Assembly (NCBI GenBank): GCA_949285835.1
Contig: CASEAR010000062.1
Location: forward strand, 1-49,479
Direction of reading: 5' to 3'
Origin: an uncultured Verrucomicrobiota bacterium
Lineage (GTDB): Bacteria; Verrucomicrobiota; Kiritimatiellia; RFP12; UBA3636
DNA: 49,479 bases
Shown: one piece after another, positions 1-49,479 of the stretch
How positions within the stretch are numbered: position 1 is the first letter of the stretch
Layout of the letters: each line of letters starts with the position of its first letter
The notes under the pieces: generated by a model
Database searches by the model: none
Seen by the model: only the letters and a program-made list of their open reading frames with translations
Told to the model about the DNA's origin: nothing
Made by a program: the position numbers and the translations under genes

Positions 1-37
1 CAACAATTTCTGTATCATTCGTCTCTGTCGTGTTCAT
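1..37 (-). CDS. 5' end of a minus-strand gene leaving the window
   Basis: On the minus strand an ATG at 37 opens a frame (M-N-T-T-E-T-N-D-T-E-I-V) that stays open to the window edge. An AAGGA Shine-Dalgarno-like stretch lies 4 bases upstream. Only 12 codons are visible, so no product can be proposed. The polar Thr/Asn/Glu start is compatible with a cytoplasmic protein but is not diagnostic. Confidence 0.4.
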   Translation of the reverse strand, partial: MNTTETNDTEIV

Positions 38-84
38 AGCATCCTTTTTTTGTGGTTATTAAAAGAATACTATGAGCCGGCGCG

Positions 85-110
85 GACGACAACCCCTCGG
101 GGTTGTCGTC
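85..110. other. Strong perfect hairpin, possible terminator
   Basis: Two 12-base arms (85-96 and 99-110, GACGACAACCCC and its exact complement) fold into a very stable hairpin with an effective CCUCGG-type loop. On the plus strand it is followed by TCTTTCTTTC, a mixed pyrimidine tract. No plus-strand gene precedes it in the window, and on the minus strand it lies just upstream of the gene starting at 37. It may therefore be a leader structure or the end of a short untranslated RNA. Confidence 0.4.
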
Positions 111-241
111 TCTTTCTTTCGGTTATCGAAGTCCTTTCATCATCTTCCCCTAAGAAAGCAATTTACAGAAAGAATAATACACTATCCAACAAAATAAGGA
201 TGTGGCCGAAGACACGGGTATTTTATCTGACCCAGAAAAAC

Positions 242-277
242 TTCAAGGTGCGGGAAAACTTGAGACGGCGGGAAAAC
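242..277. repeat. Two imperfect 18-bp tandem units
   Basis: Units at 242-259 and 260-277 share a TT(C/G)A(A/G) start and end in the same GCGGGAAAAC block. They lie in the 37-436 stretch, where I see no convincing gene. By eye that stretch is less GC-rich than the rest of the window. Confidence 0.4.
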
Positions 278-436
278 GCATGGACGTTCAAGCTCTGAAC
301 CCAGGCACAAGAAAGGACAAGAACTCAGCCTAGATACTGAAGAAGACTCAGACCCCTGAGTCATATATTGTCCAAAACGCGGCTCAACCCCTGCCCCGAT
401 CAGGAAAGAATTTCGAGTGGCTCGGAAGTGAAAACC

Positions 437-465
437 AAAAAAGGTATCCCAGTTAGTCAAATACC
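437..465 (-). terminator. Probable terminator of cysK
   Basis: Read on the minus strand, GGTAT (465-461) pairs with ATACC (447-443) and is followed at once by six T residues and then GGTTTT. The stem is short (5 bp), so the call rests on the T tract and on the position about 60 bases past the cysK stop. Confidence 0.45.
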
Positions 466-526
466 GGATGAAAACCCAGGCACGTGATGAAAGTCGCATC
501 CGTGTTAATCATGCGGTATACAGCGT

Positions 527-1459
527 TCAAAGAAACAGCTCCGTGGAAACATATCGGTCTCCCCCATCCGGAAGAATCACCGCAATGCGGCGGCCCTCGA
601 ACTCAGGTTCCGCGGCAAGCCGGAGAGCTGCGCATACTGCCGCGCCTGAGGAAATCCCGGCCAGAATGCCTTCCTCCCTCGCCAAGCGTCTGCCGAATTC
701 CATAGCTTCTTCCCCGGGAACACGAACAGCGCGGTCCACAATACTCAAGTCCAGAGTCTTCGGTATAAAACCGGCGCCTATGCCCTGAATTAAATGCGGC
801 CCGGGAACAGGCTTTTCCCCTGCAAGCGTCTGCGAAATTACCGGACTCTCGTCAGGCTCCACCGCAACCGCCTTCAGTCCGGGGTTCATACGCTTGAGGA
901 ATCTGGCGGCGCCAGTCAAGGTACCCCCGGTACCGACGGCTGATACGAACACATCCACCCGGCCGCCCGTATCTTCCCAGATTTCAGGCCCCGTAGTAGC
1001 CTCATGAGCCGCCGGATTTGCAGGGTTTTCGAATTGCCCGGGCACAAACGCTCCCCGTTCCGCCGCGATGCGCTCCGCAGCGGCGATTGCCCCCGGCATG
1101 CCTTCCGCACCCGGCGTCAATATAACTTCTGCGCCAAGCTGAACAAGCAGCTTTCTGCGTTCGATACTCATGCTGTCCGGCATCACCAGTGCAAGTCTGT
1201 AACCGCGCACCGCCGATGCAAACGCCAGCGCAATGCCGGTATTTCCGCTGGTAGGCTCAACAATATTGCCGCCGGGAACAAGCGCGCCGCGCTTCTCCGC
1301 GTCATCAAGCATCGCGATTCCCACACGATCCTTGACGGAATGCGCCGGATTGCGGGCTTCGTGCTTGACGAGAACCTCCGCTCCCAACCCCGCACCCATT
1401 TTCCTGAGCCTTATAAGCGGCGTATGGCCGCAGGTATCAAGAAGATTTTTAAATATCAC
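527..1459 (-). CDS. cysK: Cysteine synthase (O-acetylserine sulfhydrylase)
   Basis: Fold-type II PLP enzyme that replaces the acetyl group of O-acetylserine with sulfide to make cysteine. Of 310 residues, the family's usual length, it shows the lysine motif H-S-V-K-D-R that forms the internal aldimine, the TSGNTG substrate loop, the GTGGT phosphate-binding loop and the G-I-S-S-G-A-A segment. It ends normally with R-Y-V-S-T-E-L. The start is GTG, preceded by AGGAGGGGCT. It lies 49 bases downstream of the Bat-like gene in the same direction, so the two may be cotranscribed. Cystathionine beta-synthase is an alternative within the family, but no CBS domain is attached. Confidence 0.93.
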
Positions 1460-1508
1460 AGCCCCTCCTGTCTGCAGATTTCAGTAAACAACACTGCCTT
1501 CCCCCGCA

Positions 1509-4268
1509 CTACCAGTCACGGCCTACGCCGCGCGGAGTTATCCTGCGTTCGCGTTCTCTGCGGTTCTCTTCGCGTTCCTTCTCCTGACGCAGTATCCTGT
1601 CCATTATTTCGCCGGCATCGGTTTGTTCCTGCTCTTCGCCGCTCATGCCTTCCTGCTCTTCTGTATCCTCCGGCTGAGCCTGACTCTCCTGCTGCTGTTG
1701 CTGCTGATCCTGACTCTCCTGCTGCTGTTGCTGCTGGTCCTGCTGCTGGTCCTGCTGCTGGTCCTGCTGCTGTTGATCCTGCTGATTCTGCTGCTGATTC
1801 TGCTGCTGTTGATCCTGCTGTTGATCCTGCTGCTGATTCTGCTGCTGTTGCTGCTGCTGTTGCTGCTGCGGGGGTTTAGGCAGCAGCTCTCTTATTTTTT
1901 CCATAGCGGCCAACGCTTCCCGTGCCGGAGCGAGGCTACCATCGGGGAGGACTCCGGAAGTTCCGGCGCCGCTTGTCTCTAGAATTTGGCCGTGCAGTCT
2001 GTGAACATCGTCGGAGAGACGCATTATAGTGTCGGCATCCTCGCGCGACATCGCCGCGGAGACAGGCGGAGCATTGGTTGTGTTCGTGGCGTCAGACTCC
2101 GCATCTTCCTGACCGCTTCCCTGCAAAAATTGTTCCGCCCACTCAGGGAATTTTTTTCTGAACACATCGAACACGGCGGCAGCCGCCCGCTGGTCGTCTG
2201 CCGGAGTACGTATCAATTCTTCGGAAACTTCGTGCGCCAGAGCGTTTGTCTGGCACAGAATAGCCTCGTCAATAAGTACGGGGGGCTCTGCCGCGGCCGT
2301 AAAAAATTTGTACACATTCTTTTCGGCGTTTCGAATGCACTCAAGGGCTTCGGGGTCGGTATCCTCCATGGCCACAACGGCGTCTTCCGCATTCTGTCTG
2401 CCGTTATCGAGTTCAAACTTCAACTCTGCGAGTTCCCCTGCATTCGTAACAGATGCGGAGAGCGTCTTCATGAGCTTGTCTGACAGAGGAGTCCATATTT
2501 CAGCGGTTTTCCGCTGTGCCGCCGCCGATTCCTCGAGCTTGTCCAGACGGGAAGGTGCCGGATCGGAAAATGCGCGGCTTGCGGACGCATAAACTTTCCT
2601 CTGCTCTTCCAGAAGTCTGCCGATCAGCTCCCCTGTATCCAGTTTCCCGTACTCGGCTTCCAATTCCGCACTGCGTATCTGCTCCCTCAGGCCTGCAATA
2701 TCGCGAACGCTGACAAGAAGATTCGTATACAGCTCCGGATCCGCCGCGTCCGCTCCTCTGAATGCCCGCTGAAACGCCTCCGAAGACTTCTCCAGCAGCG
2801 CCAGTTTGCGTTTCGGAGCAGAGACGCCGTCATCCTCTCCGGAACCATCGGCAGAATCCGCAGCTGTTTTCTCACCGATGTCCACGGCCTCTGCGGCTCT
2901 GAACAGCGCCGCTCCCAGCCCCGCATCTGCGGCGGCCGACAGCAGCCCTCCGGAACGAGACACCTCGCCGAAAAGATCCGCAGCCCTTGACATATTGTCG
3001 GCCCCCAGATGCGCAATGCCGGCATTCATCCTGATGGCGTCGGCCACATCCTTGTCGAATTCGGCGTCCCCGGACACGACGTCCAGAGCCTTGTCATACT
3101 GCGCCGCACTTTCCGCATAATTCCCCTGCCGCCATTCCTTCATAGCAGAGCGCGCCAGATCGCGTGCGGAGCCTGACGGCGTGCCGCCGAACGCAGTCCC
3201 GCGGCACAGTCCGCACAGTGCCACGGCGAGAAAAACCGCGCGAGAACCAGCCGCCGCGGACGACGCTGCGGAGCGCCTCTTCTTTCCCGGCCTCCCGTGC
3301 GAGAGAGCGGCGCCGGCAAGGAAACAAACGAGCGCAGGTATAAGAAACCACTGAAATCTTTCTATGTATCGCATCTCCCGCATTTCGGTGAGATCTCCCT
3401 TCTCCACCGCTTCCACATGCCTCAGGTAGAGATCGCCCAGAGTGACGCGCCCGGTCCCGGCGGACGCCAGCGGAACATAGGCTCCGGACGATTTCTCTGC
3501 AATGACGCGAAGCATGGAATCGTCCATCTTCGTCACCACTTCCTCCCCGCGATATGTAAAATTGCCGCTTCCAGAAGGATCGGGGATATTTGCCCCGGAA
3601 GGATCGCCGATTCCCACGCAGAAAATCGGGATCCCCGCCTCGCCCGCCTTTTCCGCGGCGCGGCGCGCGCCTCCTGAGAGGTCTTCTCCGTCCGTTATCA
3701 GAACTATTACGTTGTGATCGCCTCCGCGCTCAGACAAATCATTAAGCGCGGACTCGAGCGCCCTGCCCAAATCTGTCTCCCCGCGCGGGGCGGAATCTAT
3801 GTCCACCCCGGAAAGCATCTGCATGAAAAAGGCCCTGTCCAGCGTGAGCGGACAGATCTTTACCGGGGACGCTCCAAAAACGGTCAGGCCGATCTTATCT
3901 CCTGCCGTTGCCTCTATAAGATCCGTTATATCAGCCTTGGCCCTGCGCAGCCTGTCAGGGTGAACATCGCGGGCAAGCATCGATCTCGAAACATCCAGCA
4001 GGACAATAACGTTTCTGCCGCTTGTAAACACCTGCTCCTCGCGCTCCCCCCACTTCGGACCGGCCAATGCAATAACCGCGAAAGCAAACGCAAACGTAAA
4101 AAGCGCCAGCTGCGCGTTAAAAACCCAACTGCCAGTGTCTGCCGCTCTGACAAGACGTGAGGCCTTGCGCCTCGCATTCCTTCTGCGCCGGACCAGATAA
4201 AGTCCAAACAGAGGAAGAAGCCAAAGTAAAAAAAGAAATCCGGCATTCTCAAATATCATTTCCGACAT
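1509..4268 (-). CDS. BatB/BatC-like VWA-TPR membrane protein with Gln-rich tail
   Basis: A 919-residue protein. Two N-terminal membrane segments (about 7-25 and 45-68) are followed by a von Willebrand A domain (about 88-270) with an intact MIDAS: D92-x-S94-x-S96, a threonine in G-E-T-D-L-G, and I-T-D-G-E-D. A third membrane segment follows near F-Q-W-F-L-I-P-A-L, then a TPR-like region and a roughly 65-residue tail of Gln with Asn/Asp, ending in a charged helix rich in Glu and Arg. This resembles BatB fused to BatC of the aerotolerance (Bat) operons, which usually sit beside a MoxR ATPase; none is visible here. The start is ATG at 4268 (GGAAGAGAGG just upstream) or ATG at 4259. Its role in envelope protein assembly or stress is family inference only. 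Confidence 0.82.
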   Translation of the reverse strand: MSEMIFENAGFLFLLWLLPLFGLYLVRRRRNARRKASRLVRAADTGSWVFNAQLALFTFAFAFAVIALAGPKWGEREEQVFTSGRNVIVLLDVSRSMLARDVHPDRLRRAKADITDLIEATAGDKIGLTVFGASPVKICPLTLDRAFFMQMLSGVDIDSAPRGETDLGRALESALNDLSERGGDHNVIVLITDGEDLSGGARRAAEKAGEAGIPIFCVGIGDPSGANIPDPSGSGNFTYRGEEVVTKMDDSMLRVIAEKSSGAYVPLASAGTGRVTLGDLYLRHVEAVEKGDLTEMREMRYIERFQWFLIPALVCFLAGAALSHGRPGKKRRSAASSAAAGSRAVFLAVALCGLCRGTAFGGTPSGSARDLARSAMKEWRQGNYAESAAQYDKALDVVSGDAEFDKDVADAIRMNAGIAHLGADNMSRAADLFGEVSRSGGLLSAAADAGLGAALFRAAEAVDIGEKTAADSADGSGEDDGVSAPKRKLALLEKSSEAFQRAFRGADAADPELYTNLLVSVRDIAGLREQIRSAELEAEYGKLDTGELIGRLLEEQRKVYASASRAFSDPAPSRLDKLEESAAAQRKTAEIWTPLSDKLMKTLSASVTNAGELAELKFELDNGRQNAEDAVVAMEDTDPEALECIRNAEKNVYKFFTAAAEPPVLIDEAILCQTNALAHEVSEELIRTPADDQRAAAAVFDVFRKKFPEWAEQFLQGSGQEDAESDATNTTNAPPVSAAMSREDADTIMRLSDDVHRLHGQILETSGAGTSGVLPDGSLAPAREALAAMEKIRELLPKPPQQQQQQQQQQNQQQDQQQDQQQQNQQQNQQDQQQQDQQQDQQQDQQQQQQESQDQQQQQQESQAQPEDTEEQEGMSGEEQEQTDAGEIMDRILRQEKEREENRRERERRITPRGVGRDW
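1681..1870 (-). repeat. CAG/CAA-rich low-complexity tract
   Basis: Inside the Bat-like gene the coding strand is almost entirely CAG, with some CAA, AAC/AAT, GAC/GAT and GAG codons. It encodes alternating poly-Gln runs and single Asn/Asp/Glu-Ser spacers. The tract contains a repeated 30-base block (GAGTCAGGATCAG plus Gln codons), a likely site of slippage-driven length change. Confidence 0.9.
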
Positions 4269-4385
4269 CCTCTCTTCCAAAACCGATACACTACCAAAAA
4301 ACATTATTCTCTTCAACAAATCCGCGCGCACTCCGGACTGCGACGGCGCGTGTAACACACCTTACGGCAAAGTGAAATACCGCCA

Positions 4386-4400
4386 TGTAAAGTTTTTACA
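4386..4400. promoter_or_regulatory. TGTAAA-N3-TTTACA inverted repeat
   Basis: A perfect 6-3-6 palindrome lies 118 bases upstream of the Bat-like start. Its TTTACA half on the minus strand could double as a -35 element, but no convincing -10 follows. It is a candidate operator for a dimeric regulator; the regulator is unknown. Confidence 0.3.
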
Positions 4401-4995
4401 GCATCTTAGACCATCGCATCAATAAGATTCCGCCGCACCAGGTCTCTTGCGGGGCCAAACCCCTGACGTTCCATCCGTTCCTGAAATCCGGAGGATACGC
4501 CGCTTAAATTTTCTTGATATAAAGTCATAAAGCGGTTTCCTGCGAAGCATCCCGAACTGGGAACAATCGGGCTTTGAGACACAGCCAATTGACGCCCGAT
4601 GAGCCGCACTATTGCGGCGGCGCACGGCGATCCTGCATGGAAGCAGTGATGCTCTGCCCGTCACGTATGCCTGGGGTGCGGGAAACACCTTGAAAGCAAG
4701 CTGTTTTCATGTCTTCGCGAATGGTGGTAGAATGAGAAGTACGCGGTTGGGAATCGCAGTCCGGAGGGGGCGCTGCAGAGAATGCTCACAGCGGACGCCG
4801 CTGAGTATGCTGTTTTCAAACCGCGCGCAGCACGTTAGAGAAGCAATCCGTCCCCCATAGTCGCCGGCATAACGGCGACGACTGCCAGAATGGCCGCGTA
4901 CATGACGCAGGAAACCTGCTTTGTTCAACAAGGTGATAAAGGAAGCAAATTCACAGTCGTAACACTAATCAAACCGGACAAGGAGCGAACTTATC
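4401..4995. other. 595-bp intergenic stretch, no gene recognised
   Basis: Only short frames occur here and none looks like a known family. The last 20 bases carry AAGGAG, 10 bases before the GrpB-fusion start. No clear promoter hexamer pair, tRNA or transposase remnant is visible. It separates the minus-strand Bat/cysK pair from the plus-strand accessory block. Confidence 0.5.
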
Positions 4996-5892
4996 ATGCC
5001 GCAGCATATAACCGTTTTGAATTATGACCCGGAATGGCCGTTGAAATACATGAGAGAGCGAAACCGCATTTTCGAAATACTGGGAGATAACTGCCTTTCC
5101 GTCTACCATATCGGGAGTACGTCTGTCCCGGGTTTGGCGGCCAAGCCTGTTATTGACATTATGGCGGTCGTTAGAAGCCTTGAACAGGCAGACTCCGACG
5201 CGGGAAAATTTTCCGCAGCGGGATATGAATACCTCGGTGAATTTGGAATGGCGGGCAGACGCTACCTACGCAAAGGTGGCGATGAACGAACCCACCAAAT
5301 TCACATTTTCCAAGTCGATGATTGGCACAATATCGAGCGGCATCTTGCTTTCCGGGACTATCTGCGAACCCACGAAAAAGAACGGAACGAATATGCAAAG
5401 ATCAAGAAAAACCTCGCTCAAAAGTTTCCCCGGGACATAGACGGGTACTGCATCGGAAAAGAGAACTTTGTCCGCGAGGTTGAAGAGCGCGCGGTTTCCC
5501 AATACGATGGAACGTGGGACAAACTGTATCTCGCCGCGAGGAAAGCGCAATACAGAAGAAATATTTCTCCGCTGATTGAGGCAGGAGCGGTTTCTGCCGC
5601 CATTCTCTCAGCGAGAGGGAACATCTATACCGGCGTATGCATCGACACCGCTTGTTCGCTGGGCATGTGTGCAGAAAGAAACGCGATCTCCACCATGATA
5701 ACAAACGGTGAGAGCAAAATTGTAAAAATAGCTGCGGTGATGCCCGATGGAAAAGCGGGAATGCCGTGCGGAGCCTGCCGTGAATTTATGATGCAGCTGG
5801 AGAAAGCAGCGGGAGAAATAGAAATTCTGTGCGACTGCGAAACAAAGCGGACGGTTAAACTGAAAACACTGATCCCCGACTGGTGGAAATGA
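4996..5892 (+). CDS. GrpB-family nucleotidyltransferase fused to cytidine deaminase
   Basis: A 298-residue two-domain protein. Residues 1 to about 165 match the GrpB/UPF0157 family, a nucleotidyltransferase-like fold, with the hallmark Y-H-I-G-S-T-S-V-P-G-L-A-A-K-P-V-I-D (37-54). Residues from about 174 onward are a compact cytidine deaminase of the blasticidin-S/CDD type: C225-A-E227 and P-C258-G-A-C261 supply three cysteine zinc ligands and the catalytic glutamate. Expected chemistry is deamination of a cytosine-containing nucleoside, and nucleotidyl transfer by the first domain is possible. The start is ATG with AAGGAG upstream. A GNAT enzyme follows 23 bases later. Codon use looks less GC-rich than its neighbours, which suggests transfer. 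The true substrate is unknown. Confidence 0.85.
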   Translation: MPQHITVLNYDPEWPLKYMRERNRIFEILGDNCLSVYHIGSTSVPGLAAKPVIDIMAVVRSLEQADSDAGKFSAAGYEYLGEFGMAGRRYLRKGGDERTHQIHIFQVDDWHNIERHLAFRDYLRTHEKERNEYAKIKKNLAQKFPRDIDGYCIGKENFVREVEERAVSQYDGTWDKLYLAARKAQYRRNISPLIEAGAVSAAILSARGNIYTGVCIDTACSLGMCAERNAISTMITNGESKIVKIAAVMPDGKAGMPCGACREFMMQLEKAAGEIEILCDCETKRTVKLKTLIPDWWK

Positions 5893-5915
5893 TGCTTTTT
5901 CAAACGGTGATTTGA

Positions 5916-6500
5916 ATGTACGAACCAATATATACGAAACGCCTTGTTTTAAGAAAATTTACAGAAGACGATCTGACGGCTGTCTTCCAAATCTTCAGTG
6001 ATGAGAAAGCAAACGAATTTTTACCGTGGTTCCCGTTGAAATCCTTCGGTGAAGCAAAACATTTTTTTGAAAGACGCTTCGCAGAACCATATCGCCGCGG
6101 ACAGGCGTATCAATACGCGGTCTGTCTGCGGAGCGACGACATCCCTGTTGGATATATCAACATAAGTCCGGATGAAAGCCATGACTTGGGATATGGGCTG
6201 CGGGAGGAATTCTGGAACAGGGGGATAATGACGGAGGCGGGGAAGGCTCTGCTGAAAACGGCGAAGGCAGACGGCATCCCATACATTACAGCAACGCATG
6301 ACAGAAACAACCCCCAAAGCGGCAGGGTAATGCAGAAACTGGGTATGAAATACCAGTATTCATACGGGGAGCTGTGGCAGCCGAAAAACAAACTTGCAGC
6401 ATTCCGCCTGTATTTACTCAATTTGGACGGAATAGAAAACCGGTTCTACAGCAAGTACTGGGACGCTTCCGCGGTTCATTATGTGGAAAATATTCAATAG
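5916..6500 (+). CDS. GNAT N-acetyltransferase, RimJ/RimL type
   Basis: A 194-residue acetyl-CoA-dependent acetyltransferase of the RimJ/RimL-like branch. The N-terminus T-K-R-L-V-L-R-K-F-T-E-D-D-L is typical of the family. The central G-Y-G-L-R-E-E-F-W-N-R-G-I-M-T-E-A segment is the acetyl-CoA-binding motif A region, and A-T-H-D-R-N-N-P-Q-S-G-R-V-M-Q-K-L-G-M is motif B. The last 50 residues (Q-P-K-N-K-L-A-A-F-R-L-Y) go beyond the core fold. It lies 23 bases after the GrpB-deaminase fusion and shares its lower GC content, so the pair may have moved together. The substrate could be a ribosomal protein N-terminus, an amino acid or a drug; the sequence does not decide. Confidence 0.8.
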   Translation: MYEPIYTKRLVLRKFTEDDLTAVFQIFSDEKANEFLPWFPLKSFGEAKHFFERRFAEPYRRGQAYQYAVCLRSDDIPVGYINISPDESHDLGYGLREEFWNRGIMTEAGKALLKTAKADGIPYITATHDRNNPQSGRVMQKLGMKYQYSYGELWQPKNKLAAFRLYLLNLDGIENRFYSKYWDASAVHYVENIQ

Positions 6501-6782
6501 CAACAAAAGGGATCCGGCTTTGCCGGCGCCTCTGCCAACTGCTGAGAATTATTCAGAAGATGTTCAATGGTAACCGTATTGGGTAAAACTGACGGCATTC
6601 GGGAATGAACGGCGCATTTCACACATCGCCGCCCCTACATCCGCACCTCAAGATTTTGCGTGTGGCAAAAATGACATTGCGTCTTGGGAACAAAAAAGCA
6701 TGCGCTCTTCCGCGAGAAGGAAATGCGTCATATTCTTCTGTTTGCTTGACATAGAGATTCCGGTCTGGCGGCAAGAGGCGTA

Positions 6783-6811
6783 TTGCATTTTCGACATTTT
6801 TCATGTATATT
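6783..6811 (+). promoter_or_regulatory. Candidate promoter of the IclR gene
   Basis: TTGCAT (6783-6788), a 17-base spacer and TATATT (6806-6811), 41 bases before the ATG. The 6501-6782 stretch before it carries only a small CCGGC-TTT-GCCGG hairpin (6514-6526) and no gene that I recognise. Confidence 0.45.
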
Positions 6812-6851
6812 AAACAGTATTCAGTATTAATGAAATCAAGGACGGATACAT

Positions 6852-7577
6852 ATGGCTGAAACAGGGGTAATGTCCGTAAGAAAAGCATTTGAGATGCTTG
6901 ATTCAATTCTGGAACGGGATTTGCGCGGCGAGAGGTGCGGTCTTGGAGACATTGCAGGCGACGTCGGGGAGAAGCTCAGCACGGCGCGCAACATCCTCAA
7001 AACAATGGAAGGCTGCGGATATGTATCCAGAGACGGGCTTCGATACATCCCGGGAGAGAAGTGCCGTATAATGCAGCGTATCGCATCTGCCGCGGATCTT
7101 GCCGCGGCAGTCGGCGAAGACATGCGCAAAGCGGCGGAGAACACCGGAGAAAGCTTTGTGCTTGCGACGTTGGCCGGGGGACGGAGAAAAGTGCTGCTGC
7201 GCGTGAGCGCGCGGCGTGACGTGGTGGCGAATCTGGAATCAGAAAATGAAGCGCCTCCGTATTCTCTTGTGACAAACCGTGTGATGTTCTCCTTTGCCGG
7301 CGACGAAGAACGCCGGGAATTTGAGGGCTGCTACGGCTCGCCGGAAAACTCGTGGCCTGATTTTGAAAATGATATATCCGATATCCGGAAAGCAGGCACC
7401 TCCACGCTAGAAGCCGGAGACCTGATCGGGTACGCAGCAGTTCTCACCGACTCACGCGGACGTCTTCTCGGCGCAGCCGGAGCCTACGCGCCCAAATACA
7501 GGGTCACAAAAGAACTTACCGGCAATATATTCGAGGAACTTGTGCGCCTCGCAAAAATCGTAAGGGCGCATTTCTGA
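6852..7577 (+). CDS. IclR-family transcriptional regulator
   Basis: A 241-residue regulator. The N-terminal winged helix (M-S-V-R-K-A-F-E-M-L-D-S-I-L through D-V-G-E-K-L-S-T-A-R-N-I-L-K-T-M-E-G-C-G-Y-V) is the IclR DNA-binding domain; the remainder fits the IclR effector domain. That domain normally binds a small organic acid or aromatic compound. The length is typical (about 240-260). ATG at 6852 has AAGGA nine bases upstream; a second in-frame ATG at 6882 is possible. It ends 28 bases before the three-module iron-sulfur gene, so it probably regulates that gene from the same transcript. The effector is unknown. Confidence 0.85.
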   Translation: MAETGVMSVRKAFEMLDSILERDLRGERCGLGDIAGDVGEKLSTARNILKTMEGCGYVSRDGLRYIPGEKCRIMQRIASAADLAAAVGEDMRKAAENTGESFVLATLAGGRRKVLLRVSARRDVVANLESENEAPPYSLVTNRVMFSFAGDEERREFEGCYGSPENSWPDFENDISDIRKAGTSTLEAGDLIGYAAVLTDSRGRLLGAAGAYAPKYRVTKELTGNIFEELVRLAKIVRAHF

Positions 7578-7605
7578 CTGCAAGGGAAGCAAACCGGAGA
7601 ATAGA

Positions 7606-9939
7606 ATGAACATCAAGGAAGCAATAAAAAGCAAGGCATACGAGCTGGGAGCCGACCTTGTCGGTATCGGATCTGTGGACAGGTGCTGGGCGGCGCCGGT
7701 GATGATGAGCCCTCAGGGAGTTTTCCCCGGGTCGAAATCTGTTGTTGTCATGGCGCTGCATCATCCGGATGCGTGCATTGAGATCGGAGGAGAGTCGCAT
7801 CCACAAAACATCGGCCCGTATTCGGTGCAGTACCTGATGAATTCGCGCCTTGATGAAATGTCCTACAAAATGGCATGCTTCATTGAAGACATGGGATATG
7901 GAGCGATTCCGATAGCGTCCAGCAACATATGGAGGTACAACTCCTACAAATCGCTCAATGCTGTATTTGCGCCCGATGTAAGCAATATCTACATGGCGGT
8001 CACCGCCGGGCTGGCCGATATGGGATACAGCGGGATCGCGATAACTCCCGAGTACGGCGCGCGCAACCGCTTCGTAACCGTCATAACCGACCTCGAAATG
8101 GAACCCGATCCGCTGATTCCCCCGGGGACAGTATGCGATAAATGCATGCTTTGCCGAAAACACTGCCCGAGCGCGGCACTGTCTAAAGAATTAAATGGCG
8201 ACAAAGTACTGAAAATCGGCGGCAACGAATATCGTTTCGCCAACAAAAATCTGTGGCGGTGCGCCTGGGGCGAACACTTCGACCTGAGCCTCGATCTGGA
8301 AATACCGGATGTGGTGACCGAAGAAGTCATTATCGAAACCGTTAAGAAATACGGCGTCAGGAGCGGCGAGATGGGCCAGTGTCTGAAATTCTGCGTACCG
8401 TCGCGCAAACGCAAATTCGACCCGTCGTATTCAAAAACACCACTTCGCAAACCGTCGTTCCATGTAGACGAAGAACTGGAATCAAGAGCCCTCACGGACA
8501 GACTCCTGAACAAATGCTATGAAAAAGGCGCGGAATACGTGGGTGTATTCTCAGCGGAGGAACTTACAGCCAGCGGGATGTCTCCGGAAGTTATAATGCC
8601 AGGCGTAAAAAGCGTAATTGCAGTGGCTTCAAAACCGTTCCCGAAAGAACTGGTAATAGACTCATCCAATTCACGGCACGCCGCCGAAGTCTGTAATTCT
8701 TCCTCTCAATACGGGATCGACTCCATATGCTTCGATCTTACCAGAGAACTCGACGAACTAGGGTTCCGCTCCATGATGACAATAGAAAAGAGCGGATCCC
8801 ATCCGGATCCTATGTCGCCGAATATGCAGGCAGCGAAACTTGCCGGGATAGTGTTCGACGGAAAACCGGAAAACTGGCTCTACAATTTCGTATACACTTC
8901 AAAGTCCATTCCCCCGCGTCCTATAAACACCGCAGAAGGTTCTACCGCCTGCGGGAGACCGGAACAATATCGCGGCACCACGGATTTGAAATACAGAATC
9001 AAGCAGTTTGCCATCGACGCCGGGGCCGACATATGCGGCGTCGCTTCCGCAGAACGGGTGGATGCCATAGCGCGGCAGCTTATGCCGTTTTTCGACGGGG
9101 AGCCATACTTCGAAGCGTCGGACAAATCCATACGGTTTACCGAATACAAACCGGAAATCCGTACCATATCCCGCAAAGTGCTGACCACGTCGGACTACCT
9201 CGAAGATGCGAAGTCGGTAATTGTTTTCGGGTTGCGTTACAATGAAAAAGTTCTGGAATTTGCCGCCAAACCGCCGGCAGAGGCTGTCGGGCCGTACGCA
9301 TTCCAGTCATATGTTACCGTCTGGCAGGGGACGTTAACCGGGTCCAGGATAGTCAGGAAACTGCTTTCCATGGGTTACAAGGCCGTAATGACTACTGACC
9401 TGACGGGACTCGGCACCGCAATCGCGAGCCCGCGCGGATATATCGAAGACGCATTTTCCAACAGGTTTGAAGCCATTGCGGCCGGTTTGGCCGGAATTAC
9501 GCGTTCGGGACGCCCTTTCACACCGGAATTCGGCATACGTCAAAGATTTATTGCGGTAATAACAAATGCTGAACTTATTCCGGACGAGTTGCTTGCCGTC
9601 ACTCCGGAATTGTGCGAAACATGCGGAGACAAATGCGCCGCAGTATGCCCGACCGCTGCCATCAGCGGAACCGAGGTCAGATTCACGTGCGAAGGCCGCG
9701 ACTTCTCTTTCCTTAAAATCGATGAGAACAGGTGCGACTGGAGCAAACGGTATGCGATTGCGGGCGAAAGCGGATTCAAGTACCTCGGTTCAAAACTTGA
9801 TGAACTTCCCCCGGAGGAAGGAGTAACGCCTGAGTCGCTGGGGAACGCGTTGAGGAAACACGACATCATAAAGAAGTATCGTCCTGTCGTCTGCGAGCCG
9901 TGCGTCATAAAATGTCCGTATTCCACAAAAACCTGCTGA
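7606..9939 (+). CDS. Three-module QueG/reductive-dehalogenase-like iron-sulfur protein
   Basis: A 777-residue protein of three repeated epoxyqueuosine-reductase-like modules. Module 1 (about 1-275) has A-D-L-V-G-I-G-S-V, F-P-G-S-K-S-V-V-V-M, an aromatic-rich middle and a ferredoxin motif C177-x2-C180-x2-C183-x3-C187-P. A further C-L-K-F-C-V-P could serve a second cluster. Module 2 (about 285-440) keeps the fold signatures (A-E-Y-V-G-V-F-S, M-P-G-V-K-S-V-I-A-V) but has no cluster cysteines. Module 3 (about 460-777) repeats the whole plan with C670-x2-C673-x3-C677-x3-C681-P and a final C763-x2-C766-x3-C770-P. QueG enzymes are about 350-380 residues and bind cobalamin; this protein is twice that. 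No signal peptide or Tat motif is seen, so it is probably cytoplasmic. The substrate is unknown. ATG 7606 has GGAGA six bases upstream. Confidence 0.75.
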   Translation: MNIKEAIKSKAYELGADLVGIGSVDRCWAAPVMMSPQGVFPGSKSVVVMALHHPDACIEIGGESHPQNIGPYSVQYLMNSRLDEMSYKMACFIEDMGYGAIPIASSNIWRYNSYKSLNAVFAPDVSNIYMAVTAGLADMGYSGIAITPEYGARNRFVTVITDLEMEPDPLIPPGTVCDKCMLCRKHCPSAALSKELNGDKVLKIGGNEYRFANKNLWRCAWGEHFDLSLDLEIPDVVTEEVIIETVKKYGVRSGEMGQCLKFCVPSRKRKFDPSYSKTPLRKPSFHVDEELESRALTDRLLNKCYEKGAEYVGVFSAEELTASGMSPEVIMPGVKSVIAVASKPFPKELVIDSSNSRHAAEVCNSSSQYGIDSICFDLTRELDELGFRSMMTIEKSGSHPDPMSPNMQAAKLAGIVFDGKPENWLYNFVYTSKSIPPRPINTAEGSTACGRPEQYRGTTDLKYRIKQFAIDAGADICGVASAERVDAIARQLMPFFDGEPYFEASDKSIRFTEYKPEIRTISRKVLTTSDYLEDAKSVIVFGLRYNEKVLEFAAKPPAEAVGPYAFQSYVTVWQGTLTGSRIVRKLLSMGYKAVMTTDLTGLGTAIASPRGYIEDAFSNRFEAIAAGLAGITRSGRPFTPEFGIRQRFIAVITNAELIPDELLAVTPELCETCGDKCAAVCPTAAISGTEVRFTCEGRDFSFLKIDENRCDWSKRYAIAGESGFKYLGSKLDELPPEEGVTPESLGNALRKHDIIKKYRPVVCEPCVIKCPYSTKTC

Positions 9940-9973
9940 CAGCGCAATACGTAAGTCATAGTCACTAAAAACT

Positions 9974-10015
9974 CCCTCCGTACTTCCGGCTGGTGCACCC
10001 GGCCGGGACGGAGGG
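9974..10015 (+). terminator. Bidirectional-looking terminator hairpin
   Basis: CCCTCCGT (9974-9981) pairs with ACGGAGGG (10008-10015), and an inner CCGGC/GCCGG pair (9986-9990, 10002-10006) extends the structure. It is followed by CGTTT on the plus strand and preceded by AAAAACT, which reads as a T tract on the minus strand. It lies 34 bases past the stop of the three-module protein. Confidence 0.65.
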
Positions 10016-10020
10016 CGTTT

Positions 10021-10490
10021 CTGCCGGACGCCACCCCTTAATGCGGCATGGAACGGCCTGCGGCGGCGGAGACGAAGACGGGCTGCGGGAGTGACGCACA
10101 TAAAAATCCGGCCTTAATGCGCCTGCACATAACATAGAATTCCCGCAGGTCTAAAACATCCCTCCGCCGTGCATAATCTGAATTGTGTCGACTCCGGAAT
10201 GACGCAGGGATATTCATCCTGTTTAGAACCCGGCCGTCTGACGCATACCGCGCTGTCAACAGGAACAAAAATGCATCACTGCTGCCGTACTAATTGCATC
10301 AAATGCGGCAACTTTTTACGATTTTCAGGCTTCAGCCTTAATTGCACGCCTCCCGCACCGCCGCAAAACTCCCTTAAATATGCATGGACTCACCCTCGCG
10401 GATGACGCCATTGTCCGGCTGCAGCAGCCTTTTTCCCCTGTCGGGAGGCTTCGGAACTTTCATCCGGCAGCCGTACGTCATGACGGGCGC
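10021..10490. other. Intergenic stretch, nothing recognised
   Basis: 470 bases between two terminators and two converging genes. Several short frames occur on both strands, but none has a good start context or resembles a known protein. Confidence 0.5.
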
Positions 10491-10492
10491 AC

Positions 10493-10527
10493 AAAAAAAC
10501 GGCGGCGGATATTTCAGTCCGCCGCCG
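10493..10527 (-). terminator. Intrinsic terminator of rpoC
   Basis: On the minus strand a 10-bp perfect G/C stem (10527-10518 with 10509-10500, core CGGCGGCGGA) with an 8-base loop is followed directly by seven T residues (10499-10493). It lies 42 bases past the rpoC stop and closes the whole rpl-rpo cluster. Confidence 0.9.
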
Positions 10528-10569
10528 CATATAAAAACGTGAGCCGGGAAAGCGCCGGCCGTCAACGCG

Positions 10570-14697
<4,128 letters not shown>

Positions 14698-14711
14698 TGT
14701 TTTCCTCCGTA

Positions 14712-17700
14712 TTACTGGTTGACCTTGACATCTCCGTGCCCGGCATCGGAACTGAGCAGTTCCATGTTGAGGCACAATCCGTTGAGTTCCTTCATGAGGA
14801 CGGAGAACGTCTCCGGCATTCCGGCCTGAAGCGCATTCTTGCCTTTGACTATTGTCTCGTAGATACGAGTACGTCCGTTCACGTCGTCGGACTTGACGGT
14901 AAGCAGTTCCTGAAGAGTGTAGGCCGCGCCGTACGCCTCCAGAGCCCATACTTCCATTTCGCCCATGCGCTGTCCGCCGGACTGCGCTTTTCCGCCGAGA
15001 GGCTGCTGTGTGACGAGGGAATACGGCCCCACGGCTCTGGCGTGGATCTTGTCCGTGACCAGGTGATGGAGCTTGAGCATGTAAATCACACCCACCACGA
15101 TGCGCTGATCGAACGGCTCGCCGGTAAGACCGTCGTATAGAACCGTCTTGCTGTCCTCGTTGACCCAGCCGTAGTCTTCCTTCTGCCTGGCCTCGCGCAG
15201 GAATTCCTGAATCTGCTCCTCCAACACGCCGTCAAACACCGGCGTACCGGCATAGATTCCCAGGGCGCGGCAGGCGATGCCGAGATGGGTCTCGAAGACC
15301 TGACCGATGTTCATTCGCGACGGCACACCCATCGGGTTCAGAACGATATCCACAGGCTGCCCGTTCGGAAGGAACGGCATATCGCAATCGGGAAGGATCC
15401 TGGCTACGACACCCTTGTTTCCGTGGCGTCCGGCGAGTTTATCGCCCACTGAGAGGTTCTTTTTCTCGGCTATGTAAACCTTTACGGACTTGATGACCCC
15501 GGAGGAATCGCTGTCTCCGCTCCGGATTTCCGCTCTTTCTTTCTCAGCTTTCGCCTCAAGCTCGTCAAACCGCTCTCTGAACCGATCCCTGATCTGCATT
15601 ATCCTTTCGCATACTGGGCTGTTCTCGATCTTGAGATGGTCGCGCCTTTCCGCAAGTCTGGCCAGAAGGGCCTTTGTGATCTTGCGGCCGGCCTCGATTA
15701 TAACCTCTCCAGTCTCATCGTCCTCAACGTTGAGAGAAATCTTTTCGCCGAGAAGCACATCGCTGAACATGTCGGTAAGCTGAGCGACAAGCTCCGCGGT
15801 CTTTTTCTCGAGATCCCTGTCGACATCGGCAATGGTGCGTTTCGCATCTGAGTTCGCGAAATCCCCCTGCATTCCGGATCTGCGGCCGTCGTTCTGCATG
15901 GTGATCTTAACGTCCATCACCACGCCCTCGGTTCCTGGCGGAACCTTCAGCGACGAGTCGCGCACATCGGCAGCCTTGTCTCCGAAAATCGCACGGAGGA
16001 GTTTTTCCTCCGGGGCGAGTTCCGTCTCGGACTTGGGGGTGATCTTGCCGACAAGGATATCTCCAGGCTTCACCTCTGCGCCGATCCTTACGACGCCGTT
16101 CTGATCGAGATTGCGCAAAGCGTCGTCTCCCACATTCGGGATATCCCGGGTAATTTCTTCCGGGCCCAGCTTGGAATCACGCGCACTGCACTCGAAGTCT
16201 GTGATGTGAACCGAAGTGAATATGTCGTCCCTTACGATCCTCTGAGAAACCAGAATGGAGTCTTCGAAGTTGTACCCGCGCCACGGCATGAAAGCGACAA
16301 GAAGGTTCTTGCCCAATGCAAGCTCGCCCTGATCCGTGGCGGGACCGTCCGCCAGAACGTCGCCCTTCTTCACCTTCTGCCCGCATTTCACTATCGGATA
16401 CTGGTTGAAGCACGTGCTGGCATTCGTGCGGCGGAATTTCTGCAGTTTGTAGACCTGCTGCACACCGCGCTTCTGTGCCGCTCTCGAAGGCTTCTCGCCG
16501 TCTTTGGACACGACTATCTCAAATGCGTCGACCTTGACCACGATGCCGTCTTCCTCGGCTGTGACGACGACCCGGGAATCCCGCGCCGCGCGCTCCTCAA
16601 GTCCCGTAGCGACATAGGGACGCTCCGTGCGGAGCAGAGGCACCGCCTGACGCATCATGTTCGCGCCCATAAGAGCGCGGTTGGCGTCATCGTGCTCAAG
16701 AAACGGAATCAATCCCGCGGCAATGGAGATAACCTGCTTCGGGGATACGTCCATGTACTGGATTCTGCTTTTGGGAGCTTCCGTAAATTCGTGATTGTAG
16801 CGGCAGCGCACCGTGTCATTGGCAAATGTATTGTCCGGATTTAGGGGCGCGTTGGCCTGCGCGATGACAAAGCGCTCCTCCTCGTCGGCGGCGAAGTATA
16901 CGACGTCGTCCGTCACTTTGCCGTCCACCACTTTGCGGTACGGGGTTTCGATGAATCCGAACTCGTTGATGTGCGCATATATTCCGAGGGAGGATATAAG
17001 TCCGATATTCGGGCCTTCCGGAGTCTCAATCGGGCATATGCGGCCGTAGTGTGAAGGATGCACGTCGCGCACTTCGAATCCTGCGCGGTCACGAGACAGG
17101 CCGCCCGGGCCCAGAGCGGAAAGACGGCGCTTGTGCGCCAGCCCGGAGAGAGGATTGGTCTGATCCATAAACTGCGAAAGCTGGCTCCTGCCGAAGAAAT
17201 CCGCGACCACTGACGCCAGGGTCTTCGCATTCACAAGACGCTGCGGCTGAACGGGGCCGGACTGCTGGTTGGAGAGCAGAAGCGTCATCCTGTCGTGAAT
17301 GAGGCGTTCCGTCCGCGTAATGCCTATGCGGCACTGATTCTCAATGAGTTCTCCGGCCGTACGGATGCGCCTGCTGCCCAGATGGTCGATATCGTCAACA
17401 TCGCGCTCTCCCTTTTTGATGGACATGAGCAGGCGCATGGCCTTCACGATGTCGTAATTATCGAGCACACGGATATCCCCGGGCACATCATGCTCGCCTC
17501 TGGAGACGTCCTTGAACTCTGCCAGTTTCTGATTGAGCTTGTAACGGCCGACCTTACCGAGATCGTAACGGCGGTTGTCGAAAAACATCCGCATGATGTA
17601 CTGCTTGGCGTTGGACGCCGTGACGGGATCGCCCGGACGGATCTTGTGATAAACGTCGCGCAGCGCCTCCTCTTCGTTCCGAGTGCCGTCCGCACGGATC

Positions 17701-18560
17701 GATTTAATCAGCAGCCCGCCGTCGCTGGATGCGTCTATGACTTCCACTTCCCTGACACCCGCTTTGGCAAGCTGTTTCAGGTAGTCCACTGTGATCTGCT
17801 CGAAACGCCGGCCCAGTATCACTCCGCTCTGAGGATCGCGGACATCGTCGGGGAAGTACAAATTCGCGGCTTCATCCTTCTTGGGAGATCCCCTGCCGGA
17901 AGTAGGAATGGTTTTGTAAGAATAAAAGGCTGAAAGAATATCGCGGTCCTCGGAAAATCCGAGGCAGCGCATGAACGTGGTTACCAGGAACTTGCGGCTG
18001 CGGCGCCTGCGGTCGAGGAAAACCCAGACCAGATCGTTCACGTCGAACTGAAGTTCAACCCACGAACCGCGGTCGGGAATAATCCGCACGCTGTACAGTT
18101 TCGTCCCGTTAGAGTGTTCGGTAACCTCGGAACACAGACCGGGAGAACGGTGGAGCTGGCTTACTATGACGCGCTCCGCCCCGTTCACGACAAAAGCCCC
18201 GTCGTCGGTCATCAACGGGATTTCACCCATGTATACGCTCTCCTCCCGGACTTCCTCCTTGTCCTTAAGCCGGAACGTCACATTAAGCGGAGCCGCGTAC
18301 GTAGCGCCCTCACGGAGCGCTTCAAGTGCAGTATACTTCGGCGTGTCGAGCTCATACTTTACGAACTCGAGCACATAGTTTCCATCGGAACTCGATATGG
18401 GAAAGATCTCTTTGAATATTCCTTGAAGCCCCTGACTCTTCCGCTGAGACGGCGCAGTGTCGCTTTGCAGGAAATCCCGATACGATTTGGTCTGTATTTC
18501 GATAAGATCAGGCGGGTCAATCACAGACTGGAGCTTGCCGTAAATTTTTCTTTCTACCAT
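14712..18560 (-). CDS. rpoB: RNA polymerase beta subunit
   Basis: Second large subunit of RNA polymerase, 1282 residues. ATG at 18560 (M-V-E-R-K-I-Y-G-K-L) has AGAGG seven bases upstream and is preferred over an upstream TTG. The rifampicin-pocket segment S-Q-L-S-Q-F-M-D-Q-T-N-P-L-S-G-L-A-H-K-R-R-L-S-A-L-G-P retains the Asp, His and Ser residues of sensitive enzymes. The C-terminal G-G-K-A-Q-S-G-G-Q-R-M-G-E-M-E-V-W-A-L-E-A-Y-G-A clamp-binding segment is intact. It follows rplL after a 212-base gap with two strong hairpins and is translated just ahead of rpoC. Confidence 0.97.
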   Translation of the reverse strand: MVERKIYGKLQSVIDPPDLIEIQTKSYRDFLQSDTAPSQRKSQGLQGIFKEIFPISSSDGNYVLEFVKYELDTPKYTALEALREGATYAAPLNVTFRLKDKEEVREESVYMGEIPLMTDDGAFVVNGAERVIVSQLHRSPGLCSEVTEHSNGTKLYSVRIIPDRGSWVELQFDVNDLVWVFLDRRRRSRKFLVTTFMRCLGFSEDRDILSAFYSYKTIPTSGRGSPKKDEAANLYFPDDVRDPQSGVILGRRFEQITVDYLKQLAKAGVREVEVIDASSDGGLLIKSIRADGTRNEEEALRDVYHKIRPGDPVTASNAKQYIMRMFFDNRRYDLGKVGRYKLNQKLAEFKDVSRGEHDVPGDIRVLDNYDIVKAMRLLMSIKKGERDVDDIDHLGSRRIRTAGELIENQCRIGITRTERLIHDRMTLLLSNQQSGPVQPQRLVNAKTLASVVADFFGRSQLSQFMDQTNPLSGLAHKRRLSALGPGGLSRDRAGFEVRDVHPSHYGRICPIETPEGPNIGLISSLGIYAHINEFGFIETPYRKVVDGKVTDDVVYFAADEEERFVIAQANAPLNPDNTFANDTVRCRYNHEFTEAPKSRIQYMDVSPKQVISIAAGLIPFLEHDDANRALMGANMMRQAVPLLRTERPYVATGLEERAARDSRVVVTAEEDGIVVKVDAFEIVVSKDGEKPSRAAQKRGVQQVYKLQKFRRTNASTCFNQYPIVKCGQKVKKGDVLADGPATDQGELALGKNLLVAFMPWRGYNFEDSILVSQRIVRDDIFTSVHITDFECSARDSKLGPEEITRDIPNVGDDALRNLDQNGVVRIGAEVKPGDILVGKITPKSETELAPEEKLLRAIFGDKAADVRDSSLKVPPGTEGVVMDVKITMQNDGRRSGMQGDFANSDAKRTIADVDRDLEKKTAELVAQLTDMFSDVLLGEKISLNVEDDETGEVIIEAGRKITKALLARLAERRDHLKIENSPVCERIMQIRDRFRERFDELEAKAEKERAEIRSGDSDSSGVIKSVKVYIAEKKNLSVGDKLAGRHGNKGVVARILPDCDMPFLPNGQPVDIVLNPMGVPSRMNIGQVFETHLGIACRALGIYAGTPVFDGVLEEQIQEFLREARQKEDYGWVNEDSKTVLYDGLTGEPFDQRIVVGVIYMLKLHHLVTDKIHARAVGPYSLVTQQPLGGKAQSGGQRMGEMEVWALEAYGAAYTLQELLTVKSDDVNGRTRIYETIVKGKNALQAGMPETFSVLMKELNGLCLNMELLSSDAGHGDVKVNQ

Positions 18561-18673
18561 CGAATGCCTCTGTAAATCGTTCGTCAAACAGAAACCGGGA
18601 TGACCAACTGATCCCGGCGTTACGCTTCTCCCCGCTGCAGTACGGAGGAAGCGGATTCTTTATGCGCAAAACA

Positions 18674-18755
18674 GGCGGACCGTCTCCGATCCGCCCCGAA
18701 GGCGAGCCGGAAATCCCGCGGCGCGCTGCCGGACAATCCGGAGGCGCCGCGGGAT
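18674..18755 (-). promoter_or_regulatory. Two strong hairpins between rplL and rpoB
   Basis: Hairpin A: ATCCCGCGGCGC (18713-18724) with its exact complement (18744-18755), extended inside by CCGGA/TCCGG (18729-18733, 18737-18741). Hairpin B: GGCGGA/TCCGCC (18674-18679, 18690-18695). Neither is followed by a T tract on the minus strand. In Escherichia coli the rplL-rpoB gap carries an attenuator and an RNase III site, so a comparable processing or attenuation role is inferred here. Confidence 0.6.
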
Positions 18756-18772
18756 CCGCCGAATAAAACGCC

Positions 18773-19144
18773 TTACTTTACTTCAACCTTGGCGCCGGCG
18801 GCCTCAAGCTTCTTCTTGAGCTCTTCCGCTTCAGCCTTGGCGACGCCGCTCTTCACAACGCCGTTGCCCTCTACAAGGGCTTTAGACTCGGCGAGGCCGA
18901 GACCGGTGATGCCGCGGACTTCCTTGATCACAGAAATCTTCTTGTCGGCAGGCGTCTCAACAAGCTTCACGTCAAATTCCGTCTTCTCCTCAACGGGAGC
19001 AGCGGCAGCGGCGGCGGCGGGAGCGGCGGCAGCCACAGGAGCCGCAGCGGAAACGCCCCACTTGTCTTCGAGAGCCTTTACAAGGTTGGCAATATCAAGA
19101 ACGGAAAGACCGCTCAAATACTCAATTACTTCTTCCTGAGTCAT
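18773..19144 (-). CDS. rplL: 50S ribosomal protein L7/L12
   Basis: Stalk protein that recruits translational GTPases; 123 residues, the normal size. An N-terminal dimerisation helix ([20 protein letters not shown]) is followed by an Ala/Pro hinge (residues about 34-52) and the globular C-terminal domain E-F-D-V-K-L-V with [22 protein letters not shown] 19144 has an AGAAGA-type ribosome site; an in-frame extension upstream is not expected. It lies 111 bases after rplJ, a gap that contains two small hairpins (AACACG/CGTGTT and CATGCG/CGCATG). Confidence 0.96.
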
Positions 19145-19255
19145 TTTATCTTCTTCTTTCTTTTGTGTAACCGCATGCGTCATGCGCATGAGGGGATCGG
19201 TACGTCCTCACGACAGCGCCCGCCGCCGGAACACGTCCGTGTTTTACGACACAAC

Positions 19256-19804
19256 TTATGCCGCAGATCCGTCTTTTTCCTCTTTTGCTTTGAGGACATA
19301 GAGAACGCTTGTGAGCGGCGCGGCGAGCACACGCACCATGCTTGTGGCCGGTGCGAGCATCGTGCCGAGAAGGCTTCCGCGCATCGCGTCCTTGGAGGGG
19401 AGTTCAGACAACGCCTTGACCTGCTCCGCGTCGAGCATCGAAGACTCAAGCTGAGCGCCTTTTACGGACGCCTTTTCGTTCTTCTTCAGAAACTCGACTA
19501 TCACCTTGGCCACTTCGGCGGCATCCCCGTCGCCGGTAACCATCGCCGTCGGTCCGGTAAGCACCGCATCAAGTCCCGTCCAGCCTTTCTCGGCTGCTGC
19601 GCGGGAGAGATATGCGTTCTTCACCACTTTGACGCTTGAAGAGGCCTTGCGCAGAGCCTGCCTCAAAGAACTGAACGCCGAAACGGTCAGCCCCCCATAG
19701 TTCAAAACAAAACAATAATCGGACTTCTCCACCAATGCCGTCACTTCACGTATGGCGGAAATCTTCTCCGGCCGATTCGAACTTGCCTTTGGTTTATCTG
19801 TCAT
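19256..19804 (-). CDS. rplJ: 50S ribosomal protein L10
   Basis: Base of the ribosomal stalk; it binds 23S rRNA and the L7/L12 dimers through its C-terminal helix. 182 residues from ATG 19804 (M-T-D-K-P-K), with GAGGTG just upstream and overlapping the end of rplA. The core L-N-Y-G-G-L-T-V-S-A-F-S-S-L-R-Q-A-L-R, V-V-K-N-A-Y-L-S-R-A-A and L-T-G-P-T-A-M-V segments are typical, and the C-terminal half is the stalk-binding helix. In enterobacteria L10-L12 represses this operon; no matching leader could be identified here because rplJ starts only 8 bases past rplA. Confidence 0.94.
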   Translation of the reverse strand: MTDKPKASSNRPEKISAIREVTALVEKSDYCFVLNYGGLTVSAFSSLRQALRKASSSVKVVKNAYLSRAAAEKGWTGLDAVLTGPTAMVTGDGDAAEVAKVIVEFLKKNEKASVKGAQLESSMLDAEQVKALSELPSKDAMRGSLLGTMLAPATSMVRVLAAPLTSVLYVLKAKEEKDGSAA

Positions 19805-19812
19805 CTGGCACC

Positions 19813-20496
19813 TCAATCCCTGATGTCAATCTTAACGGGCACGCCCATGGTGGAACTGACGCAGACTTTGCGGAAGAACTGCCCCTTGACAGCCGCGGGA
19901 CGCTCCGCACGAATTGCGCCGATAATGGCGTTTGCGTTCTCCACAAGCTTTTCAGCATCAAAGCTGAGCTTTCCGAACATAACGCAGATGTTGCCCTGAC
20001 GGTCCATGCGGAACTCGACCTTACCGGCCTTCTGCGCCTTGACGGCGGCCGCCGTGTCGTCCGTCACCGTGCCTGTCTTCGGATTCGGCATAAGGCCGCG
20101 CGGACCGAGCTGACGTCCGAGTTTGCGTACTTCCTGCATGGCTTCGGGCGTGGCAATCGCCACATCGAAATCCGTCCATCCGCCCTTGACCTTCTCTATA
20201 AGATCGTCGCTTCCGACAAAATCCGCACCTGCCTCGCGAGCCGCATCTGCAGCGGTGCCGCCGGCGAAGACCGCCACCCTGACGCTCTTGCCGGTGCCAT
20301 GCGGAAGACTTACCGTGCCGCGGATCATCTGATCCGATTTGCGCGGATCGCACCCCATGCGCATCCCCAGCTCAATCGTCTCGTCAAACTTCGCCGCCGG
20401 ATGCGCCTTCACGAAGGCAACAGCCTCATCAAGCGAAACGGCCTCCTTGGGAGCGACTTTTACAATGTCAGTATATTTCTTACCGTGCTTTGCCAT
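19813..20496 (-). CDS. rplA: 50S ribosomal protein L1
   Basis: Binds the L1 stalk of 23S rRNA at the E site. 227 residues with the expected two-domain plan. Diagnostic stretches are [20 protein letters not shown] near residue 40, [15 protein letters not shown] near 130, and [11 protein letters not shown] at the C-terminus. The ATG is preceded by GAGGAGGCGG. It lies 13 bases after rplK, as in most bacteria. Confidence 0.96.
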
Positions 20497-20509
20497 AAAA
20501 ACCGCCTCC

Positions 20510-20935
20510 TCAGCCTTCCACGGTGATACCCATGCTGCGTGCAGTGCCTTCGATCATCCGCGCCGCCTTTTCCTCGTCAAACGCGTTAAGATCCGCAGCC
20601 TTGGTCTTCACTATTTCCATTATCTGGGCTTTTGTGACCTTTCCAACCTTATCGCGATTGGGCACACCAGAGCCCTTAGCAAGTCCCGCCGCCTTCTTCA
20701 AAAGAACCGCAGCCGGCGGACTCTTAAGAACGAACGTGAAAGACCTGTCGGCGTAAACGGTGATTATCACCGGTATGACAAGCCCGGCCTGAGCCTGCGT
20801 AGCCGCGTTGAACTCTTTGCAGAATGCCATTATGTTGACGCCGTGCGAACCAAGGGCGGGTCCAATCGGGGGCGCGGGGTTCGCTCCTCCCGCCGGTACC
20901 TGCAAACGCACAACGCCGGTAACTTTCTTTGCCAT
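20510..20935 (-). CDS. rplK: 50S ribosomal protein L11
   Basis: GTPase-associated-centre protein, 141 residues. The N-terminal domain contains [32 protein letters not shown], with the prolines that contact thiostrepton and EF-G. The C-terminal rRNA-binding domain ends [11 protein letters not shown] 20935 has AGGAG ten bases upstream. Cotranscribed with nusG (57-base gap) and rplA. Confidence 0.97.
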
Positions 20936-20992
20936 TTGAGTACTACTCCTGTATTAAACGTCCTCCCGGATCCCCACCGGTACATTCGGACG

Positions 20993-21598
20993 CTATTGCT
21001 GGTGAGCCGGGGCGGCGCCGGGAGCCGGCTGCTGCCGCTCCTCTTCCTTCTCCACCTGCCAACCCTCCACTTCAGTCGGGACCTCGCGCGCAAAAATAGA
21101 CACGCAAACCTTGAGCCTGCCCCGATTGGGATCAACTTCCTGAACGATTCCGCTGAAGCCCGCAAACGGACCGTCAGTAATCCTCACCTTCTCTCCAACG
21201 TCAAACCCGAGTTCCGCACGCGGCTTTTCACCCGAAGCCGCGCTCTGCCCTCGCAAATCCTCGACTTCCTTGTCCGAAAGCGGATGCGGCGGATCGCCGC
21301 CTAAAAAACCTATAACTCCCTGCACATTCCTTATGCAGGACCACGCCGGCGCATATATCTTGTGTTCAGAATCATAAAGCGCCGCCTCCAGAAAAACATA
21401 TCCGGGAAAAAGCTTCCTGGTAACGGAAGTCTTTTTTCCGTTCTTGACCCTTATCACACGCTCCACCGGCACGAGAGCCTCGCCGATGCAGTCCCCGAGC
21501 CCCTGCTCAATTGCCGCGGCTTCCAGAAGCTTCTGCACCTTCTGCTCCTGCCCGGTCAATGTGCGGAGCACATACCAGCCCTTTTTCAGTTCACTCAT
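20993..21598 (-). CDS. nusG: Transcription termination/antitermination factor NusG
   Basis: Binds RNA polymerase and links it to Rho or to the ribosome. 201 residues: an NGN domain (K-K-G-W-Y-V-L-R-T-L-T-G-Q-E with K-L-F-P-G-Y-V-F-L) followed by a KOW domain (F-D-V-G-E-K-V-R-I-T-D-G-P-F-A-G-F-S-G-I-V). A 25-residue tail rich in Glu, Gln, Pro and Ala lies beyond the usual C-terminus. ATG 21598 is chosen because M-S-E-L-K-K-G-W-Y is the canonical start and the in-frame extension runs into secE. Confidence 0.95.
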   Translation of the reverse strand: MSELKKGWYVLRTLTGQEQKVQKLLEAAAIEQGLGDCIGEALVPVERVIRVKNGKKTSVTRKLFPGYVFLEAALYDSEHKIYAPAWSCIRNVQGVIGFLGGDPPHPLSDKEVEDLRGQSAASGEKPRAELGFDVGEKVRITDGPFAGFSGIVQEVDPNRGRLKVCVSIFAREVPTEVEGWQVEKEEERQQPAPGAAPAHQQ

Positions 21599-21624
21599 AA
21601 CAAAATCCAAGGCGGAAACAAAAA

Positions 21625-21837
21625 TCAGCCCCTGAGGGAGGTAAGAAACCGGATGACGCCTGTCACAACCTGATCGCAGACAAGAACAAAAACGCTGAGC
21701 AGGAGAATCATTGCGGCAACGGCCCACGTAGATTCCACAAGTTCCTTGCGGCCGGGCCATGATATCTTACCGAACTCAGCCCTGCAGTCCCTCAGGAATG
21801 TGCCCAGCGATTTGAACATACCACTCGCCTTGTTCAT
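21625..21837 (-). CDS. secE: Preprotein translocase subunit SecE
   Basis: Essential clamp of the SecYEG channel in the inner membrane. 70 residues from ATG 21837 (GGGAAGGAAAAT upstream), which fits the short single-helix form of SecE. It has the amphipathic helix with the conserved E-F-G-K-I-S-W-P-G-R-K-E-L-V-E-S-T and one transmembrane segment (about 40-63). The frame stays open upstream through the tRNA-Trp gene, but that part is not coding. It sits between tRNA-Trp and nusG, a widely conserved order. Confidence 0.93.
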   Translation of the reverse strand: MNKASGMFKSLGTFLRDCRAEFGKISWPGRKELVESTWAVAAMILLLSVFVLVCDQVVTGVIRFLTSLRG

Positions 21838-21896
21838 ATTTTCCTTCCCGCTCATCCGCGTCACCACGTACAATAATGACTTCCGTTGATAAAAAA

Positions 21897-21972
21897 TGGC
21901 ACGTCGGGCAGGACTCGAACCTGCAGCCGGCGGTTTTGGAGACCGCTGCTCTACCAATTGAGCCACCGACGT
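21897..21972 (-). tRNA. trpT: tRNA-Trp (CCA anticodon)
   Basis: A complete 76-base cloverleaf. The acceptor stem ACGTCGG/CCGACGT has discriminator G73 and an encoded CCA end. The D stem is GCTC/GAGC, and the anticodon stem GCGGT/ACCGC carries loop CTCCAAA. The T arm has a normal TTCGAGT loop. It is located between rpmG and secE, as in many bacteria. Confidence 0.97.
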
Positions 21973-22007
21973 ACTCTGAAATCGGCAAATCCCGTTTCGG
22001 GAAATTT

Positions 22008-22163
22008 TTACTTCTTCGTCTCTCTGTGAAGCGTGCGCTTGCGCTCGTGCGGGCAGTACTTCTTCATCTCAAGCCTTGAAGTAGTAGTCTTCCTGTTGCG
22101 CGTGGTCAAATAGTTCTGACGCTTGCACTCGGTGCATTCCATGATGGCTAATTCTCTAGGCAT
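22008..22163 (-). CDS. rpmG: 50S ribosomal protein L33
   Basis: A 51-residue protein that starts M-P-R-E-L-A-I-M-E-C and ends H-R-E-T-K-K. It matches L33 in length and in the N-Y-L-T-T-R-N-R-K, R-L-E-M-K-K-Y-C-P and R-K-R-T-L-H-R-E-T segments. The first zinc knuckle half C10-x2-C13 is present, but the second, usually C-P-x-C, is C-P-H-E. One cysteine is therefore missing and zinc binding is doubtful or uses the His. ATG 22163 is preceded by GAAGAGAA. It lies 35 bases upstream of tRNA-Trp in the same direction. Confidence 0.93.
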   Translation of the reverse strand: MPRELAIMECTECKRQNYLTTRNRKTTTSRLEMKKYCPHERKRTLHRETKK

Positions 22164-22203
22164 TTCTCTTCAAACTCCCCAGATCTCAACAGTTCAAAAG
22201 GAC

Positions 22204-22233
22204 ATGTTATCACATGCTGCCGGCTATAATCAA
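22204..22233 (-). promoter_or_regulatory. Weak candidate promoter before rpmG
   Basis: On the minus strand TTGATT (22233-22228), an 18-base spacer and TAACAT (22209-22204) lie about 40 bases before the rpmG start and downstream of the tuf hairpin. If used, it would let rpmG-secE-nusG-rpl-rpo be expressed separately from tuf. Confidence 0.3.
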
Positions 22234-22280
22234 GAAAAAACTACCCGCAGCAGAACACCGCAATCCCCGCCACAGATAGA

Positions 22281-22312
22281 AGCTTTCCCCGCCGCAAATG
22301 GCGGGGAAAGCT
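22281..22312 (-). terminator. Hairpin after tuf, possible terminator
   Basis: A perfect 13-bp stem (AGCTTTCCCCGCC at 22281-22293 with 22300-22312) and a 6-base loop lie 12 bases past the tuf stop on the minus strand. The bases after it (TCTATCTG) are not a real T tract, so it may act as a partial terminator or an mRNA 3'-end stabiliser. Confidence 0.55.
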
Positions 22313-22324
22313 GTCGCCGGCTGC

Positions 22325-23533
22325 TTACTTTATGATCTTCGACACCGTGCCTGCGCCAACAGTGCGGCCGCCTTCACGGATAGCGAAGCGCATTTTCTCC
22401 TCCAGAGCGACCGGAGCGATGAGGTTGACAGTCATGCGGACATTGTCGCCAGGCATGACCATCTCAACGCCTTCCGGAAGCCTGATGTCACCGGTAACGT
22501 CCGTCGTACGGATGTAGAACTGAGGACGATATCCTGGGAAGAACGGAGTATGACGGCCGCCCTCTTCCTTGGAGAGAACGTATACCTCAGCCTCGAACTC
22601 CCTGTGCGGGGTGATCGTTCCGGGCTTGGCGAGAACCTGACCGCGCTCAACATCTTCCTTCTTGGTTCCGCGGAGCAGGCACCCGATGTTGTCGCCGGCC
22701 TGTCCCTGATCAAGGAGCTTGCGGAACATTTCAACGCCGGTAACCGTCGTCTTCTGCGTATCGCGAAGACCGATGATCTCGACTTCGTCGCCCACTTTGA
22801 TAACACCGCGATCGACACGGCCGGTCACAACAGTGCCGCGGCCTTCAATGGAGAAGACGTCCTCTATCGGCATCAGGAAAGGCATATCCGTCGGACGGAC
22901 AGGCTCCGGAATGTAGTCATCGAGGGCCTGGACAAGCTCGGTAATGCAGGCGCACGCAGGATCATCGGCGCTCTCCGCCTTCGTGGCAGCAAGCGCGTTT
23001 CCGCGAATGATCGGGGTGTTGTCGCCGTCGAACTCGTACTTGGAGAGAAGCTCGCGGATTTCCATCTCAACAAGCTCAAGAAGCTCTGGATCATCGACAA
23101 GGTCCACCTTGTTGAGAAACACGACGATACGAGGCACGCCCACCTGACGGGCGAGAAGGACGTGTTCCTTTGTCTGAGGCATCGGGCCGTCAGCAGCCGA
23201 AACCACGAGAATGGCTCCATCCATCTGGGCAGCGCCGACGATCATGTTCTTAACAAAGTCCGCATGTCCCGGGCAGTCAACGTGAGCGTAGTGACGGATA
23301 TCCGAGCTGTATTCAACGTGGGACGTGGCAATCGTGAGGATCTTCGTCGCATCACGGCGGCCGGCCGATTCTGAAGCTTTCGCCACGGTGTCGTAGGCGA
23401 TATAGTTTGCCAGACCTTTGAGGGACTGAACGCGGGTCAACGCCGCGGTCAACGTTGTTTTGCCGTGGTCGACGTGGCCGATGGTACCTACGTTGACGTG
23501 CGGCTTGTCACGGGTAAAGGACTCTTTTGCCAT
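22325..23533 (-). CDS. tuf: Elongation factor Tu
   Basis: Carries aminoacyl-tRNA to the ribosome. 402 residues with the P-loop G-H-V-D-H-G-K-T (19-26), D-C-P-G-H (86-90), N-K-V-D and the usual three-domain layout ending [12 protein letters not shown]. The switch-I effector loop is unusual. Where most EF-Tu proteins have A-R-G-I-T-I-N-T, this one has [12 protein letters not shown] (59-70), so the Arg-Gly pair is gone although the Mg2+-coordinating threonine (T67) is kept. I recall similar loops in planctomycete and Lentisphaerae-type EF-Tu. The gene follows tRNA-Thr by 50 bases and is the only tuf in the window. Confidence 0.97.
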
Positions 23534-23583
23534 TTTATTACCTTAGTTTCGTGTTTTCTTTTTAGGTACAGCTACTTTTTCTA

Positions 23584-23659
23584 TGGAGCCCACAATCGGA
23601 ATCGGACCGATGACCTCTTCCTTACCAAGGAAGTGCTCTGCCTACTGAGCTATGTGGGC
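23584..23659 (-). tRNA. thrT: tRNA-Thr (GGT anticodon), atypical T loop
   Basis: A 76-base cloverleaf. The acceptor GCCCACA/TGTGGGC has discriminator T73 and encoded CCA, the D stem is GCTC/GAGC, and the anticodon stem CTTCC/GGAAG carries loop TTGGTAA. The T stem ATCGG/CCGAT closes a seven-base loop TCCGATT, so position 55 is C where nearly all elongator tRNAs have U (pseudouridine). It stands directly before tuf, as the thrT-tufB pair does in enterobacteria, and the tuf mRNA probably starts as its precursor. Confidence 0.93.
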
Positions 23660-23786
23660 CTCTGACTTCCCTGCATGCGGGAAAGCCCGACGCCGCCGCA
23701 AACACGGTTTGCAGACGGCTCCAGACGACGGCACGCCCGTACCATTTTTGCGCGCCTACCGCCATTACAGGGAAAACAATCGACTT

Positions 23787-23815
23787 AATATCCCATATAT
23801 AACGATTCTCGTCAA
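23787..23815 (-). promoter_or_regulatory. Strong sigma-70-type promoter of tRNA-Thr/tuf
   Basis: On the minus strand TTGACG (23815-23810), a 17-base spacer and GATATT (23792-23787), with AT-rich flanks and an upstream run of A residues (GAAAAAATG) that could be an UP element. Transcription would start near 23780, about 120 bases before the mature tRNA-Thr. Confidence 0.75.
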
Positions 23816-23819
23816 CAAC

Positions 23820-24238
23820 ATTTTTTCGACACGGGAAAAACCGTCGCAGTTGTACCTCGAAAAGTAAAACGTTCACAGTTTGAGGTATCCTCTGTTCGGA
23901 TCCGGCGCCGCAGTTGTTCTCTGCTTTCGTGCGACGAACGGCAGGTAACTTGACGGCGAACTACTTTTTCGAGGACATACCGGAGAATCGAACGGGAGCA
24001 GGAACTTTCTGCCGGAGGAAAGGCCGGAACGTCACGAATCCGCCATTCGGTCTGCAGAAACCGACAAAACCGAACCAACCGGACACGGTAAAGGCGCAGG
24101 ACAGCAGCCTACGGAAAAGAGAAGCGGCAGTTATTTACTTTTCTCCATTCTTTCGTAAACTGTAACTTGCGGGCGCGGAGGAACCAATGCGCTAAAACAG
24201 ATTGGCTCCTGAACCGTTCCAATGCCGTAGGAGAAAGA
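23820..24238. other. Intergenic stretch between tuf promoter and htpG terminator
   Basis: About 420 bases with no recognisable gene. The only structure noted is an imperfect stem (AGGA-A-CCAAT at 24179-24188 with ATTGG-C-TCCT at 24201-24210). Confidence 0.45.
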
Positions 24239-24269
24239 ACGGCGTCCCGGACACCGTCCGGGTCGCCGT
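24239..24269 (-). terminator. Probable htpG terminator
   Basis: A 14-base arm (24239-24252) pairs with 24256-24269 apart from one internal mismatch, with a 3-base loop. On the minus strand it is followed by TTCTTTCTCC. It lies about 125 bases past the htpG stop. Confidence 0.55.
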
Positions 24270-24392
24270 CCCAGCCTCGCGACAGCGCACGAACCCCGCC
24301 TCATGCCAGACGATAGAGTCGACCCGGAGGAACTTCCATACGCGTGCAGACGCGCGTATCCCGACCGGCAAATTGCCGGAGGAAGAGCGGCA

Positions 24393-26303
24393 TCACTTCA
24401 GCATAAGTTCGCTTACAAGTTTGTTGAATCGCGCCGGATTGTCAACAGGTGTTCCCTCCGCAAGCTGCGCCTGCCCGTACAGGAGGTCCGCCCAATCCCC
24501 GGACTTAGCCGGATCGGAAGCAACATTGTCCAGCATTTTCTGTATCAGGGGATGGTTCGGATTTATCTCAAGTACGCGAAGATTTTTGGGGACATCCTGC
24601 CTTATGGAGCGCATAAACCGCTCCATATGCGCCGTGTATCCGAACTCATCGGCAACGAGACAGCATGCCGAATCCGTAAGTCTGTTTGAAAGCCGCACGG
24701 ACCGCAAACTGTCCTTGAAGCGCTCCGCAATAAAATCTGTGAGCGGCTTGAACCGGGCGTTCTTCTCGTCCGTCTCCTTTTTGCTCTCTTCGTTTTCAGA
24801 TTTGCCGTCTCCCTCGGGCGCATCCAGATTTATCTCACCGCGATCCACGGCGCGAAGTTTCTTGCCGTCATACTCGTTGACCCTCTCGGCAACGAACTCG
24901 TCTATCGGATCCGTGAAGAACAGCACTTCATATCCGTGCTGCGCAAAACTTTCAAGAAGCGGAGAATTTTTCGCCGCGGCGAAAGTGTCCGCCGAAATGT
25001 AATATATTTCCTTCTGGGAAGATGGCATTCTCGACACATACTCCTTGAAAGACACCGTCCTGGTTTCATCGTCAGAAAGAGTGGACGGGAAGGATACGAG
25101 ATCTCGCAGGCGATCCGTGTTCTCCCAGTCGCTGTGAACTCCCTCTTTGATCATGCGTCCGAATTCACGGCTGAAGCGAGCAAAATCTTCCGGCTTTTTT
25201 TCTCGCATATCCTCGATGCACGAGATTACCTTGCCGACGAGGACCTTCCGTATCCGATGTATTACGGCGTCGTCCTGAAGCATTTCACGCGACACGTTAA
25301 GCGGCAGATCAGACGAGTCTACAACACCTTTGACGAAACAGAGGTAGTGCGGCAGGAGTTCTTTTATATCGTCGCCTATAAGTACGTTGCGGGCGTAAAG
25401 CTGCAGCCCTGTTCTGGCATTTGAAAAGTACATATCGTACGGCGCAGACGACGGGATAAAAAGCATGGCGGAGAATTCGGTCGCTCCTTCCGCCGAAAAA
25501 TGAATTGTAGCGAGCGGCGCCTCACTGTCATGAGCAATGTGCCTGTAGAATTCGTCGGACTCCTCTCCCGTAACCTCGCTCTTCGACTTTTTCCATATGG
25601 CCTTCATCGAATTTACAGTGACCGGTTCCTTGCGAACCTCGTTCCCGTCCTTGTCCTTTTCCGGTTCTGCGGACGGATCCGGAACGAGCACGATCGGATA
25701 AGCGATGTAGTCCGAATACCTGCGCACTATCTCGCGGATGCGCCACTCGTCAAGAAACTCGCTCATTCCCTCGCGCAAATGGAGCTTGATGGTGGTGCCG
25801 TACGCCGAATCCGAATCTCCGACGCCTATTTCATACTCCCCATTGCCGTCCGAGACCCAGCTGACCGCATCGGAACCGCGCCTGCGGGTGACCATCTCCA
25901 CCTTGTCGGCCACCATGAAAGCCGCATAAAATCCGACGCCGAACTGCCCGATCATTTCCGGGGCGTTCCCTTTTTCCTTTATCGCCTTGAGAAACATCCT
26001 TGTTCCGGAGGACGCCACTGTTCCTATATTTCGTTCGACCTCTTCCGCCGTCATTCCTATGCCATTGTCGCAAACGGTCAGCGTACCGCCGGCGCGATTT
26101 GGAGTCAGCCGTATGCAGTATTCAGAGTCCGGCTCCATTGTCTTGTCTGTAAGCGCCTCAAATTTAGCCCGGTCTATTGCGTCAGACGCATTCGAAATGA
26201 GCTCCCTGAGGAAAACTTCCTTTTTTGAATACAGCGAATGAATGACGAGGTGAAGCAATTCGCTCACTTCCGTCTGAAACGCCTTCTTTTCTGTCTTTTC
26301 CAT
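24393..26303 (-). CDS. htpG: Chaperone protein HtpG (bacterial Hsp90)
   Basis: ATP-dependent cytoplasmic chaperone, 636 residues, the standard length. The N-terminal GHKL ATPase shows F-L-R-E-L-I-S-N-A-S-D-A, D-N-G-I-G-M, and the lid G-Q-F-G-V-G-F-Y-A-A-F-M-V. The middle domain carries G-V-V-D-S-S-D-L-P-L-N-V-S-R-E, the conserved catalytic-arginine region. The C-terminal dimerisation domain ends F-N-K-L-V-S-E-L-M-L-K. ATG 26303 (M-E-K-T-E-K-K-A-F-Q) has GGAAGG five bases upstream. A possible promoter TTGTTT-N17-GATAAT lies in the 26304-26400 gap. No CIRCE element was seen. Confidence 0.96.
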   Translation of the reverse strand: MEKTEKKAFQTEVSELLHLVIHSLYSKKEVFLRELISNASDAIDRAKFEALTDKTMEPDSEYCIRLTPNRAGGTLTVCDNGIGMTAEEVERNIGTVASSGTRMFLKAIKEKGNAPEMIGQFGVGFYAAFMVADKVEMVTRRRGSDAVSWVSDGNGEYEIGVGDSDSAYGTTIKLHLREGMSEFLDEWRIREIVRRYSDYIAYPIVLVPDPSAEPEKDKDGNEVRKEPVTVNSMKAIWKKSKSEVTGEESDEFYRHIAHDSEAPLATIHFSAEGATEFSAMLFIPSSAPYDMYFSNARTGLQLYARNVLIGDDIKELLPHYLCFVKGVVDSSDLPLNVSREMLQDDAVIHRIRKVLVGKVISCIEDMREKKPEDFARFSREFGRMIKEGVHSDWENTDRLRDLVSFPSTLSDDETRTVSFKEYVSRMPSSQKEIYYISADTFAAAKNSPLLESFAQHGYEVLFFTDPIDEFVAERVNEYDGKKLRAVDRGEINLDAPEGDGKSENEESKKETDEKNARFKPLTDFIAERFKDSLRSVRLSNRLTDSACCLVADEFGYTAHMERFMRSIRQDVPKNLRVLEINPNHPLIQKMLDNVASDPAKSGDWADLLYGQAQLAEGTPVDNPARFNKLVSELMLK

Positions 26304-26407
26304 AGTTACCTTCCTGTTTTTCAAAATACCGTTCCGGACAAATCCGCACACGCATTATCCGGGCCCGACCTCCAGAAAACAAACAAATCCCCGCGCGCGT
26401 GAACGCG

Positions 26408-26427
26408 GCGCCGCTCTCCGGCGGCGC
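26408..26427 (-). terminator. GC hairpin after the zinc peptidase gene
   Basis: GCGCCGC (26408-26414) pairs with GCGGCGC (26421-26427) around a 6-base loop, 36 bases past the stop of the peptidase gene on the minus strand. The T-rich GGGATTTGTTTGTTTT comes about 20 bases later, so the terminator call is tentative. Confidence 0.4.
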
Positions 26428-26462
26428 GCCCGCAAAACTTCCGCACAAGGAAAACCGAAACC

Positions 26463-27170
26463 CTAGTCTCTGTCGCGTCCGCCGAGAAGCCCGAGGCGCA
26501 CCAGATAATACAGCAGCGTCATGAGCGCGCTTGCCGCAGCGGCGACATATGTGAGAAACGCCGCATTCAAAACACTGGAAGCTCCATCGGCGTTGCTGCC
26601 GTTTACAATGCCGCAGAGCTGCATTTCACGTTTCGCTCTGGCGCTGGCGTCCCATTCCACCGGCAGAGTCACAAATGAAAACAAAACCGCGGCCGCAAAC
26701 AGAATAACGCCAAGTTTGACCAGAAACACGCCGAACTCCGTCCCGGACATAAGCAGCCCCAGAAGAATTATCCAATACGAGAACGTGCTTCCGAACTGAG
26801 TGACAGGCACGAGCGCCGTGCGGATTTTCAGCGGGAAATATCCGCGCGCATGCTGCACAGCGTGGCCGGCTTCGTGACAGGCCACACCCACCGCGGCAAG
26901 ACTGTCGGACCCGTACACTCCGGGAGAAAGCCTCAGCGTTTTAGATACGGGGTCATAATGATCGCTCAAGAAACCGTCAACCCGCTCGATCTTCACGCCC
27001 TGCACTCCGGAATGAGAGAGCATCCTTCTGGCCGCCTCCGCTCCGGTAAGACCGGAACCCGAAGGAACTCCGGAATACTTCGAAAATGTGGTTTTCACAA
27101 GTGCGGACGCTATTACCGACAGAATCAGAGCCGGCAAAAGCATGATTATGTAAAGGGGATCAAAAAACAT
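26463..27170 (-). CDS. YugP-type membrane zinc metallopeptidase
   Basis: A 235-residue integral membrane protein of the YugP family, whose function is poorly known. One N-terminal transmembrane helix (about 6-28) is followed by a soluble stretch with G-L-T-G-A-E-A-A-R-R-M-L and D-H-Y-D-P-V-S-K-T-L-R-L-S-P-G-V-Y. The zinc site V-A-C-H-E-A-G-H-A-V-Q-H-A is near residue 100, and three further hydrophobic segments follow. A V-E-W-D-A-S-A-R-A turn between the last helices probably supplies a further zinc ligand (Glu). Membrane protein turnover is a guess. It is followed by htpG in the same direction after 159 bases. Confidence 0.85.
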   Translation of the reverse strand: MFFDPLYIIMLLPALILSVIASALVKTTFSKYSGVPSGSGLTGAEAARRMLSHSGVQGVKIERVDGFLSDHYDPVSKTLRLSPGVYGSDSLAAVGVACHEAGHAVQHARGYFPLKIRTALVPVTQFGSTFSYWIILLGLLMSGTEFGVFLVKLGVILFAAAVLFSFVTLPVEWDASARAKREMQLCGIVNGSNADGASSVLNAAFLTYVAAAASALMTLLYYLVRLGLLGGRDRD

Positions 27171-27354
27171 GAGACTCTTCTCCTATCTTTCTTGTCTTGT
27201 TCTGCGTTCCACAACGCTGTCCGGATTCTGCACTCCGCACAGCGACAAAAGATTGAAAGCATAAACCGTACCACAGCGTTAAACCGCACGCCAAGCGACA
27301 GTTTTGCATTCCACTGCGCCGCATCCGGAGACATAATGACACACAGAGACAGAA

Positions 27355-27392
27355 ACGCCCGCGCTCCGGATGTTCCGAAAATTCGCGGGCGT
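27355..27392 (-). terminator. Terminator of the rpsF-ssb-rpsR-rplI run
   Basis: A 9-bp perfect stem (ACGCCCGCG at 27355-27363 with 27384-27392) has an inner CGGA/TCCG pairing and is followed on the minus strand by TTTCTGTCTC. A smaller GCCGG/CCGGC hairpin (27394-27407) precedes it, directly after the rplI stop region. Confidence 0.6.
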
Positions 27393-27433
27393 ATGCCGGG
27401 ATTCCGGCTTTTCGAGGTGTTTTAGAGACCTGT

Positions 27434-27889
27434 TCAGTCTTCTGCGACAACCCACACCTTTATGGTTGCGGAAACCTCGGGATGCGGCTTAATCTCAACG
27501 TCAAACGTCCCAAGCTGCTTTATGTTGCCGTCGAGCGAAACCATGGCCGGCTCGATCCCTTCCACTCCCTGCGCCTTGATTTCATCCGCGATCATAGCGG
27601 CGGAAACGGAGCCGTAAAGGGCTTCGCCGTCCACAGTCTTCATGCGCAGTGTGACAGACACCTTGGACAATTTTGCCGCCACGGCTTTGGCCGCGTCGAG
27701 ATATTCCTTCAGGCGGCGTTCACGCTCGGCCTTGAGCTTTGCCATGCGGCGGCGTGAGGCCTCCGTCATAACTTCCGCTTTGCCTTTCGGAATTAGGAAG
27801 TTGCGTGCGTAGCCATCGGCCACTTTGACAACATCGCCCTGATTTCCCAAACCGGCGACGTCTTCTACCAGTAAAAGTTCTGTTGACAT
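27434..27889 (-). CDS. rplI: 50S ribosomal protein L9
   Basis: Elongated two-domain protein at the base of the L1 stalk; 151 residues. N-terminal domain: L-L-L-V-E-D-V-A-G-L-G-N-Q-G-D-V-V-K-V-A-D-G-Y-A-R-N-F-L-I-P-K-G-K-A. A long connecting helix rich in Lys/Arg/Glu follows (about 42-75), then the C-terminal domain with L-Y-G-S-V-S-A. The ATG has GAGGCG upstream. It is the last gene of the run and lies 27 bases after rpsR. Confidence 0.95.
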   Translation of the reverse strand: MSTELLLVEDVAGLGNQGDVVKVADGYARNFLIPKGKAEVMTEASRRRMAKLKAERERRLKEYLDAAKAVAAKLSKVSVTLRMKTVDGEALYGSVSAAMIADEIKAQGVEGIEPAMVSLDGNIKQLGTFDVEIKPHPEVSATIKVWVVAED

Positions 27890-27916
27890 TTCTGTACGCC
27901 TCTTTCTTCTGCGAAA

Positions 27917-28147
27917 TTACATCATAAGTCCCATGCTGCGGGCGCGGCGGATACCATGCTTCACCTTGCGCTGCTGACTCGAGCTGAGCCCGCTCAGGCG
28001 CTGGGGAAGGACTTTCCCGTGTTCGCTCACATAGCGGCGCAGAAATTCCACATCGTTGATGTCAATGACGGTGACGTCGCCGTCCGGAGCCTTTTTGCGG
28101 ATAGGTGTTTCCATCCTGCGAATTTTACTTTCTTTGCGGATTGCCAT
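27917..28147 (-). CDS. rpsR: 30S ribosomal protein S18
   Basis: Small platform protein that pairs with S6; 76 residues, a typical length. The core V-T-V-I-D-I-N-D-V-E-F-L-R-R-Y-V-S-E-H-G-K-V-L-P-Q-R-L-S-G-L is followed by the basic Q-Q-R-K-V-K-H-G-I-R-R-A-R-S-M-G-L. The ATG has GGAGAAGCA upstream. It sits between ssb and rplI in the classic rpsF-ssb-rpsR-rplI order. Confidence 0.96.
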   Translation of the reverse strand: MAIRKESKIRRMETPIRKKAPDGDVTVIDINDVEFLRRYVSEHGKVLPQRLSGLSSSQQRKVKHGIRRARSMGLMM

Positions 28148-28188
28148 TGCTTCTCCTGTTTTCTCTTACGTGATTGTTTCAAAATAAA

Positions 28189-28626
28189 TCAGAACGGTAC
28201 GTCTTCGCCATCCACCGCATACGGTGCATCCGGCGGTTCAGACATATCTCCCCCGGCCCGGTGCGTCTGCGCCGTCCCGCGTCCCTGCACAGAGAGAGAC
28301 GGCCCGAGGAACTGCACGCGTGCAGCCACAACACGCAGTTTGTTGCGTTTCTCCCCCTGCTGAGATTCCCACTCGTCGTACTGCAGTCTCCCCTCAACGA
28401 AGACCGGACTTCCTTTTCGAAGAAACCGCTCGCACGATTCCGCCTGTTGTCCCCACACGGAAATGTCGACATACACAGCCTTTTCAACGCGCTCTCCGTT
28501 TTTGTCACGAAAATTCTCGTTGACGGCCAGCCGGACGTCACAGACCGCAATCCCCGAAGGGGTTCGTCTGAGCTCCGGGTCTCTCGTGAGATTACCCATG
28601 AGAATAACCCTGTTGAAACTTGCCAT
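28189..28626 (-). CDS. ssb: Single-stranded DNA-binding protein
   Basis: Coats single-stranded DNA in replication and repair. 145 residues: an OB fold (F-N-R-V-I-L-M-G-N-L-T-R-D-P-E-L-R, with aromatic V-D-I-S-V-W-G-Q-Q-A-E-S-C-E-R-F-L and V-E-G-R-L-Q-Y-D-E-W-E) and a short linker. The C-terminal tip D-G-E-D-V-P-F is the acidic partner-binding peptide. The ribosome site AAGGAGG is strong. Located between rpsF and rpsR. Confidence 0.95.
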   Translation of the reverse strand: MASFNRVILMGNLTRDPELRRTPSGIAVCDVRLAVNENFRDKNGERVEKAVYVDISVWGQQAESCERFLRKGSPVFVEGRLQYDEWESQQGEKRNKLRVVAARVQFLGPSLSVQGRGTAQTHRAGGDMSEPPDAPYAVDGEDVPF

Positions 28627-28696
28627 GCTCGTATCCTCCTTCCCCTGTGACCGACCCGACGCGGAAACTCCCGCCCCCGGCTATAGAGTCCGGCGA

Positions 28697-29116
28697 TCAG
28701 TCTTCAGCCGGCATTTCAGCCGGCATCTCTTCCGCAGCTTCCGCCGCAGTTTCCTCTTTCTGTTGTTCCTGCCTTGCCTTGTAAGCGGCGCGGCGCTTGT
28801 CATCTTCGGCCTTCGCAGCTTCCATCCGCTCGTCGCGCAGCGTTATCTGAACGCGGAAGCAGTCTTCATCCAGAGCGTATCTGGCATGAAGTGGAGCGAT
28901 GGACTGCGGATCCATCGAAAAGCGGATCTTGGCGTAAACGCCGCTGTCGCGCTTGCCCATTGTACGGGCAAACTGGCGGCGTCCGAGCAAATCGGCCTGC
29001 TCGACCGTCCCGCCGAGCTTTTCAATCTCGGACTTCACTTTATCTACAGACTTGTCGGCGGTATCTTCCCTGACATTTCCACCGAAAATAAACAACGCTT
29101 CGTAATTCCTTGACAT
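28697..29116 (-). CDS. rpsF: 30S ribosomal protein S6
   Basis: Platform protein that binds S18. 139 residues from ATG 29116 (M-S-R-N-Y-E-A-L-F-I-F), chosen because GGAAAG lies upstream and the family starts here. The middle L-G-G-T-V-E-Q-A-D-L-L-G-R-R-Q-F-A-R-T-M-G-K-R-D-S-G-V-Y and the P-L-H-A-R-Y-A-L-D segment are typical. The C-terminus is extended by a low-complexity Lys/Glu/Ala tail of about 40 residues, as in several S6 proteins. Confidence 0.93.
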   Translation of the reverse strand: MSRNYEALFIFGGNVREDTADKSVDKVKSEIEKLGGTVEQADLLGRRQFARTMGKRDSGVYAKIRFSMDPQSIAPLHARYALDEDCFRVQITLRDERMEAAKAEDDKRRAAYKARQEQQKEETAAEAAEEMPAEMPAED

Positions 29117-29136
29117 TTGTCTTTCCTTTTCCAAAT

Positions 29137-29748
29137 TTACTCTGTTTCAGCTTCGGATACCGGAGCACGGACAGGCGAGAACGCATTGAATCTGTTCATT
29201 GCGGCCTCGGAACCGCGCTCCGCCGCGAACAGCGCAGCATCAGCCGCCCGCGAATAAGCGTCTTCCATGACAGACTGCGTCTCAGGCGGCATCTTTCCCA
29301 GGACGAAACCCGTGAGATCCTCCCCCGGGCGGTCGCCGCCTCCTACGCCAACCCTGATCCTGATGAACGCCCCAGTCCCGAGGCAGGTCCCCACCGACAG
29401 CAGCCCTCTGTGCCCGCCGAAGCCGCCATCCGGGCGAATGCGAATTCGCGACGGAGGCAAATTCACATCATCACAGACAACTATCACATCGGACGGTTCC
29501 GCCTTGTAGTAGCGCATGGCGGCCGCCACGGCTTCGCCGCTGGCATTCATGTACGTGGACGGCTTCATGAGCAGGAGTTTTTCGCCGCCGGAGGAGAGCG
29601 CAGGAGCCACGTCCGCCTTGAACCGGGAAGAGAAACGCCACTCGCACCCGAGACGCCTGCAAAGAACGTCCACGGATGCGAACCCCGCATTGTGCGGTGT
29701 ACCGGCGTATTCCGGTCCCGGGTTTCCAAGTCCGGCAATTATTTTCAT
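29137..29748 (-). CDS. pth: Peptidyl-tRNA hydrolase
   Basis: Frees tRNA from prematurely released peptidyl-tRNA. 203 residues. Family motifs visible are I-A-G-L-G-N-P-G-P-E-Y-A-G-T-P-H-N-A-G-F with the catalytic His, K-P-S-T-Y-M-N-A-S-G-E-A-V with the substrate Asn, and V-V-C-D-D-V-N-L-P with the catalytic Asp. G-G-F-G-G-H-R-G-L is an altered form of the usual G-G-x-A-G-H-N-G-L segment. It lies between rplY and rpsF, an order shared with many bacteria. Confidence 0.94.
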   Translation of the reverse strand: MKIIAGLGNPGPEYAGTPHNAGFASVDVLCRRLGCEWRFSSRFKADVAPALSSGGEKLLLMKPSTYMNASGEAVAAAMRYYKAEPSDVIVVCDDVNLPPSRIRIRPDGGFGGHRGLLSVGTCLGTGAFIRIRVGVGGGDRPGEDLTGFVLGKMPPETQSVMEDAYSRAADAALFAAERGSEAAMNRFNAFSPVRAPVSEAETE

Positions 29749-29796
29749 GACCAGCTCTGCGTCTCCTTGGCTCGGGGATTATCCTTGTCGGCCGGG

Positions 29797-30471
29797 TCAG
29801 GACTGGGCGCCGCCCCCGTCCTTATCCTTGGATCCTTTCTTAACGCTCAGCTCCGGCTGTGCGACGGCATCAGCGGACGCCGTATCCTCCGTAGCAGGCT
29901 CCTCTTCTTCCTTCGCCGGCTCCTCGACCGTTGCGATCACCTGATCCGCATGCGTAACTATCACGTAGCGGTCGTCGAGCTTGATATCGCCCACCGTGAT
30001 GTCCGACCCGATGCCCAGGCCGGAAACATCCACTTCTATCTTCTCCATGATATCGGAAGGCAGGCACGAAACTTCAATCTCGTGTCTCACCTGGTCGAGA
30101 ACACCTCCGAAATTGGCGACTCCGTCCGGAATTCCGACGAGCACCACCGGTATCTGCACGTGCATCTTATGACGTTCGTCGATCTCACCGAAGTCCGCGT
30201 GCGTAACGCGTCCAGTGAGTCCATCGCGCTGTATTTCGCGCAGCAAAGCTTTGGTATTTTTCCCGCCGCAAACGACCGTCACGACGAGCTGTGCGCCCGC
30301 ATGTCGGCTCAGCATGCGCTCAAACTCGTGCGAATCGAGCTTCAGCAGTTCCGAAGCTCCGTCCGTACGCGACAAAACCGCCGGAATTGACCCGGCGCGG
30401 CGCAAACGGCGCGCAGCCGTGGATCCGCTCTCCGTGCGGAGTTCCGCATTGACTGTTATTTCCTGTGCCAT
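29797..30471 (-). CDS. rplY: 50S ribosomal protein L25/general stress protein Ctc
   Basis: 5S rRNA-binding protein of the long TL5/Ctc type, 224 residues. The N-terminal L25 domain (R-T-E-S-G-S-T-A-A-R-R-L-R-R-A-G-S-I-P-A-V) is followed by the beta-rich C-terminal TL5 domain (V-P-V-V-L-V-G-I-P-D-G-V-A-N-F-G-G-V-L-D) with I-E-V-D-V-S-G-L-x-I-G. The tail is acidic and then lysine-rich (last 45 residues). The ATG follows AAGGAAAAAAT. Immediately downstream of prs and upstream of pth, the usual prs-ctc-pth arrangement. Confidence 0.92.
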   Translation of the reverse strand: MAQEITVNAELRTESGSTAARRLRRAGSIPAVLSRTDGASELLKLDSHEFERMLSRHAGAQLVVTVVCGGKNTKALLREIQRDGLTGRVTHADFGEIDERHKMHVQIPVVLVGIPDGVANFGGVLDQVRHEIEVSCLPSDIMEKIEVDVSGLGIGSDITVGDIKLDDRYVIVTHADQVIATVEEPAKEEEEPATEDTASADAVAQPELSVKKGSKDKDGGGAQS

Positions 30472-30534
30472 ATTTTTTCCTTAACTCGGCCCGTCGCTGC
30501 AACTTCGGGCGTTTCCTTTCTTTTTATCAACATC

Positions 30535-30587
30535 CACCGCACCGCCGCGCGCGCATGAGGCGCTCATCCGCACCGCACCGCCGCGCG
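30535..30587. repeat. 17-bp direct repeat flanking a small palindrome
   Basis: CACCGCACCGCCGCGCG occurs at 30535-30551 and again at 30571-30587. Between the copies lies ATGAG-GCG-CTCAT (30555-30567). The element sits in the 128-base gap between prs and rplY. Confidence 0.6.
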
Positions 30588-30599
30588 AAAGCAAATGCA

Positions 30600-31526
30600 T
30601 CACATCCTGAAAAGCGTGCTTATAGACTGGTTGTTATGTATCCTTCTAATTGCCTCGCCGAACAGCTCCGCCACAGACAGCACAGTCACCGGCAGACTCT
30701 CTTCGTACTGCTGAGGCACCGTGTCCGTAACTATAAGTTCGGAAATTTCCGAACGAACCAGTCTGTCTATGCCCTTGCTGTTAAGCAGCCCGTGCGTAAC
30801 CGCCGCATACACCTTGCGCGCGCCGTTCTTTCTCACGAGATCTGCCGCAGCCGAAAGCGTGCCGCAGGTGCTCGTAAGGTCGTCGATCATCACCACGTCC
30901 CTGCCCTGAACGTCGCCGACGAGCGAAAACGCCTCCACCTCGGACGGCCCCCGGCGCTGCTTGGCGGCAATGGCAATCCCGCATCCCATCACCCTCGCGT
31001 AGCTGTACGCCGTTTTCACGCTGCCTGTATCCGGCGCAACAACCACCGGATCCTCCAGATTCTTGCTCTGAAGGTATTTCAAAATGACGGGATACGCATG
31101 AAGATGATCCACCGGAATATCGAAGTACCCCACTATCTGGGCCGCATGCAGATCCATCGTCAATATGCGGTTGGCGCCCGCCGCGACAAGGAGATTGGCG
31201 ACGAGCTTGGACGTGATCGGAACTCTGGGCTGGTCTTTCCTGTCCTGCCGCGCATAGCCGTAAATCGGCATCACCGCCGTAATTCTGGCCGCGGAGGCCC
31301 GCTTCATGGCGTCTATCATTATGAGAAGCTCCATGAGCATCTCATTCGGACGCCCGCAGACCGACTGTATGGCAAAGCAGTCCTCCCCGCGCACTCCCTC
31401 CTGTATCTTTACAAACGTTTCACCATCCGGAAACGATATTACGTCGGCCGCGCCGAGATCCACACCCAGATACGACGCTATGCTCGCGGCGAGCCGCGGA
31501 TTTGAATTCCCTGTAAAAATCTTCAC
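30600..31526 (-). CDS. prs: Ribose-phosphate pyrophosphokinase
   Basis: Makes PRPP from ribose 5-phosphate and ATP for nucleotide, His and Trp synthesis. 308 residues with F-P-D-G-E-T, the P-I-Y-G-Y-A-R-Q-D-R-K flexible catalytic loop, M-D-L-H-A-A-Q-I and the PRPP-binding D-D-L-T-S-T-C-G-T (usually D-D-x-x-x-T-G-G-T). The start is GTG at 31526, with GGGAAG five bases upstream. It lies 53 bases downstream of tRNA-Gln. Confidence 0.94.
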   Translation of the reverse strand: MKIFTGNSNPRLAASIASYLGVDLGAADVISFPDGETFVKIQEGVRGEDCFAIQSVCGRPNEMLMELLIMIDAMKRASAARITAVMPIYGYARQDRKDQPRVPITSKLVANLLVAAGANRILTMDLHAAQIVGYFDIPVDHLHAYPVILKYLQSKNLEDPVVVAPDTGSVKTAYSYARVMGCGIAIAAKQRRGPSEVEAFSLVGDVQGRDVVMIDDLTSTCGTLSAAADLVRKNGARKVYAAVTHGLLNSKGIDRLVRSEISELIVTDTVPQQYEESLPVTVLSVAELFGEAIRRIHNNQSISTLFRM

Positions 31527-31579
31527 GTCTGCTTCCCGTTCAACTTTATACCGGGCAGCGCCGCCAGCTCATTGCGAAC

Positions 31580-31653
31580 TGGTTGCCCGACATGGATTCG
31601 AACCATGACTCAGGGCGTCAAAGGCCCATGTGCTGCCATTACACCATCGGGCA
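31580..31653 (-). tRNA. glnT: tRNA-Gln (TTG anticodon)
   Basis: A 74-base cloverleaf. The acceptor is TGCCCGA/TCGGGCA with A73 and an encoded CCA. The D stem is GTGT/GCAC, the anticodon stem TGGGC/GCCCT (outer pair T-T) carries loop CTTTGAC, and the T loop TTCGAAT is normal. Its first 44 bases also encode the last residues and the stop of ispE on the same strand. No promoter of its own was seen, so it is probably cut out of the ilvB-ispE-prs transcript. Confidence 0.95.
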
Positions 31654-32539
31654 ACGTCGAAACGACTCTGCTCCACACATCCCGCGGAAGCCGGCCCCGC
31701 ACCGCATCGGCATGCTCGCGGCTCTCCGCGAGCCCGAACACAGCAGATCCGCTCCCCGAAAGGAGTGCCGACAAAGCTCCGCTTTCCCTGAGCGCCAGGC
31801 AAAAGCGCTCGGTTTCCGGATAATATCTGCCGACTGTATTCTGAAGCCCGTTGAAAACCGTACGAGAAGCCTCGCGGACATCCCCGTTTCTCACGGAACG
31901 GACGGCATTCTTACATATTTCCGGGTCCGGAGTCAAGTCCGGAGTCCAGAGGGAATACATCCTGCCCGTAGAAACCGCAAATCCCGGGAAAACCACAACA
32001 AGCCAGAAAGGCGCCGCCGCCTTTTCGCCATGCCCGAAAACGGGCCGCACTCTCTCGCCCCGGCCTTCCATCACGACCGCCCCCCCGAGCAGCTGCGCGG
32101 GGACATCCGACCCCAGAGCCGCCGCCGCGCCAGTCAGGGATTCTCTCGAGGCCGCCGGCATCCACAACCGCCTGAGAGCCTCGACGGTTCCGGCCGCATC
32201 CGCACTCCCGCCGCCCATACCGGCGCCGATGGGCACGCGCTTTACAATGCTGATCCGGCAGCCCTTCGCCGTCCCGCAGAGATCTTTCATCATCAGCGCC
32301 GCCCTGACCGCGAGATTCTTTTCCGGAGGACATTTGCCGAGTTCGGAGGTATCCACGCCGTCGCCGGAGATGCTGCAGGACACGTCTCCGCCGTCCGTTT
32401 CGCAGACGGTCACAGTTTCAAACAGCGACACGGGCACCAGCACGCTGCGCAAATCATGATAACCGTCGCTTCGTTTACCGAGAATCTCAAGCGTAAGGTT
32501 TATCTTTCCGGGAGCGTCGACAGTAACAGATTTCGACAT
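31610..32539 (-). CDS. ispE: 4-diphosphocytidyl-2-C-methyl-D-erythritol kinase
   Basis: GHMP kinase of the non-mevalonate isoprenoid pathway. 309 residues from ATG 32539 (M-S-K-S-V-T-V-D-A-P-G-K-I-N-L). The A-P-G-K-I-N-L-T-L substrate segment, the ATP loop K-R-V-P-I-G-A-G-M-G-G-G-S-A-D-A-A and the late L-S-G-S-G-S-A-V-F-G motif are all present. The TGA stop lies inside tRNA-Gln, so the last dozen residues (P-D-G-V-M-A-A-H-G-P-L-T-P) are read from tRNA sequence and are beyond the conserved domain. An ATG at 32575 is an alternative start; neither has a strong ribosome site. It follows ilvN. Confidence 0.9.
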   Translation of the reverse strand: MSKSVTVDAPGKINLTLEILGKRSDGYHDLRSVLVPVSLFETVTVCETDGGDVSCSISGDGVDTSELGKCPPEKNLAVRAALMMKDLCGTAKGCRISIVKRVPIGAGMGGGSADAAGTVEALRRLWMPAASRESLTGAAAALGSDVPAQLLGGAVVMEGRGERVRPVFGHGEKAAAPFWLVVVFPGFAVSTGRMYSLWTPDLTPDPEICKNAVRSVRNGDVREASRTVFNGLQNTVGRYYPETERFCLALRESGALSALLSGSGSAVFGLAESREHADAVRGRLPRDVWSRVVSTLPDGVMAAHGPLTP

Positions 32540-32605
32540 AAAGTATTTTCGTATTCTTAGAAGAACCGCCGACATCGCGGCTCTGCGATACCGGCAGCGA
32601 TCAAA

Positions 32606-33115
32606 TCAGTCCGCTCCCCGCGACACCGCAAGCAGACCGCTCCTCGACAGATCCATTATCGAATATGGTCGCAGCACGCGCAGGAAGTCCTCCACGTCTT
32701 CACGGGAACCAACGAACTGTATGGTTACAAAATTCTCTCTGACGCCTATTATAGACGCCTTGAACAGGGCGACGATCTCCATGATTTCGGCGCGTTTGTT
32801 TCTTGGTGCGGCGACGTCAAGAAGGATCAGCTCACGCTCCAGATAACGCTGCGACGTCAGGTCGTTCACCTTGATCACGTCCACGAGTTTGTTGAGCTGT
32901 TTGGTGACCTGTTCGAGCACGTGTTCGTCGCCGATTACAGTAATCGTCATGCGCGAAAACATCGGATCCGCGCAGGGACCGACATTAAGAGTGTCAATAT
33001 TGTACCCGCGGCCGGAAAAAAGCCCCACAATTCTGGAGAGAACTCCTGGCTGATTCTCAACCGTTGCGTTAATTATGTGCTTCTGCTTCATGGGATTGTT
33101 ATCGGCAGTTTTCAT
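32606..33115 (-). CDS. ilvN: Acetolactate synthase small (regulatory) subunit
   Basis: Regulatory partner of IlvB; 169 residues, in the family's range. The N-terminal ACT domain (V-E-N-Q-P-G-V-L-S-R-I-V-G-L-F-S-G-R-G-Y-N-I-D-T-L-N-V) binds feedback branched-chain amino acids, and the C-terminal ALS_ss domain follows (R-E-L-I-L-L-D-V, I-M-E-I-V-A-L-F). ATG 33115 overlaps the ilvB stop as ATGA and has GGAGA upstream, which indicates translational coupling. Confidence 0.94.
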   Translation of the reverse strand: MKTADNNPMKQKHIINATVENQPGVLSRIVGLFSGRGYNIDTLNVGPCADPMFSRMTITVIGDEHVLEQVTKQLNKLVDVIKVNDLTSQRYLERELILLDVAAPRNKRAEIMEIVALFKASIIGVRENFVTIQFVGSREDVEDFLRVLRPYSIMDLSRSGLLAVSRGAD

Positions 33116-34842
33116 GAAAATCTCCTGATTGTGTCTTTCACGGAACCTCCGGGCGGAATCATCGGCAGAACATTGCTCATAGGCTCTACAATGAACTCAA
33201 GAACCCATACCGACGGATCGTCAAAAGCTTCCTTCAGCGCCGGCGCTACATCTTCCGGCGCTGAAATGCGGCGCGCCTTCGCACCATACGCCTCCGCCAG
33301 CTTCACGAAGTCGGGCAGATACGCCGGCAGATCCGGCGACGCCTTGATGTGTTCGTTCTCAGGACGCCCGTCCTGTGTGAGCACCGTGGCGGAATGCACC
33401 CTTCCGAAGAACATGTCCTGCCATTGGCGCACGTTGCCAAGATAACCGTTGTTGAGGATCAGCACCTTGACGGGCAGTTTGTGTTCCACGGCCACCACAA
33501 GCTCCTGCAAGTTCATCTGCATGCCGCCGTCCCCGGTAACGCACACGCAAAGCTGCCCGGGTCTGCCGATCTGAGCGCCTATCACGCCCGGAAGGCCGAA
33601 CCCCATCGTTCCCAGTCCGCCGGAGGAAAGGAAATTCCGAGGCGTATTGTGCCGGAAGAACTGCGCCGCAAACATCTGCCCCTGCCCCACGTCCGTGCAT
33701 ATCAGGGCTTTGCCGCCGCTCACCGCATCGATCTGCTCTATCACGTACTGCGGCATTATGGCCCCCGACGGGGATGGCTCGTACGAGAACGGATCCGCCT
33801 TCTTCCAGTCAAGGCATTTTTCCACCCATGAAGCGTGCTTCTGCTCGCGCACCTGCGGCAGCAGCGCCTTGAGCACCACCTCCAGATGCCCTACCACCGG
33901 CAGGTCGCACCGGACGCTCTTGCCGATCGCCGACGGATCGATATCTATGTGCGCAATCTTAGCATTCGGCGCAAACCCCGAGACCTTCCCCGTGACGCGG
34001 TCGTCAAAACGCGCCCCGACGGAAATCAGCAGATCGCACTCGGAAATCGCCATATTTGCGGCGATCATGCCGTGCATGCCGCACATGCAGAGCGAAAGCG
34101 GATCGGTCTCGGGAAAAGCTCCGAGCGCCATCAGTGTCGTCGTCACCGGAATGTCCGCCTTGTGCGCAAGTTCAGCCAAGAGCCCGCACGCCCCGGCAGC
34201 AATCACCCCTCCGCCGACGTACAGGAGCGGACGGTCCGCAGAATTTATCAGCGACGCCAGCCGTGATATCATCTTTGGATGTCCCTCATACGAAGGCCGG
34301 TACCCCACCCTCGTGAACGTGTCCGGGAAAGGCACCGCCGTGCGGCCCACCTGAACATCCTTAGGCAAGTCGATGAGCACCGGACCCGGCTTTCCCGTGC
34401 GCGCTATGTGATACGCCTCCACCATAACGCGAGGCAGATCGTTGACGTCGCGCACAAGAAAGTTGTGCTTCGTCACGGAGCGCGTTATCCCGCACGTATC
34501 CGCCTCCTGAAACGCATCATTCCCGATCATGGTGGTGGACACCTGCCCCGACAGGCAGACCAGCGGCACGCCGTCCATATTCGCAGTGGCAAGCCCGGTC
34601 ACTGTATTTGTAGCGCCGGGACCGGACGTCACCATGCAGAAACCCACCTCCCCGGTGGCGCGCGCGTACGCGTCCGCCATATGCACCGCGCCCTGTTCGT
34701 GACGCGGCAGTACGAACCTGATGCTCCTGCTCTTTATGAGTTCGGCAAAAACGTTGATAATCTGTCCGCCGGGATACCCGAACAATACTTTGCACCCGAC
34801 CTTTTCCAAACCCTCAATGACGCATCTTGCGCCAGACCTCAT
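33112..34842 (-). CDS. ilvB: Acetolactate synthase large (catalytic) subunit
   Basis: Thiamine-diphosphate enzyme making acetolactate or acetohydroxybutyrate for Val, Leu and Ile. About 576 residues. F-G-Y-P-G-G-Q-I near residue 20, the catalytic Glu region R-H-E-Q-G-A-V-H-M-A-D, and the thiamine motif G-D-G-G-M-Q-M-N through L-N-N-G-Y are intact. ATG 34842 has AAGGA five bases upstream. An in-frame TTG at 34863 has an even stronger GGGAGGG and would add seven residues. Given that rpoC also uses TTG, this alternative is real. Transcription probably starts near 34957 and passes through a perfect leader hairpin. Confidence 0.95.
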   Translation of the reverse strand: MRSGARCVIEGLEKVGCKVLFGYPGGQIINVFAELIKSRSIRFVLPRHEQGAVHMADAYARATGEVGFCMVTSGPGATNTVTGLATANMDGVPLVCLSGQVSTTMIGNDAFQEADTCGITRSVTKHNFLVRDVNDLPRVMVEAYHIARTGKPGPVLIDLPKDVQVGRTAVPFPDTFTRVGYRPSYEGHPKMISRLASLINSADRPLLYVGGGVIAAGACGLLAELAHKADIPVTTTLMALGAFPETDPLSLCMCGMHGMIAANMAISECDLLISVGARFDDRVTGKVSGFAPNAKIAHIDIDPSAIGKSVRCDLPVVGHLEVVLKALLPQVREQKHASWVEKCLDWKKADPFSYEPSPSGAIMPQYVIEQIDAVSGGKALICTDVGQGQMFAAQFFRHNTPRNFLSSGGLGTMGFGLPGVIGAQIGRPGQLCVCVTGDGGMQMNLQELVVAVEHKLPVKVLILNNGYLGNVRQWQDMFFGRVHSATVLTQDGRPENEHIKASPDLPAYLPDFVKLAEAYGAKARRISAPEDVAPALKEAFDDPSVWVLEFIVEPMSNVLPMIPPGGSVKDTIRRFS

Positions 34843-34902
34843 AGTGTCCTTTTCCGTCTTCAATGTGAACCCTCCCTGATCAAACGGCCACGGACAAGCC
34901 AC

Positions 34903-34931
34903 GCACGCTGCGGCGTCCCGCCGCAGCGTGC
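34903..34931 (-). promoter_or_regulatory. Perfect hairpin in the ilvB leader
   Basis: GCACGCTGCGGCG (34903-34915) and its exact complement (34919-34931) form a 13-bp stem closed by three bases. It starts about 25 bases into the predicted ilvB mRNA, and no T tract follows. It may be a 5' stabiliser, a protein-binding site or part of an attenuator, but I see no leader peptide rich in Ile/Val/Leu codons. Confidence 0.65.
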
Positions 34932-34963
34932 TCACTGTGTTTAAAAGCAAGTACCGGACGGTT

Positions 34964-34993
34964 AATATACACTTTGCATTGTCCGCATGTCAA
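34964..34993 (-). promoter_or_regulatory. ilvB promoter
   Basis: On the minus strand TTGACA (34993-34988), an 18-base spacer and TATATT (34969-34964). It has a consensus -35 and a near-consensus -10 and is one of the best promoter matches in the window. The -35 is 8 bases from that of the divergent efp promoter. Confidence 0.75.
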
Positions 34994-35001
34994 CACACCG
35001 C

Positions 35002-35031
35002 TTGACTCTGCACCGCCGCGTGAAGTATAAT
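35002..35031 (+). promoter_or_regulatory. efp promoter
   Basis: TTGACT (35002-35007), an 18-base spacer and TATAAT (35026-35031), 84 bases before the efp ATG. It lies back-to-back with the ilvB promoter. Confidence 0.75.
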
Positions 35032-35115
35032 ATCAAATCCTTTTGAAAAGGCATCATCAATAAGCATTAGCAACAAATACGGCCCTGCAGCGCCGGGGCC
35101 GCGCAGGAGTTTCCC

Positions 35116-35688
35116 ATGCCATACACAGCGTCTGATCTCAGAAAAGGGCTGAAAGTAATGTTCGAAGGCCAGCCCTACGTGGTAACAGAATACCAATTCA
35201 CCAAGCCGGGAAAAGGGCAGTCCATCTACACATGCCGGCTGAAACACCTTCTTACGGAAAACACGTTCGTCAAAAACTTCCGCGAGAATGACGTTTTCGA
35301 AAAACCAGATCTCGAAACCAAAACCATGAACTTCTCATATGCCGACGGGGACACGTACGTGTTCGTCGACGAAAACTATGAGCAGGCCGAAATTCCCGAG
35401 TCCGTGCTTGGGGACAGAAAGTACTTCCTGGTGGACGACATACAGTGCGACATCGTCTATCTCGACGGAAAACCGATCGACATCGAACTGCCGTACTTCA
35501 TCGAGCGCAAGGTGATCTCCACAGAACCCGGCGCAAAGGGCAACACCGCAGCTGGAAAGGTTATGAAACCGGCCACGCTTGAGGGCGGGTACGTCATACA
35601 AGTGCCCATATTCGTCAACGAAGGCGACTGGATACGTGTTGACACGCGCACCGGCGAATATGCCGACCGCATAATGGGACGCAAGTAA
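35116..35688 (+). CDS. efp: Elongation factor P
   Basis: Rescues ribosomes stalled on proline runs. 190 residues in the usual three beta-barrel domains. The loop that reaches the peptidyl centre reads K-P-G-K-G-Q, with Lys at the position modified by EpmA-type enzymes in enterobacteria; whether it is modified here is unknown. The C-terminus has the typical V-P-I-F-V-N-E-G-D-W-I-R-V-D-T-R-T-G-E-Y. ATG 35116 has AGGAG six bases upstream. Its TAA abuts the ATG of the next gene, so the two are surely cotranscribed. Confidence 0.96.
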   Translation: MPYTASDLRKGLKVMFEGQPYVVTEYQFTKPGKGQSIYTCRLKHLLTENTFVKNFRENDVFEKPDLETKTMNFSYADGDTYVFVDENYEQAEIPESVLGDRKYFLVDDIQCDIVYLDGKPIDIELPYFIERKVISTEPGAKGNTAAGKVMKPATLEGGYVIQVPIFVNEGDWIRVDTRTGEYADRIMGRK

Positions 35689-37068
35689 ATGGCTTGCCTT
35701 GCAGGCTTGAAAATTTCGCTGACGGCGGCAATGTTCTTTGCCGCCGCCGCTTCTGTTTTCGCACTCGGGCCGCATGAGGTCGCCGTCATCGTAAACGAAC
35801 GTTCCGTGGAGTCCGTCCTCATGGGGCGCTCATACTGCTCGCTGCGCGGTATCCCTGAGTGCAATCTTATACGTCTTGACATCCCGCGCGAGGTATACGA
35901 TCCTGCCTCGGAAGTCTCCGTATCTCCCGAGGAATTCACAAAGTACATATGGGAGCCGATCGCGGCCGGGCTCAAGAAAAACGGCATCCATGGTCAGGTG
36001 CTCGCATACGTGTTCTCGTGCGCGTTTCCGGCGAGAGTGGACACGCAGCCCGCCATATCCCTTACCGGGGCGGTATTCCTCAGAGGGAAGTTTGCCGATC
36101 CGTCCGAAGTTCAGAACGGCACTGCTTCATCGCCGCTTTTCTCGGGGCCTTTCGACAAGGACGGAGAAGCTGAAGACTCCGCATCCTTCGACCGCAAACG
36201 CGCAGAGCTGATGTTTTCCATGCCCATGCCCGCAATGATGCTCGCATTCACCGGCATTAATGGCGTCCCGTTCGACGCCGCGATGGCTTCTCTCACGCGA
36301 AGCGCCGGCGCAGACGCCACATTCCCGTCCGGCACTTTTTATTTTCACATCACCGACGATGTGCGTACGGAATGCCGCGTCTGGCAGTTTGAGAAAGCGG
36401 CGGAGCTTATACGCCAGTACGGCGCCAAAGCGGAAATATCCACCAACGCGCCTTCCGACCGGCTGCCCATCGCCGGATACATGACAGGATCGAGAACCGC
36501 ATCCCCCGGACAGATGAACATCCTCCCCGGCGCGTTCTGCGACAATCTCACCAGCTTCGGAGCGGCATTTGACCGCCGCGAACACACAAAGGCGACGGAA
36601 TGGCTCAAATACGGCGCCGCAGCTTCCGCAGGAACCGTCACGGAACCGTACGCCCTGTGGACAAAATTTCCGAATGCCGTAATTTTCAAGCACATGCTTT
36701 CCGGATGCACCGCCATCGAGAGCATCTATCAGTCCGTAAAATGCCCGCTGCAGTTATTGCCCGTCGGGGACCCGCTGTGCGCCCCGTGGGCTCCCAGACC
36801 GGAAGTCTCCATCGTATCAGAGGCAGAGGGCAAGCTCAGCGGGACGGCCGAGTTCTCCGCCGCCGTCCCCACGGAAGAAAAGAATGCCCGCCGGCTCTAT
36901 ACATGGCTGGTAGACGGGAAGCAGGCCGCGTCAGGCGGGAATTTTCGGCTGGATACGCGCGAGCTCCCCGACGGATATCACACCGTACGCCTAATCGTAC
37001 GGCAGAATCATGGAACCGTACGGATCCAGAATTATTCCGAGATCCGCATAACTACCGCCAATCCATGA
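35689..37068 (+). CDS. TIGR03790-family secreted protein
   Basis: A 459-residue protein with a signal peptide (about 1-25, hydrophobic core L-T-A-A-M-F-F-A-A-A-A-S-V-F-A). I recognise the TIGR03790 pattern from an early V-I-V-N-E-R-S-V-E-S-V-L-M-G-R-S-Y-C plus R-G-I-P-E-C-N, and from the late G-A-A-A-S-A-G-T-V-T-E-P-Y with L-Q-L-L-P-V-G-D-P-L-C-A-P-W. As I recall, this family occurs in genomes that encode exosortase-type sorting; its function is unknown. The last 100 residues look like an Ig-like beta domain. The ATG directly follows the efp stop without its own obvious ribosome site, so it is probably read by ribosomes finishing efp. Confidence 0.75.
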   Translation: MACLAGLKISLTAAMFFAAAASVFALGPHEVAVIVNERSVESVLMGRSYCSLRGIPECNLIRLDIPREVYDPASEVSVSPEEFTKYIWEPIAAGLKKNGIHGQVLAYVFSCAFPARVDTQPAISLTGAVFLRGKFADPSEVQNGTASSPLFSGPFDKDGEAEDSASFDRKRAELMFSMPMPAMMLAFTGINGVPFDAAMASLTRSAGADATFPSGTFYFHITDDVRTECRVWQFEKAAELIRQYGAKAEISTNAPSDRLPIAGYMTGSRTASPGQMNILPGAFCDNLTSFGAAFDRREHTKATEWLKYGAAASAGTVTEPYALWTKFPNAVIFKHMLSGCTAIESIYQSVKCPLQLLPVGDPLCAPWAPRPEVSIVSEAEGKLSGTAEFSAAVPTEEKNARRLYTWLVDGKQAASGGNFRLDTRELPDGYHTVRLIVRQNHGTVRIQNYSEIRITTANP

Positions 37069-37111
37069 ACACTGCGCCGCGGATCCGGGACGCAGAAGGA
37101 GGAAGGTGACA

Positions 37112-37864
37112 ATGAAAAATTTCGTTCCCATAATCCTCGCCTCCGCTCTGGCGCTATGTCAGGGATGCGGCAGAGAGCGGCTCTCAACAAGGACCGAGGC
37201 TGAGGCTCGCGAGGCCGCACAAAAGGACATGGTTTCGGCCTCTGCGCTTCAGGATGAGGGCAGACTGGAAGAGGCTAGAAACATGTTCGGCAAAATCGTA
37301 GCTGAACAGCCGACCAATGGACTCGCACGGCTCAGATATGCCATATTGCTGCAGGACGTCAGCCCAGCCGACCCCTACGCGGCGCTATGCCATTTCGACG
37401 CGTACCTCAAACTGCGTCCCGATGCTGAAAAAACGGCCCTCGTCAACGAAAGAATGCAGCAGCTCCGAAGGCAGATTGCCAGAAGATTCGATGCCGATCA
37501 CATAACCGACAACGAAAAGGCGCGTGACGAAGCCCTCGAGCAGATGCGGCTGCTGAACATCGAGCTTACAAACAAAAAAAACGAAATCGAGACTTTGAAA
37601 AAACGCCTCGAAAAAGTGGAAGAGGAAAACCGTTCCGTCCGGCACGAACTTGGGAGGCTCCAGCGGCATATAGACAACATCAGCTCGGGATTCCACGTCT
37701 CAGCACCCGCCACACGCACCTATAAGGTGGAAAAGGGAGACACGCTCTGGCGCATCGCCAGGGACATCCTTCAGGATCCGTCACGCAACGTCGAAATCGC
37801 CGTGCTCAATGGTATCGACACTGACACCCCCCTCGTGGAAGGTCAGGTTATTCTCATTCCATAG
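37112..37864 (+). CDS. LysM/coiled-coil lipoprotein with TPR-like start
   Basis: A 250-residue envelope protein. An N-terminal signal with an L-A-L-C-Q-G-C-G segment suggests a lipoprotein, though the lipobox is imperfect. A TPR-like helical region follows (about 35-110: A-S-A-L-Q-D-E-G-R-L-E-E-A-R-N-M-F-G-K-I), then a heptad coiled coil (about 140-195, rich in Lys/Glu/Leu). The C-terminal LysM domain (Y-K-V-E-K-G-D-T-L-W-R-I-A-R-D through E-G-Q-V-I-L-I-P) should bind peptidoglycan. ATG 37112 has GGAGGAAGG upstream. It lies 43 bases after the TIGR03790 gene. A role in tethering an outer layer to the wall is inferred. Confidence 0.8.
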   Translation: MKNFVPIILASALALCQGCGRERLSTRTEAEAREAAQKDMVSASALQDEGRLEEARNMFGKIVAEQPTNGLARLRYAILLQDVSPADPYAALCHFDAYLKLRPDAEKTALVNERMQQLRRQIARRFDADHITDNEKARDEALEQMRLLNIELTNKKNEIETLKKRLEKVEEENRSVRHELGRLQRHIDNISSGFHVSAPATRTYKVEKGDTLWRIARDILQDPSRNVEIAVLNGIDTDTPLVEGQVILIP

Positions 37865-37912
37865 CGTCCGCTTTTTTGTTTATGCGGCGATTGCAGACCG
37901 TAGCAGGATAAT

Positions 37913-38176
37913 ATGTTCGGCAAAAAGAAAAAACAACGTCTACCGCACGCGGAAATGTGCATAATGCCGCAGTCCGATGCCCCTGCCAGACGCAAACGCA
38001 GAAACGAGTACCTCGGAGGGGAAGACAGTCCCAGCGAGCTGCACAAATACGTGTCCGCAGGAAATATCGAGGACATGAGCGCAAAAAAGAACCGGCAGCG
38101 GCGCGTCCGCGGAGGAGTCGGCCCCGACACCGTCATAGCCGCCCTGCTTGCAGCGATATGGTTCTTTTTCAGATAA
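37913..38176 (+). CDS. Small basic protein with a C-terminal membrane tail
   Basis: An 87-residue frame starting M-F-G-K-K-K-K-Q-R with AGGA four bases before the ATG. It is very rich in Lys/Arg in its first two thirds and ends with one hydrophobic stretch (about 72-86, V-I-A-A-L-L-A-A-I-W-F-F-F), so it looks tail-anchored. I know no family for it. It fits the gap between the LysM lipoprotein and the chromate-type transporter, in the same direction, which supports it being a real gene. Confidence 0.55.
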   Translation: MFGKKKKQRLPHAEMCIMPQSDAPARRKRRNEYLGGEDSPSELHKYVSAGNIEDMSAKKNRQRRVRGGVGPDTVIAALLAAIWFFFR

Positions 38177-38214
38177 CGCCCGGTATTCCCGCCGCCACAT
38201 GAGGCACGGCCAGC

Positions 38215-38892
38215 ATGAACAACATCACTACTTCCCATCACAGTTCCGCCGGTACAGATGCCGCCGCGGCAGAATGCAGCCCCGCCGCTGACGCGGCAGG
38301 AGGACGCCAAAGCAAAGCCCGCATCTGCTTTATACTGTTCAGCGAGTTTTTCAAAATCGCCACATTTGTCGTGGGAGGAGGATTTGCCATTCTGCTTGTG
38401 GCAGACGACATTTTCGTCCATAAATACAAGTGGATACACGATGGCGAACTTGCCGATATGCTCGCCCTGATACAAACGGTGCCGGGGCTTACCGCAGGCA
38501 ACATAGCCATATACATAGGGTACCGCGCGGCGGGAGCCGCCGGCGCGTTCTGCGCTCTGTGCGGAGTGGCGATGCCCTCTTTTATCGTCATATCGATTGT
38601 AGCAATGGTATTCGACCGCATCCCCGTTCACAACAGATTTGTAAGCGGGGCATTTCTCGGCGTCAGAACGGCAATGACCGGCCTCACGGCGCTTACCCTC
38701 GTCCGCATATGGAAAAAAGCCGTTTCTGATCCGCTTCAGGCGCTTGTCTTCGCCGCCGGCGTCATCGCGGTATCGGTCTTTCACATCGGCCCCGGATGGC
38801 TGATAGGCTGCGGCATAATTTTTGGGCTGCTGTGTGCAGTCCTCGTTATAGACCGGGTGGAAAAAGCGGAATCCGACAGAAAGGACGGCTGA
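38215..38892 (+). CDS. Chromate-transporter-family half protein A
   Basis: A 225-residue membrane protein with one CHR domain. Diagnostic stretches are F-F-K-I-A-T-F-V-V-G-G-G-F-A-I-L near the start and T-V-P-G-L-T-A-G-N-I-A-I-Y-I-G-Y-R. About five to six hydrophobic segments follow. Short CHR proteins come as pairs encoded side by side, with the second gene directly after, as here. An Ala-rich N-terminal stretch (about 1-30) precedes the first helix. The family exports chromate in exchange for sulfate in some members; the true ion is not known here. Confidence 0.85.
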   Translation: MNNITTSHHSSAGTDAAAAECSPAADAAGGRQSKARICFILFSEFFKIATFVVGGGFAILLVADDIFVHKYKWIHDGELADMLALIQTVPGLTAGNIAIYIGYRAAGAAGAFCALCGVAMPSFIVISIVAMVFDRIPVHNRFVSGAFLGVRTAMTGLTALTLVRIWKKAVSDPLQALVFAAGVIAVSVFHIGPGWLIGCGIIFGLLCAVLVIDRVEKAESDRKDG

Positions 38893-38895
38893 CGA

Positions 38896-39498
38896 ATGCA
38901 GTACGTATACCTGTTCATGGTTTTCGCCGGATTCGGCTTCATGTGCCTGAGCGGAGGGGGCAGCCTCACACAATTCTACATAGACGAACTGGTCATCCGC
39001 AGAGCCTGGATGACGTTGGACGAACTCGGCAATTTTATGGCGGTTTCCCAATCGACCCCGGGTCCGATCGGCGTGAATCTGGCGACGTTCATAGGCTTTA
39101 AGGAACTCGGACTTCTCGGCGGGCTGTGCGCTACAATCGGCCTCCTTGCACCATCATTTTTCATGATGACAATCGTCGTCAGATCATACTCAAAATGGTC
39201 CTCCAAACCATGGCTCAAAGGCATAATGTACGGCATAAAACCAGTGACCGCCGCTCTGGTATTCACCGCATTTATAGCCTTTCTCGGCATGTCTCTGCTC
39301 TCGGGGCAGTTTCCGGCAGACTCTCTCGCAAAATTCGTCTTTGCCGGGGGCACCCGCCCTCAAATGCCATCGCTGCGGTGGGAAATGGTTCCCGTTTTCA
39401 TCTGCTCCATCATTCTGCTGCAGACAAAAAAAGCCGGGATATTTCAAGTGATCCTGCTTTCCGCCGCCGCGGGAGCCGTACTTGAAGCCTTCAAATAA
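38896..39498 (+). CDS. Chromate-transporter-family half protein B
   Basis: A 200-residue partner of the preceding gene, starting three bases after its stop. It has one CHR domain: F-M-V-F-A-G-F-G-F-M-C-L-S-G-G-G-S-L-T-Q-F-Y-I, then Q-S-T-P-G-P-I-G-V-N-L-A-T-F-I-G-F-K. About five membrane segments are visible. The two halves would insert in opposite orientation to form one transporter, as known for paired short CHR proteins. Confidence 0.85.
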   Translation: MQYVYLFMVFAGFGFMCLSGGGSLTQFYIDELVIRRAWMTLDELGNFMAVSQSTPGPIGVNLATFIGFKELGLLGGLCATIGLLAPSFFMMTIVVRSYSKWSSKPWLKGIMYGIKPVTAALVFTAFIAFLGMSLLSGQFPADSLAKFVFAGGTRPQMPSLRWEMVPVFICSIILLQTKKAGIFQVILLSAAAGAVLEAFK

Positions 39499-39530
39499 CG
39501 CCGAAAAACTGCTGCAGCGGAGAACAACGC

Positions 39531-40841
39531 ATGATCTGCCGGAATCAGCTTACACCAATGCAGATGAGAAGGTCCCAGAGGAACCTTTACTTCTTCAACA
39601 TCGTAAACGGCATATCGTATATGTGCCTTGGCGAGACGGTGATCATACTCCTTGCCATACGGCTTGACTGCCCGGACTGGACCGCCGCCGTACTCGGCGC
39701 CATGATTTACTTCGGCTTCACACTGCTTCCGCTGGGAAGGCCCATGACCGCCAGATACGGAGCGGCGGCCACGCAAGCCCTGTGTTGGGTGGCGAGAAAC
39801 ATCGCGGCCGTCGCTGTCGCATCGTCAACACTCTGGCACATTCTCGGACTGGAATGGCTCAAACTCGCCTCGCTCATCGCCGGAGCATACCTGTTCTACG
39901 GATTCAGGGCGGCAGGCGTCGTCATGTCGCAGCCACTGATAGGCGACATCTGCATCGAAAACGACAGGGCGAAGGTACTGGCGGTGTCGGGCGGATTTTT
40001 CTACTCTTTCTGCCTTCTGACGCTTATTCTGGTGATCGTCGTTGTCAACAGTTCTCCGTCAATGTGGACGCTCTCTTCGCTTATCCTTTTCGGTTCCGCA
40101 ATGGGCGTGACCGCATCGAGGTTTACAAAAAAAATCGACGAAACCGAAGCGCTTAGGGATTCCGCGCGCAAACCGCTGTACGATGAGCTTGTTGAGGCCG
40201 CACACAACCCGTCTCTAAAAAAACTGCTTGCCGTGGGATTCGCTTCCAGTTTTGCGCAAATCCTTATAACATCGGTTTCCACCGTCACTCTCAAGCGCGG
40301 ATACGGTCTCTCCGATACATCCGCCCTTTTATACTCTCTGGCGCTCTTTGCCGCAAGCGCGGCATCCTCATTCCTTACCGGGGCCGTCTCCCGTAAAATA
40401 GGACCGCGCAAAACCATGTTTTATATATACTCGCTGTTCATCGCCGCACCGGCGCTGTGGCTCATCTCGGACATGAGCGGAGCTCCGTCCGTGCCCGTGT
40501 GTATACTCATCTTCGCCGCAATCGGAGCCGGAAATGTGGGCATGAACAACACAATCGCGCATTATTTTCTGCAAACCGTACCGACTTCGAACCGAATAGC
40601 GGCTTCCACCGTCCTCAACGTAGTTACCGGTGCGGCCGCCGGCATCGCCGGGATTGCAGTCTCCGCATGCCTGCTGCACGCCGCATCTGCCGGAAGCGCA
40701 GCGGGCTTCCCCCTCGATTCTTACATGCGGTACTTCAAAATGACGCTGTTTTTCATCATCCCCGGAATCGTCGCCATATTCAGGCTCACACCGCTCCCCG
40801 AGGAAAAACGGCGCATAAAAAGGCTCTGGCCGCACGTATAG
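39531..40841 (+). CDS. Major facilitator superfamily transporter
   Basis: A 436-residue protein with about twelve hydrophobic helices in two sets of six and a charged central loop (about 205-235, T-K-K-I-D-E-T-E-A-L-R-D-S-A-R-K). A motif-A-like G-A-V-S-R-K-I-G-P-R-K-T stands between helices 8 and 9 in the second half. ATG 39531 has CGGAGA seven bases upstream; further ATGs at 39558 and 39564 are possible starts (M-Q-M-R-R-S-Q-R). The substrate cannot be told. It follows the CHR pair after 32 bases and may share its transcript. Confidence 0.8.
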   Translation: MICRNQLTPMQMRRSQRNLYFFNIVNGISYMCLGETVIILLAIRLDCPDWTAAVLGAMIYFGFTLLPLGRPMTARYGAAATQALCWVARNIAAVAVASSTLWHILGLEWLKLASLIAGAYLFYGFRAAGVVMSQPLIGDICIENDRAKVLAVSGGFFYSFCLLTLILVIVVVNSSPSMWTLSSLILFGSAMGVTASRFTKKIDETEALRDSARKPLYDELVEAAHNPSLKKLLAVGFASSFAQILITSVSTVTLKRGYGLSDTSALLYSLALFAASAASSFLTGAVSRKIGPRKTMFYIYSLFIAAPALWLISDMSGAPSVPVCILIFAAIGAGNVGMNNTIAHYFLQTVPTSNRIAASTVLNVVTGAAAGIAGIAVSACLLHAASAGSAAGFPLDSYMRYFKMTLFFIIPGIVAIFRLTPLPEEKRRIKRLWPHV

Positions 40842-40986
40842 GCCCTCCCCTGCCGCATTTGCTGAAGCTCGCGGCGCCGGATATCTCCGCCTCCGCCCTC
40901 ATCTTTATCACGGAGCGCCGCGCTTTCAGAAAAAAGGATTTGCGCCGCCTTGCCCGGTTCCGTAAATGAAACATGAAAACCCGGCA

Positions 40987-41016
40987 TTGACTCATGCGGC
41001 CGCTAACTGCTACATT
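40987..41016 (+). promoter_or_regulatory. Candidate promoter of the tRNA nucleotidyltransferase gene
   Basis: TTGACT (40987-40992), an 18-base spacer and TACATT (41011-41016). It would give a leader of about 310 bases before the ATG at 41334. That leader (41020-41333) shows no gene of its own that I trust. Confidence 0.5.
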
Positions 41017-41333
41017 ACCCGTCCTGAATGCCCATTTTGAACACTTAATGCGAATGCGTGTCGCAGGAACACTGCAATGATCGACAACACCCCTGCAAGG
41101 CCCGGAACAGCTTCCGATGAAAGAGCCGCGCTCCAGCACTTCCGCTCCGGCATCGACCTGCCCGGCTTGCGCTGCTACCCGGGAACAAATCATGCGGTAC
41201 GGCTGGCGGGGAAGCTGCGAACATGTCAGCCCGACGCATCGTCACCGCCGGTTCCGGCGTGAAAACCGGCGACAGCCGTACGCATTGCGGCACGCTTCGC
41301 TTCAGAACACACTTTCGAAAAGGATGCTGCCGC

Positions 41334-42746
41334 ATGGACAATCTGATTCACACAACACTTCCGGCCTCTGCCGGATTCGACCCCAAAGCGCTCAAAATCG
41401 CCAAGCTGTGCAAAGCCTCCGGCGGCAGAGCCTTCTTTGTCGGAGGATGCGTCAGAGACTCTGTCCTCGGCCTGCACCCATCGGACACGGACATCGAAGT
41501 GTACGGCATGTCCGCGGATGCGCTTTACAAAGCCCTGACATCGGAGTTTCAGGTGCAGCTGGTCGGCGCATCGTTCGGGGTCTTTAAGATCTCCGGACAC
41601 GACATAGACGTCTCTATACCGCGCACAGAAAATAAAATCGGGAAAAAACACAGTGATTTTCAGGTAAGCGTCCAACCGGAAATCCCGTTCCGTGAGGCAG
41701 CGGAAAGACGCGACTTCACAATAAACTCCATTATGTACGATCCGCTCTCCAACGAGCTTATAGACCCATGGAACGGATTGTCCGACCTGAAAAACGGCGT
41801 GCTCAGGCACGTAAGTGAAAAATTCCAGGAAGATCCGCTGCGGGTCCTCCGGGCAATGCAGTTCATCTCGCGATTTGAACTCACCGCCGCCCCGGAGACG
41901 GTCGCGGTCTGCCGCTCAATGAGTCAAGAAGGCCTTTCCAGAGAACGACTTGCCGGGGAATGGGAGAAAATGCTCCTCAAGGGCACCCGCATGGCCGAGG
42001 CTCTGAGGTTCCTCCGCAATTGCGGATGGCTCAAATGGTATCCGGAACTCGAAAGCCTTGTCGAATGCCCGCAGGATACGGTTCACCACCCGGAAGGCAG
42101 CGTGTGGGAGCACACCATTCTCGCAGCGGATCACATCCCATGCGTAAGACGCGGTGTAAAGTCCGACGATCTCGCCGTGGCAGTGTCCGTACTCTGCCAC
42201 GATTTCGGCAAACCCTCGACCACAAAAAAACTTCCGGACGGACGGATAATAAGCTATATGCATGAGATATCGGCAGACGACCAAATCAGCAGCTTTATCC
42301 AGAGGCTGTGGAACATGCAGGATCTGAAAACACTTGTGCTGCGACTGGTCCGGGCACATATGAGACCTGTAAGCCTCGTTGTCGCAAAAGCATCAGACAA
42401 GGCATACAGGAAGCTTGCCGCGGAAGTAATGAGGCCGGACCTTCTCTCGGATCTGGTGGAATGCGATTTGTCGGCATCCGGCAAAGGAATCGCCAAAAAT
42501 ATGGAACTGGTTTCAGAATTCAGATCAATTCTTGCCAGACTGTCCATAGGATCAGCGCCACCGGTGCCGTTTGTCACAGGGGCGCACGTCATCGAACGCG
42601 GAATTTCCCAGGGGCCGGAAGTGGGAGAAATCCTCCGCACACTTTATGACGCGCAGCTCGCCGGGAAATTCACCGATCTGGATGGAGCAATTAAATACCT
42701 TGACAAGGTAATTGCGACAAGAAAAAAACAGTCCAGCCTTACGTAA
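41334..42746 (+). CDS. tRNA nucleotidyltransferase/poly(A) polymerase family with HD domain
   Basis: A 470-residue class-II nucleotidyltransferase. The head motif F-F-V-G-G-C-V-R-D-S-V-L-G is followed by the metal-binding D-T-D-I-E-V-Y (usually D-x-D), R-R-D-F-T-I-N-S-I and D-P-L-R-V-L-R-A-M-Q-F. The C-terminal half contains an HD phosphohydrolase domain with V-W-E-H-T-I-L-A and L-C-H-D-F-G-K-P. The family adds or repairs the 3' CCA of tRNAs or makes poly(A) tails. All three tRNAs in this window already encode CCA, so repair is more likely than synthesis. ATG 41334 fits the family start; the frame is open farther upstream to ATG 41223. Confidence 0.88.
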   Translation: MDNLIHTTLPASAGFDPKALKIAKLCKASGGRAFFVGGCVRDSVLGLHPSDTDIEVYGMSADALYKALTSEFQVQLVGASFGVFKISGHDIDVSIPRTENKIGKKHSDFQVSVQPEIPFREAAERRDFTINSIMYDPLSNELIDPWNGLSDLKNGVLRHVSEKFQEDPLRVLRAMQFISRFELTAAPETVAVCRSMSQEGLSRERLAGEWEKMLLKGTRMAEALRFLRNCGWLKWYPELESLVECPQDTVHHPEGSVWEHTILAADHIPCVRRGVKSDDLAVAVSVLCHDFGKPSTTKKLPDGRIISYMHEISADDQISSFIQRLWNMQDLKTLVLRLVRAHMRPVSLVVAKASDKAYRKLAAEVMRPDLLSDLVECDLSASGKGIAKNMELVSEFRSILARLSIGSAPPVPFVTGAHVIERGISQGPEVGEILRTLYDAQLAGKFTDLDGAIKYLDKVIATRKKQSSLT

Positions 42747-42812
42747 AATCGGACAAAACCCCTTCGTCCGGCAAAAACGCGAAGGCCAGAAGCGCCGCAA
42801 TCCCGGGATAAT

Positions 42813-42854
42813 CCACGCGTCGCCGCCGGGAAAACGGCGGCGACGATTCCGTGG
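42813..42854 (+). other. Long GC hairpin after the nucleotidyltransferase gene
   Basis: CGTCGCCGCC (42818-42827) pairs with GGCGGCGACG (42836-42845), extended by CCACG/CGTGG (42813-42817, 42850-42854) across a 4-base bulge. There is no T tract on either side. It may mark the 3' end of the plus-strand transcript. Confidence 0.5.
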
Positions 42855-43024
42855 CAGGGAGCGCTTGGGCTGGGCCGAGTCTGGAGCACGGACTTGCCTG
42901 AAACGCTGAGAAACAGCCGCTTTCTGACGGGCAGATACACGCGCTGCGGTTTTTCTTTACCGGCAAAGCCCCATGCCTGACGATTAAAACCGGCGAAAAT
43001 GAAAGTTCATGAACACGGAGAACG

Positions 43025-43060
43025 AAAAAGCGCGGCGGCAAGACATCCCTGCCACCGCGC
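43025..43060 (-). terminator. Second terminator of the thrH-ABC-parvulin operon
   Basis: On the minus strand an 11-bp stem with one G-U pair (43060-43050 with 43040-43030) is followed by TTTTTCG. Confidence 0.8.
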
Positions 43061-43090
43061 AATTGAACTTCAGCAATGGGCTGTTAAACA

Positions 43091-43137
43091 GAAAAGCGGG
43101 AAAGAAGCGGCCCATATTCAGCGGCGTTCTTTCCCGC
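43091..43137 (-). terminator. First terminator of the thrH-ABC-parvulin operon
   Basis: On the minus strand GCGGGAAAGAA (43137-43127) pairs with TTCTTTCCCGC (43106-43096) around a 20-base loop and is followed by TTTTC (43095-43091). It lies 42 bases past the parvulin stop and about 30 bases before the second terminator. Confidence 0.65.
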
Positions 43138-43178
43138 ACGCGCCCTCTTGCGGGACGGCTGTCCGATTCAGAGGAGGC

Positions 43179-44306
43179 TTACCTCGCCCAGCCCGGGAGC
43201 TCACGCGGCTCCGGAGAAGGCTCTTCCTCACCGGATTCAGACGGAGCGGGCTCCGCTTTCACAGGCTCGGAAACCACCGTTTTCTCGAGAATCTCGATCT
43301 TGGCGGAGTCCTCGATCTTCTGCATGAACTCCATTTGCGCACGGCGCGTCGCTTCCGCAGTCATACCGGACTTCAGCATCTCCTTAACGTCCTCGAACTT
43401 CACAGGGCCGCCTTCGTCACGGCTTTCCACGAGAATCAAATGCCATCCGAACTGCGTTTTTACGGGCTTGCCGACCTTGCCGATCTCCTGAGAGAAAGCC
43501 GCGTCCTCAAACTCCTTTACCATCTGCCCGCGTCCGAAACGTCCCAGACTCCCTTTGGAGGCTTTTCCGCTCGGGCAGTCGGAGTTTTCCTCCGCCAGTT
43601 TGCCGAAATCCGCGCCGTTTACAAGCTGATCATACAGCCCGTCAATCTTCTTCTTCGCTTCCGCATCGTCTTCGCCCTCCTCAACTTTCACGAGGATATG
43701 ACTTGCAGTAACGGACGGCTGATTCGTAGCGGCGGAGGGGTCCTGTGCGATAATCTCGTCGAACCTGGCTTTCACGTCATCATCCGAAATTTCCGGAGTT
43801 TTTACGTTTTTCTCGATCAGTTTTTTGAAACGGACGTCACGTGTCACCATCTCCTTTACAGAGGCCACGTCCTGCCCCATTCTCTGAGCAAGGCTCTCGA
43901 AAGAAACATCCGGCCCTGCATTTTCCTTGAGAAAATCCAACACTTCCGCATCGGTTACGGATACCCCCTCCTTGTCGCACTCCCGGTCAAGAAGCGCCGC
44001 GGTCACGAGCTGCTTCAGGGCGCTGTCACGGAGCTGCACCAGCTGCTCAGGCTGAAGAACGAACCCCGGCATGGACTGAGAGATGGACTTGGTCATCAAA
44101 TTCACCAGCTCATCCACCTCTGAGGTTTCAATCTTTATTGTCCCGTCTATTACAGCCGAAACACCTCCCTCCGCTGAAACGGAAACAGGCTCCTTTGCGG
44201 AATCCGACTCCAAAACGGCATTCGTCGACGCCTCATCCCCGGCAAACGAACAACCTGCAAGCCCGGCCGCGAATGCGGCAGCTGCAAAAAACTTCACTAT
44301 TTTCAT
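43179..44306 (-). CDS. Parvulin-type peptidyl-prolyl isomerase lipoprotein
   Basis: A 375-residue periplasmic folding factor of the PrsA/SurA kind. The signal peptide ends in the lipobox L-A-G-C (about residue 18). An N-terminal SurA-like helical domain (V-T-A-A-L-L-D-R-E-C-D-K-E-G-V-S-V) is followed by the parvulin domain. That domain runs from A-S-H-I-L-V-K-V-E through G-R-F-G-R-G-Q-M-V-K-E-F-E-D-A-A-F-S to T-Q-F-G-W-H-L-I-L-V. The C-terminal 40 residues are Glu/Pro/Ser-rich. ATG 44306 has AGGAG nine bases upstream. It is last in the ABC operon, 32 bases after the ATPase, and is followed by two terminators. Confidence 0.88.
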   Translation of the reverse strand: MKIVKFFAAAAFAAGLAGCSFAGDEASTNAVLESDSAKEPVSVSAEGGVSAVIDGTIKIETSEVDELVNLMTKSISQSMPGFVLQPEQLVQLRDSALKQLVTAALLDRECDKEGVSVTDAEVLDFLKENAGPDVSFESLAQRMGQDVASVKEMVTRDVRFKKLIEKNVKTPEISDDDVKARFDEIIAQDPSAATNQPSVTASHILVKVEEGEDDAEAKKKIDGLYDQLVNGADFGKLAEENSDCPSGKASKGSLGRFGRGQMVKEFEDAAFSQEIGKVGKPVKTQFGWHLILVESRDEGGPVKFEDVKEMLKSGMTAEATRRAQMEFMQKIEDSAKIEILEKTVVSEPVKAEPAPSESGEEEPSPEPRELPGWAR

Positions 44307-44338
44307 TTTATACGTCTCCTGTTTTTCGTTTATGAAAT

Positions 44339-45163
44339 TCAATCCTCGCCTACTTTATTCAGAAATTCTCTTGTCCTGTCGTGTTTCGGATTGTTAAACA
44401 ACTCTGATGGCGTCCCCTCCTCCAAGATTACGCCCCCGTCAAGAAAAAGCACACGATCCGCCACTTCGGCAGCAAAACGCATTTCATGAGTCACAACTAC
44501 CATTGTCATATGTTCGGCCGCGAGAGCCTTCATAACGGACAGCACCTCCCCGACCATTTCCGGATCAAGGGCGCTTGTCGGCTCGTCAAACAACATTACC
44601 TTGGGTTTCATCGCCAGGGAACGAACAATTGCGATACGCTGCTTCTGACCGCCGGAAATCTGCGAAGGGTAATTTCCGGCCTTGTCGGTAAGTCCCACTC
44701 TGGCCAGCAGCTCCATGGCTCTTTTTTCGGCTTCCTCCGCAGGCATGCCGAGGACCTTCCGAGGCGCCAAGGTAATGTTATCCAGCACGGTCATATGCGG
44801 AAAGAGATTGAAATGCTGGAACACCATTCCGATTTCGCTGCGGTATCTGTTTACGTTTTCCTCACGCCTGGCATGCGAAAGCCGCTGCAAGGAGCCGTCG
44901 GAAGACATGGCGCCCCCGGAAGAAATCTCCTCGCCCCCGAACCATATCCTGCCCGAAGTAGGGCGCTCGAGCAGGTTCATGCAGCGCAGGAAGGTGCTCT
45001 TGCCGGAGCCGGACGGCCCGATCATCACGACTACCTCGCCATGCGCAATTTTCGTGCTTATCCCGTTGAGGACATTCAACCGTCCGAATCTCTTTTTCAG
45101 GTCTTCGACCTCAAGGATTGGAGAAACGGCGCGGCCGGACTTGTTTTCAGCATCGCTATGCAT
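44339..45163 (-). CDS. Polar amino acid ABC transporter, ATP-binding protein
   Basis: A 274-residue ATPase of the GlnQ/HisP family. Walker [10 protein letters not shown], the Q loop [10 protein letters not shown], signature I-S-G-G-Q-K-Q-R, Walker [14 protein letters not shown] and the H-switch T-H-E-M-R-F-A are all present. An insert of about 20 residues ([13 protein letters not shown]) between Walker A and the Q loop is longer than usual. The gene overlaps the permease end by 8 bases, and AGGAGG lies 11 bases before ATG. Confidence 0.94.
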
Positions 45164-45893
45164 CCGTCTGAAGCCTCCTCTCCAATTTGCCGAGAAGCCA
45201 CGTAAAAGTCATGACCATCACCAGATAAACCGCTGCGACTGCAAAATACGGCAGGAATGCGGAATAAGTCTGGCTGCGGATTATGTCGCCGCCCTTAGTC
45301 AGGTCCTGCAGGGCGATATACCCCGCCACGCTTGTTTCCTTAAGAAGCACAATAAATTCGTTGCCCAGCGCAGGAAGAACGTTTTTCACCGCCTGAGGAA
45401 GAATTATGTACCGAAGTGTCTGCCAATACGAAAGGCCGAGACTGCGCCCCGCTTCCATCTGCCCACGGTCAATGGAAGAAATTCCGCTTCTGATTATCTC
45501 CGCGACATACGCGCCGGAGTTTACGCCGAAGGCAACGATGGCGACGAGCACCTTGTTGTTCACAGACGCGAAAATCACAAAATAACTTATAAGCAGCTGC
45601 ACGACCATCGGCGTGCCGCGCACAACGGTGAGATAAACCCTGCACACAAAGTTCAGCAGGCCGAATCGCCCATGCTTATCGTGAGTCGAACGGATTATCG
45701 CGACGGTGAACCCTAAAACAGCGCCCAGCAGCACCGCAAAAAACGCCACCTCAAGCGTGACGCCGAGTCCGCGCCAGAGATACTGCCACCTGTCGTTCTT
45801 GATGAAGTTCAGATAAAACGCCGTATGGAACGTATCCCAGCGTTCAGCCAGCCAGGCCCATATTCCGATAAATGTGTTCTGAAAATCAATCAC
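45156..45893 (-). CDS. Polar amino acid ABC transporter, permease
   Basis: A 245-residue inner-membrane permease of the HisMQ type with about five membrane helices. The EAA loop [22 protein letters not shown] is intact, as is the [10 protein letters not shown] motif. An N-terminal soluble stretch of about 40 residues precedes the first helix. The start is GTG at 45893 with only a weak ribosome site. A 107-base gap with a hairpin separates it from the binding-protein gene. Confidence 0.93.
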
Positions 45894-45930
45894 AGCGAAT
45901 AACAGTCGAAAAATCTGCTTCTGAATGCGA

Positions 45931-45977
45931 GACCGGACGCACAGCCCGGGACAACTGTCCTACTGATGCATCCGGTC
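45931..45977 (-). promoter_or_regulatory. Hairpin between binding-protein and permease genes
   Basis: On the minus strand GACCGGATGCA (45977-45967) pairs with TGCGTCCGGTC (45941-45931), 11 bp with one T-G pair, plus an inner GGAC/GTCC. No T tract follows. Such structures commonly protect the upstream part of the transcript so that the binding protein is made in excess. Confidence 0.6.
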
Positions 45978-46000
45978 TGCTCAGCATCAATAACCGGAAA

Positions 46001-46771
46001 TCACTCGTTTCCTTTGAGTTTATCTGCTTCTGCCTCGTATTGGGCCTTGATCTTGTCTATTTCGCCGGACGCCTTCAGCTCCCTTATCACCTTGTTGGCG
46101 GCGTCAAGCGTGACCTTGTCCCCTTTGCGCACAGCCACGGCGAACTCCTCCGAAGACAGCATCCCGTCCAGAATTCTTATGTCGGGATCCTTTGAGGCTA
46201 TAACTCTGGCGGGATCAACATCCGCGACTACAACGTCAACCTTGCCGGCCTTGAGAGCGGCCACCGCGAGGGCCGGGCTGTCAAACCTGTCCGGTTCCTG
46301 TTTCTGCTCCACCATGTAGGTGTCGCTTGTCGTTCCGGCCTGCACGCCCACGCGCTTGCCGATCAAATCGGCGCCACTCTTTATCTCGGCATCATCCTTG
46401 CGGACGATGATCACAATGCCGGAAATCACATAGGATTCGGAGAAATCCACGGACATCTTGCGGTCTTCGGTGACTGTTATCCCGGCAGCCGCGATATCCG
46501 CCTTGCCGGCGACAAGAGACGGTATAACCGAATCAAACTTGGCGTCCTGAACAACGAGCTCTTTCCCGAGCTCGGCGGCAATTCTGCGGCAGATTTCAAC
46601 ATCGATGACGATGATCTTATCGCCGGATATAAATTCGTACGGGGGGAACGACGCCTCCGTAATCATGACAAACTCGTTATCCCCGCCCTCTCCGGAGGAT
46701 CGCCCACATCCGGAGAAAACCAGAAGACACGCAGCCGCTGCAAAGGCACAAAACGTTATACTTTTCATCAT
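46001..46771 (-). CDS. Polar amino acid ABC transporter, substrate-binding lipoprotein
   Basis: A 256-residue periplasmic binding protein (SBP_bac_3 family). The signal peptide ends in the lipobox F-S-G-C. The ligand-site signatures are A-S-F-P-P-Y-E-F, D-V-E-I-C-R-R-I-A and A-A-G-I-T-V-T-E-D-R-K, whose Arg binds the substrate carboxylate. The hinge region G-V-Q-A-G-T-T-S-D is typical. ATG 46771 has AGGAG six bases upstream, 3 bases after the preceding stop. Linked thrH and absence of a specific signature leave the exact amino acid open. Confidence 0.93.
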   Translation of the reverse strand: MMKSITFCAFAAAACLLVFSGCGRSSGEGGDNEFVMITEASFPPYEFISGDKIIVIDVEICRRIAAELGKELVVQDAKFDSVIPSLVAGKADIAAAGITVTEDRKMSVDFSESYVISGIVIIVRKDDAEIKSGADLIGKRVGVQAGTTSDTYMVEQKQEPDRFDSPALAVAALKAGKVDVVVADVDPARVIASKDPDIRILDGMLSSEEFAVAVRKGDKVTLDAANKVIRELKASGEIDKIKAQYEAEADKLKGNE

Positions 46772-46774
46772 ATA

Positions 46775-48346
46775 TCACTCCTCGCTGGATATTTTCAATG
46801 CTATCTTGAAAAGCTTTCCGTGTAAAGGAATATTTTGTACCGGGTCTTCGGCCGAAGAAACGTAGAAAGTCAGCATTTCCCCGCGGTCGGAGAGATTAGC
46901 CGCCGCATCGGCCGCGGCAGAAATCCGGCGCCTTGCCTCTCCGGCGCCTTCCACTTCTATCAGGTTCAATATCCCCGCTCCGGCGGCCGCACGGCTCAGC
47001 AGCTCTGACGCCGAAAGCAGGTCGATGAAGCCGAAAAGGACGGGGGAGCCGCACTCGCGCAGCTGAAACTCGTACAAATCGCTGAAGGAAAATTCTTTCC
47101 TGCCGCATCCCGGCATAGCGTCTACACCGGACGAAAGCGTCACATACCCGTCATTTTCACTTACGCGGAGGAATTCGGACGTCTTGAATCCTATGAATTT
47201 CGCAATGTCGTACCTTACGGAAACACTCCTGCCGCCGTCCGTATTCACAAAATCAAGACCCGAAACGCCCGATTCTTCTGCCGCCGATTTCAAAAACTCA
47301 GAAAAACTCACTGCCGGGCTTGACATCTCGCCGTCCTGTGAAAAACGGAGCGGCCGGGGGAACGCCGCAGCCGCCGGGGGAAGTATGCCTGTGCCGGAAT
47401 TGAAAATGACAGCCGCGCACACGCCGTCCTCTGAACCGGCAGAACCGCCGCACAGCGCTGAATAAGATGCGGCCACGAAGAATGCGGCGGAATCCGCGGA
47501 CGATGAGGAGAACGGAATCTGCTCCGGCATTTTCCCGGCGGGCAGAGCGGAGGCTTCATTCAGGCTTACCGGCAGATATTCACCCGAAACATAAGCAACG
47601 GCTTCAATCTCCGTTCCCTGCGCCGGGATTTCGGATACAGCCGCAACATAGTTAGGCTCCCTGCTCCACAGGACAAGCCCGTTCGGCACGGACCCTCCGG
47701 AAACGAGCTTCCACGGATCCTCCCCAAGCCAGGGCTGGATTCCGGAACGCCCTCGCACCCTCTCGGAAATTTTCAGCACCATATCCGGATTCGTGGAATA
47801 AACAGCCAGCAGCATTCCGTCCGCTAGATCCAGACCGAGCACAAGGTTTTTGCCGTCAACACCATCGCCCGTGAAATCAAGGTACCGGGTTCCAGACGGG
47901 GTCTCCCCCATCTTCCCAAGCCCCGGAATATATTTGACCGCCTTCAGCAGCTGCATTATGCGGTATCTCAGCCCCACGTGAGTAGCGCCTCCTATTGCGT
48001 ATCCCTCGGGCAAAGCATCGTCCGGAATAAGAAACAGGACGCTCCGCCGTCCGGTAAGAAGACGCAGCGTCCACGACACCCCTTTGTTTGTCCGGAGGTG
48101 CGACAAATCTTCCCCGCTCAGCCTAGCGGCTGTACCCATAATCCTGTTGTTGCCCATGGCGTCGTCCCACTGCCCCGACAGCCGCGACACGAAGAGCGCC
48201 GCGGGCGCGTCGCCGGTGACGGCAGTGAAAAGCAAATCCGCGTCAAACGGATTGAAGAAAAACAAAACCAGCGCAAACACCGCCGCCAGGAGCAGCACCT
48301 TGAACCGGCGGCCCGCCTTTCCGCGTTTTTTCTCATCCACGGCCAT
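46775..48346 (-). CDS. Unknown membrane-anchored protein
   Basis: A 523-residue protein of no family I recognise. A basic N-terminus (K-K-R-G-K-A-G-R-R-F-K) precedes one transmembrane helix (about 17-35, V-L-L-L-A-A-V-F-A-L-V-L-F-F-F), leaving about 480 residues outside. The body is rich in Ser/Gly/Ala and beta-strand-like stretches, with few cysteines; remote resemblance to DUF3352-type extracytoplasmic proteins is possible but unproven. ATG 48346 is chosen because GGAGG lies five bases upstream. Placed tightly between thrH (21 bases) and the binding protein (3 bases), it probably belongs to the same unit. Confidence 0.8.
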   Translation of the reverse strand: MAVDEKKRGKAGRRFKVLLLAAVFALVLFFFNPFDADLLFTAVTGDAPAALFVSRLSGQWDDAMGNNRIMGTAARLSGEDLSHLRTNKGVSWTLRLLTGRRSVLFLIPDDALPEGYAIGGATHVGLRYRIMQLLKAVKYIPGLGKMGETPSGTRYLDFTGDGVDGKNLVLGLDLADGMLLAVYSTNPDMVLKISERVRGRSGIQPWLGEDPWKLVSGGSVPNGLVLWSREPNYVAAVSEIPAQGTEIEAVAYVSGEYLPVSLNEASALPAGKMPEQIPFSSSSADSAAFFVAASYSALCGGSAGSEDGVCAAVIFNSGTGILPPAAAAFPRPLRFSQDGEMSSPAVSFSEFLKSAAEESGVSGLDFVNTDGGRSVSVRYDIAKFIGFKTSEFLRVSENDGYVTLSSGVDAMPGCGRKEFSFSDLYEFQLRECGSPVLFGFIDLLSASELLSRAAAGAGILNLIEVEGAGEARRRISAAADAAANLSDRGEMLTFYVSSAEDPVQNIPLHGKLFKIALKISSEE

Positions 48347-48367
48347 TGTATCCTCCATATGACGCCT

Positions 48368-48985
48368 TTAACCGGCGGACGTCTCTGTACAAAACCGTCG
48401 GACATGCTCCAGCAGCCCGCCGTAGCTCTCATACGCGGGGATTTCGGGAAACTCCGCTTTTATCGCCGCCGTGGTTCTGAACAGCGCCCCGTCGTCCGCC
48501 TCACGGATCATTCCAAGATCGTTGAAGGAATCTCCCGACGCCATAACACGCATGTTCATCGAATGAAACGCCTTCACCGCACAGCGCTTGCCGTCTTTCT
48601 GACGAAGTCTGTACCCCGTCACCTTCCCGTCTGCGGACACTTCCAGCGTATTGCAGAACAAAGTCGGAAACCCGAGTTTTTCCATAAGAGGCCCGGCAAA
48701 CTGGGTAAACGTATCAGACAAAATCACAAGCTGGGTGATTCTTCTGACCCCCGCGACAAATTCGCGCGCCCCTTCGAGCGGTTCCAGAGTCCCTATCACA
48801 CGGCGTATATCATCAAGTTTCAGACCGTTGCGATCCAGAATATCAAGTCTGAACCGCATAAGCTTATCGTAATCCGGCTCGTCGCGCGTAGTCCTGCGCA
48901 ATTCCGGCAGACCGGCCGCCTCGGAAAAAGCAATCCAAATTTCAGGGACCAGAACCCCTTCCAGATCGAGACACAATACGTCCAT
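48368..48985 (-). CDS. thrH: Phosphoserine phosphatase/homoserine phosphotransferase, ThrH type
   Basis: A 205-residue HAD enzyme, the exact length of ThrH. The first motif D-L-E-G-V-L-V-P-E-I-W has the DxEGV form that separates ThrH from SerB. The second motif is V-I-L-S-D-T-F, and the late A-S-G-D-S-F-N-D-L-G-M-I is motif IV. In Pseudomonas ThrH dephosphorylates phosphoserine and can transfer the phosphate to homoserine. ATG 48985 has GGAG nine bases upstream; the frame is open farther upstream, but that part is not homologous. It is the first gene of the operon. Confidence 0.9.
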   Translation of the reverse strand: MDVLCLDLEGVLVPEIWIAFSEAAGLPELRRTTRDEPDYDKLMRFRLDILDRNGLKLDDIRRVIGTLEPLEGAREFVAGVRRITQLVILSDTFTQFAGPLMEKLGFPTLFCNTLEVSADGKVTGYRLRQKDGKRCAVKAFHSMNMRVMASGDSFNDLGMIREADDGALFRTTAAIKAEFPEIPAYESYGGLLEHVRRFCTETSAG

Positions 48986-49025
48986 AACTAAAAACTCCAG
49001 AAAAATGCAACAGCAACGGCTAAGC

Positions 49026-49055
49026 ATATTACTAACTGCACGTATCGAATGTCCA
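49026..49055 (-). promoter_or_regulatory. Candidate promoter of the thrH operon
   Basis: On the minus strand TGGACA (49055-49050), an 18-base spacer and TAATAT (49031-49026), 41 bases before the thrH ATG. Confidence 0.5.
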
Positions 49056-49260
49056 GCATGTTTTACGCTTCTGTCCCAATTGGGAAGCTGAAGAATGCAA
49101 GATACATACCCAAGATGAAGGATTGCAGCCATAAAAAGAAACGCCCAAAAGAGGCTCATTTCCATTGTCCCCATGCGGGCAGATTTTTTCGGGAAACAGC
49201 AATGTTTCGCTTTCTGCTTAATAGAACCTCACGACACAGTCCACACAGAAAGGAAACACC

Positions 49261-49479
49261 ATGGAAGAGAGTATGCTGGATATTCTCATCCCCGCGCACA
49301 TCTTGAATTTGAAGACTGCGGACGCGCCCGGGAAAAGCCGCAAAATCAGCTTCAAAAAAAACTTGCTGTATTATAAACGTACGTTCTATAATAATACAGA
49401 AGGTAAAAAAACCATACACGCTGCGGGAATACCTGCCGACGCCGCCCCGGCAGCGTTTTGCACGACCCGCGCTGACAAT
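49261..49479 (+). CDS. 5' part of a possible plus-strand gene leaving the window
   Basis: ATG 49261 follows AAAGGAAACACC and opens 73 codons without a stop to the window edge (M-E-E-S-M-L-D-I-L-I-P-A-H...). The composition is unremarkable, with a Lys/Tyr-rich middle and an Ala/Pro-rich end. No family is recognised. A promoter-like pair lies inside it, which argues against it. The 49056-49260 stretch holds nothing else that I can identify. Confidence 0.35.
   Translation, partial: MEESMLDILIPAHILNLKTADAPGKSRKISFKKNLLYYKRTFYNNTEGKKTIHAAGIPADAAPAAFCTTRADN
49363..49392 (+). promoter_or_regulatory. Candidate promoter near the right edge
   Basis: TTGCTG (49363-49368), an 18-base spacer and a consensus TATAAT (49387-49392) on the plus strand. 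If used, the downstream gene would start beyond the window and the frame at 49261 would not be a gene. Confidence 0.4.

Follow-up and report, generated by a model that had tools for sequence, protein, structure and literature searches.

A recurrent three-module RdhA/QueG-like iron-sulfur protein with an apparent relic cobalamin domain in anaerobic bacteria

The window analyzed here, a 49,479-nucleotide stretch of DNA from an uncultured Verrucomicrobiota bacterium, carries on its forward strand an uninterrupted, real open reading frame (positions 7606 to 9939) that encodes a trimodular RdhA/QueG-like Fe-S protein of 777 amino acids, identified by profile matches, homologues, an AlphaFold2 model and a Foldseek search. 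A co-directional gene for an IclR-family transcriptional regulator ends 28 bp upstream (6852 to 7577, forward strand; HTH_IclR, E value of 2.9e-7; TIGR02431, E value of 1e-12), and rpoC lies downstream in convergent orientation. The region from 4501 to 9500 has a GC content of approximately 0.50 to 0.52, compared with 0.53 to 0.59 elsewhere in the window, together with a positive GC skew, and resembles a segment inserted between housekeeping genes. Within it, a single open reading frame at 4996 to 5892 (forward strand) fuses a GrpB domain to a cytidine-deaminase-like domain.

For comparison of the modules with one another, the 777-residue chain was split at residues 284/285 and 457/458 into module 1 (M1, residues 1 to 284), module 2 (M2, 285 to 457) and module 3 (M3, 458 to 777). 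BLASTP matched M1 to M3 with an E value of 5e-21, M1 to M2 with 3e-8 and M2 to M3 with 2e-3, and profile-profile comparison of 32-member alignments yielded E values of 5e-49 for M1 and M3, 1e-15 for M2 and M1, and 7e-16 for M2 and M3. The internal homology of the three modules is therefore far above chance and the repeat is real, as the initial annotation of this stretch had proposed. The AlphaFold2 model, built from 46 homologues, reached a pLDDT of 90.4 and a pTM of 0.93, and the whole-protein model retrieved NpRdhA as the top Foldseek match, followed by PceA and then QueG. Together with the profile matches of M1 and M3, these hits support the supposed relation to reductive dehalogenases and QueG. 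The chain begins straight in the fold, without a Tat or signal extension.

M1 (7606 to 8457) and M3 (8977 to 9936), both on the forward strand, are complete copies of the RdhA/QueG core. According to profile and fold, each consists of a cobalamin domain with the nitroreductase-like fold and, after it, a double Fe-S module, which is the layout of the class III cobalamin superfamily. Searched against the PDB, M1 matched PceA, QueG and NpRdhA, while M3 matched PceA (3e-16), QueG (9e-12) and also NpRdhA. The ligands of the distal cluster in QueG of S. thermophilus are Cys184, Cys187, Cys190 and Cys243, and those of the B12-proximal cluster are Cys194, Cys210, Cys236 and Cys239 (PMC4646009). When conservation was counted on the 46 aligned homologues, which share 33 to 62% identity, the first Fe-S motif of M1 (C177-C180-C183-C187; 8134 to 8166, forward strand) proved invariant at each position, as did C219 within the invariant WRCAWGEHF (8260 to 8262, forward strand) and, in the second motif (8368 to 8394, forward strand), C259 and C263. 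The corresponding residues of M3, likewise on the forward strand, are C670-C673-C677-C681 (9613 to 9648), all invariant except C673 (45/46), then C710 (9733 to 9735; 46/46) and the invariant C766 and C770 of the second motif (9892 to 9915). The cysteines listed initially were thus all present. Four more that complete the second cluster motif, C219, C259 and C263 in M1 and C710 in M3, had been missed.

Whereas the RdhA pattern comprises two [4Fe-4S] clusters formed from eight cysteines, only seven are conserved in M1 and in M3 each. The eighth, equivalent to QueG Cys236, is missing from M1 of all 46 members, its place being taken by M256 in our protein, and from M3 of 40 of them. M3 of the 777-residue protein itself possesses all eight, including C763; however, this residue, which had been counted among the motif cysteines, is a cysteine in only 6 of 46 members and is not a feature of the family. 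Near the position of the missing cysteine both modules carry a glutamate, E255 in M1 (46/46) and E764 in M3 (45/46), and it is our guess that this glutamate ligates the proximal cluster.

M1 is the most conserved module, with a mean column identity of 65%, much above M2 or M3. As such a difference is expected if the members share one common substrate, M1 is likely the catalytic module. By alignment, R155 (8068 to 8070, forward strand; 46/46) is the equivalent of PceA Arg305 and, with one gap, N107 (7924 to 7926, forward strand; 45/46) the likely equivalent of Asn272. Of the catalytic Arg/Lys and Tyr expected beside the corrin of an RdhA, the Arg therefore has a counterpart in every member, but the Tyr is ambiguous: PceA Y246 and QueG Y101 do not align cleanly with M1, and Y72 and Y76 are mere candidates. 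It is possible, if on the unlikely side, that M1 and M3 are both working, corrinoid-binding sites, which would either take successive steps or each attack a different bond of one substrate, with M2 as a spacer between them. M3 retains six or seven cysteines in nearly all members, the PAEAVGPY and SPRG signatures, R647 (41/46) and D598 (9397 to 9399, forward strand; Asp in 40/46 and Asn in 6/46), a candidate equivalent of QueG Asp130 and PceA Asn272. It is, however, less conserved than M1 and evolves faster (46% mean column identity), and its key residues vary more, with Y564 kept in 38/46 and Y569 in 39/46 members.

The middle module, M2 (8458 to 8976, forward strand), differs from both. In alignments and profile-profile comparison it matches the cobalamin domain only and ends where the Fe-S motif would begin. 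It contains no conserved cysteine across the 46 members, a CxxC occurring in only one of them, which bears out the proposed loss of the clusters from this module, and approximately half of the members also lack the AGLG-type loop segment. A profile search of the PDB with M2 on its own gave no credible match. A precedent exists in the catabolic RdhAs, in which a vestigial duplicate of the cobalamin domain, unable to bind cobalamin, mimics the dimer partner of respiratory RdhAs (PMC10463259). Judged by its sequence, M2 is a relic of the same kind, a cobalamin domain without Fe-S clusters in the same chain. A multi-copy chain is consequently not the novelty that it had been taken for; what is new relative to the precedent is the second complete Fe-S module, together with the loss of the eighth cysteine from both modules and the invariant or near-invariant glutamate adjoining the gap. 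A separate model of M2 and M3 (pLDDT 86.3, pTM 0.88) aligned with NpRdhA at an rmsd of approximately 19 Å over the Foldseek alignment (TMq of approximately 0.32), with no shared superposition. As M2 and M3 thus fail to match NpRdhA as one unit, M1 may be the partner of the relic instead, or the relic may sit differently than in NpRdhA. The pseudo-symmetric trimer around a central site pictured earlier is a conjecture that these comparisons neither establish nor contradict.

The protein scored 95 bits in two stretches against the NCBIfam reductive dehalogenase profile TIGR02486 (cut-off of 160.35 bits) and 44 bits (E value of 1e-11) against the QueG profile TIGR00276 (cut-off of 200 bits), and the catalytic DYH motif of QueG is absent from both M1 and M3. 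The host genome encodes QueA and QueH but no QueG above the cut-off, so the role of QueG is already filled in this organism. As both profile scores fall far below their cut-offs, DYH is absent and QueA and QueH are encoded, we class the trimodular protein as neither QueG nor a curated RdhA. A role as a substitute for QueG was considered and rejected once QueH, an unrelated reductase, had been found in the genome. That the protein is a QueG variant is extremely improbable: the distant TIGR00276 match and the lack of a curated QueG speak for it, and they are outweighed by the score, the missing motif and the presence of QueA with QueH. QueG resembles M1 and M3 in fold and in the first Fe-S motif but has a HEAT domain that is missing here, and the Arg305 equivalent is absent from QueG (PMC4646009). 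The label "QueG-like" hence holds for the superfamily relation but is too narrow in view of the RdhA-type Arg and Asn, the missing DYH motif, the module tree and the presence of QueH.

The catabolic RdhAs NpRdhA, BhbA and JtRdhA are among the systems that it resembles most, being soluble proteins with an Fe-S module and more than one cobalamin-domain copy per chain, one of them a cofactor-free relic. They differ in combining one relic with one working module, often with a PDOR reductase domain, whereas in the trimodular protein the relic has a complete Fe-S module on either side. The respiratory PceA shares the core fold and the Arg305 and Asn272 equivalents of M1 but is single-module, dimeric, exported and membrane-associated, whereas the present protein has three modules, lacks a signal peptide and scores below the profile cut-off. 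Taking the protein for a true organohalide reductive dehalogenase would account for the retained Arg and Asn and for NpRdhA and PceA as the best fold matches. We nevertheless find this reading very doubtful, given the sub-threshold profile score, the abundance of conserved polar residues in the pocket, the frequency of the family in gut and rumen bacteria, and the fact that neither rdhB nor a membrane partner was recognized among the nearest neighbors.

The host genome contains one cobalamin riboswitch, which precedes a locus encoding a fused BtuC-like permease/ATPase, and three matches to B12-binding domains, while CobS was not found in this assembly, which is 91% complete. On these grounds, and with the caveat of that completeness, the host is probably a B12 importer. 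No B12 genes were found near the trimodular gene of the window, and an Rfam scan detected no cobalamin riboswitch beside the gene in the window or in 20 related loci. The absence of nearby B12 genes would suit a corrinoid-free Fe-S enzyme that keeps the nitroreductase-like fold and takes the substrate or another cofactor into its pocket, where an open iron of a site-differentiated cluster might receive it. The gap at the fourth cysteine of the proximal cluster, next to an invariant glutamate, would suit it as well: M1 never has this cysteine (0/46) and M3 seldom does (6/46). Yet both M1 and M3 retain the AGL...G...TPEYG segment that RdhA and QueG typically show, the Arg305 equivalent is kept and the host appears to import B12, which makes such an enzyme quite unlikely.

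An IclR or AraC-type regulator usually adjoins the trimodular gene. IclR homologues occur near this gene or its paralogues in 22 loci, often directly adjoining, and a second regulator-like family, AraC-type as judged by eye from the sequence, occurs in 17, again often directly adjoining. The neighborhoods are otherwise varied: a Pfam tally of 108 neighbors revealed no dominant family, apart from a faint carbohydrate-related signal (three GH20, three sulfatases and four extracellular solute-binding proteins). In three loci (L016, L051 and L043), genes for GH20-like hexosaminidases lie within or beside clusters of RdhA-like genes, a possible hint of a sugar-derived substrate. Several loci hold tandem single-module paralogues near the trimodular gene, and tandem runs of single-module RdhA/QueG-like genes, two to four in a row and frequently close to genes for regulators, were seen in L008 (3360 to 6226, reverse strand), L055, L056, L058, L016, L051, L043 and L012, representing an uncharacterized multi-gene relative of the fused protein. 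Such paralogues (for example G000:C49 and those of L008 and L055) are closest to M1 in the module tree and often adjoin an IclR gene, but they have one module per gene, are often in tandem and in several cases carry an extra cysteine near the second motif in the alignment. The host genome encodes another short RdhA/QueG-like protein of approximately 280 amino acids (L003, 1117 to 1968; G000:C20), which forms a long branch in the module tree.

Scanning GTDB genomes identified 53 loci encoding relatives, of which L055 and L056 hold single-module relatives only and several more are truncated at the end of a contig. The order M1-M2-M3 was seen in every complete family copy, also in divergent ones, for which module profiles served as the check. 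The hosts belong to Kiritimatiellae, Lentisphaeria, Armatimonadetes, Spirochaetes, Planctomycetes (Phycisphaerales, Brocadiaceae) and Clostridia, and many come from gut, rumen, digesters and groundwater. Within the host's own class the gene is sparse, with matches at an E value of ≤1e-60 in just 16 out of 346 genomes, and a second genome of the host's taxonomic family carries no copy closer than 34% identity. The cultured Oligosphaera ethanolica DSM 24202 carries one of approximately 61% identity adjoining an IclR gene. This patchiness, the divergent copy within the family and the local drop in GC content with a change of GC skew at 4.5 to 9.5 kb suggest that the trimodular gene has spread by horizontal transfer. 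A plasmid search for trimodular copies matched only a Sulfurospirillum RdhA, and the RDH profile, run across the class at E ≤1e-20, matched no genome, the host's included, the threshold being too strict to inform. In a quick tree of the modules, based on 192 columns and uncertain in its deep order, M1 formed one clade (SH-aLRT of 95) and the single-module paralogues another (99), the two joined at 90; M3 was compatible with one clade at weak support (50), and QueG stood clearly apart. Because the three-part layout recurs patchily in many unrelated anaerobic bacteria, this is a real, uncharacterized enzyme family, built by a trick known from some dehalogenases. Literature searches for the trimodular family or its link to IclR found nothing; the initial proposal of an uncharacterized family holds up.

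Our best reading, to which we assign a probability of roughly 0.55, is that the protein is a soluble, inducible, ferredoxin-fed corrinoid reductase of the class III cobalamin (RdhA/QueG) superfamily with M1 as its catalytic module. M1 would hold a base-off corrinoid beneath a highly conserved polar pocket (Y72, Q75, Y76, N79, N107, W109, R110, R155, W221, E223 and H224). Its substrate would be a small and polar metabolite, probably a natural one, in which a bond is reductively cleaved through the Co(I)/Co(II) chemistry common to the superfamily. Electrons would pass from ferredoxin or flavodoxin, possibly by way of the M3 clusters, to the clusters of M1 and on to the cobalt. The relic M2 would have a structural part, occupying an interface between domains as its counterpart does in the catabolic RdhAs, and M3 would either relay electrons or provide another corrinoid site, one that has diverged. 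In the presence of the substrate the regulator would turn the gene on, and fixed partner genes would be unneeded. This reading is favored by the homology to RDH and QueG in profile and fold, the near-invariant cysteines, the retention in M1 of equivalents of Arg305 and, probably, Asn272, the vestigial-domain precedent, the adjoining regulator amid varied neighbors, the B12 riboswitch and transporter of the host and the lack of a signal extension. Against it stand the unclean alignment of the catalytic Tyr, the M1 proximal cluster without a fourth cysteine, and the lack of a B12 gene near the window gene and of a riboswitch there or in the 20 related loci. Tentatively, and at rather long odds, the protein might combine two corrinoid sites and four Fe-S clusters, with Glu or an open ligand at the B12-proximal clusters, and would serve anaerobes of gut and sediment in the multi-electron reduction of a novel natural substrate that carries no halogen.

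The literature searched assigns only two established functions to class III cobalamin enzymes, namely dehalogenation and the reduction of epoxyqueuosine. Being widespread, encoded by a single gene, linked to regulators and endowed with a highly conserved pocket unlike that of QueG, the trimodular family is a good candidate for a third, and the copy in the cultured O. ethanolica makes the question of its function testable.

Follow-up and report, generated by a model that had tools for sequence, protein, structure and literature searches.

Internal promoters exist in the genes of bacterial operons, and Escherichia coli K-12 has ispE next to prs on the same strand. Overlaps of protein genes with tRNA genes, together with 'tRNA punctuation', are known from animal mitochondria (see also PMC4624183), and in E. 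coli an RNA-processing step leaves the arfA mRNA without its stop codon and places arfA under the control of tmRNA (see also PMC3989581). Here we analyse a bacterial locus that touches on each of these systems, an ispE gene whose stop codon lies inside a tRNA-Gln gene, in a 49,479-nt stretch of DNA (contig CASEAR010000062.1 of assembly GCA_949285835.1; hereafter the window). A literature search over listings and the opening parts of abstracts found no description of such an ispE/tRNA-Gln overlap.

The ispE/tRNA-Gln locus and the IspE fold

The first-pass annotation of the window had placed the ispE stop within tRNA-Gln, with 44 bases common to the two minus-strand genes, and sequence, ARAGORN and open reading frame (ORF) all agree with this exactly (Table 1). 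The stop codon TGA occupies 31612-31610 on the minus strand. The common stretch opens with the last two bases of a Leu codon (T|TG), whose first base (T) immediately precedes tRNA-Gln, and continues through 13 complete codons to the stop. Both genes are well identified: the protein is the CDP-ME kinase IspE, an enzyme of isoprenoid synthesis, and matches the Pfam GHMP kinase N and C domains (PF00288 and PF08544) above cut-off, TIGR00154 (9.7e-48) and IspE chains in the PDB (down to 3e-33), the top 18 Foldseek matches of its model are all IspE, and the tRNA has the cloverleaf, TTG anticodon and CCA end of a tRNA-Gln(UUG) and an Rfam tRNA score of 60.6 bits against a gathering threshold of 29. 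A longer ispE ORF, starting from 32575, is possible. The next gene downstream we take to be prs, from similarity and family knowledge.

Table 1. Coordinates of the features at the locus (positions in the window)
Feature	Position	Strand	Remarks
ispE CDS	31610..32539	-	309 codons plus TGA; ATG start at 32539
tRNA-Gln(UUG)	31580..31653	-	CCA encoded; ARAGORN, anticodon TTG
Stretch common to ispE and tRNA-Gln	31610..31653	-	44 nt; ispE TGA = tRNA bases 42-44
-35 hexamer TTGACT	31931..31936	-	IspE codons Leu202-Thr203
-10 hexamer AAGAAT	31907..31912	-	Codons 210-211; TG two bases upstream (extended -10)
Predicted 5' leader of short pre-tRNA	31654..31900	-	Start placed about 7 nt past the -10
prs	30600..31526	-	Next gene downstream of ispE/tRNA-Gln; named by similarity

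The genome from which the window comes (G000) has 37 distinct tRNA genes, among them one tRNA-Gln(TTG) and, elsewhere, one tRNA-Gln(CTG); since the assembly is 91% complete, a second tRNA-Gln(TTG) copy is possible. Ten other mechanical sense ORFs of this genome extend into tRNAs, and a Pfam domain was found in none of the eight of these that were searched.

An AlphaFold model of IspE, computed with a 30-sequence alignment (mean pLDDT 90.8), matches IspE structures and places the last beta-strand at residues 289-295, while the tRNA starts in codon 296. Because several IspEs of other classes also end near this place (for example with ...LWTFAAETL and then a stop), the tRNA appears to abut the last codon used by the fold. 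Most of the tRNA-encoded tail is modelled as disordered, residues 302-309 with a pLDDT under 50, and on this model it looks like a passive tail. There is no sign that IspE needs it: its length depends on which frame is read, and the model has low confidence at its end. For the same reasons the idea that the tail is a conserved functional peptide found no support, and the tRNA encoded there accounts for the pronounced codon bias seen at residues 299-306.

Distribution of the overlap among relatives

A first search of 59 relatives recovered IspE in 55, and a class-wide search of 345 genomes gave 245 with a match, 190 of them above cut-off. From the matching genomes of the former and picks among the listed matches of the latter we assembled a set of 142 genomes, in which the picks were meant to cover families and genera and are thus non-random, the large genus f3/g15 being merely sampled. 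DNA was taken for each genome, the ispE ORF identified by HMM and the tRNA by ARAGORN; loci found with a tRNA-encoded peptide as seed, which is biased towards overlaps, were excluded from all counts, though six of them are in the 30-sequence alignment. The sampled class is probably Kiritimatiellia, its named relatives being recorded as Kiritimatiellae, Lentisphaerae or Verrucomicrobia.

Conservation of the overlap, which had been put forward as a check on the first-pass reading, is widespread in this sample: where the ispE ORF is intact and the tRNA adjacent, 116 of 125 class genomes have it, and the tRNA is Gln(TTG) in 116/116. The ORF stops within the tRNA in 99 genomes, spans it entirely in 17 and stops 3-128 nt short of it in nine; the remainder of the 142 comprise 15 without a tRNA within 600 nt, one with a broken ORF (G018) and one at a contig edge (G193), the last two being excluded from the 125. 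Family f20, in which seven of eight genomes are spaced, accounts for most of the nine exceptions, the others being G330 and G231. All three frames of ispE relative to the tRNA occur (n=116), 73 genomes sharing that of the window and 32 and 11 having the other two; G014 is tallied among the 32 (frame 1) with an ARAGORN tRNA start one base early, and is treated as frame 2 in the tree. The stop codons that tRNA-Gln offers over all frames lie at positions 8-10, 13-15, and 42-44 or 48-50, and the ORF ends at tRNA position 10 (10 genomes), 15 (31), 26 (1), 37 (1), 44-45 (34), 50 (22) or beyond 74 (17). In family f4 the entire tRNA is inside the ORF in 15/15 genomes, and in one of these (G052, L112) the ispE stop codon follows immediately 3' of CCA; the ispE ORFs of G003 (L009) and G024 (L025) likewise contain the entire tRNA-Gln including CCA.

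Outside the class, 53 genomes picked from a phylum-wide search (387 genomes, 341 with a match) revealed no tRNA near ispE, except for a tRNA-Gln(CTG) 1230 nt off in one of them; beyond the phylum the comparison was made with E. coli K-12 only, and a plasmid tblastn with ispE returned 62 records. Within the class, neither a tRNA nor prs lies close downstream of ispE in G055, G043, G032, G023, G020, G051, G215, G279, G280, G207, G047, G057, G262, G265 and G107. On a FastTree phylogeny of IspE without the tRNA-encoded tail, which has many weak forks and an outgroup that is not clean, at least 20 changes are needed among the states frame 1, 2, 3, gap and none, against nine among overlap, gap and none, so that about 11 frame changes retained the overlap; the fewest changes of tRNA state on this tree are seven. 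Judged from these sequences, the ispE/tRNA-Gln overlap is beyond chance.

A promoter-like site inside ispE

A search for a tRNA-Gln promoter within ispE, as suggested at first pass, turned up a conserved promoter-like site about 255 nt upstream of the tRNA, which in the window reads TTGACT-18-AAGAAT (31936-31907). When six 120-nt intervals upstream of the tRNA were scored for sigma-70-likeness in the 116 overlap genomes, the interval from -241 to -360 had a mean of 12.1 (sd 2.5) versus means of 1.8-4.9 for the other five, and in 100 of these genomes, from 22 families, the highest-scoring site of the 950 nt upstream lies between -275 and -245, with a class-wide consensus near TTGACW-18-NATAAT. 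The codons that encode the site are skewed accordingly: Leu202 is TTG in 100/102 (four columns pooled), a codon that encodes 21% of the Leu residues in the rest of these genes, Asn at the columns of the site is AAT in 96/102 versus 43% elsewhere, and the largest codon anomalies in ispE outside the tRNA-encoded codons are at residues 203, 208, 211 and 207. Ten overlap genomes have GTG at codon 202. Synonymous shuffling lowered the mean site score from 12.35 to 7.36 in the 99 genomes with the stop inside the tRNA and from 14.77 to 7.33 in the 17 with the whole tRNA in the ORF; for single genomes p<=0.05 was reached in 69/116, and not in all of them because the protein sequence alone already biases the DNA towards such a site. 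Class-wide, then, the sequences hold a sigma-70-type hexamer pair beyond what the protein sequence gives, the site of the window's genome being a weak representative, and we infer that the motif acts as a promoter.

The site co-occurs with the tRNA across the sample. TTGAC is present in the region in 97/116 overlap genomes, 6/9 spaced genomes, 0/15 class genomes without the tRNA and 0/53 genomes of other classes, and a promoter score of at least 9 is reached by 111/116 overlap genomes (all except G315, G316, G322, G342 and G238), 5/9 spaced genomes and 1/53 of other classes. Among the 15 class genomes without an adjacent tRNA it is reached by 0/10 scorable ones, the other five having no residues to score. 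Co-loss of the promoter-like site and the tRNA is suggestive at the level of sequence: a test on independent pairs yielded four supported pairs of which about three agree (p 0.25) and is underpowered, and promoter loss is partly confounded with loss of the neighbourhood, because the tRNA-less genomes also lack prs and 5/15 are unscorable. In the incomplete genome G018 (L120) the ispE ORF is broken, possibly through a sequencing error, yet the promoter-like site (-253) and tRNA-Gln are kept.

In the window's own genome the site scores 9.6-10.0, where random 300-nt pieces have a mean of 7.1 and a 95% mark of 10.9; it is therefore unconvincing alone, its -10 (AAGAAT) being weak, and the case is carried by the relatives. 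Among the 37 tRNAs of this genome, 26 have their best -10 ending 13-35 nt upstream and tRNA-Gln(TTG) has its own at -253; a tRNA leader of about 250 nt is unusual. Many tRNA genes of the genome (L035-L064, L284-L290) have a TTGAC-like -35 and a TANNNT-like -10, with a spacer of 17-18 and the -10 ending 13-35 nt before the tRNA. A genome-wide pattern search combining promoter and tRNA start was unspecific, with hits in 137/345 genomes of the class and 150/387 of the phylum and many of the listed places outside ispE, and was set aside.

A probable nested tRNA gene and alternative readings

From the overlap and its frames, the fold, the promoter motif with its codon signature and the co-occurrence with the tRNA, we consider it likely that tRNA-Gln(UUG) is a gene nested in ispE with a sigma-70-type promoter of its own, that two transcripts cover the locus and that the arrangement has become an evolutionary trap. 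In an ancestor of the class, the tRNA would have come up against the last codon used by the IspE fold and the ispE stop would have been lost, so that translation would end at whichever in-frame stop the tRNA contains. A short transcript would start about 245-260 nt before the tRNA, without the ispE start codon, and be trimmed by RNase P to tRNA-Gln, and a long transcript that starts upstream would be translated into IspE with its short passive tail. Conflict between RNase P and the ribosome (a cut before the stop, or a tRNA kept unfolded by ribosomes) would be limited to the long transcript; should RNase P cut this first, ribosomes would stall at the codon broken just past the last beta-strand and would be rescued by tmRNA and SmpB. 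The overlap may persist for want of an easy way out: small indels would only switch which tRNA stop serves, and a new stop ahead of the tRNA would require either that a spacer be inserted or that residues of the last strand be given up.

The first-pass annotation had instead raised the possibility of a built-in competition, in which the ispE mRNA is the main source of tRNA-Gln and is contended for by the ribosome and RNase P, giving either IspE or tRNA and non-stop ispE mRNA, perhaps in a regulatory manner. Its premise holds, as an RNase P cut on any transcript with both genes would take off the ispE stop, and several observations are in keeping with it: the class-wide overlap, the 17 genomes with the whole tRNA within the ORF, a search that found nothing like a terminator between ispE and prs on their strand, and a genome that encodes tmRNA (tag ANEQFALAA) and SmpB. 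The conserved promoter-like site, however, would offer tRNA-Gln a separate route that does not depend on the ispE mRNA, and in 9/125 genomes ispE stops ahead of the tRNA; these are the two findings that had been named beforehand as telling against a necessary single-transcript competition, and their occurrence in the sequences weakens it. Nor was evidence of regulation by competition seen in the sequence. A clash thus remains conceivable on the long transcript and is not the main story, and as a general account we regard a single transcript as unlikely. Quite unlikely, too, is a bolder version in which ispE is a programmed non-stop gene, RNase P cutting after the last structural residue and output being set by race and rescue, which would tie isoprenoid synthesis to the translation state; if this were so, it would be obligatory in the family with the whole tRNA inside the ORF. 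The mitochondrial solution, an RNase P cut after U with adenylation completing UAA, agrees with the T before the tRNA in the window, which is in the right frame, but among the 73 genomes that share this frame only 41 have T (29 have C and 3 A), and the remaining 43 overlap genomes use other frames. Base and frames rule it out as a general mechanism, and for the locus itself we hold it to be extremely improbable.

Two other readings concern the promoter-like site. It could serve prs-rplY rather than the tRNA: prs follows in 88/116 overlap genomes and is missing at ispE from the class genomes without an adjacent tRNA. Yet the site is kept in all 23 overlap genomes without prs that have at least 500 nt of flank, some of which may have a prs too diverged or too distant for detection, and we judge this use of the site very unlikely. 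Alternatively, Leu202-Thr203 and the later Asn might be kept for IspE function, with the likeness to a promoter as a by-product; Leu202 and Thr203 are nearly invariant in the 30-sequence alignment, and an 'LTR..P' motif is associated with IspE. Function at the protein level would not account for the preference for TTG over other Leu codons nor for the bias in the -10 codons, LT is found there in 0/15 tRNA-less class genomes and 0/53 genomes of other classes, and in G231 the site seems to have relocated beside the tRNA, all of which leaves this reading highly improbable. In that genome (L220) 15 nt separate the ispE stop from the tRNA, the internal site has been lost, and a strong near-consensus TTCACA-18-TATAAT ends 14 nt before the tRNA.

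On the nested-gene reading, in much of a bacterial class the DNA of a protein gene would double as that of a tRNA gene and of a promoter-like site, and two non-protein elements would dictate amino acids of IspE, with the promoter-like site appearing to fix Leu-Thr and Asn in mid-protein and the tRNA the tail. Residues conserved in a protein alignment, such as Leu202 and Thr203, can then be kept for DNA reasons, an annotation rule that bans overlaps of CDS and tRNA would be wrong for ispE here, and the meeting of the ribosome with tRNA processing on one RNA becomes testable.

The arrangement shares features with each of the known systems. As in bacterial operons with internal promoters, a sigma-70-type site sits within a coding region, ahead of the gene that it would serve; unlike these, the site keeps a single location relative to the protein in 22 families, where it would dictate amino acids, and the gene served, tRNA-Gln, itself overlaps its host. 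As in E. coli K-12, ispE adjoins prs on the same strand, but there no tRNA is annotated between the two and no overlap exists; the order ispE-tRNA-Gln-prs may also occur in Pseudomonas. In animal mitochondria a CDS likewise extends into the following tRNA, whose excision would remove the encoded stop; the ispE case differs from it in being bacterial, in its likely internal tRNA promoter, in having a full stop inside or after the tRNA, and in a base before the tRNA that does not generally suit a stop completed by poly(A) (T in 41/73). As in arfA, an endonuclease (RNase III there, RNase P for ispE) could remove the stop and send the product to rescue, but for ispE we see no sign of rescue as regulation, and a separate promoter-like route is available to the tRNA. 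Set beside these systems, the locus is most readily understood as a nested gene whose promoter is embedded in its host, an arrangement grown hard to undo.
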